Source of the DNA: a virus
DNA length: 33,314 nt
Reading direction: 5' to 3' (one strand)
IMG/VR virus record: IMGVR_UViG_3300044629_000639
Span: 1 to 33,314 of that record
Below are positions 1 to 33,314 of the stretch, piece after piece (position 1 is the first letter of the stretch; each line of letters opens with the position of its first letter). The translations under genes and the position numbers were made by a program. The notes under the pieces were generated by a model. That model was not told the DNA's origin. It made no database searches and worked only from the letters and a program-made list of their open reading frames with translations.

Positions 1-385
1 CGTTGTACTCAGCGAGCACGTAGTCGTACGCATACTTCTTCAGCAACTCAGGAGCGACCTTGTATGAGTCGCCAACAATCGACGCCGCGTCTTCATGAAC
101 GCAAGAGAACGCATCAAGACTCTCCTTATCATGGTCGATACCGACGTGGGTGTTGATATTACGTGATCGCAACGGCGCAGTGCTAACACCCATACCTGCG
201 AACACCTCAAGTATATTCAGCGGGTCAGCTTTGACGAACTGATTCACGTACCAAATTTGTTCAACATACGTCAGCGCGGACTTTGGTGACGTCCACCAAT
301 ACGACATGCCGACCTCGCTGGATGAATTCTTTTCTCCCGGAGGCGGGATCAAGAACGAAACACCTTTGTATGTCACGCACTTCAT
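1..385 (-). CDS. SAM-dependent methyltransferase-like protein (5' part only, runs off the left edge)
   Basis: The frame is open from an ATG at 385 to the window edge, so only about 128 N-terminal residues are visible. Around residues 55-75 it reads NILEVFAGMGVSTAPL followed by NTHVGIDHDKESLDAF. This looks like methyltransferase motif I (hydrophobic strand, then FxGxG) followed by an acidic residue at the end of strand 2, the SAM-binding half of a Rossmann fold. Near the edge DYVLAEYN sits where motif IV would be expected. The ATG follows the upstream gene's TGA by one base, with AGAAG about 10 nt before it, so it is probably translated from the same message. The target (DNA base, protein or other) cannot be read from this fragment. 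The fold assignment is fairly safe; the activity is inference. Confidence 0.6.
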   Translation of the reverse strand, partial: MKCVTYKGVSFLIPPPGEKNSSSEVGMSYWWTSPKSALTYVEQIWYVNQFVKADPLNILEVFAGMGVSTAPLRSRNINTHVGIDHDKESLDAFSCVHEDAASIVGDSYKVAPELLKKYAYDYVLAEYN

Positions 386-386
386 G

Positions 387-569
387 TCACTTGGCTTCTT
401 TTGTCAGGCCGCGCCACGGAATTGGTTGGAATGGATATGAGAACTCCGGCTTGCCCCATTCCTTACCATTCCAGTAGTGATGAGTGCATCCGGCAAGGCA
501 CCCAAATACCTCATACCAACCCTTGCGGGTAGGCTGTTGGGTGGCAAAGTACCACGGGGTCTTTTTCAT
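387..569 (-). CDS. Small aromatic-rich phage protein
   Basis: This 60-residue protein is rich in Trp, Tyr and Phe (KKTPWYF, GWYEVF, HHYWNGKEW, YPFQPIPWRGLTKEA). A terminal WRGL(T/A)-type motif is common in small orphan proteins of phage early regions, but I know no function for them. The start codon overlaps the stop of the upstream 98-residue gene as ATGA, which argues for translational coupling. There is no signal peptide or membrane segment. Confidence that it is a real gene comes from the overlap on both sides (its own stop is one base from the next ATG) and not from homology. Confidence 0.6.
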   Translation of the reverse strand: MKKTPWYFATQQPTRKGWYEVFGCLAGCTHHYWNGKEWGKPEFSYPFQPIPWRGLTKEAK

Positions 570-862
570 TTGGAGTCACTCTTTCTGGCCGTCACGCGAA
601 CGGTCGTGTAGAAGGTTTCTTTGGTATGAGCGCGGATGAATTGCGGAGACAGCTTCTCGCGCACGGCTTCCATGTCGAGGGTCTCACGGACGGCGTTGGT
701 GACGGTGACGCGGAACAGCTCACCTTCCTCAGCGGTCACGCCGGACTCGATGATGGCGCGTTTGAGGACTTCTTCTTGCTTCTGAAGATCGGCGATTTGC
801 GCCTTGAGTTTGCCGAGGGCGTCAATCAGGGAGGGATCAAACGGGGCGAGTTCGGTTGTCAT
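566..862 (-). CDS. Hypothetical phage protein with N-terminal coiled coil
   Basis: This 98-residue protein has a predicted helical coiled coil at residues 10-45 (LGKLKAQIADLQKQEEVLKRAI). A basic-ended beta-type segment follows, with the stretch DMEAVREKLSPQFIRAHT, then TVRVTARKSDSK. I have seen this layout in small early-region phage proteins of unknown function. An AGGA lies about 8 nt before the ATG. It overlaps the downstream 60-residue gene by 4 bases (ATGA), so the two are probably co-translated. No catalytic motif is visible. Confidence 0.65.
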   Translation of the reverse strand: MTTELAPFDPSLIDALGKLKAQIADLQKQEEVLKRAIIESGVTAEEGELFRVTVTNAVRETLDMEAVREKLSPQFIRAHTKETFYTTVRVTARKSDSK

Positions 863-886
863 GATAGGTATCCTATTGAGTGATGA

Positions 887-1039
887 TTAGACTGAGACTT
901 CGGATGAGACGTATTTGAAATGATCCATTATTGCGATTTCCTTGGCGTCCTTGGTCCATTCAACGGAGTACCACCAACCGTTGTTTGAACGCAACCATTG
1001 GACGGCGGGCAGCGGGTAAGTAAGCGGAACTTTCTTCAT
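887..1039 (-). CDS. Small hypothetical protein, 50 aa
   Basis: This 50-codon frame starts MKKVPLTYPLPAVQWLRSNN and ends KYVSSEVSV. It is preceded by GAAGGAG 7-8 nt before the ATG, one of the strongest ribosome-binding sites in the leftward block. It fills the gap between the 98-residue gene and the primase, and it is followed after 24 nt by the next gene. A candidate -10 box lies about 50 nt upstream. The product is rich in Trp and Tyr, like the 60-residue neighbour. Function unknown; the call rests on the RBS and the clean fit between neighbours. Confidence 0.6.
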   Translation of the reverse strand: MKKVPLTYPLPAVQWLRSNNGWWYSVEWTKDAKEIAIMDHFKYVSSEVSV

Positions 1040-1088
1040 AGTGTAACTCCTTCTGATTGCGGTTATGGGTTATCCAAGCTATGAGACA

Positions 1089-1094
1089 AGTATA
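1089..1094 (-). promoter_or_regulatory. Candidate -10 box TATACT upstream of the 50-aa gene
   Basis: On the minus strand the sequence reads CACTATACTTG in the gap between the primase stop and the 50-residue gene. It resembles the TATAMT boxes elsewhere in the window but lacks the RGY prefix, and no TTGACA-like -35 lies 16-18 nt upstream. It could restart transcription of the small leftward genes after the primase. Weak evidence on its own. Confidence 0.3.
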
Positions 1095-1149
1095 GTGGAT
1101 TCAGTGAGCAAAAGCTAATTGAATTTTTTAATGGGAATGGGAGTCATCA

Positions 1150-3495
1150 TTAATCCTGATGGTCATCAATCAGCTTCCAGCGCCCCATCATCATACCCTT
1201 ACCACCAGTCGTCCAAGACATCCTATGTCCCTTGTATTCCGCACCTCTAAGGGTATTCATCGCTGTACCAACGACAATGGTGGAGAATGTGTTTCTCCTA
1301 GCGATGGCCTTGAAAATGTTTTCTAGGTTTCCGTCTAAACCGATACGATCAAACACGTCGGCTGAACGGAACTTTGATCCCGGTGGGAAATGCTTGAACA
1401 ACCATTCGAGCACTCCCTCACGAGCCTCTGCGTCGTCGTCCAACACTCGGGTCTTCAAGTCCGCTCTCATTGGATCAACGAACCCTGCGGCAACCACCGC
1501 CTTGCGTACGAAATTGTCCCACTCAAGGAACCGCGATGGCCCACTCTCGAATTCAACCTTGGATGTCAAACCATTCATCAGCAACTTCAAAGATGACTTG
1601 AGTAAGTCGCGCTGCTTGTTGATAACATGCTCCCTCAGTTTCGGATACTTGAAGTTCATGTTTGTTCTGCGGTTGAACTCAACAATGATAGACCGTGTGG
1701 ATATTTCAGAAGACGGCGCCACATTTATACCGTTGGCAATTACGAGCGTCTTTGGTCGATAGCTGACTTGATCATTGGTGCCCAACAGCCGACCGATAAA
1801 CGATCCAGACGTCAGAAGCTCGGTCAGCGCCTGTGAATGAAACTTTCCGTTTTGATTGTCGAACAACAAGATGGATGGGTCATTCATGAAATACGACACC
1901 AGCTGTTTCTGTTGCTCCTCGTCTTGTTTACCGAACGCGTAGTTGGTCGTGGTCTTGGTTAACACCAACTGAGGGATGAATGACCATTCCGTCTTACCGT
2001 CTTGCGGGTACGGCGAAGTGGCGATGAACATCGGAGATATGCGGATAGACTTTCTGGCCACAGCGCTGAGCAATGCTGTGACGCTGAGGGATATACCGAC
2101 GTCTTGATGATGAAATGGAAAATCCTCATACACATCTACGATACATGCCTTGGCATCCTCCAACGACATCTCATTGACTTCTTTCTCTGTAATACCTAGA
2201 TTGTCCCCAATGAACAATCCGCTTTCACGACAGAAACCTTCGGCGGTGAGCATCTTGCCGGTCGTGAGTAGGATAGGATACATCACCACTCCCTCCAACT
2301 GCGGCATACCCCAATTAATAGATGGATCCATCATGCGCCTGACCAACCTTGGCTCAGCCTCCACTAGCACATCCACGTGCTCCTTGGCGTCGCTGCGCAC
2401 GAACTGTATGTAGTGTTCAAGATGGTGAGCGAAAGCGTCGTTATTCGGGGCAATTACTTGAACGTCGTTGTATCTATTTCCATCGCGCTTGACTACGACA
2501 ACGCCGCGACCTCCGTAACTGAACATTCGCTTTTCGGCGTCCTTGACGGCATCTATGATCTTCACGCACTCTTGAACAGCATCCTCCATACACACTCGGC
2601 TGATGTTGATCTTGGGCTTGCCGTCCTTGGCGACCTTACCACTCTCACTGAACTTAGAAGGCAACCACTTCTTGACGCGGTCTACTTCCCAACCAAACGC
2701 CTCAAGGGATGAGAAACCAACAATGACCTTACCGTCAGCGACCTTCTTGTAACTGTCATCAACTTCTCTAAGACGGTCGTCCTCGCTTTCCTGCTCAGTC
2801 AGGAAACAAATCGCAGATACTGCGCGCTTGGTGATCTCGATGTCAATACCAGCTTTGACGAAGCCCCCAATGACGCGCAGCATTGCGTCGTGGAACACGC
2901 CGGGAGCGATGTTGGCTTGCACCCAAATAATCGTCATGATAATGCCGAGGGCTTGCTTCAGCTCCTTGTCTTCAACTGTGGCTGGTGAGTCTCCCTGTTC
3001 TACCCATTCCACTTGCGCCTTGTGTTTGGACGGCGGGAACACTGTCTGGTTGTTCTCACCGCGATACTCCATCACCTTGACGACTTCACCACCTGTTTCC
3101 TTCTTCGACAATCGCCAATCCGCGGAGCTCTTGACATCACCCTGAACGTGATACAACCAGTGTGACGCAATGACGCTGTCACCTTCTCCTTCGTACATAC
3201 GGCCGAAGCGCCATGACGTCTTAGGTAGGAATAGCTTTGCTATCTTGCGGGCTACGGGATTGTCGAGGTCAATGTCGACTAAGTTGTTGCTTACGGAGCC
3301 AAGTTGAACTCCGATGTTGGCTAGACCCTTGAAGTCATCCTTGGTGAACGATCGTTCCTGCCATCCCTTGATTCGCACCACTTTGGATCCTGCCTCCACA
3401 GGGAGACATTTGAACCCCATATCGTTGTAGTGATCAAATGCATGCTTGATTGCTTCGTTATGCTGCTTGGCTTCATCAAATGATATGTTGCTCAT
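1150..3495 (-). CDS. Primase-polymerase / SF3-type replicative helicase
   Basis: This 781-residue replication protein has three parts. Residues about 20-160 look like the archaeo-eukaryotic Prim-Pol domain: the DxD-type acidic motif DIDLD (74-78), a conserved histidine in SHWLYH (111-116), and MEYRGENNQTVFPPS (142-156). Residues about 480-620 look like an AAA+/SF3 helicase domain of phage primases: a P-loop PYPQDGKT with a degenerate first position (495-502), the Walker B-like strand ILLFDNQNG (542-550), the sensor strand LVIANGIN (584-591), and arginines at 601 and 609-610. Residues 700-781 form a small C-terminal domain resembling a winged helix. The ATG overlaps the stop of the upstream 107-aa gene (ATGA) and GAGGAAGG lies about 9 nt before it. 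Its likely job is to open the origin, make primers and unwind DNA for phage replication. Confidence 0.85.
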   Translation of the reverse strand: MSNISFDEAKQHNEAIKHAFDHYNDMGFKCLPVEAGSKVVRIKGWQERSFTKDDFKGLANIGVQLGSVSNNLVDIDLDNPVARKIAKLFLPKTSWRFGRMYEGEGDSVIASHWLYHVQGDVKSSADWRLSKKETGGEVVKVMEYRGENNQTVFPPSKHKAQVEWVEQGDSPATVEDKELKQALGIIMTIIWVQANIAPGVFHDAMLRVIGGFVKAGIDIEITKRAVSAICFLTEQESEDDRLREVDDSYKKVADGKVIVGFSSLEAFGWEVDRVKKWLPSKFSESGKVAKDGKPKINISRVCMEDAVQECVKIIDAVKDAEKRMFSYGGRGVVVVKRDGNRYNDVQVIAPNNDAFAHHLEHYIQFVRSDAKEHVDVLVEAEPRLVRRMMDPSINWGMPQLEGVVMYPILLTTGKMLTAEGFCRESGLFIGDNLGITEKEVNEMSLEDAKACIVDVYEDFPFHHQDVGISLSVTALLSAVARKSIRISPMFIATSPYPQDGKTEWSFIPQLVLTKTTTNYAFGKQDEEQQKQLVSYFMNDPSILLFDNQNGKFHSQALTELLTSGSFIGRLLGTNDQVSYRPKTLVIANGINVAPSSEISTRSIIVEFNRRTNMNFKYPKLREHVINKQRDLLKSSLKLLMNGLTSKVEFESGPSRFLEWDNFVRKAVVAAGFVDPMRADLKTRVLDDDAEAREGVLEWLFKHFPPGSKFRSADVFDRIGLDGNLENIFKAIARRNTFSTIVVGTAMNTLRGAEYKGHRMSWTTGGKGMMMGRWKLIDDHQD

Positions 3496-3815
3496 GACTG
3501 ACGGCCTTCCTCAATCAGATACTCGCGGGAACCGGTGTTCAGCTTACCTGCGCTTTCATGAGTGTGACCGACCCACACATACAACTTGGGGCACGTCATG
3601 TCATTGGAGATGTAGTACCACGACGGATTGAACGGATTGAGTAGCTTCAACTCGCCTTCGTCGTCTCGCTTGGGAGCATACATTCGAGTCCAGCGCTCAA
3701 TGCCGCCGCGCTCGCTGACTTTTGTTTCACCGCGCTTAGATAGCGCGTTCGTTAGCGCGACGTATTTGAGTCTGGTGTTTTCGTTGATTTTGTGTTGTAA
3801 CGCTGTGGCTGGCAT
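3492..3815 (-). CDS. Hypothetical protein between helicase and primase, 107 aa
   Basis: The frame is open further upstream, but the likely start is the ATG at 3815 (MPATALQHK): AGAGGGG precedes it, and a longer form would run into the end of the SF2 helicase gene. The protein is basic in its first half and has an aromatic patch NPFNPSWYYISN. The only cysteine is in DMTCPKLYVWVGHTH, so a zinc site is unlikely. The stop overlaps the primase ATG, so it is probably an accessory to replication by position. I do not recognise the family. Confidence 0.6.
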   Translation of the reverse strand: MPATALQHKINENTRLKYVALTNALSKRGETKVSERGGIERWTRMYAPKRDDEGELKLLNPFNPSWYYISNDMTCPKLYVWVGHTHESAGKLNTGSREYLIEEGRQS

Positions 3816-3826
3816 GATAGCCCCTC

Positions 3827-5332
3827 TTAGAATTGTTCTTTGATGACGTTCATATACTGCCCATCCCTGCGAAGCTTGAGTGTGCGCGGAACAGGCAAAC
3901 TGTAACAAATCTGTCTCGCTACTTCAGCGCTCGTTGGGATGATTTCCCTACACCCTCTATCTTTGAACCAACGCTCTGCGTGCCATCTAGCGCCACCTTT
4001 GTGCTCCACACACACGAACGAATTTGCTGATATCGCGAAGCCGTCTTCAGTTTCTGTATCAAACACGGCGATGAGTAGTTTCACTCCCGGAGTCTTTGAC
4101 GGGCGCACGATGTACTTACAACTGATCACTCGCACAGGAAGACCACCTTTGGAGTCCAACATTGGATCAATGTCAGTCAGGGCGTAAGTACGAGCGGCGA
4201 TTTTAACCTTGGTTGGACCAAGAGGCTTGAGCCCTGCGGTTTGTGTCTTGCCGTCCGGCGTCTGCTTTTGCCATGTCTCCATGACTCCGACACCGCCAAG
4301 ACGTTTCAGGTTGCCGACGTAGTCCAACACTAGGCAATTGGTTTTACCCTCAGCGATGCGCATACCGCGCCCCAAGGATTGTATCCAAAGCCCTGACGAC
4401 TGCGTGGGGCGAAGGGCGATGATGGCGTCCAGTGCTGGGAAATCGAATCCGGCGACGAGCACCTCTACATTTACCATGAACCGAACTTCGCCAGCCTTCC
4501 ACGCCGTCAGCTGATCCTCTCTATCCTTGCAATCACCAGTAACAATTCCGCAGGTTTGTTTTGATGTGGTTAAAATGCGTTGAATCGTCTGTGCGGTTGA
4601 CACAGTAGGAGCAAATACCAGAACGTGCTTGCGTCCCTTCAGGTTGGTGATGGCGTGCGTCAGCACTTCAATCAACCACTTTTCCTCCATGTGTTTGGCG
4701 ACTGAGCCTTGGCTGAAGTCCCCGGCTGTTTTGGTGATACCCTTCGTGTCTAACTGCCACGAGGCTTCGAAGCCTACCAGCGGAGCCAACCACCCTTCAT
4801 CCACGAGCTCAATGGGGGATTTTTGGTAGCACAGCAGGTCAAAGAGCTTACCGTCGCCGTATATCGCGCCGCCGTCCAACCTCCATGGTGTGGCTGTGAA
4901 ACCTCCAGCACGAGCTTTGCAGGACTCAATGAAGGATTTGTACATGACGCCCTCGCCGTCGGGAGGAACTAAATGGGCCTCGTCCACGAGGATTAAGTCT
5001 CGGTCAGAGAATCGCTCACCTTGCCTGTATATTGACTGGATGTTGGCGAACACCACGTTGGGCACTGAGTTGTTTTGGTTCAGTCCGGAGCTGACTATAC
5101 CGGGAGTGTCGTTGGTGTAGCGCGTGTAGGTCTTGGCGTTCTGATCGACGAGCTCTTGCACGTGGGTGGCTACGACGACGCGTCCGCCACGTTTGGTAAC
5201 GCGGGAGCAGATATCTGCGATAATGAGGGACTTGCCGGATCCAGTGGGAGCTTGCACCACAGGGTTAAAACCGGACTTGAGTGCGTCATAGAAGTTATCA
5301 GACGCTTCTTGTTGATATTTGCGAAGCTGCAT
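3827..5332 (-). CDS. SF2 DEAD/DEAH-box DNA helicase
   Basis: All main superfamily 2 motifs are in order: Walker A APTGSGKS (28-35), VVVATHVQELVDQ motif Ia, the DEAH box in LILVDEAHL (112-120), motif III TATPWR (145-150), motif V LVAGFDFPAL (291-300) and motif VI QSLGRGMR (317-324). The first residues (MQLRKYQQEA) form the Q-motif-like helix typical of RadD/UvsW-like and type I restriction-like helicases. Residues 340-501 are a family-specific extension ending in a region with GARWHAERWFKDRG, seen in phage helicases. GAGGA lies about 9 nt before the ATG. It probably remodels forks or recombination intermediates during phage DNA replication. It belongs to a co-directional set with ligase and primase. 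Confidence 0.88.
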   Translation of the reverse strand: MQLRKYQQEASDNFYDALKSGFNPVVQAPTGSGKSLIIADICSRVTKRGGRVVVATHVQELVDQNAKTYTRYTNDTPGIVSSGLNQNNSVPNVVFANIQSIYRQGERFSDRDLILVDEAHLVPPDGEGVMYKSFIESCKARAGGFTATPWRLDGGAIYGDGKLFDLLCYQKSPIELVDEGWLAPLVGFEASWQLDTKGITKTAGDFSQGSVAKHMEEKWLIEVLTHAITNLKGRKHVLVFAPTVSTAQTIQRILTTSKQTCGIVTGDCKDREDQLTAWKAGEVRFMVNVEVLVAGFDFPALDAIIALRPTQSSGLWIQSLGRGMRIAEGKTNCLVLDYVGNLKRLGGVGVMETWQKQTPDGKTQTAGLKPLGPTKVKIAARTYALTDIDPMLDSKGGLPVRVISCKYIVRPSKTPGVKLLIAVFDTETEDGFAISANSFVCVEHKGGARWHAERWFKDRGCREIIPTSAEVARQICYSLPVPRTLKLRRDGQYMNVIKEQF

Positions 5333-5399
5333 GGTGAGGTATCCTCTAGGCGGGAAGGGTTATTTTAGCGTGTTTCGCGATAGGTAGGGTTATAGATCA

Positions 5400-6266
5400 T
5401 TACATGTCGATAGGATCACGCCAACCCAAGAACACAGGATGACGCGGCAGGTCTTTGATTCCTACCGGGAAGTATTTGAACTTGGCGAACTTGCCGATGT
5501 AGGAGTCGCGTTTGGCCCACACTTTGGTGCGCTCAGCGTCATCAAATCCTGTACCAATGGAGAACACCGCGCCATTCCATTCGACCTGAATCGCTCCTAG
5601 GTCGCCACGACCAACAAGGTTGTCTTGATGTGACGAGCGCGTTGAATAGCCGAGCTCATCAACCGTCTTGACGTTGGCGTTGTGCATGCGCTCCTCAAAG
5701 CCGATGACGGTCGCCTCAGAGTCTACAAACCGTTTCATCTTGAGGAGGTAACCCTCCTTGGCCGTGCTGCGCCCTTGCTTGTACAGCGCGTTGGGGTCGC
5801 GAAGTATCAGCCCTTCGTAACCTTCGTTCAGCATTTGCTCTTCAAGAGCTATCAGCGTGCTGAGGCAAGTCACTACGTGTTGTTCATGAACGACGACGTT
5901 TGGGCTGGATGAAAGACGATGATGGCGCTTGGAGTACGGTTCATGCATGCGCTGGATGTGGTCAAATGCGTAAAACGAGCAACCTTCCGTCTTGTCGAAG
6001 CTCATCACCTGACTCAAGGTGTCGCGGTACGCCGACTTTGATCGAGGGTCGCCAGCTATCAACTCACCGTCAAAGTGTTCAATGTGACTCAGGTTTGCTT
6101 GCACCCATTTGCTGGGTATCGGCTTATTGCTGCGGGAGTACACGACACCGTCGCGGACTATGGCGCGCACTCCGTCCAGTTTGGCGGACGCCAGTAGTGG
6201 AAAGCGCAACTTGGTAAGGTCGGCGTCGTCCGCCAGCATTGGCCTGAAAACAGAGGGCTCATTCAT
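5400..6266 (-). CDS. ATP-dependent DNA ligase
   Basis: This 288-residue protein uses the ATG at 6266 (MNEPSVFRPM). A frame-extending TTG at 6299 has no ribosome site, while GAG lies 6 nt before the chosen ATG. The nucleotidyltransferase motif I is KLDGVR (29-34), with Lys29 as the adenylated residue. Motif III is near HFDGELIAG, motif IV is YEGLILRDP, and motif V is LLKMKRF. The C-terminal third (GRGDLGAIQVEWNGAVFSIGTGF) fits the OB-fold domain of short phage and bacterial ATP ligases. It seals nicks in replicating phage DNA. The length is typical of minimal ligases. Confidence 0.88.
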   Translation of the reverse strand: MNEPSVFRPMLADDADLTKLRFPLLASAKLDGVRAIVRDGVVYSRSNKPIPSKWVQANLSHIEHFDGELIAGDPRSKSAYRDTLSQVMSFDKTEGCSFYAFDHIQRMHEPYSKRHHRLSSSPNVVVHEQHVVTCLSTLIALEEQMLNEGYEGLILRDPNALYKQGRSTAKEGYLLKMKRFVDSEATVIGFEERMHNANVKTVDELGYSTRSSHQDNLVGRGDLGAIQVEWNGAVFSIGTGFDDAERTKVWAKRDSYIGKFAKFKYFPVGIKDLPRHPVFLGWRDPIDM

Positions 6267-6323
6267 TATCTCGTTACCATGGTTAAGGATGGGTGGCAAA
6301 AAGTGGTGGTTGTCATAGAGAGG

Positions 6324-6869
6324 CTAGAGATAGTATAACCTACCGTCGAATCCAACCTCGCCACGTGTCCACAGCAACTTGGCCGCCTCCGCATAGTCCT
6401 TGTGGGGCTGATGCGGCGGGATGGCTGAGAGACCCTCGATGATCTTGGCTCGCGTTGAAGCGAACAGCTTGGTGGCCACGTTGCCTGACGGCTCCACGTT
6501 GTCCCTGTGTGGTGGAGGGGTCGGCATTTCGTCATCGTCTTCAACCAAGGAGAAGGCCGAGGACGGTTTGATGGGTAATGCGTGGGGGCTTGTTTGGGTA
6601 GTGTCGTCGTTTTCCTGCTCGTCAGCGTTCTCGCCCAGTTTATCGACCATTCCCGCGTGTGGGGAGTAGTGTGATTCCACTGGCTTCGGCGGGTGCTTCA
6701 CGTACTTGGGGTCTATGGTTTGCGTGACGACGGCCTTCGCAGGGTCAACAGGGTGGCCAGCCCCAAATACGGACAGGCGGTAGGGGAGGTTGGCGATCTT
6801 AATGAGGGCGGCCAACACCTCGTTGGCCTCCTCTTGATCAGCCACCTCAAGTGAGATGGACAGTTTCAT
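6324..6869 (-). CDS. Hypothetical early protein, acidic linker and C-terminal helix
   Basis: This 181-residue protein starts at the ATG at 6869 (MKLSISLEVADQ), with AGGGAG about 10 nt upstream; further in-frame codons upstream lie inside the endonuclease gene. Residues 1-60 look like a small alpha/beta domain (LEVADQEEANEVLAALIKIANLP). Residues 60-130 are a low-complexity Pro/Asp/Glu-rich linker. The last 45 residues form a compact segment ending TRGEVGFDGRLYYL. The start overlaps the stop of the GIY-YIG gene by ATGA. I do not recognise it. A two-domain protein with a disordered linker would fit an adaptor or a single-strand-binding-like role, but there is no direct evidence. Confidence 0.6.
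   Translation of the reverse strand: MKLSISLEVADQEEANEVLAALIKIANLPYRLSVFGAGHPVDPAKAVVTQTIDPKYVKHPPKPVESHYSPHAGMVDKLGENADEQENDDTTQTSPHALPIKPSSAFSLVEDDDEMPTPPPHRDNVEPSGNVATKLFASTRAKIIEGLSAIPPHQPHKDYAEAAKLLWTRGEVGFDGRLYYL
6332..6340 (-). promoter_or_regulatory. Candidate -10 box GGTTATACT before the ligase gene
   Basis: On the minus strand GGTTATACT lies about 66 nt upstream of the ligase ATG, at the very end of the 181-aa gene. It matches the recurrent RGYTATAMT pattern of this genome. No clear -35 box is visible. Confidence 0.35.
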
Positions 6870-7528
6870 GATTTCTTGACTCCCTTTAGCAATCCGCGGA
6901 ACCACCCAAGAGCTAACAATTTCTCAGCCTCAGCAGGGTAGATACATCTTGACAAGACTCCGTTATTCACTGTTATTCTCCCTTTGATTTTATCAGCGTG
7001 TTGTTTGGCGAGCTCCTTGTTTTTACGCATATGATGTTTGTCTCCTGTTGTGCTTGGACTTTTCCTACCCTTGTTTACAGCCCCCATACGCGCAGCCACC
7101 TCAGGATTTTTCATTGGGTTGTTATCACCATCCATCCAAGGGGCTGGTGCTCCTATCTTCAGCGCGTTGGCGGCTTTCTGCTTGTCTGTATATTGACCCT
7201 TGCGAGCTTCGCAACAACGTAATCTTCCCAACTCCGTCTTCATAGGGTTGGCTCTACCGTGAGGAAGTATGTTGTATCCATGGGGCGCGATAGTGTTATA
7301 CTCCTTAATCAACATCGCTTCAATAAACAGGGCATTATCTTCTGTGTCGCAATAGCAGAGGATTTTGTGATCCCAGCAATCCACCCCATATTTCTTGATC
7401 GCACTCAGCATGATACTTCCGTATCCTTTACCTTTGTCCCATCTACTTTCAAGAGTTTCTGATGTATATCCAACGTATGACTTGTTAGATACAAGGCAGG
7501 TTCTGATGTAGACAATGTATTGTAGCAT
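6866..7528 (-). CDS. GIY-YIG homing endonuclease
   Basis: This 220-residue protein has a GIY-YIG core at residues 1-90: YIVYIRT then SYVGYT replace the GIY and YIG strands, an Arg sits in LESRW, and the metal-binding Glu is in LFIEAMLIKEYNT. The middle contains NUMOD3-like stretches (NPMKTELGR, GDNNPMKNPEVAARMG) that usually bind DNA. The end, GRITVNNG...IYPAEAEKLLALGWFRG, matches the end of the second GIY-YIG protein at 32004. There is no clear Shine-Dalgarno; a GGCTATAAT box lies 34 nt upstream of the ATG. It is a free-standing selfish element between the DUF932 gene and an unknown gene, not an intron ORF as far as can be seen. It cuts a target allele and spreads by repair. Confidence 0.85.
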   Translation of the reverse strand: MLQYIVYIRTCLVSNKSYVGYTSETLESRWDKGKGYGSIMLSAIKKYGVDCWDHKILCYCDTEDNALFIEAMLIKEYNTIAPHGYNILPHGRANPMKTELGRLRCCEARKGQYTDKQKAANALKIGAPAPWMDGDNNPMKNPEVAARMGAVNKGRKSPSTTGDKHHMRKNKELAKQHADKIKGRITVNNGVLSRCIYPAEAEKLLALGWFRGLLKGVKKS

Positions 7529-7561
7529 TTGAGTAGGCCAAACAGTGTATGTAATAACACT

Positions 7562-7570
7562 ATTATAGCC
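7562..7570 (-). promoter_or_regulatory. Candidate promoter -10 (GGCTATAAT) of the GIY-YIG gene
   Basis: On the minus strand GGCTATAATAGTG sits 34 nt upstream of the GIY-YIG ATG in the 63-nt gap after the DUF932 gene. It is a perfect TATAAT in the RGYTATAAT context seen repeatedly here. No TTGACA-like -35 is present. A 5-bp inverted repeat (AGTGT/ACACT) lies just downstream in the expected leader. Confidence 0.45.
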
Positions 7571-7591
7571 TACTTTTGCCTGTTTAGGGAG

Positions 7592-8584
7592 CTAGATAAA
7601 CAGCTCAAGCGCTGTATCTAATGCCTTCTGCTTGAGCGCCTTGCCTTCATAGAAGAAGGCGCTTTCTATGCGGCGGTCTTTGGACAGCTCATCAACCTTG
7701 ACCCCACGGTAGTGATCGACATATTCAGTCACGGAGTTCAACAGCCCCCATGCGGTGTCTTTGCTTGAATCCATGGTAGCACCAAGACCTCCGCCGTCGA
7801 ATAAAGCATGCACTTTAGCGAGCAACGCCACATTGCGCTGTTGCTCTACAGTCTTATCTGGGTTACCCAGGATACGAATAAGGTAGTCGACAGCCTCTTG
7901 GGACGTCACGGTTCTTTTTGAAAGCTTCTCAAGCTTACCAACTTGATCCTCCCACGCGGCTTCAAGCAAACCAAGGTCTTGCTTCACCTTGATTTCGTTG
8001 AACTTGGTGCGGTGATTTACCTTGACGGATCCGCCACTTTCAGCCAGCCCAAGCTCAAGGGTGTTGTTGCAAACTGTTCGCACATTCACATACCGAGCAA
8101 TGGTGCTCATGGTGCCGTCACAGGCGGTAGCCAACAGGAGGTGGGCTTTGATAACGTCGTCTTTGCCCAGCTTGGTCTCGTATGGCGTCTTGGCGAGGGC
8201 CCAGTACTTCTGACCGTTGAACAGAACGCCTGCCGTCTCCAGCTTGAAGCCGTGGACGTCAGCGAGGTCCTTGAAGAACGTCAGGATTTCCTCAGGCTGG
8301 ACGACCTGATACTTGTCGGAGACAATGGCGAGGGGTGCGTCAGTGTCGCTGCGGTACAGCACGCGCTGACGGGGGATGATGAGGTGGGGGGATTTCGCCT
8401 TGGCATCGATGGGCTTGAACTTGGCTTCGCTACTGTTGATGCTGAAGTTCATGCCGGCCTGAACGCGCCAAGTGTCGATATCAGCCCCATCCTCTAGCTC
8501 AGCGCCCAATCCATGCCATGGTGCCGCGCCAACATACGCCATAGAAGCCTTACCTGTTGCGTCGATATACAATTCATGAGCCAT
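7592..8584 (-). CDS. DUF932 phage/plasmid-like protein
   Basis: This 330-residue protein matches the DUF932 family of phage and plasmid genes. The N-terminal MAHELYIDATGKASMAYVG and APWHGLGAEL contain the family's AxWHGLG signature. Further conserved-looking parts are YQVVQPEEILTFFKDL, a CDGTMSTIARYVNVRTVCNNTL segment, and VTEYVDHYRG. A strong AAAGGAAAC site precedes the ATG. The family is widespread in phages and plasmids, but its biochemical role is not established. It ends 63 nt before the GIY-YIG gene and begins 12 nt after the stop of the HNH endonuclease. Confidence 0.85.
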   Translation of the reverse strand: MAHELYIDATGKASMAYVGAAPWHGLGAELEDGADIDTWRVQAGMNFSINSSEAKFKPIDAKAKSPHLIIPRQRVLYRSDTDAPLAIVSDKYQVVQPEEILTFFKDLADVHGFKLETAGVLFNGQKYWALAKTPYETKLGKDDVIKAHLLLATACDGTMSTIARYVNVRTVCNNTLELGLAESGGSVKVNHRTKFNEIKVKQDLGLLEAAWEDQVGKLEKLSKRTVTSQEAVDYLIRILGNPDKTVEQQRNVALLAKVHALFDGGGLGATMDSSKDTAWGLLNSVTEYVDHYRGVKVDELSKDRRIESAFFYEGKALKQKALDTALELFI

Positions 8585-8596
8585 GATAGTTTCCTT

Positions 8597-9199
8597 TCAG
8601 TTATTGGTTATGCGAATTTTGCCTACGTGACGGGAAGAAATTTGATGACGGCTTAGACCTCCAGCCGTTGTAACCATGCCGCATTTCTTACATTTGTATC
8701 GTTGTTTACTGAGCGCCAGTCCGCCCTTTTTACCGTTTCTGGAGCACGCGCCTTCAGAAAATAGACCTGTGCCATTTTTGAAATCATTTTTGCCTTTTAT
8801 TGCGCCACCTTTGCCGCCATTCTTGGCTAGATCAGCTTTAGAAAGAGCGAACACACCTTTCTTGTTTTCTACACAATATTTACCAGTCATTTTACCTCCA
8901 GCGGAGTGATACGCTGAAGAGCCTTTCTTGGACGCCTCGTACATTCTAGACTTTGTTTTCTTATGGACACCGCTCATAAAGAACACGGCTCGCCAACATT
9001 CACCGCCTAGAGCCTTTGCTAGTAACAGGTGAGCAACGTAGTGGGCTTTCGCATCCAGATAAACAGCGTTGCCTTCGACATATTCGCCGCCTAAGCATCC
9101 AGGAACTATACGATGCCTTTCGGTATATACTCCTACAGGCTTTTTGACGCTGCCTCTGGTTTCTATCAGTTTGTCGTAGACACGCTTGTAGTTCATCAT
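8597..9199 (-). CDS. HNH homing endonuclease with C-terminal C2H2 zinc finger
   Basis: The chosen start is the ATG pair at 9199/9196 (MMNYKRVYDKL), about 200 residues. Residues 20-65 carry the HNH-type core: YTERHRIVPGCLGG, then GNAVYLDAKAHYVAHLLLAKAL, with the HR, N and H positions of the fold. The middle is Gly/Lys-rich with repeated KNGGKGG-like units, a likely minor-groove binder. The last 35 residues hold a C2H2 finger: CKKC, 11 residues, then H, 5 residues, H. An in-frame ATG at 9328 would add 43 residues, but its codons run through a stable RNA-like structure and the -10 box lies downstream of it. A weak GGGTGAA site precedes the chosen ATG. It is a mobile selfish gene inserted next to DUF932. 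Confidence 0.8.
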   Translation of the reverse strand: MMNYKRVYDKLIETRGSVKKPVGVYTERHRIVPGCLGGEYVEGNAVYLDAKAHYVAHLLLAKALGGECWRAVFFMSGVHKKTKSRMYEASKKGSSAYHSAGGKMTGKYCVENKKGVFALSKADLAKNGGKGGAIKGKNDFKNGTGLFSEGACSRNGKKGGLALSKQRYKCKKCGMVTTAGGLSRHQISSRHVGKIRITNN

Positions 9200-9212
9200 T
9201 TCACCCAAACAA

Positions 9213-9286
9213 AAGGCTTCACCTGCACCCTCTCCTTGCGGAGTTGGACTAACGGATGGTATCCGCCAGGGTGCATGTGAAGCCTT
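9213..9286 (-). ncRNA. Cloverleaf-like leader structure of the HNH endonuclease mRNA
   Basis: Positions 9213-9231 (aaggcttcacctgcaccct) pair with 9268-9286 with a single mismatch in 19. Inside are two more hairpins: CTCC-4 nt-GGAG (9232-9243) and CGGAT-3 nt-ATCCG (9253-9265). On the minus, transcribed, strand the first small loop reads GCAA, a GNRA tetraloop, which points to a function as RNA. The structure ends 14 nt before the HNH start codon, and a candidate -10 lies 31 nt upstream of it. It is a plausible translational control leader for a selfish gene; no known Rfam class is recognised. Confidence 0.5.
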
Positions 9287-9316
9287 ACCATTTTCGGAGT
9301 CCAAGCCGATGAACGT

Positions 9317-9325
9317 ATTATAGCT
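9317..9325 (-). promoter_or_regulatory. Candidate promoter -10 (AGCTATAAT) of the HNH endonuclease
   Basis: On the minus strand AGCTATAAT lies 118 nt upstream of the HNH ATG. A start of transcription about 7 nt further would give a leader that begins just ahead of the cloverleaf-like structure. It matches the recurrent RGYTATAAT motif. No convincing -35 box. Confidence 0.45.
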
Positions 9326-9371
9326 CATATCATTCAAAATAGCTAGTGGGCGCCAAAAATATCTTGTTAGG

Positions 9372-9638
9372 TTACAGGTTTTCGATGCTGCTCGCGGCTT
9401 CTTCAGCGGAGCCGATAGCCTCTTCAAGGGAGCTGATGGCTTCCTCCAGCGTGCTGACGGCCTCTTCAATTGCCTGGCCGCGCTCGCCTTGCTGCAGGCC
9501 TTCCGGCATGTTGTCGAACTTGTCTTGCTCGTCTTCGCGGGTTTGCTCCAGCTCACTGCGCAGGTCATCCAGCATCGCTGCGTGGTGGGCGATTTGGGCG
9601 GCGACTTTGGCGAGTGTCTTGCGTTGATCAGCGTTCAT
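9372..9638 (-). CDS. Small acidic coiled-coil phage protein
   Basis: This 88-residue protein is nearly all helical: heptads run from residue 10 to 40 (AAMLDDLRSELEQTRE), and a regular alternation of Leu/Ile with Glu/Ser follows (VSTLEEAISSLEEAIGSAEEA). A central FDNMPEGLQQGERG segment breaks the helix. This layout is frequent in small phage proteins of unknown function. AGGAG precedes the ATG. It is probably a dimer or oligomer; the partner is unknown. Confidence 0.7.
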   Translation of the reverse strand: MNADQRKTLAKVAAQIAHHAAMLDDLRSELEQTREDEQDKFDNMPEGLQQGERGQAIEEAVSTLEEAISSLEEAIGSAEEAASSIENL

Positions 9639-9707
9639 GGAGCGTCTCCTAGTCTAAATGGGTTACTTCGTGGTCGTTTTTGTGGGCGAGAATGGCCGAG
9701 GTGCGGT

Positions 9708-9992
9708 TTAGTAGCGGTCGTCCACGCCACGGGTCATGTAGTCTTCCCAGCAGGCCTCTTCAAGCTTCTGCTCCATGATAGGCTGGGTGATGAAGGCGAT
9801 CACTTGCTCCTCGGTGACGGTGGCGTCAGGGCTGAGGTCGAAGGTGACGTCAGTTATGTCGAGGCTGGACTCATCGGGGTAGCAGTCCTCAGGAGGGCCG
9901 GAAACCTTGGCGGGTTGATAAACGGCGTCGTACTCAATGGTGAGGTCGATTTCATTGCCGTCTACTTCAACGGTGTAGGTGGTGAGGCTCAT
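9708..9992 (-). CDS. Hypothetical phage protein with PPEDCYP motif
   Basis: This 94-residue acidic protein starts with a beta-type segment (TTYTVEVDGNEIDLTIEYDAVYQPA) followed by KVSGPPEDCYPDE. The PAK-x-GPPEDCYP stretch recurs in small early phage proteins I recall, none with a known role. AAGGAG lies 5 nt before the ATG. It is co-directional with its neighbours and separated from them by short gaps of 25-70 nt. Confidence 0.65.
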   Translation of the reverse strand: MSLTTYTVEVDGNEIDLTIEYDAVYQPAKVSGPPEDCYPDESSLDITDVTFDLSPDATVTEEQVIAFITQPIMEQKLEEACWEDYMTRGVDDRY

Positions 9993-10017
9993 GGATGGCT
10001 CCTTGGCGCGGGTTGGT

Positions 10018-10734
10018 TTAGGCAGCGGTAGTGCGGTTGGACATTTCGGCCAGCTTGGCGATCAGGGCGTCCTCACCAATCATGGCTCCGCTCCAGTACC
10101 ACGTGGTGCGCGTGGTCTTAGCAACGCTGACGGTCATGAAGTTGTCTTGGCCACGGACATAGGCGCGGATCACTTCGGTGTTGCAATACTCTTGGACTTG
10201 AGCCTTGGCCACAGCCACGAGCTTCTTAGCGGCGGCAAGGCCGAGGGGAGCATCAGCTTCAATGGCGGCCAGCTTGGCGGCTTTGGCTGCGTCACGTTCA
10301 GCTTGGCGACGGGTTTGTTCAGCTTGATAGGCGGCTTCAAGGGCTTCGGTATGCTGGAGGATTTCACGACCATAGGCTGCAGCGGCGCGCAGGGCCATAC
10401 CGAAGTTGTCTTCAGCTTCAAGGTCGTCAACAACGCACTCAGGGTTCGGGCTTCCGTCCTTGTTGGTCGGGCTGGTGCTACGGCCTCCGCTTGAGTGCGT
10501 CAGTTCAACGCGCCACTCTCCAACTGAGTGACCGTCGTTGCTCCACGTGCAGTTGCGGTTGATGTATAACGTAATGGGGTCGCGGCTCCAGTAACCCAGC
10601 GGCTTGATGTAGACCTGACCGGAGCCATACGCGCCCACTTCGTCGAAGTCTAGATCGCCGTTGGGGTTGGTTTCGCGGTTGCCGTACGTGCGGATAGTGT
10701 AAAGCGGGTTGTTGATGGCTAAGAGTGCGTTCAT
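10018..10734 (-). CDS. Hypothetical phage protein, 238 aa, central coiled coil
   Basis: This protein has an N-terminal beta-rich part (YTIRTYGNRETNPNG, SGQVYIKPLGYW). A long Ala/Glu/Arg-rich helix at about residues 120-190 includes QAEQTRRQAERDAAKAAKLAA. The C-terminal segment contains TWYWSGAMIGEDALIAKLAEM. AAGGAG lies 7 nt before the ATG. No catalytic motif is visible. It sits in the cluster of small leftward genes next to the divergent promoter region and is therefore probably expressed early. Function unknown. Confidence 0.65.
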   Translation of the reverse strand: MNALLAINNPLYTIRTYGNRETNPNGDLDFDEVGAYGSGQVYIKPLGYWSRDPITLYINRNCTWSNDGHSVGEWRVELTHSSGGRSTSPTNKDGSPNPECVVDDLEAEDNFGMALRAAAAYGREILQHTEALEAAYQAEQTRRQAERDAAKAAKLAAIEADAPLGLAAAKKLVAVAKAQVQEYCNTEVIRAYVRGQDNFMTVSVAKTTRTTWYWSGAMIGEDALIAKLAEMSNRTTAA

Positions 10735-10772
10735 GGAGTAACTCCTTGGTGGTGTGGTTATGAGGTGAGGTG

Positions 10773-10967
10773 TTAGATTGTAGAGCGAGCGTAGTTGAAG
10801 TTGTGAGCTTCGTCGGCGACTTGCTGAGCGGTGCGGCCGTAGAACACGCGACCGTCTTGGTCTTCGGCGGCCCAGTCGTTGATCTTCAGCGCGATTTGCT
10901 TATCAAGGGGAATGTCCTTGAAGGACTGACTGGCTACTTCATACAGGTCGGCGCGGTAGTTGTTCAT
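10773..10967 (-). CDS. First leftward gene: small hypothetical protein, 64 aa
   Basis: The start is taken at the ATG at 10967 (MNNYRADLYEVASQSF) because GGAG lies 7-8 nt upstream. A longer frame reaches back through the promoter. The 64-residue product looks like a single small domain (RADLYEVASQSFKDIP, ALKINDWAAEDQDGRVFYGRTAQQVADEA). As the first gene after the divergent promoter it should be made early, but I do not recognise it. Confidence 0.65.
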   Translation of the reverse strand: MNNYRADLYEVASQSFKDIPLDKQIALKINDWAAEDQDGRVFYGRTAQQVADEAHNFNYARSTI

Positions 10968-11006
10968 GATCTTGCTCCAGTTATGAGGCGGTGTGTTATG
11001 GTTAGG

Positions 11007-11015
11007 ATTATAACC
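11007..11015 (-). promoter_or_regulatory. Candidate early leftward promoter -10 (GGTTATAAT)
   Basis: On the minus strand GGTTATAAT lies 40 nt upstream of the first leftward gene. It faces away from the rightward box at 11158, giving a divergent pair. No TTGACA is found 16-18 nt upstream. It is the best candidate for the start of the main early leftward transcript. Confidence 0.5.
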
Positions 11016-11134
11016 CAATTCCGTCTAGAACGCTATAAAGTAATTTTTATGGGAGGTGGTGATGGTGGTTATGGGGAGTGGCACGGCGTTAAACGAGAGT
11101 TATATAGGTTGGGGTTGGGTTTGATGTTACACGG

Positions 11135-11166
11135 TTGACCACTGCGGGTTGATTGTAGGTTATAAT
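11135..11166 (+). promoter_or_regulatory. Candidate rightward promoter (TTGACC ... TATAAT)
   Basis: TTGACC at 11135-11140 and TATAAT at 11161-11166 are separated by 20 nt, longer than the usual 17. The -10 has the GGT prefix of the recurrent motif. It precedes the small gene at 11205 by about 40 nt, with AGGAGA as the ribosome site. Confidence 0.5.
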
Positions 11167-11204
11167 ATAGGCTGAATCAAACCTCAACTCAATAGGAGAC
11201 AGCT

Positions 11205-11639
11205 ATGAAAGCGCCATTCAAAATCAATAGCGCGGCAATGAAGACTATGGTATCAACCACTTTATTACTTGACATTATAGACGTTCTTAATGTCGCGGGC
11301 ACGTTTGAGACAAAAGCAGCTGCTATCGCTTTAATGAAGATAGTTGAAGAGCCTAAAACAGTCATTGAGGACGCCTCTGAGCGTATGAGTATTTACGTCA
11401 GTGACAAAGACCTTATGCTACTGTACGACGATATTATTCGATCAATTGGGTCTGGTAAGTGGTTTCTATCTAGGGACGTCGCTGACTTGATGTGCGGGCC
11501 TAAGTATATCTATATGCGGCGTGGTTCTGAGTCGCTGAGGGTGGGTATACTTTTACCTGCTCTTAAGTCTGCGGGATTTGTAACTTCTAAGCATGGTGGT
11601 AAGGGTATGATGAAGTGGATGGCGCTGAAGAAAGCGTAG
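11205..11639 (+). CDS. Small protein with winged-helix-like C-terminus shared with the phage primase
   Basis: This 144-residue protein is the only gene between the divergent promoters and the large non-coding region. It has AGGAGA 7 nt before the ATG and its own promoter. Residues 1-80 are mostly helical and not recognised. Residues 85-140 read like a winged helix: FLSRDVADLM (87-96), then VGILLPALKSAGF (113-125), then GGKGMM (131-136). The primase C-terminus has the same order: FRSADVFDRI (709-718), VGTAMNTLRGAEY (742-754) and GGKGMM (764-769). The protein may bind the same DNA or partner as the primase, or regulate the adjacent palindromes. This role is inference from similarity read by eye. 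Confidence 0.7.
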   Translation: MKAPFKINSAAMKTMVSTTLLLDIIDVLNVAGTFETKAAAIALMKIVEEPKTVIEDASERMSIYVSDKDLMLLYDDIIRSIGSGKWFLSRDVADLMCGPKYIYMRRGSESLRVGILLPALKSAGFVTSKHGGKGMMKWMALKKA

Positions 11640-11747
11640 AAATAGGTGATCCCTGTAGGAGTCAGGAAAGGGTGTATAGGTGGGGTCTGGTATGCTCTAC
11701 CGCTCTATAAGACGAGTTTTCCTTAGTTTCTGAGAAAATCCTAAGAA

Positions 11748-11763
11748 GTTAGCACTTGCTAAC
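11748..11763. promoter_or_regulatory. Palindromic site 1 GTTAGCACTTGCTAAC
   Basis: A 16-bp inverted repeat with 7-bp arms (GTTAGCA/TGCTAAC) around a 2-bp centre. It is followed by an AT/pyrimidine-rich stretch. Two related sites occur further right. The size and symmetry suit an operator for a dimeric DNA-binding protein. Confidence 0.5.
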
Positions 11764-12155
11764 CACTTTTTCTACTCTTTATTTTCTCTATTAGAAGAAG
11801 AATCCTACCCTCCCAACCTGAGATAGTAGTTACTGGGCTTTCAGCACAAGGTCGTGATGGGAGGTTGGATCACACTTAGGGCGTATCAGACCGAATAACC
11901 CTACGGCTCGCTAGGGTTGGGACAGTCCTTTGAGGGTGTGGTCGGTAGGGGGGGGTTCCAGCATAAAATCCTCACTGACCCCAGAGGGTAGTGGGGTGGC
12001 CAACGGAGACTTTGTTAGCCCTACCCTTCTTCGGGAGATAAAATCTAAGGTCTTGTCTCCCCCACTGGGTGAAATCGTAAGTCACCCACAGCCGATAGGG
12101 AATTTGGATAACGGGGGCAAATATTCCGCCGTCGCCGTAGCCCAGACGGAAATGC

Positions 12156-12171
12156 GTTAGCACTTGCTTTT
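12156..12171. promoter_or_regulatory. Palindromic site 2, half-degenerate copy
   Basis: The first 13 bases (GTTAGCACTTGCT) equal those of site 1; the last three differ, so the right arm is weaker. It lies about 410 bp from site 1 and 390 bp from site 3, giving a nearly even spacing of the three. Confidence 0.4.
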
Positions 12172-12441
12172 CGCGACGCGGGAGAACGCCCGCAGTTGGC
12201 CTCAAGAATCGCGATAATGCTAGCGTGTGGCTCAGGACGCGATCGCCGCACTGCGAAATATTAGAGTTTCAGGGTCACGGAGATGACTGCGGAGGCAGGC
12301 TTCCCGTGGTCCCGGTACGCGTGTAGGAGAGCGCGGAAGGCGCGTAAGCCAAGGGGCGCTGGGCGCGGATATCGCTGGGGGGCACTGGGCCGGGAGGGGC
12401 GGCCTGGCTCCTGGCGGGAGAGCGGGCGGTAGGCTGCTTGG

Positions 12442-12455
12442 GTCTTATATAAGAC
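12442..12455. repeat. Perfect 14-bp palindrome GTCTTATATAAGAC
   Basis: The two halves are exactly self-complementary with no spacer. The half TATAAGAC also occurs at about 11706-11713 near the start of the same non-coding region. It may be a protein-binding site or cruciform-type element; nothing decides between these. Confidence 0.45.
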
Positions 12456-12544
12456 TAGGTCGCTGGTCGCGAGGTCTGCCGACCTGCTGATGCCGTCTGG
12501 CGGTCGCGTATCTGGGGAGGGAGCGAGGTGGGAGCCTAGAGGGA

Positions 12545-12564
12545 TAGTTAGTGCTTACTAACTA
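12545..12564. promoter_or_regulatory. Palindromic site 3 GTTAGTGCTTACTAAC with extended arms
   Basis: Arms TAGTTAGT (12545-12552) and ACTAACTA (12557-12564) flank GCTT. The 16-bp core (12547-12562) matches site 1 in the pattern GTTAGYRCTTRCTAAC, with paired changes in both arms (C to T on one side, G to A on the other). Such compensating change suggests selection on symmetry. Confidence 0.5.
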
Positions 12565-12762
12565 GAGCAGCGAGGGCTCGAGAGCGAGCCTGGCTCGTAC
12601 AGCAGCCAACGAGGCGAGGGCGAGCGAGGCGATCGCTCTGTGCTCTGGGGTGCGAGGCAGAGAGCGGAGGAGAGGCCAGAGGATTTGGCCGATGGGCCTT
12701 GGTTTTTGTTTGGTGGTGTAGGATTCCTCAGTCCCTGCGCGCCAACAGGCATACCGTATAAG

Positions 12763-12810
12763 AATACAATTCCACCCCCCCCACACACCACACACCACAC
12801 ACATCCCCTC
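12763..12810 (+). repeat. G-free C/A-rich tract with heptamer repeats
   Basis: For 48 bases the plus strand has no G. It has a run of eight C (12775-12782) and nearly three copies of CACACCA. It lies directly upstream of the TerS -10 box. A transcript through it would be C-rich and unstructured, like a Rho-loading site; it might also mark the packaging site. Both are inference. Confidence 0.5.
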
Positions 12811-12827
12811 GCCATCCCGTTTCGCGC

Positions 12828-12833
12828 TATACT
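12828..12833 (+). promoter_or_regulatory. Candidate leaderless -10 box (TATACT) of terS
   Basis: TATACT ends 6 nt before the TerS ATG at 12840, and no Shine-Dalgarno or -35 box is visible. The expected transcription start would fall on the A of the ATG, which is the signature of leaderless mRNA. Confidence 0.45.
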
Positions 12834-12839
12834 ATCGCC

Positions 12840-13373
12840 ATGCTACTCGACCCCACAGACACGAACTACCCCAGCGACGACGAACGCTTCGAACTCATTC
12901 CCACCACCATGACACTCGAACAGTGCCTCTCGTGGACCCAAGACTTTCCATCATCCCCCATATTCGCACCACCGGAATCCTACCCCGACTTCGTCAAGCG
13001 CCAGACACAATATGCGTCCTACCGCAACGACGTTATAAGCCGTCGTGACAAACTCAAGCGTGAACTGAACCAGCTGACCATACCTCCCATCCCGGTAGGG
13101 GACGACATTGCCGCTGCCATCAACTGGATCCAGACCACTGGCAAAACTCCTCTGGAGTACCTGACCACCGTATACCGAGACACTGCCCAGCAGACGGGAC
13201 ATCGCATATCGGCTGCCGCCAAGCTGATGGAATACATTCATCGCCGTCTCCCAGCATCCGTCGATCCTGCAACCGCTACCGTCTCCACCAAGTCCTTCGA
13301 CCCTGCTGCCATACGCGCCCTCAGCGAAAAGGAGCTCGTTGCCCTTGAGAAACTGCTCGACAAGATGAAGTGA
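12840..13373 (+). CDS. terS: Terminase small subunit
   Basis: This 177-residue protein lies directly upstream of the large subunit with one base between stop and ATG. The central segment TPLEYLTTVYRDT and GHRISAAAKLMEYIHRRLP resembles the LEyLl...R..AAkalaPYvH core seen in a common class of phage small terminases. The end (AIRALSEKELVALEKLLDKMK) is a helix that may contact TerL. The start at 12840 fits the -10 box placed 6 nt upstream; an internal ATG at 12909 has no ribosome site either. It should recognise the packaging site, which is usually near its own gene. Confidence 0.75.
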   Translation: MLLDPTDTNYPSDDERFELIPTTMTLEQCLSWTQDFPSSPIFAPPESYPDFVKRQTQYASYRNDVISRRDKLKRELNQLTIPPIPVGDDIAAAINWIQTTGKTPLEYLTTVYRDTAQQTGHRISAAAKLMEYIHRRLPASVDPATATVSTKSFDPAAIRALSEKELVALEKLLDKMK

Positions 13374-13374
13374 C

Positions 13375-15036
13375 ATGGCGCTGATTCTCCCGCCGTCACC
13401 GGACGCCCCCAAAAAGCGAGGTCGCCCTCCCAAACTCGCCACCTCCATACCCGCGCCCACCGACTCACCTCCCAAGTACCACAGCGTTCTTCGCGACGCC
13501 GTTAAAGAGGCTCGGTTAGCGAAGGCGGCGGAAGTTTCCCTCATATCGTTTGCCGAACAAGCCTTCCCCATTATTGAACCTGGTCTCCAATTCCGTAACA
13601 ACTGGCACCTGCGAGCGATTGCTGAACACTTGGAGGCCGTATCCTCCGGCGAAATCTCCAATCTCGTAATAAATATTCCTCCCGGCTGTATGAAGTCCAT
13701 CCTCGTCAGCGTCGCATGGCCGGCATGGGAATGGATACGCAATCCCGAACTGCGTTGGATGGGAGCGTCGTATGGAATCGAACTCGCCATCCGCGATGCC
13801 CAGAAGTGTCGAGACATCATCACGTCTGAATGGTACCAGCGCTACTGGCCCAGCATACAACTCCGCGCCGGTGACGATCAGAAGACGAAATACTCCCTCA
13901 CCTCCGGCGGATGGCGAATGGCGACCTCAGTCGGCGGACGAGCGACAGGTGAACACCCAGACCGGAAGATAGTCGATGATCCGACCTCCGCATCGCAAGC
14001 AGACTCAGAAGCAGAGCGCGAGACCGCCAACCGCTGGTTCACACGCACACTATCCACTCGCGGAGAAAGCCGTGGCGCCAGAACCGTCGTCGTCATGCAG
14101 CGACTTCATGAGAACGACCTCACTGGACACATACTCTCTGAACTTCACGACTACGAACATCTTTGCTTGCCGATGGAGTATGAGTCTCACACCAAACGCA
14201 AGACAACTTCCATAGGATGGGAAGACCCTCGCACGACGGAAGGCTCGCCGCTCTGGCCTGAGATGTTCCCTGCCGAGTCCGTCACGAAACTCAAACGACT
14301 TCTCGGCGAGTATGGTACTGCTGGGCAACTGCAACAACGCCCAGCTCCTGCCGGAGGTGGTATTCTGAAAGTCGACCACTTCCAAATGTGGCCAACCAAA
14401 GACGAACTCCCTCTTTTCGAATACGTCGTACAATCCTACGACTGCGCGTTTACCGAACGTACATCTGGCGACCCTACAGCATGCACCGTATGGGGAGCGT
14501 TCACCCACAAAGGTGTCAAAGGCGTCATGCTCCTCGATGCATGGTCAGATTACCTTGGCTACCCGGCAATGCGCGCCAAAGTCATCGCTGAGTGGCACTC
14601 CATATACGGCAAGCGGGATCAAAAGAGTCAGAAGAAAGCAGACGTCGTGCTCGTTGAGGAGAAAGCCTCCGGTCAGTCTCTCCTACAAGACCTTCGCCAA
14701 GCGCAGATACCTGCCATACCGTACAATCCCGGACGCGCTGACAAAATCAGCCGCGCACACATTTGCGCTCCCATACTTGAACTTGATGTCGTGTGGATAC
14801 CAGAATCCAAGAAGAATCCCGGCGAGTTCGTCAGCTGGGCAAAGCAATTCGTACTCCAGTGTGAGCAATTCCCCAACGCCGAACATGATGACTACGTCGA
14901 CACCGCCACCCAAGCCCTCATTCTTCTCCGCGACCAAGGGCGTTTCGAACTTCAACAAGCCGAGCCTGATTTCGAAGAAGACGATCACGATTACGTGAAG
15001 AATCCTATCCATCGTGTGAACCCTTACGCGCAATAA
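13375..15036 (+). CDS. terL: Terminase large subunit
   Basis: This 553-residue packaging motor has both domains. ATPase: the Walker A-like PPGCMKS (102-108), typical of TerL with a shifted lysine, the Walker B strand RKIVDD (197-202) and a motif III-like TVVVMQRLHENDL (237-249). Nuclease: SYDCAF (354-359) with Asp356, an acidic strand DVVLVEE (423-429), and DDYVDT (505-510), together the expected RNase H-like metal ligands. The first 30 residues are Pro/Lys-rich and probably flexible. The ATG follows the TerS stop by one base. It cuts concatemeric DNA and drives it into the prohead through the portal. Confidence 0.92.
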   Translation: MALILPPSPDAPKKRGRPPKLATSIPAPTDSPPKYHSVLRDAVKEARLAKAAEVSLISFAEQAFPIIEPGLQFRNNWHLRAIAEHLEAVSSGEISNLVINIPPGCMKSILVSVAWPAWEWIRNPELRWMGASYGIELAIRDAQKCRDIITSEWYQRYWPSIQLRAGDDQKTKYSLTSGGWRMATSVGGRATGEHPDRKIVDDPTSASQADSEAERETANRWFTRTLSTRGESRGARTVVVMQRLHENDLTGHILSELHDYEHLCLPMEYESHTKRKTTSIGWEDPRTTEGSPLWPEMFPAESVTKLKRLLGEYGTAGQLQQRPAPAGGGILKVDHFQMWPTKDELPLFEYVVQSYDCAFTERTSGDPTACTVWGAFTHKGVKGVMLLDAWSDYLGYPAMRAKVIAEWHSIYGKRDQKSQKKADVVLVEEKASGQSLLQDLRQAQIPAIPYNPGRADKISRAHICAPILELDVVWIPESKKNPGEFVSWAKQFVLQCEQFPNAEHDDYVDTATQALILLRDQGRFELQQAEPDFEEDDHDYVKNPIHRVNPYAQ

Positions 15037-15041
15037 GACTA

Positions 15042-15050
15042 AGCTATAAT
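15042..15050 (+). promoter_or_regulatory. Candidate leaderless -10 (AGCTATAAT) of the ART-like gene
   Basis: The perfect TATAAT ends 7 nt before the ATG at 15058. No Shine-Dalgarno is seen in the 21-nt gap after terL. The downstream bases (ATTCGCCATG) resemble those at terS (ATCGCCATG), so the two starts share a composite element. Confidence 0.5.
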
Positions 15051-15057
15051 ATTCGCC

Positions 15058-16923
15058 ATGGGACTACCAACAGGACCTCTGGCGTATTGGCTGAACACAG
15101 CAAAGAAACTCGTCGCACCTGTCGAGGGGCGCATTACCCACAACGCTTGGATAAAGAATCCCGAAAACGCCGCCAAACTCGGCGTCACCGTTGAAGAAGC
15201 TGCCAAAGCCCATCCAGACCTCGTGACCATACGCCAGTTAGGCAGAAACACCGATATCAATCCGATGGCTGAAGGCGCGATGACTGACGCGCAACTCAAA
15301 GCTATCAGCGAAATGGTGCAGCGCCTTGAACTGAATCCCGCAACCAAGGTTCGCGTTGGTGATTCTGTTGGTAATTTGTACGAAAGCCCTTCCATGATGG
15401 ACTTTCTTGGAGTTGGGCGCGTCAAAGATCTTCCTCAAGGATACGGTAAAGGCGGTCCTGTGAAGATGAGTAAGGGTGGGGAATTCAACTTCGCCGATCC
15501 CAAACACCGTCAACGAGAAGACGAGTGGGAAAGGTTAAAAGCTTCCGCAAACTCCTCATCCATGACAGAAGGCCGCGCTGCGAAACCAGTAAATCCCGAC
15601 TTGATCAGCAACTCACTATTTGCGGCACCGTTGATGGCGGCCACTGGAATGATAGGGCGAGGCTCAGCTCCCGCTGTTGGGAGAGCAATACCTAAAGTTG
15701 CCAAAATGATTGGCGAAGGAATACGAACTCGGCCAGCAATCCTTGGGGGGTTTGGACTTGGGGCGGGTGTAGAAGCTCTTAGTGACGACCCTACCGTGCA
15801 AGGAGCGTTGGCTAGTGGGCTAGTCGGGGCAGCAGGAATGGCGTCCCCTATCCCGACAATGATCGCACAAGGCGCTCTTCATGCGGGAGATGCGGAGGCG
15901 GGAGGAGCTGGCAGCTTACGCTTAATAGTAGATGCCGCAAGAAAAATGGGATTTCATACTCCCGTGTATCATGGCACTCGAAATGCTAGTATAGTTGATG
16001 ATATACTCAGAGGAAAGCCCTCCGCCAATCAGATAGACAAATATCTTGGCCCGCATGTTGCGGCAGATCCTAGGGTATCAGACGCCTTTGCAACAAAGTT
16101 TTATGCTCAGCGTCCCGGAGAAAAAATTGGGACAGATGACCTATCTGGACCCATGCGCATAGGAAAAAGAGAGCGTAATGTGCTAACCATTCCTGGCGGT
16201 AATATTTTACCGCTGACCATTCGAGGAGAATATAAGAGCCTTCCAACAGACGCGCAGTTCGGTACCGGAGGTCTTGGCTCTGATCTACTTAGATTGGCTA
16301 TAACTGACCCGGAAAAGTACAAAATATATCTACAGAATTGGTTACATAATTCATCTCACGGGTGGATGGATGCGGTTGATTCTGAGAAAATACTTAGTGA
16401 TCTGATTAAAGGTGATTCTGTAGAAATAGGAGTTTTACGCGGAAACAAAGAAGGGAATTTTTATTTTCCAACTCGTAGGATTGGAGATCCGTCTGATTAT
16501 TTAGGACGTCCTATAAAAACAAATACGGTAGAAGTAAATTCTTTACAGCAGCTAATAGATAAAAATCCGAACAAGGTAAGGACATCCTCGGTCGCTACTC
16601 CGGAAGAAGAGCCTATATATAGAATGCTCGCGGACGCATATAAAAACGAACTTAATGACTCCGGATTTTCTGGTATAAAATATATAAATCAATCCATGAA
16701 AGAAGTGCCTGTGGGATCAGGGTATGATCCGACCAGTTTTATAATCACTGATCCAGCTGCACTGCGCTCCATGTTTGCAAAATTCAATCCCGCAGACGTA
16801 AATAAGACTGGTCTTGGTCTAGCCCAAGGCGGCACCGTAGAAGCCCCAACGGAATCCCCCACCGACTCCGCACCCGATATACAGGCTATAATTACTGCGA
16901 TGAAAGCATACCACAATGCCTAG
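15058..16923 (+). CDS. ADP-ribosyltransferase-like phage protein between terL and portal
   Basis: This 621-residue protein has three regions. Residues 1-200 are soluble with a Gly/Lys-rich patch (GYGKGGPVKMSKGGE). Residues about 205-290 are Gly/Ala-rich and hydrophobic, possibly membrane-interacting. Residues about 300-600 look like an ART fold: YHGTRN (304-309) as the first NAD-site motif, LGPHVAADPRVSDAFA (330-345) as the second, SGFSGIKYINQ (about 535-545), and a tail TDPAALRSMFAKFNPA seen in phage polyvalent or injected ART proteins. The third catalytic residue is not clear. The DNA of the ART part is AT-rich (sample lines 16321, 16441 and 16501 have 19-22 G+C in 60) beside a GC-richer terL, suggesting later acquisition. 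Its position next to the portal suggests a virion or injected effector; this is inference. Confidence 0.55.
   Translation: MGLPTGPLAYWLNTAKKLVAPVEGRITHNAWIKNPENAAKLGVTVEEAAKAHPDLVTIRQLGRNTDINPMAEGAMTDAQLKAISEMVQRLELNPATKVRVGDSVGNLYESPSMMDFLGVGRVKDLPQGYGKGGPVKMSKGGEFNFADPKHRQREDEWERLKASANSSSMTEGRAAKPVNPDLISNSLFAAPLMAATGMIGRGSAPAVGRAIPKVAKMIGEGIRTRPAILGGFGLGAGVEALSDDPTVQGALASGLVGAAGMASPIPTMIAQGALHAGDAEAGGAGSLRLIVDAARKMGFHTPVYHGTRNASIVDDILRGKPSANQIDKYLGPHVAADPRVSDAFATKFYAQRPGEKIGTDDLSGPMRIGKRERNVLTIPGGNILPLTIRGEYKSLPTDAQFGTGGLGSDLLRLAITDPEKYKIYLQNWLHNSSHGWMDAVDSEKILSDLIKGDSVEIGVLRGNKEGNFYFPTRRIGDPSDYLGRPIKTNTVEVNSLQQLIDKNPNKVRTSSVATPEEEPIYRMLADAYKNELNDSGFSGIKYINQSMKEVPVGSGYDPTSFIITDPAALRSMFAKFNPADVNKTGLGLAQGGTVEAPTESPTDSAPDIQAIITAMKAYHNA
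16884..16892 (+). promoter_or_regulatory. Candidate -10 (GGCTATAAT) before the portal gene
   Basis: GGCTATAAT lies 24 nt upstream of the portal ATG, inside the end of the ART-like gene where it encodes part of QAIITA. It matches the recurrent motif; a transcript would start about 17 nt before the ATG. Confidence 0.35.
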
Positions 16924-19660
16924 CCCAATTTCCGACCAGTCTGCCGATTTCGATTCGCTCGCTCGGGACCTCCCCCCGGACGGCGTTACAGAACTTGAAG
17001 ACGGCAGCGCGCTTGTTGAGGACCCCTCCGAGACGGTCGCTTCTTCCACCGACGATTTCGGCGCCAACCTTGCTGAAACCCTTTCCGAATTCGAACTCAA
17101 CACGATATCATCGTCGCTGGTTGAGCTGATTGAAGCGGACAAGACTGCTCGTGAGGAGCGCGACAAACAACAAGCTGAGGGAATTCGCAGAACCGGCCTC
17201 GGCGATGACGCTCCCGGCGGAGCGACCTTCGAAGGTGCTAGCAAGATCGTTCATCCGGTGCTCGCTGAAGGGTGCGTGGACTTCTCAGCGCGTGCGATCA
17301 AAGAGTTGTTCCCGGCCAACGGCCCAGTCAAGACTAAGATCTTCGGCAAGGTTGATGAGCAGAAACTGGAGAAGTCCCGCAAGAAACGCGATTTCTTGAA
17401 TTGGTACGTCACTGAGAAGATGCCGGAGTACCGCAGTGAGAAGGAAATCCTTTTCACTCAGCTGCCGCTCGGTGGATCGCAGTACGAGAAATACTGGTTT
17501 GACGGTAAACGAGTTCGCATGGAATTCGTTCCGATCGACAAAGTATATCTTCCGTTCTCAGCCAACTCATTCTACACAGCCAGTCGCATCACCCACGAAC
17601 GCGACCTGACGGAAGCGATGGTTGATGAGCATATTGATTCCGGTTTCTACCGCAATGTTTTCTCCAGTTCAGACGACGTTCCTGAAGAAACGGCAAGCCA
17701 AAGCGCAACAGACAAGATTGAAGGAAAAGAGTCCGGCGGATACAACAAAGACGGCGTCCGCGCAGTGTACGAAGTCACATGCGAATGGGACATCGACAAG
17801 CAAGGTCGGAAACCGTACGTTATCCACATTGACGAACCGACCGGCAAGATTGCAGCAATCTACCGCAACTGGAAAGAGTCTGACGACACCTACACCAAAC
17901 TCGACTGGTGGGTAGAGGACAAGTTTATCCCGTGGCGCGGCGCGTACGGAATTGGATTCCCACACCTGATCGGTGGAATGGCAGCAGCCCTTACAGGCTC
18001 ACTTCGCGCCCTACTAGATTCTGCCCATATCAACAACGCCCCTTCCGCCATCAAACTCAAGGGTGGCCGCGCGAGTGGGCAGAATATCAACATCGATGTG
18101 ACCGGCGTCACGGAGATGGAAGCGCCGGCAGGCACGGACGACATCCGCAAGATCATGATGCCGTTGCCGTTCAACCCGCCATCACAGGTTCTGTTCCAGC
18201 TGTTGGATTGGATCACTGGCCAAGCGAAGGGCGTGGTCGCTACTGCTGAAGAGCGCATCGCTGACGCTGGTAGTCAGATGCCTGTGGGAACGGCGCTTGC
18301 GCTCATCGAGCAAGGCTCTCAGGTCTTCAGCAGCATTCACGCCAGACTACACGAAGCCCAGCGCCGCGCACTGAAGATCATCTGCCGCCTGATTGCCGAC
18401 TACAGCGAACACGCTCTTGCTGATCTTGGTCGTTTTGACTTGGTTCCGGCGGACTTCCTAGACAGCGACGACGTAGAGCCTGTTTCCGACCCCAACATCT
18501 TCAGCGAAACACAGCGATTCGCTCAAATGCAGGGTGTCATGCAGCTCGCTGGCGGAGACGTTCAGGATCCTAGCATTCCGTGGAACAAAATCGCCATCCG
18601 CCGTCGCATGCTGGACATGCTACGCGTCGACAACACCGACGAATTGCTTCCCAAGCCTCCCGTTCCGATCACTGCCGATCCTGCTCAAGAAAACGTGGCA
18701 GTCATGCAGGGCGCGCAGCTCAAAGCATCACCTGTGCAAGATCACTTAGCCCACATCAAGGTTCATCTGATGTTTGTTCTTCATCCGATGATCGCGGCTT
18801 CTCAGGGTCTAGGACAACCCCTCGCAGGGCTCATGGCTCACGTTCAAGAGCATTTTATCCTTGACTACCAACACGTGTATCAATCCGCACTGATGGTCGC
18901 TCAAGCTCAGAATCCCGGAGCCAGCCCAGATCAACTCGCTCTTATAGCTGCGATGCAGACTCAACAGGCTACCAGCGCTCACGACCAACAGTTGGCTCCG
19001 ATGCTTCAGCAAGCGACACAGTTGGTGCAAAGCAAGAATCCTCCGCCGCCGACCGATCCCGCTGTCGAAGCAACATTCAAGGCCGCGATGGCCAACATCG
19101 ACGCTAAGAAGGCTGCGGACGCCGAAGCTAACAAGCTCGCCATCCAGAAGCACAACGATGAAATGGCCGCTCGTCAGCGAGAGTTTGACGCTGCCCCGAT
19201 GGTTGAGCAAATGAAGCGCGAGCACGAGGCGCAAATGGAAGTGCTTCGCATGCAGCGCGAGGATGAGCAGAAACAATTCGCGGAAATGATGGCGAATCAG
19301 CGCAACGATCAAGACAATCGCATGTCGCAAATGACGGAGCTTCTCAAGAACAAAGACGACAACGACACCGCAGTCATCCTTGAGGCGATGAAACAGCAAA
19401 TGGCATCTATGCAAGAATCCCTCGTTCAAGCTGAGTCCGGTAGAACTCAGACCGCTGAGATGGCCGACACAGCGCCGATCATGAAGCAGCTGCAAGAGAC
19501 GTTGAAGCATAGTCAAGAAGCTCAGAAGCAAGACGATCATCGCGCAGCCATGACCAGTATCATGGAAGGATTGAAAGGCGTCACTGAGCATCTCGCCAAA
19601 CCTAAGATGATCATCAAGGATGAGAACGGTAAGGCAATCGGCATTGGGCCGCAATCATGA
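16916..19660 (+). CDS. Portal (head-to-tail connector) protein
   Basis: This 914-residue protein follows terminase, as portals do. The N-terminal 80 residues are acidic and disordered. The core (about 100-600) has portal-like parts: IVHPVLAEGCVDFSARAIKELF, LPLGGSQYEKYWFDGKRVR, IDKVYLPFSANSFYTASRIT, and a helical stretch through IADAGSQMPVGTALALIEQGSQVFSSIHARLHEAQR. Residues about 690-900 are a long Gln/Glu/Met-rich coiled coil (AAMANIDAKKAADAEANKLA, MVEQMKREHEAQME), compatible with an extended barrel as in P22-like portals. The start overlaps the previous stop by 8 bases. It forms the ring through which DNA enters and leaves. The length is at the large end for portals. Confidence 0.78.
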   Translation: MPSPISDQSADFDSLARDLPPDGVTELEDGSALVEDPSETVASSTDDFGANLAETLSEFELNTISSSLVELIEADKTAREERDKQQAEGIRRTGLGDDAPGGATFEGASKIVHPVLAEGCVDFSARAIKELFPANGPVKTKIFGKVDEQKLEKSRKKRDFLNWYVTEKMPEYRSEKEILFTQLPLGGSQYEKYWFDGKRVRMEFVPIDKVYLPFSANSFYTASRITHERDLTEAMVDEHIDSGFYRNVFSSSDDVPEETASQSATDKIEGKESGGYNKDGVRAVYEVTCEWDIDKQGRKPYVIHIDEPTGKIAAIYRNWKESDDTYTKLDWWVEDKFIPWRGAYGIGFPHLIGGMAAALTGSLRALLDSAHINNAPSAIKLKGGRASGQNINIDVTGVTEMEAPAGTDDIRKIMMPLPFNPPSQVLFQLLDWITGQAKGVVATAEERIADAGSQMPVGTALALIEQGSQVFSSIHARLHEAQRRALKIICRLIADYSEHALADLGRFDLVPADFLDSDDVEPVSDPNIFSETQRFAQMQGVMQLAGGDVQDPSIPWNKIAIRRRMLDMLRVDNTDELLPKPPVPITADPAQENVAVMQGAQLKASPVQDHLAHIKVHLMFVLHPMIAASQGLGQPLAGLMAHVQEHFILDYQHVYQSALMVAQAQNPGASPDQLALIAAMQTQQATSAHDQQLAPMLQQATQLVQSKNPPPPTDPAVEATFKAAMANIDAKKAADAEANKLAIQKHNDEMAARQREFDAAPMVEQMKREHEAQMEVLRMQREDEQKQFAEMMANQRNDQDNRMSQMTELLKNKDDNDTAVILEAMKQQMASMQESLVQAESGRTQTAEMADTAPIMKQLQETLKHSQEAQKQDDHRAAMTSIMEGLKGVTEHLAKPKMIIKDENGKAIGIGPQS

Positions 19661-20127
19661 CCCAAGCCGTCATCGAAGACCGCCGCCACGACCCACAAAT
19701 CTCTATTGCGGTGATGTCGCACATGGAAGAACGACTGACGGCACACGCGGTACAAATGGAACGAAAGTTCGACAACCATACGAAAGATGAGATGGAACGC
19801 TACGCCGAAATCCTCACATTGATCGCACAGTCGAACACTGACCACAACGAACGACACAAGGCGTTACTTCAATCGGTCGAGAGTCACATGGACAAGACAG
19901 CAGAAATCTATGACCACTTTGTCGAGGCGTTTCCCGCCGACAAGAAGGGCAAGCCCGACTTTCACGGTCATGCTGCCGCCCACGACTCATGGATTGAAAG
20001 CTCCAAGGAAACCAAAGAATTGATCGGCTACGTCAAGAAGATTGTACTGGCGTCTGCTGCCACTGCGCTTGTAAGCTGGGTCACGTTCCTGATCTGGAAC
20101 GGTGTGCTGCATGGGCCGGCAAAATGA
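19657..20127 (+). CDS. Small membrane-anchored coiled-coil protein of the lysis cassette
   Basis: This 156-residue protein has a His/Glu-rich helical region (residues 20-95) followed by one membrane segment near the C-terminus (about 128-148, IVLASAATALVSWVTFLIW). Its start overlaps the portal stop (ATGA) and its stop overlaps the endolysin start. Position and shape suggest a role in lysis, such as a holin accessory or spanin-like protein. It could equally be a virion membrane protein. No lipobox or signal peptide is visible. Confidence 0.55.
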   Translation: MTQAVIEDRRHDPQISIAVMSHMEERLTAHAVQMERKFDNHTKDEMERYAEILTLIAQSNTDHNERHKALLQSVESHMDKTAEIYDHFVEAFPADKKGKPDFHGHAAAHDSWIESSKETKELIGYVKKIVLASAATALVSWVTFLIWNGVLHGPAK

Positions 20128-20537
20128 TCACCGTCGACCAATACTTCGGCCCTTGGGGAGAGTGTGATGACATCACCGAAGAGCGGCGAGACAACGCTGC
20201 TGAGTTACTCCATGCTTGCGCTGCCCTTGAGTATTTTGCTCTCCGCGATGGCGTTGAGTTCCCTGACAATCCTCACACTGGCAGCGGCGTATCTGGACAG
20301 ACTTACGGAGGGTTCCGACCCCAAGAGTGTACGCAGGGCGCACCTCACTCTAGTCACAAAGAAGGATTGGCAGTAGACCGCTACGACCCAGACGGCAAGA
20401 TTGACGATTGGTGCATGAGTAACCTGATGACACTGGCGTCCTGCGGCATCTACATCGAACACCCGTCTGCGACTCCCGGTTGGAGTCATTGGACGATCCG
20501 CGCACCGAAGTCCGGCAATAGGGTATTTTATCCATGA
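20124..20537 (+). CDS. Endolysin, M15-family peptidase
   Basis: This 137-residue enzyme has the zinc peptidase pattern of phage L-alanyl-D-glutamate or D,D-peptidases: GFRPQ (63-67), SSHKEGLAVDRYDPDG (76-91) with His78 and Asp85, and the last ligand in GWSHWTI (119-125) with His122. There is no signal sequence, so it needs the holin encoded next. It cleaves the peptide stem of peptidoglycan at the end of infection. It overlaps both neighbours by 4 bases. Confidence 0.82.
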   Translation: MITVDQYFGPWGECDDITEERRDNAAELLHACAALEYFALRDGVEFPDNPHTGSGVSGQTYGGFRPQECTQGAPHSSHKEGLAVDRYDPDGKIDDWCMSNLMTLASCGIYIEHPSATPGWSHWTIRAPKSGNRVFYP

Positions 20538-21040
20538 ACGATTTTCTGCTAGGTATTGCCCCCACTATCGCGTCGGCGCTACTCGGGCCACTTGGCGGCG
20601 TTGCCGTCGCCGGCCTCGGCAAGATATTTGGCCTGGACGCCGCAACCACGAAGGACGTTACCAAGGCCATCGCGGAAGGCAAGATCACGCCCGACCAACT
20701 GGCCGACATCAAGAAACTGGAAATGGAGTTTCAGGCTAAGGAAAAGGAATTGGGTTTCCGTTTCACTGAACTTGAGTTCAAGGACAGGGATAGCGCACGG
20801 CAGATGCAGATCGCCACGAAGTCCTCGACGCCCACCGTGCTTACCTACATGATTACGGTCGGGTTCTTCGCCATCCTTGGCCTGATGCTTTACGACGACA
20901 ACATCGTGAATTCGCCCCCGCTGCTCATCATGCTCGGTTCGCTCGGCACGGCGTGGACGGGGTGCATCGCGTATTGGTTCGGAACGACGAGCAACAGCCT
21001 TAGCAAGACCAACCTGTTGGCGCAATCCGCGCCTAAGTAA
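20534..21040 (+). CDS. Holin, three-helix (GTA_holin_3TM-like)
   Basis: This 168-residue protein has a hydrophobic N-terminal helix (residues 4-30, LLGIAPTIASALLGPLGGVA). A charged amphipathic middle (DQLADIKKLEMEFQAKEKEL, FKDRDSARQMQIATKSSTPT) follows, then two membrane segments (about 101-120 and 127-150). The KDRxSARxMQ...T motif before the second helix is typical of the GTA 3TM holin family. The ATG overlaps the endolysin stop. It should form the membrane hole that releases the endolysin. Confidence 0.82.
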   Translation: MNDFLLGIAPTIASALLGPLGGVAVAGLGKIFGLDAATTKDVTKAIAEGKITPDQLADIKKLEMEFQAKEKELGFRFTELEFKDRDSARQMQIATKSSTPTVLTYMITVGFFAILGLMLYDDNIVNSPPLLIMLGSLGTAWTGCIAYWFGTTSNSLSKTNLLAQSAPK

Positions 21041-21051
21041 GGAGTAACACA

Positions 21052-21483
21052 ATGAGCACATCTACCACCAGTGCCAACGCGCTGCAAGACCTGATCTACA
21101 AGGCTACCACTTGGGGCGACATCGCTGAAAACGACACCACCTCACCGGCCACCAACATTCAGATCGCCCTCCACACCGGCGCTGGCCCGACTACCTCAAG
21201 CCAGTCGAGCAATGAGGTGACGGTTGGCGAGTGGAACACCTACGCTCGGCTGAACATTGCCCGTGGTGCTGGATGGGATGCAGCGTCGAATGGTATGACT
21301 CAGAACGCGGCGATTGCTCAGTTCGTCGAAATGGCGTCTGGCACCGGCTGTACGATCACCTACGTTTCAACGGGTGTCGGCGGCACGATCATCCACTACG
21401 GCTCTCTGGCCGCACCGCGTACCGTGTCTGCCGGTATTCAGCCGCAGTTCGCTGCCAACGCGCTGAAGAGCACCCAGACATGA
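21052..21483 (+). CDS. Minor structural / tail-fibre-associated protein
   Basis: This 143-residue protein starts NALQDLIYKATTWGD and then IQIALHTGAGPTTSSQSSNEVT, WNTYARLNIARGAGW. The L-Y-x-ALHT ... E ... YAR pattern is common in a phage family often labelled tail-fibre or virion protein. It is rich in Thr, Ser and Gly and probably beta-structured. AAGGAG lies 7 nt before the ATG. Its stop overlaps the next start. The virion role is family-based inference. Confidence 0.6.
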   Translation: MSTSTTSANALQDLIYKATTWGDIAENDTTSPATNIQIALHTGAGPTTSSQSSNEVTVGEWNTYARLNIARGAGWDAASNGMTQNAAIAQFVEMASGTGCTITYVSTGVGGTIIHYGSLAAPRTVSAGIQPQFAANALKSTQT

Positions 21484-21650
21484 CCATCGAAGTCGGCTAC
21501 TACTGCAAGGAATGCAGTTCTCCTGCCATGTTGATCGACGGTGAGATCGTCCGCTCATGTACGCACACCGGCACCGTCGTCGCTGAGTTGGAAGCGCATG
21601 TGACTGCCAACGGAGGCATAAGTGATGCACCAAGCCCAAGCAACGGCTGA
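21480..21650 (+). CDS. Tiny Cys-containing protein, 56 aa (degenerate zinc ribbon)
   Basis: This frame starts MTIEVGYYCKECSSPAMLID with a CxxC pair and has a single later Cys (RSCTHTGT). The start ATG overlaps the previous stop as ATGA, and its end overlaps the next small gene. The pattern suggests half of a zinc ribbon with His as a possible fourth ligand. Too short for standard cut-offs but coding is supported by both overlaps. Function unknown. Confidence 0.6.
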   Translation: MTIEVGYYCKECSSPAMLIDGEIVRSCTHTGTVVAELEAHVTANGGISDAPSPSNG

Positions 21651-21792
21651 AGAACAACAGGAGACTCCGCTCTACGTCTGTTCTGAGTGCGGGGAAACTG
21701 TGATCGTCTACAACGGACGACCGTTCTTCACATGCACCTGCGAGGCAAGGCAGATCGTGCTGACCGAAGAAGGGCTGAAGCGTGGGCTTTGA
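21625..21792 (+). CDS. Tiny zinc-ribbon protein, 55 aa
   Basis: An ATG at 21625 (or GTG at 21622) is preceded by GGAGG at 8 nt. The product begins MHQAQATAEEQQ and has CSEC (residues 19-22) and CTC (37-39), four cysteines in all, as in small zinc ribbons. It overlaps the preceding 56-residue gene by 26 nt and the following structural gene by 11 nt in other frames. A similar CxxC protein occurs at 32762. Such small proteins are often encoded beside phage structural genes; the role is unknown. Confidence 0.6.
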   Translation: MHQAQATAEEQQETPLYVCSECGETVIVYNGRPFFTCTCEARQIVLTEEGLKRGL

Positions 21793-22795
21793 GACTATCG
21801 CGCAGATGGCGACCGCTTGGGACGTTGGGCGCGTCTGGCGGCAGTCTATCCACAAGACAGGTACGCCGCTGCTTCCTGCTGTGGGGTACTGGGCCGACCT
21901 GTCGATGGCTGCAGGGATGCCCAAGTACAACGCCTACGTCGGCGGCCAGCAGGAATTCACCCCGATGGTGGGTACGTCCAACTTCGGTATCTACACTGGT
22001 GGCGGGTCGCACTCGGAGTGGTCTGCATCGACGACCTACGCCTCTGGCGCACAGGTGCTGATCTCTGCCACGCAGGACATCTACATCTCGCTGCAAGCGG
22101 GCAACCTGAACCACGAGGTGAGTGAAGCGTCGTGGTGGAGCTACGTAGGCAAGGGCAACAAGTTCATCTCGCGCATGATGTTCGGCGGTTCTGGGGTGGC
22201 TAATAGCGCATTCCCTGCCAACATGATGCTGTGTGACTATGTGGGCTTCTACCCGCTGATCGACTTGGACAACACCGACCCGCAGGACTTCGATAACACG
22301 CAGACCCCACTACGCTACGCGGATGAAGGTATGCAGGTGATGGTGGTCTGTACCACGCCGCAATCCGCGCTGTCTCCGCAGCAATGCTTTATGACCTTCG
22401 TCAATCAGGACGATGAAACGGACGTGGCTTCGTTCTATGTCCAAGCAGCGAACATCGGGCAAGTCAATGTGACCTCTGCGAACATCACTGGCGTGGTATC
22501 TACAGCTTCTCCGTTCGTGCCTCTCGGCCCGCGCAGTTCAAGTGTCAAGCGGATTACCCAGATTCAGATGATGAACTCTGCCGGTGGATTTGCTGCCTTC
22601 GTGTTAGTCAAGCCGCTGACGCAAGTGCATGTGCCTGAGATTATTACGCCGGTTGAGCTTGATCTGGTGATTCAGCGGCAACCCGTTCCAGAGGTGCTGC
22701 ACGGTGCGTACCTCAACATGATCTATTTCCCCTGCTCGGCAGGAACCGCCACCGGAATCGTCCGTGGGCAAATCGACTTTATAAGGAGCGCATGA
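21782..22795 (+). CDS. Structural protein A (paralogue of the next gene)
   Basis: This 337-residue protein starts at a GTG inside the previous gene. The C-terminal 170 residues share parts with the next protein: TPLRYADEGMQVMV, FMTFVNQDDE, PFVPLGPRSSSVKRITQIQM and AAFVLVKPLTQVHV. The N-terminal part has VGYWADLSMAAGMPKYNAY and a short beta region near 85-110 (WSASTTYASGAQVLI) that looks like a carbohydrate-binding-module-type sandwich. Probably a virion surface or tail-associated protein. I do not recognise a named family. Confidence 0.6.
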   Translation: MGFETIAQMATAWDVGRVWRQSIHKTGTPLLPAVGYWADLSMAAGMPKYNAYVGGQQEFTPMVGTSNFGIYTGGGSHSEWSASTTYASGAQVLISATQDIYISLQAGNLNHEVSEASWWSYVGKGNKFISRMMFGGSGVANSAFPANMMLCDYVGFYPLIDLDNTDPQDFDNTQTPLRYADEGMQVMVVCTTPQSALSPQQCFMTFVNQDDETDVASFYVQAANIGQVNVTSANITGVVSTASPFVPLGPRSSSVKRITQIQMMNSAGGFAAFVLVKPLTQVHVPEIITPVELDLVIQRQPVPEVLHGAYLNMIYFPCSAGTATGIVRGQIDFIRSA

Positions 22796-24069
22796 TGGGG
22801 TTCTCGTCCATGGATGATCTGGTCAATCAGGTCACAACAAACGGTAAGAAGGTTCGCACCGACTGGAACAAGGTCGTCACCCAAGTGCAGACTTCGGGTG
22901 CAGGGCGCTGGTTTGAACTCTTCACCGCCACCGGCAATCCCACCAACGGTTACTGGGGCAACTACGTTCGCAACTCCGGTTTCGATTCTGAGGCTGGCTG
23001 GACAGGTGGCGGTGCAGGCGGTTGGGCGTGGAATATTGCAGGAACTTACGTGCATACGGTAGGCACGACAGGTTCATTGACCCAGACCTCCGGCACAACG
23101 CTTGAGAACGGTGTGGTCTATACCGTCATCATCACTACTTCCTCAGTATCTGGGACGGTTGGCTTAACTGTATCGCTTGGCGGCGGTACGGCAGGTACGG
23201 CGATCACCACCGCAACCACCACGATTCAAGCAGTGACAGCCGGTGCAACTCAAGAAATCAACATCACTTGCAACACGGCATTCGGCTGCACAATCGACAA
23301 CTTCTACGTCATTCGCGGCGCTGTCAACGGGCGCACTCCCGGTTTCAAGCCAATGTCAGCAGAAACCGATCAAGGCGCATTGCGGCCGGGAGCAGTAACA
23401 GGCGGCACAGCGACCAAGCATTTGCTCAACATGAGCGCGATGACTTCGGGCGGTACGGTGGTTCCGACCACGTTGATGCTGGTCGACCTGCTTGGGGTGT
23501 ATGCCCGTATTGACCAGAACTATGCTACCTCGATCACCCTCGCAAATACCCTTACTCTACCGAGATACACTGACGGCGCAGGGGTCATGGCCTTCAACTG
23601 TGTGTTCCCGACAGTGACATCAACGGGCGCGCATAACATGCTGATTACCTACACCAATCAGGACAACGTAGGAAGTCGGGCAATGCCGCAGACCGTGGCC
23701 GCTACGGTGTCTGCTCTGTCGACGCACATTCACCACTCAGGTACAGCCGCCAACAACGTGGGACCATTCTTCCCCCTGCAGTCCGGTGACAGCGGGGTCA
23801 AGAAGATCGACACTTACCAACAGACTCTGGCTGGCGGCACGAACGTCTTCGTCAATCTCGTTCTATGCAAGCCGATCATGTCAATCCCGATCACGACGCA
23901 GTACGTCTTGGCCGAGCGTGACCTGCTCAACCAGTTCCCTTCGCTCCCGCTGATTCAGGAATCCGCTGCAACCTCTGGCGCGTGTCTGGCGTGGATTCAG
24001 TACGCGGGCGCTGCAACTCCCGCATCGACCAACTTCTTTGGCTCGCTTGAGTTTGCGTGGGGCGGTTAA
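22792..24069 (+). CDS. Structural protein B with inserted beta-sandwich domain
   Basis: This 425-residue protein is a paralogue of the 337-residue one: LPRYTDGAGVMAF, LITYTNQDNV, PFFPLQSGDSGVKKIDTYQQ and NVFVNLVLCKPI align with its C-terminal half. Compared with A it carries an extra segment at about residues 60-170 (VRNSGFDSEAGWTGGG, then many Gly/Thr beta strands), the look of a carbohydrate-binding jelly roll. AAGGAG lies just before the start, and the ATG overlaps the previous stop. It may bind host surface sugars; this is inference from domain appearance. Confidence 0.6.
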   Translation: MMGFSSMDDLVNQVTTNGKKVRTDWNKVVTQVQTSGAGRWFELFTATGNPTNGYWGNYVRNSGFDSEAGWTGGGAGGWAWNIAGTYVHTVGTTGSLTQTSGTTLENGVVYTVIITTSSVSGTVGLTVSLGGGTAGTAITTATTTIQAVTAGATQEINITCNTAFGCTIDNFYVIRGAVNGRTPGFKPMSAETDQGALRPGAVTGGTATKHLLNMSAMTSGGTVVPTTLMLVDLLGVYARIDQNYATSITLANTLTLPRYTDGAGVMAFNCVFPTVTSTGAHNMLITYTNQDNVGSRAMPQTVAATVSALSTHIHHSGTAANNVGPFFPLQSGDSGVKKIDTYQQTLAGGTNVFVNLVLCKPIMSIPITTQYVLAERDLLNQFPSLPLIQESAATSGACLAWIQYAGAATPASTNFFGSLEFAWGG

Positions 24070-25017
24070 GTGGCTCTGCTCGGTAACGGCTATCTTGTCA
24101 TCGGCCCGCTCCCAATGACTTACGTCAGCGGGGCGGCGAGTGGCCTTGGTTATCCCGGTAACAACCGTGCGATGTTTGCCCGTGGGGACCGAAAGAACCA
24201 GTATTCTGCATTCACCCAGAAAGCCGGTACGCCTGACGGCACCGAGCATCCAGTGTGCTGGATCATGCCCAACAAGGGCGGGGCAATGTCGGCGCAGACA
24301 ACGGTGAATCAGGACAACACGATAGCCGCCAACCTGCAAAAAGGCATCAACATGGAAGCCACCATGACGCAGGACGGCAGCATCACCGCCGCTGCGTTGT
24401 CGATGATCACCAGCATGACGGCGAACATGACCAACGCCAACACACTGACCGGGGGCATGCAGCTAACGATGAACCTCGCGGCGAACATGGTGCAGGAAGG
24501 GCAGATTGATGCCGCTCTCGGCCTGATCGCGTGGTGCTCCTCCAACATGGCGCAGACCGCCGACATGAGCGCGAGCAACCTGCGCGGCACGTTGAACATG
24601 GAAGCTTCCATCGTATCTTACGGGGAGCTTACACCGGAGGGGTTGCGTGACGCCGTGTGGAGCGCGGTGTTGGCGAACTATCCGGTAACGGGCACGGCAG
24701 GCAACACCCTCGCCTTGGCCGGTAGCGGTGGCGTGGATTACACGGCTCTGGCGAATGCAGTCTGGACTCGCGCGGAACGCACCTTGTCGGCCGATGGGAA
24801 TGCCGACGTAGCGGGGGCCGTCGCCGCCTACGCCATCGAATCTGGCTGGACTACCGAAACCCTGTTGCGCGTGTTCGCTGCCGTTCTCGCCGGCAAGGTG
24901 TCTGGCGCAGGAACCGGGACCGAAGTGTTCCGTGACATCAACGACACCAAGGACCGAGTCACGGCGACCGTGGATTCCAACGGCAACCGAACTGCGATTA
25001 CGCTGGATGGGTCATGA
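24070..25017 (+). CDS. Virion structural protein with Met/Asn-rich repeat region
   Basis: A GTG start directly follows the previous stop. This 315-residue protein starts ALLGNGYLVIGPLP. Residues about 80-185 form a repetitive region rich in Met, Asn, Ala and Thr with irregular copies of xNMxAxMxQ(D/E)G (INMEATMTQDG, LNMEASIVSYG). The C-terminal segment (LLRVFAAVLAGKVSGAGTGTEVFRD and TKDRVTATVDSNGNRT) is a common motif of phage virion proteins. It overlaps the next gene by 4 bases. Confidence 0.6.
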   Translation: MALLGNGYLVIGPLPMTYVSGAASGLGYPGNNRAMFARGDRKNQYSAFTQKAGTPDGTEHPVCWIMPNKGGAMSAQTTVNQDNTIAANLQKGINMEATMTQDGSITAAALSMITSMTANMTNANTLTGGMQLTMNLAANMVQEGQIDAALGLIAWCSSNMAQTADMSASNLRGTLNMEASIVSYGELTPEGLRDAVWSAVLANYPVTGTAGNTLALAGSGGVDYTALANAVWTRAERTLSADGNADVAGAVAAYAIESGWTTETLLRVFAAVLAGKVSGAGTGTEVFRDINDTKDRVTATVDSNGNRTAITLDGS

Positions 25018-25487
25018 GCAACCAGTTCTTCGGCCAGCAGCTTCTAGCTGCTCAATACTTCCGGCCACAGTATCTTCATGGTGCGGGGGTCACACCTGTT
25101 CAAGACGGACGTTCTGGTTACTGGAGACTGTTTTACTATCAACTGCAAGAAGAGGAGTTGAAAAAGCATGAGCAAAAGCAAGGACAAAAAACGCCGGAAG
25201 GAAAGAGCGAAGTCGCGAGCGAAACAACCACCGCTGTTCCCAAGAAGCCCAGAGCCAAGCCCCGAGTCGCAAAGCCGGTCGTAGACGAGCTGCCGAAGGT
25301 TCACCCGCGACCGATCTACCAAGCGCCGCCAAAACAGTTCGACGTAGCGCCGTGGCTGGAGACGCTTAACACAGAATTCAGGGCTTGGAACCTTTCAGCC
25401 CAAACACTACATGGCTTGCTGCAACAGAAGAAAGCGGCAAACGATGAAGAGGAAGAAATTATCACCATGCTGCTTTTGGCAGCTTAA
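25014..25487 (+). CDS. Hypothetical structural-operon protein with basic Pro-rich middle
   Basis: This 157-residue protein has an N-terminal aromatic part (QFFGQQLLAAQYFRPQYL, SGYWRLFYYQ), a Lys/Glu/Pro-rich linker (residues 45-105), and an acidic helix at the end (QKKAANDEEEEIITMLLLAA). The ATG overlaps the previous stop. Similar short proteins follow tail genes in several phages I recall, with no defined job. Confidence 0.55.
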   Translation: MSNQFFGQQLLAAQYFRPQYLHGAGVTPVQDGRSGYWRLFYYQLQEEELKKHEQKQGQKTPEGKSEVASETTTAVPKKPRAKPRVAKPVVDELPKVHPRPIYQAPPKQFDVAPWLETLNTEFRAWNLSAQTLHGLLQQKKAANDEEEEIITMLLLAA

Positions 25488-25502
25488 TTCAAGGAGAACG
25501 TG

Positions 25503-25673
25503 ATGGGAAGTCTCGCGAAGCAGTTGCAAGGCCAGAGTCAACAAGTCAAGATGTATGCCAAGGTTGGCAAGGTCATGAAGCACGATGACGAAGCTCAGGA
25601 CAAGGTTCTCATCGCCAAGGCGCTGAAGGCCAAGGGTCTGAAGTGTGGCGGAAAGGCGAAGGGAAAGAAATAA
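25503..25673 (+). CDS. Tiny Lys-rich protein, 56 aa
   Basis: AAGGAG lies 6 nt before this ATG. The product (MGSLAKQLQGQSQQVKMYAK, ending CGGKAKGKK) is basic and helical. Its TAA shares a base with the next ATG. It is probably real because of the RBS and coupling. DNA binding is possible given its charge, but not shown. Confidence 0.55.
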   Translation: MGSLAKQLQGQSQQVKMYAKVGKVMKHDDEAQDKVLIAKALKAKGLKCGGKAKGKK

Positions 25674-25897
25674 TGGACATCTTTGTCAAGTACCCCAATG
25701 ACGAAACTCTCCACCACTACCGCAGTGGCGACGGCGAAGGTTCTGACGCCGCTTCGTTCCGTGCCGTCACTCTCGGCGGTCGGCGTGATCTACAGCTCTT
25801 CGATGCTGAAGGTGTCGAGTTGGATGCCGAAGAAGTCGTGGCTGAGGAAGTTGTTTCCGCATCGGTCAAGAAACGGAAGGCGGCTACCACCAAATGA
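25673..25897 (+). CDS. Small acidic hypothetical protein, 74 aa
   Basis: The start is the ATG at 25673, sharing a base with the previous TAA; a longer frame upstream overlaps the Lys-rich gene. The product starts MDIFVKYPNDETLHHYRSGD and has an acidic run (DAEEVVAEEVV) and a Lys/Arg-rich end (KKRKAATTK). The stop overlaps the next start. Function unknown. Confidence 0.55.
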   Translation: MDIFVKYPNDETLHHYRSGDGEGSDAASFRAVTLGGRRDLQLFDAEGVELDAEEVVAEEVVSASVKKRKAATTK

Positions 25898-26094
25898 ATG
25901 ACCCCACTGTTGCGCGATTCATAGGAGAAGCCAGACAGGCTTTAGCTCAGATCGCAGAAGACGCTATGAAGTTTCCGAAAGCTGACCCGTTCGAGCACGG
26001 AAGCCAAGTAGGTAGGTATCAAGGTCTCGATTTCGCGCTAGAGATCATGAATGACATTTTGCGCGGTGATGATGAAAAGGAACGCAACTCATGA
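25894..26094 (+). CDS. Small hypothetical protein, 66 aa
   Basis: A compact, mainly helical product (RFIGEARQALAQIAEDAM, FALEIMNDILRGDDEKE). Both ends overlap neighbours by ATGA, which supports coding. It lies directly upstream of the co-chaperonin gene. The helical pattern is compatible with a small oligomer; no family is recognised. Confidence 0.55.
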   Translation: MNDPTVARFIGEARQALAQIAEDAMKFPKADPFEHGSQVGRYQGLDFALEIMNDILRGDDEKERNS

Positions 26095-26495
26095 ATAAAG
26101 ATGAGTATATAGTAGCGCATTTTCCAGAAGTTGCACCTGGCGCCCGACCTTGCGGTAACCAAGTGTTGGTGCAGTTCCGCACTTTGAAGTCTACTTCAAA
26201 AGGCGGCATTGTGATGGTCAATGATACGAAGGACTTCAACAACGGGAACACTCAGATCGCACGCGTTGTTGGGCTTGGTCACATTGCCTACAAGGATCGC
26301 AACACTGGAGAAGACTGGAAGGAGGGCGCGTGGGCGGCGATAGGCGATATCGTCATCGTTCCGCGTTGGGGTGGTTTTCGCTTTGAAGTGCCGATTCCCG
26401 GTACGGAAGACAAAGCGATTTTCGCCATTTTCGAGGACTTCAACCTGAAGATAGTGGTTGAGTCGAATTTCGAAGCATTCGATACACTTCTGTGA
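26091..26495 (+). CDS. Phage GroES-like co-chaperonin
   Basis: This 134-residue protein shows the Cpn10 beta-barrel layout: GNQVLVQFRTL (22-32), a mobile-loop-like STSKGGIVMV (34-43), ARVVGLG (57-63), AIGDIVIVPRWGG (83-95), and an end segment FAIFEDFNLKIVVE (111-124). It lies two genes before the capsid protein and directly upstream of the scaffold. In T4, gp31 replaces GroES so that the host GroEL can fold the capsid protein. The same role is likely here, with no GroEL in the window. It is longer than host GroES (about 97 aa), as phage versions often are. Confidence 0.75.
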   Translation: MNKDEYIVAHFPEVAPGARPCGNQVLVQFRTLKSTSKGGIVMVNDTKDFNNGNTQIARVVGLGHIAYKDRNTGEDWKEGAWAAIGDIVIVPRWGGFRFEVPIPGTEDKAIFAIFEDFNLKIVVESNFEAFDTLL

Positions 26496-26507
26496 GGAAT
26501 ACAGATC

Positions 26508-27473
26508 ATGGCTGAAGAACAGAAAGATGAAGAACTGAAGATGACCGAGGCGGAAGACGGCTCGCTCATCGTGGGCGAACCACCGAAAGACGAGCCCAAA
26601 GAAGACGAGGTAGATGAGACACTTTCCACCTCCGATGAACATCACGAAGACGAAGCTGCGCCAGACGCTGAGACTGCTGAAGAAGCCGAAGCTCGGCGTG
26701 TTCGTAATCGTGAGCGCCGCGCTCAGAACAAGGAGTCGCGCAAGAACTATATTGAGTCCTTGAAACGTGAGCTGGCCTCCCGTGACGCCGTTATTAACGA
26801 CCTTTCGACCCGCGTAGCGAGCGTTGAACAACGGAACGTCGGCAGTCAGCTTGCCCAAATTGACTCCAGTATCAAAGAAGCGGAGCAGTACTATAATCAC
26901 TTCAAGAGCGTCAATCAGCAAGCCATTGAACAGGCCAACGGCGCAGCGGCGGTAGACGCGCAAGAAAAAATGTTTGCGGCTCAGCAGCGGTACCAGATGC
27001 TTCAGAACGCCAAGAAGCAGATGAGCACCCAAGCGACGAAACCCGCGCCTCTTGATCCGCGACTGAAGCAACACGCTGAGGCATGGATGTCCAAGAACGA
27101 GTGGTATGATCCCAGCGGTTCGGACATGGACAGCGACTTGGTTCTGAAGCTGGACGACCGGCTGGTCAAAGAAGGCTGGAACCCCACCACTGAAGAGTAC
27201 TGGCAGGAACTTGACGCTCGTGTCAAGAAGTATCTGCCCCACAAAGCAAATTCCAGCTATAATAAGCCGCAAGTGAATAGTGGTTCAAAGCCGAGAGTTC
27301 CAGTTGCTGGCTCAAACCAAGATTCATCTAGCGGTGTAAAGTCATCGTACCGACTATCTGCTGAGCGTGTTCAAGCTCTCAAAGATGCCGGCACTTATGA
27401 CGATCCCGTGAAACGCGCTGATGCGATTCGTCGTTTTCAGCAATATGACAAGGAGCACGCAAATGGCAACTAA
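26508..27473 (+). CDS. Capsid scaffolding protein
   Basis: This 321-residue protein is very acidic at the N-terminus (residues 1-65). A long coiled coil at about 70-170 (EEAEARRVRNRERRAQNKES, RDAVINDLSTRVASVEQRN) follows, and a basic tail contains a Ser/Pro-rich linker and RLSAERVQALKDAGTYDD. This composition plus the place just before the capsid genes marks it as the scaffold. The N-terminal acid and C-terminal basic ends match the usual scaffold shape. GAGGAA precedes the ATG. It guides prohead assembly and should leave before packaging. Confidence 0.78.
   Translation: MAEEQKDEELKMTEAEDGSLIVGEPPKDEPKEDEVDETLSTSDEHHEDEAAPDAETAEEAEARRVRNRERRAQNKESRKNYIESLKRELASRDAVINDLSTRVASVEQRNVGSQLAQIDSSIKEAEQYYNHFKSVNQQAIEQANGAAAVDAQEKMFAAQQRYQMLQNAKKQMSTQATKPAPLDPRLKQHAEAWMSKNEWYDPSGSDMDSDLVLKLDDRLVKEGWNPTTEEYWQELDARVKKYLPHKANSSYNKPQVNSGSKPRVPVAGSNQDSSSGVKSSYRLSAERVQALKDAGTYDDPVKRADAIRRFQQYDKEHANGN
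27255..27263 (+). promoter_or_regulatory. AGCTATAAT motif inside the scaffold gene
   Basis: The recurrent 9-mer lies about 200 nt upstream of the 185-aa head gene. It may drive extra expression of the capsid genes downstream, or be chance, because it lies in coding sequence. Confidence 0.25.
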
Positions 27474-28020
27474 AGACAACTTCGGCGATGATCGCCTCAA
27501 GAAGGATGCTGGCGAAGCTGTTCGTGGCTCCCGTGACGGCGCGGATATTGATCGCGTACAGAATGATGGATCCAGTATGTCGGCGGAACAACGCCGTAAG
27601 GCTCTCCGCCAAGACTGGGTACAAGAAATACTCCCCTCTCCCCCTGACCTTCCCGGCTTCCATTGTTGCTGGCTGAGCACGACCAACTCCACCGACCCGA
27701 TCTACAAGCGGGTTCAGCGGGGCTACGTGCCGGTGAAAGCAACTGAAGTTCCCGGCTTCGGTACCCAGTACATGGCGCAGGGCGGCGAGTTCGATGGCTG
27801 CGTAGCTTGCAACGAAATGCTGCTGTTCAAGATCGAGAAGCAGACGTACAACGATCTTATGACTATCTTCCACCACGATATGCCGCTGGAACAAGAAGCT
27901 GCGATCCGTGAGCGTGTGGAGTCAAGTCAGGAACGTGACAGCAGCGGACGGCAACTCGGCAGCGTTGAAGGGGATTTTGACAAACTGGGCCGCTCGCGCG
28001 GCACACCAACCTTCATTTAA
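27463..28020 (+). CDS. Hypothetical head-region protein, 185 aa
   Basis: The start is the ATG at 27463 (MATKDNFGDDRLKK) with AAGGAG 7 nt upstream; a longer frame overlaps the scaffold. Residues 45-130 (WVQEILPSPPDLPGFHCCWL, DPIYKRVQRGYVPVKATEV) are a conserved-looking domain that I associate with proteins between scaffold and capsid in podovirus-like genomes. It contains a CxxC (CVAC). Function unknown; probably involved in head assembly. Confidence 0.6.
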   Translation: MATKDNFGDDRLKKDAGEAVRGSRDGADIDRVQNDGSSMSAEQRRKALRQDWVQEILPSPPDLPGFHCCWLSTTNSTDPIYKRVQRGYVPVKATEVPGFGTQYMAQGGEFDGCVACNEMLLFKIEKQTYNDLMTIFHHDMPLEQEAAIRERVESSQERDSSGRQLGSVEGDFDKLGRSRGTPTFI

Positions 28021-28029
28021 GGAGACATA

Positions 28030-28590
28030 ATGTCTGCCACCGCATCATACTTCGGCGCTCGCGCTGTAAGTCATCCCAGCGGCACCATTCGCACGGAGAC
28101 CTTCTTCCCGACGGTTTCCACGATGGCTGCTATCTACAAGGGCGACCTTGTCAAACTCAGTGGCCTAGATACGGTATGCATCGTCTCTGGCGCTGGCGAC
28201 GCTTCGATCGGCGTGTTCGATGGTTGTCGTTACAACGACTCCACCGGCAAGCCCGTCTATTCACCCTACTGGCCCGGTTCGACTGCCGGCGCCACGAACA
28301 TCGAGTTCTATGTCATCACTGACATTCAGACGACGTTCGAGATTCAAGCCAGCATTGCTGTGGCCGCAACGGCGATTGGCGATTCCGCCAACATCACCTA
28401 CGCTGCTGGCAGCGCGGTGACTGGGCAATCCGGCAGCTACATTGCTGCGCTGTCTGGCGCTGGCGCTGTGGGTAACTTCCGCATCGCGGGTGTTGGGCAA
28501 CAAATCGACAACGCGTGGGGCGATGCTAAGACCATCGTACGCGTTACCATTGGCGCTAACCAGCGCTTCACGCAAGTTAACGCCATCTAA
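28030..28590 (+). CDS. Putative head decoration protein
   Basis: This 186-residue, beta-rich, Gly/Ala/Thr-rich protein (ASYFGARAVSHPSGTI, FYVITDIQTTFEIQA, IGDSANITYAAGSAV) lies directly before the major capsid gene. AAGGAG lies 7 nt before the ATG. Small beta-rich proteins in this position often decorate or stabilise the capsid; this assignment is from context. Confidence 0.55.
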   Translation: MSATASYFGARAVSHPSGTIRTETFFPTVSTMAAIYKGDLVKLSGLDTVCIVSGAGDASIGVFDGCRYNDSTGKPVYSPYWPGSTAGATNIEFYVITDIQTTFEIQASIAVAATAIGDSANITYAAGSAVTGQSGSYIAALSGAGAVGNFRIAGVGQQIDNAWGDAKTIVRVTIGANQRFTQVNAI

Positions 28591-28601
28591 AGGAGACTGA
28601 C

Positions 28602-29525
28602 ATGGCAACCCCAATGCGCAGTTCTGACTTTAGGTCAATCGTTGAGCCCATCCTCAACCAAGCCTTCGATGGTGTGTATGACCAGCGTGCCGATGAATAC
28701 AAGCAGGTCTTTCAGGAAAGCACGGGCATCGCTCGCGCCTACCACGAAGAGCCGATGCTGTACGGCATGTCCACTGCCCAAGTCCTCCCGGATGCGAATC
28801 CGGTGGCCTACGACAGCGGCGGTCAGTTGTTTGTCAAGCGTTACACCTACGACGTCTATGGTCTGGCTTTCGCCATCACCAAGGTGTTGGAGGAAGACGG
28901 CGATGCGATTCGTATCGGCTCCACCTACTCGAAGCATCTGGCTCAATCGATGACCGAGGCGCTGGAAACCGTTTGCGCGAACGACTTCAACCGTGCGTTC
29001 ACCTCCGGCTATACCGGTGGCGATGGCATCATCCTGTGCTCGGCCAGCCACACGGCCCTTGCAACGGGTGACTCCACGGCGACTTCGAACCTGCTGACGA
29101 CTTCGGCTGCACTCAGCCAGACCTCACTGGAACAGATGCTGGTGCAAATCCGCCAAGCCTCCGACCCGCGTGGTAAGAAGATCCGTCTACTCCCGAAGAA
29201 GCTGGTCATCTCCCCGAGCAACTCGTTCCAAGCTGAAGTTCTGCTGAAGAGCGTGCTGCGCGCCGGCACCAACAACAATGACCTCAACCCCGTCAAGTCG
29301 ATGGGCCAGCTGAGCGACATTGCTGTTCTGTCGCGTATGACCTCCGCAACCGCGTGGTTCATTCAGACCGATGCCGACAACGGTATGCAGGTCAAGTGGC
29401 GTCGCAAGGTTCAGAAGAGCATGGAAGGTGACTTCGAGACTGATTCGGTTCGCTACAAGTCGACCATGCGCTTCGGCCATGGCTGGACTGACTGGCGCAC
29501 CGTGTTCGGCACTCCCGGCACCTAA
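28602..29525 (+). CDS. Major capsid protein
   Basis: This 307-residue protein follows scaffold and head proteins and has a strong AAGGAG. It starts SDFRSIVEPILNQAFDGVYD. Conserved-looking parts include KRYTYDVYGLAFAITKVLEED, a Gly-containing loop GGDGIILCSASHTALATGD, and an end WRRKVQKSMEGDFETDSVRY then FGHGWTDWR. The pattern fits the HK97-fold class related to Mu-like gpT capsid proteins. A stable hairpin lies just after the stop. It forms the shell. Confidence 0.8.
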   Translation: MATPMRSSDFRSIVEPILNQAFDGVYDQRADEYKQVFQESTGIARAYHEEPMLYGMSTAQVLPDANPVAYDSGGQLFVKRYTYDVYGLAFAITKVLEEDGDAIRIGSTYSKHLAQSMTEALETVCANDFNRAFTSGYTGGDGIILCSASHTALATGDSTATSNLLTTSAALSQTSLEQMLVQIRQASDPRGKKIRLLPKKLVISPSNSFQAEVLLKSVLRAGTNNNDLNPVKSMGQLSDIAVLSRMTSATAWFIQTDADNGMQVKWRRKVQKSMEGDFETDSVRYKSTMRFGHGWTDWRTVFGTPGT

Positions 29526-29540
29526 GCAGTAAAGAAACAT

Positions 29541-29564
29541 CCCGACCCTCATTCGGGGGTCGGG
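29541..29564 (+). terminator. Hairpin after the major capsid gene
   Basis: CCCGACCC (29541-29548) pairs perfectly with GGGTCGGG (29557-29564) around an 8-nt loop, 16 nt after the capsid stop. No U-tract follows, so it may attenuate or protect the capsid mRNA rather than end it fully. Confidence 0.5.
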
Positions 29565-29606
29565 AACTTCAAATCGAGTGGTTCAAGCCACAGAGGAGAA
29601 TTCAAA

Positions 29607-30344
29607 ATGCAAGTATCTGATGACCTGTACCTCGGTCCTGCCGTAGCTGGCGGCTCCGGGGTTTCTGTTGGCCCTTCGCCGATGACTGTTGGCGTTGGCC
29701 CGCTTGGCCGTGTCTATGTCTACGACATCGCCCCAGCTGCTCTAGCTGCGAACAACCTCGCCACCTCCCAGAATCCGGGCTCTGGCGCTTCATTCACCCT
29801 GACTGCTGGCGCAGGCATCACGCAAGTGACGCTCGCCAACGGAGTTCTGGGCTATCAATTCGACGTGCCGCGTGCCGTGCGCGTGGTGGCAGCTGGCGCG
29901 AATACCGCCACCTACACCATCTCCGGCTATGACGTGTACGGCCAAGCGATGACCCAAACCATCGCAGCCCCGAGCACCTCCACGGTCACCACGACCAAGG
30001 CGTTCAAGGTCGTGACCAGCATCACCAACGCCAATGCTACTGCCGGCACCAACAACCTGACCGTCGGCACCACTGACGTGTTTGGCCTTCCGGTGGCTGT
30101 ATCCAATGTAGCCTACATCCTGAGCGTCAAGTGGGATGCAACGCTGGCTTCCAACGCTGGCACCTTCACCGCAGCGGACGCCACGACTCCGTCGGCGACC
30201 ACGGGCGACGTGCGAGGCACCTTCCTGCAAACGGGCAATGCTTCGGACGGTACGCGGCGCTTGGTTATTGCCATCGCTGTTCCGGCAATCGGCTCTGGCC
30301 CCACGGCAACTCGTGCGGGTGCTTTCGGTCTGACGCAGTTCTAA
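29607..30344 (+). CDS. Beta-rich structural protein (paralogue of the next gene)
   Basis: This 245-residue protein is rich in Ala, Thr and Val with an immunoglobulin-like beta pattern. A repeat-like segment (ATYTISGYDVYGQAMTQTI, then FKVVTSITNANATAG) aligns by eye with the following 213-residue protein (ITFTIIGTDSNGMAQTETG, FKTITTITPSATMG). GAGGAG precedes the ATG. Probably a capsid decoration or virion surface protein; hairpins lie on both sides. Confidence 0.6.
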   Translation: MQVSDDLYLGPAVAGGSGVSVGPSPMTVGVGPLGRVYVYDIAPAALAANNLATSQNPGSGASFTLTAGAGITQVTLANGVLGYQFDVPRAVRVVAAGANTATYTISGYDVYGQAMTQTIAAPSTSTVTTTKAFKVVTSITNANATAGTNNLTVGTTDVFGLPVAVSNVAYILSVKWDATLASNAGTFTAADATTPSATTGDVRGTFLQTGNASDGTRRLVIAIAVPAIGSGPTATRAGAFGLTQF

Positions 30345-30359
30345 GAATCAAGGACTCAT

Positions 30360-30381
30360 CCGGGGGTCGTGTGATCCCCGG
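30360..30381 (+). terminator. Hairpin between the paralogous structural genes
   Basis: CCGGGGGTC pairs with GATCCCCGG (one G-U pair) around GTGT, 15 nt after the stop of the 245-aa gene. No U-tract is present, so it looks like the capsid-gene hairpin: an attenuator or stability element. Confidence 0.5.
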
Positions 30382-30407
30382 CGTTTCACGTAAGGAAAGG
30401 AAATACC

Positions 30408-31049
30408 ATGCGTCCAATTCAGCTCGGCCCATACTCGCCCATCACGGCGCTGACCACCGCCTTCAACGCTCAGACATTCAACAGCACGGGCGCTGCGACC
30501 GCAGTCACCACCCCTGCCACCACCGACCTACTGGCCCACTTGGTCACGCTGACCTCGCCAGTTCAGGCAACGCTCGCGGGCATCACGTTCACGATCATCG
30601 GCACTGATTCCAACGGTATGGCGCAGACGGAGACCGGCATCACTGGTCCCGCATCCAACGCCACGGTGACCAGCTCCAAGCACTTCAAAACGATCACTAC
30701 CATCACGCCATCCGCCACCATGGGCGCGTTGGTGGTCTCTGTCGGCGTAGCGGCAGAATCAGTCAGCCCGATGATTCCGCTGGAGTGGCGTAGTATCGCA
30801 GCAGCAGCCATGACGGTAAAGGTCACGGGCACTATCAACTTCACGGTTGAAGAAACCTACGCTAGCCCATTCAACAACGCCCACGCAGACTGCCCATGGG
30901 TCGCAGTTACTGCGCTGGCTACGAAGGCAGCGACAACCTCCAGTACCGTAACCATTGGCGACCAGGCAGTGCGACTGAAGACCCATAGTGTGACCAACGG
31001 CGCGACACTAACTTGGTACATCACGCAGAGCTCCGGACAGGTGATGTAA
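30408..31049 (+). CDS. Beta-rich structural protein, paralogue of the upstream gene
   Basis: This 213-residue protein has an AAGG-rich ribosome site upstream. It shares with the previous gene the pattern TFTIIGTDSNGMAQTET...TVTSSKHFKTITTITPSAT. The end (VTIGDQAVRLKTHSVTNGATL) is beta-type. It seems to be a duplicated virion surface protein. No enzymatic motif is visible. Confidence 0.6.
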   Translation: MRPIQLGPYSPITALTTAFNAQTFNSTGAATAVTTPATTDLLAHLVTLTSPVQATLAGITFTIIGTDSNGMAQTETGITGPASNATVTSSKHFKTITTITPSATMGALVVSVGVAAESVSPMIPLEWRSIAAAAMTVKVTGTINFTVEETYASPFNNAHADCPWVAVTALATKAATTSSTVTIGDQAVRLKTHSVTNGATLTWYITQSSGQVM

Positions 31050-31050
31050 C

Positions 31051-32019
31051 ATGGCTACCAGTGGTACCGTAGCAACGACGATCATCGACAACAGTGCTCT
31101 AATCGAGCACTCGTTTCGCCGTTGTGGAATTCCCCCTTCGGCGCAGACACCGGAGACCGTGCTCATCGCCAAGGAGAATCTCTATCTCCTGTTGCTAGGC
31201 TTGTCGAACGCGGGACTGAACCTCTGGGCTGTCGAGAAGGCATTCATCGGCCTCAACGTCGGTCAAGCCACCTATGTAACCCCCGCAGGCACCTTGGACG
31301 TTCTCAACGTCGTCTTCTGCACTCCCACGCTGGCGACAGTGACCTTTGTTGGTATTGCAGCGGGCGGCCAAGCGACGATCGCGTCCTCCGCAGTGATCCG
31401 CGTCGGCTTCTCCTTCACCTCCGCATTCACCGGAGCCATCCAGATCAAGTCCAGCGGCACGTTACTAACGACCCTCGCTACTGAGTCCTACGTCGCTGGG
31501 CAGTACTACTGGGCAGACCTCCCCGTCACGACCACCGGCACAGTATTCACTGTCGTGTCGGCCGCAGCTACGTACCCCGTGATCAGCGACATCAAACTCG
31601 CGACAGCAGTAGCTGAGCTCCCAGTGACCCAGTGGAACCGCGATACGTTTGCAGTCATCAACAACAAAGCTGTTCAGGGTAGCCCTTCGACGAGTTACTT
31701 CTACGAGAAGAAGCTGATCCCCCAGATTACCTTGTGGCCGGTGCCAAACAGCGCCGACAACCACATGATGATCTATCGCCACCGCCAGCCGCAGGACGTA
31801 GGAACGTTGCTCGAACAAGTCGAGATTCCCCAGCGCTGGATGGATGGATTCATCTGGTTGCTGTCTGCGCGCCTGTGCTTCGAGCTTCCGGGGATCGACC
31901 CTACCAAGCAAACCTTGATCGTGCAGATGGCGGATAAGGTGGTGCTGGAAGCCGAACAGAGCGAGACGGACGGTGCTCCAATCTACTTGACGCCGGGGAT
32001 ATCATGCTACAGTCGGTGA
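31051..32019 (+). CDS. Head-tail connector-like protein
   Basis: This 322-residue protein follows the capsid block. The first 60 residues (DNSALIEHSFRRCGIPPSAQ, ENLYLLLLGLSNAGLNLWAV) are helical, like P22 gp4-type adaptors. A beta-rich inserted domain (about 65-190) follows, then a conserved-looking tail: WNRDTFAVINNKAVQG, LWPVPNSADNHMMIYRHRQ, PQRWMDGFIWLLSARLCFEL. The C-terminus overlaps the GIY-YIG gene by 16 bases. The role is a neck or connector component; the family is inferred. Confidence 0.6.
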   Translation: MATSGTVATTIIDNSALIEHSFRRCGIPPSAQTPETVLIAKENLYLLLLGLSNAGLNLWAVEKAFIGLNVGQATYVTPAGTLDVLNVVFCTPTLATVTFVGIAAGGQATIASSAVIRVGFSFTSAFTGAIQIKSSGTLLTTLATESYVAGQYYWADLPVTTTGTVFTVVSAAATYPVISDIKLATAVAELPVTQWNRDTFAVINNKAVQGSPSTSYFYEKKLIPQITLWPVPNSADNHMMIYRHRQPQDVGTLLEQVEIPQRWMDGFIWLLSARLCFELPGIDPTKQTLIVQMADKVVLEAEQSETDGAPIYLTPGISCYSR

Positions 32020-32765
32020 GAGAATACTACGCGTACACCCACGCTCGTCCGAATACCACGGACGCTGGTGGAGTATTCTACATTGGTAAAGGCTACGGAA
32101 AACGCGCATTTGATTTGTCACATAGCGATCAGCGTAATATTTGGCACAAGCGCGTTGTTGCTAAGCATGGCAAAGAGAACATCCTAATAAACACCATCCC
32201 TTGCTCATCTGAGAAAATTGCGCTTGAGCTCGAAGTCGGGTTGATTAAATGTTTGCGCCGAATGGGGGTCAAACTAGTAAATAACACTAATGGCGGTGAA
32301 GGGGCATCAGGCGCACGTTGGTCTAAGGAGATGAAGAAGGCGCGAGCTGCGCAGTCTAGACTGATGCACGCAGATGCCGCATTTAAGGAAAAGCACTCTA
32401 AGCGCATGCAGGAACTAGCAACCACTCCAGAATGGAAGAAGGCAAATGGAGATGCTACGCGCAGGAATTGGCAAAACCCCCAGTATCGCGCAACTAAAGA
32501 AGCCCAGTCGCAAGCCATGTGGGATGATCCTGAGAAGCGCGCAAAGATAGTTGCAGCTCAGACTGAGGCTCAACGACGTCCAGAAGTCAATGCAAAGATG
32601 AGGGCGTCTGTAAAAGCTGCTTGGCAGCGTGAAGATCTAAAAGAAGGCCAGCGCAAGAATATCACAGGGAGAATATGGGTAAATGCCGACGGAAGATACC
32701 TGCGCATTTGGCCGGCTGAACTTCCCTCCTACGAAGCACTCGGCTGGCGGAAAGGGCGCAGATGA
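32004..32765 (+). CDS. GIY-YIG homing endonuclease 2
   Basis: This 253-residue protein has a GIY-YIG-like core at residues 5-100: YYAYTH and VFYIGKGYGKRAF replace the GIY and YIG strands, with the metal Glu in IALELEVGLIKC. The middle (about 130-220) has four to five repeated units starting W-x-(N/D)-P (WQNPQYRATKEA, WDDPEKRAKIVA), likely DNA-contact helices. The end GRIWVNADGRYLRIWPAEL...ALGW matches the end of the first GIY-YIG protein. It lies between the connector gene and a zinc-ribbon gene, overlapping both, which suggests a precise insertion. There is no clear ribosome site; it may be poorly translated. Confidence 0.82.
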   Translation: MLQSVREYYAYTHARPNTTDAGGVFYIGKGYGKRAFDLSHSDQRNIWHKRVVAKHGKENILINTIPCSSEKIALELEVGLIKCLRRMGVKLVNNTNGGEGASGARWSKEMKKARAAQSRLMHADAAFKEKHSKRMQELATTPEWKKANGDATRRNWQNPQYRATKEAQSQAMWDDPEKRAKIVAAQTEAQRRPEVNAKMRASVKAAWQREDLKEGQRKNITGRIWVNADGRYLRIWPAELPSYEALGWRKGRR

Positions 32766-32998
32766 GCCTCTATCTCACTCCCAAAGTTGTTGGCGGCACG
32801 ATGGCCGTGGCTGTCTGCTATCGCTGCCAGAAAAAGATGTACGCGGGAGACTTGAAGAAAGATCCGAACAACATGAACTTCTACTGTAGCGAGTGTGTTG
32901 ACTTGCTTGATCCATGGAGGCTCCCTGCGCGTCGTGCAGAAGACATCAGTGTTCGACACCCGCGCCCAGATACCGAGATTGAACCAGGAGCACACTGA
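32762..32998 (+). CDS. Small zinc-ribbon protein, 78 aa
   Basis: Two CxxC pairs (CYRC and CSEC) about 20 residues apart give a full four-cysteine zinc ribbon (residues 19-45). The protein starts MSLYLTPKVVGGTM. The ATG overlaps the endonuclease stop, and its TGA shares a base with the next ATG. Small zinc ribbons recur in this genome (21480, 21625). The role is unknown; it may bind nucleic acid or another protein. Confidence 0.65.
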   Translation: MSLYLTPKVVGGTMAVAVCYRCQKKMYAGDLKKDPNNMNFYCSECVDLLDPWRLPARRAEDISVRHPRPDTEIEPGAH

Positions 32999-33314
32999 TG
33001 GCTGAGTCACTTACCTACGCCTCGCTCCTCACCGACGTTCAGACCTACGCAGAGCGGAGTGATGACCCGTTCATCACTCAGATTCCGCGCTTTGTGATGA
33101 TGGCCGAAAATCGCCTTGCGTCCGAAGTCCGAGGGCTTGGCCTTCAGAAGTACGTGACAGGGGTGCTCAATGGCAACAGCATGGCGAAGCCGGAACGCTG
33201 GCGCGAGACGATCAGCTTCAACGTCACCGTCGCCTCACAGCGCGTTTTTCTCCAAGAACGCACCTATGACTACTGTCGTGCCTTCTGCCCCGATCCATCT
33301 GTCACCGGAACGCC
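32998..33314 (+). CDS. Phage adaptor-type protein (5' part, runs off the right edge)
   Basis: From the ATG at 32998 the frame stays open to the edge, about 105 residues. The start (MAESLTYASLLTDVQTYAER, then ITQIPRFVMMAENRLASEV and VTGVLNGNSMAKPERW) matches the pattern of a widespread phage adaptor protein family: T-Y-x-x-L ... IP.FI..AE.Rl ... vtg.l. It shares a base with the previous TGA. It should join portal and tail in the neck. The rest is outside the window. Confidence 0.7.
   Translation, partial: MAESLTYASLLTDVQTYAERSDDPFITQIPRFVMMAENRLASEVRGLGLQKYVTGVLNGNSMAKPERWRETISFNVTVASQRVFLQERTYDYCRAFCPDPSVTGT

Follow-up and report, generated by a model that had tools for sequence, protein, structure and literature searches.

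The HNH homing endonuclease and its start

The phage sequence analysed here, a stretch of 33,314 nt referred to below as the window, encodes a free-standing HNH homing endonuclease on its minus strand (8597-9199; phrog_655, E 9e-27). A search of phage records with this protein gives some 900 distant matches; a close homologue was not found in viral contigs, the best alignment-search matches being about 27-58% identical within the aligned stretch. In six homologues, from six different phages, the N-terminus is MNY, the family start, which corresponds to position 9196 of the window; upstream of it the protein alignment fails, and in one homologue a stop codon intervenes. The original prediction placed the start codon 14 nt downstream of a structured RNA, and there is indeed an ATG at this point (9199, counted from the arm end at 9213, which leaves 13 nt in between); however, as MNY is invariant in the family and the spacing of the SD-like sequence of the gene, GGGTGA (9201-9206, minus strand), suits the next ATG at 9196, the latter is the likelier start.

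A three-way junction ahead of the HNH gene

The element that precedes the gene is 74 nt long (9213-9286, minus strand) and has the predicted minus-strand fold of a three-way junction, built from one arm and two inner hairpins. The arm (9286-9268 with 9231-9213) has 19 positions, 18 of them complementary and one an A.G mismatch, with a spacing of 36 nt between its strands; it is the longest close inverted repeat within the window, and in 60 simulated windows (first-order Markov) the best arm pair of the same size reached 17/19, with 18/19 in none. The first inner hairpin, GGCGGAU-ACC-AUCCGUU (9251-9267, minus strand), is predicted to form 7 bp, including two G.U pairs, around the loop ACC; the second, CUCC-GCAA-GGAG (9232-9243, minus strand), carries a GNRA tetraloop (9239-9236) and, overlapping it, the sequence AAGGAG (9237-9232). 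The fold further includes a 7-nt linker, AGUCCAA.

With a minimum free energy of -42.5 kcal/mol on the minus strand (z -7.3), the 74 nt form a structure whose stability is reached by none of 200 shuffled sequences, the comparison that had been proposed as a check. The plus strand also folds well (-38.4 kcal/mol, z -5.5), since inverted repeats fold on either strand; the GCAA loop is read on the minus strand only. Most of the element as originally described, namely a 19-bp arm with a single mismatch and a GNRA loop confined to the transcribed strand, is thereby borne out. Both enclosed hairpins are likewise present in the fold, the first of them being slightly longer than the 9253-9265 claimed for it, whereas the label 'cloverleaf' is too strong for a three-way junction: ARAGORN finds no tRNA in the element and Rfam no family at gathering score, and identity with a tRNA or a known RNA family was dropped.

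Candidate promoter box and predicted pairing around the start codon

A -10 box had been predicted upstream of the element, at 9317, and is present there as a candidate TATAAT (9322-9317, minus strand), within GCTATAAT (9324-9317); a good -35 box is lacking, and the window as a whole shows no more than a modest enrichment of TATAAT. A transcript from this box would begin near 9310, with the outer 5' strand trimmed and the 74-nt arm retained.

At the other end, the SD (9206-9201) lies outside the stable 3' arm, which ends at 9213, and is reached by weak predicted base pairing alone. In this pairing, AC-U-CCGAA (9293-9300, minus strand) is the predicted partner of UUUGG-GU (9209-9203), which takes in part of the SD, and GUUCAUCG (9307-9314, minus strand) that of UGAUGAAC (9198-9191), which spans the start codons; the latter pairing depends on the transcript ends used. 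Burial of the start codon by GUUCAUCG was attractive at first, and then proved fragile: the predicted unpaired probability of the start region runs from 0.16 to 0.94, depending on the ends of the folded transcript, and 6 of 200 shuffles of the flanks close the SD and start equally well. Because of this sensitivity and of the shuffles that match it, the extra pairing predicted over the ribosome-binding site (RBS) and AUG is given little weight. With the RBS outside the arms, the fold models also leave simple RBS sequestration by the 74-nt element unsupported.

Leaders of the GIY-YIG gene and of HNH relatives

The same phage carries a GIY-YIG homing endonuclease, recognised by homology (6866-7528, minus strand), whose leader is predicted to fold into a hairpin of 17 bp with one bulge (7532-7574, minus strand; z -6.1), ending 3 nt before the ATG. 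A TATAAT (7567-7562) lies inside the 5' arm of this hairpin; in a transcript starting near 7555, from which the 5' arm is gone, the predicted unpaired fraction of positions -12 to -3 changes from about 0.11 to 0.61. No U tract follows the hairpin. The layout, an RBS hairpin with a -10 box in its 5' arm, is the same as that of I-TevI, segB and mobE, and makes this leader a cleaner candidate for T4-type control than that of the HNH gene. Among 30 gene starts, set by hand from predicted ORFs (the minus-strand start at 10964 is off by a few bases), the two most structured leaders belong to the two homing endonucleases, an outcome of 1 in 435 if random. Third in this ranking is the stretch 29497-29607 on the plus strand (-30.7 kcal/mol).

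Leaders of the HNH family were gathered from viral contigs and phage records for 57 members, the window included. Stems of at least 10 bp close to the start occur in 8 of 50 non-redundant leaders, the window left out, vs 12 of 330 controls drawn from intergenic gene starts (Fisher p=0.0019). In L217/L221, L197 and L200, a G-rich, SD-like stretch is found in the 3' arm, which stops no more than about 3 nt from the ATG, a layout as reviewed for I-TevI, segB and mobE (PMC2988022); in L217/L221, TATAAATA lies between the hairpin arms. In L205, the hairpin ends 21 nt before the ATG and leaves AGGAG free, like the HNH leader of the window, with a TATAAATA box in the loop. A distance of 14-21 nt between the end of an upstream hairpin and the ATG, like that in the window, is seen in L205, L165, L207, L211 and L222. 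The link to the hairpin control known from T4, to which the original prediction appealed, is strengthened by the GIY-YIG leader and by hairpin leaders of HNH relatives, but the arms of the HNH leader itself leave the RBS uncovered.

Distribution of the element and genomic context

The element has no second copy in the phage, and no DNA like it was found in phages, plasmids or pattern-searched viral contigs; the suggestion that it might be the relic of an insertion site is not supported. An arm-pattern search of genomes returned 119 stretches; in none of them did a second arm match. The sole exact 19-base match, CTCCGCAAGGAGAGGGTGC in L141, is at chance level and lies inside an unrelated open frame; a match in Telmatospirillum (34 bases, E 0.012) was rejected as a relative, as it comes without a matching arm. 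A search of 369 genomes from the class to which Herbaspirillum belongs, run without a positive control, detected neither this HNH protein nor a copy of the element.

The closest phage found is L121, whose DUF932 protein is 82% identical to that of the window and which also shares most of the surrounding region. It has neither endonuclease beside DUF932, and no HNH gene or element upstream of the DUF932 gene, which is preceded instead by the counterpart of window 10773-10961; both endonuclease insertions thus appear to be recent or variable. Two further stretches are kept between these phages. One is promoter-like, AAAATTACTT-ATAGC ... TTATAAT (window 11012-11007, minus strand; about 3715-3725 in L121), and precedes a homologous gene of 62-68 aa in both, the position of the gene relative to DUF932 being shifted. 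The other, window 12605-12711 (L121 100-206), is about 86% identical at the DNA level, lies just upstream of rightward structural genes, and could be a non-coding element.

A leader that may restrain the endonuclease

A stable, non-coding structure lies directly ahead of a homing endonuclease, in a phage whose strongest leader structures are concentrated on its two endonucleases. On balance we favour the reading that the element is a structured 5' leader which moves together with the homing endonuclease and holds its expression back. On messages reading through from upstream genes, the 19-position arm of the three-way junction would fold directly before the ribosome site and could lower HNH initiation by crowding it, while the weak base pairs of AC/CCGAA with UUUGG/GU and of GUUCAUCG with UGAUGAAC might partly close the SD and AUG. 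Initiation from the -10 box at 9322-9317 would give a shorter RNA whose 5' end, near 9310, falls within the outer 5' strand; the AUG could open in this RNA. Overall, this would be the logic of T4 I-TevI, segB and mobE with a sigma70-like box; we infer the repression, the promoter use and the base pairing in the HNH leader from the modelled folds. Counting against this reading are the position of the RBS outside the arms, the absence of an element-bearing relative from the searches described above, and with it of covariation, the want of a good -35 box, and a U-rich tail that fits a terminator.

This tail leads to the main rival, which is plausible, though we consider it less likely: the element could be an intrinsic terminator of the upstream minus-strand genes (an 88-aa gene lies at 9372-9638), or an attenuator limiting transcription into the HNH gene, with the stop in UUUUGUUU after the GC-rich arm. 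As in intrinsic terminators, a U-rich stretch comes directly after a GC-rich arm in the transcribed orientation; TTTTGTTT after the arm on the minus strand gives a T-tail score of 3.7 (d'Aubenton-Carafa scheme), compared to at most 1.8 on the plus strand, and the feature is therefore directional. However, a branched hairpin of 74 nt is far above the usual size of a terminator, a standard terminator scan gives no call, and the element sits in a block of co-directional genes, 13 nt ahead of a start codon: just these 13 nt would be left for a promoter between element and ATG, and DUF932, ligase and helicase, which lie downstream in the same orientation, would have to be transcribed from new promoters. 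The sister hairpin of the GIY-YIG gene, moreover, has no U tract after it.

That a REP- or MITE-like sequence, or some other mobile DNA palindrome, landed by chance before the HNH gene seems rather improbable. As an imperfect palindrome with a good fold on either strand, and one missing from L121, the element fits such an origin; yet it occurs once in the phage where several copies would be looked for, is without a match in phages, plasmids, pattern-searched viral contigs and the 369 sampled bacterial genomes, and shows no target duplication that we noticed. A chance landing would also leave unexplained why the GIY-YIG gene has a leader hairpin of its own, unrelated to this one.

There is also a slim chance that the three-way-junction leader, with its GNRA loop, controls the HNH gene without covering the ribosome site, either through the hidden AAGGAG and a coupled mini-frame (from GTG to a TGA overlapping the ATG), or through a binding protein such as the endonuclease itself. 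Translational coupling to a leader peptide, taken by itself, we regard as very improbable: the AAGGAG at 9237-9232, in the GCAA hairpin, would serve a GTG at 9228 or 9222, opening a short frame of 8 or 10 codons up to its stop, the TGA at 9198-9196, which overlaps both HNH ATGs (ATGATG). Other genes of the phage do use SDs of the AAGGAG type, but this one is enclosed where the fold is most stable, and chance frames of such short size are common.

Least probable of all is that the frame from 9328 (MSYNTFIGLDSENGKASHAPWRIPSVSPTPQGEGAGEAFCLGEM-MNYKR), which runs uninterrupted and in register into the HNH gene, encodes an N-terminal extension of the endonuclease to which the palindrome is incidental, against which stand the six homologues from different phages that begin with MNY, their upstream alignments, which hit a stop or break down, the lack of an SD ahead of the ATG at 9328, and a structure far beyond chance. 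Translation of this frame had been named at the outset as the finding that would speak against an RNA leader; it is not indicated, the upstream frame not being conserved among homologues, and the HNH protein most likely does not extend into the frame through the element.

RNA leaders that control homing endonucleases are known from T4-like phages, usually in combination with a T4 late promoter. In this small phage, which has no T4-like terminase or DUF932 matches, each of the two endonucleases has a strong leader structure, unrelated to that of the other, and an ordinary TATAAT box; these observations suggest that leaders of this kind are part of the lifestyle of the selfish gene rather than of T4 biology. 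The link between leader structure and homing endonucleases is one that can be counted across phages.

Comparison with known leaders

The T4-type leader hairpins described for homing endonucleases are those of I-TevI, I-TevII, I-TevIII, segB and Aeh1 mobE (PMC2988022). Like them, the HNH leader has a stable RNA structure where a homing endonuclease gene begins, and a candidate promoter box near the 5' side of this structure, so that the original comparison with T4 leaders is sound at this level. It differs in that their hairpin holds the RBS, which the main arms of the HNH leader do not; in that theirs is a simple hairpin and this one a 74-nt three-way junction; in that their box is the late box TATAAATA, whereas here it is TATAAT and lies outside the arms; and in the phage itself, which by its terminase and DUF932 matches is not T4-like. 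The element is a real, strongly structured homing-endonuclease leader, whose putative function would make it a variation on a form of control already described. The closest described case, by analogy, is seg43 of Aeromonas phage 25, in which a very stable hairpin lies just upstream of a free RBS, with a regulatory effect that is undetermined (PMC2988022). Such a structure directly 5' of a free homing-endonuclease RBS is also what the HNH leader presents; seg43 is described as a segD-like endonuclease preceded by a single hairpin (PMC2988022), whereas the leader in the window has a branched arm and precedes an HNH endonuclease.
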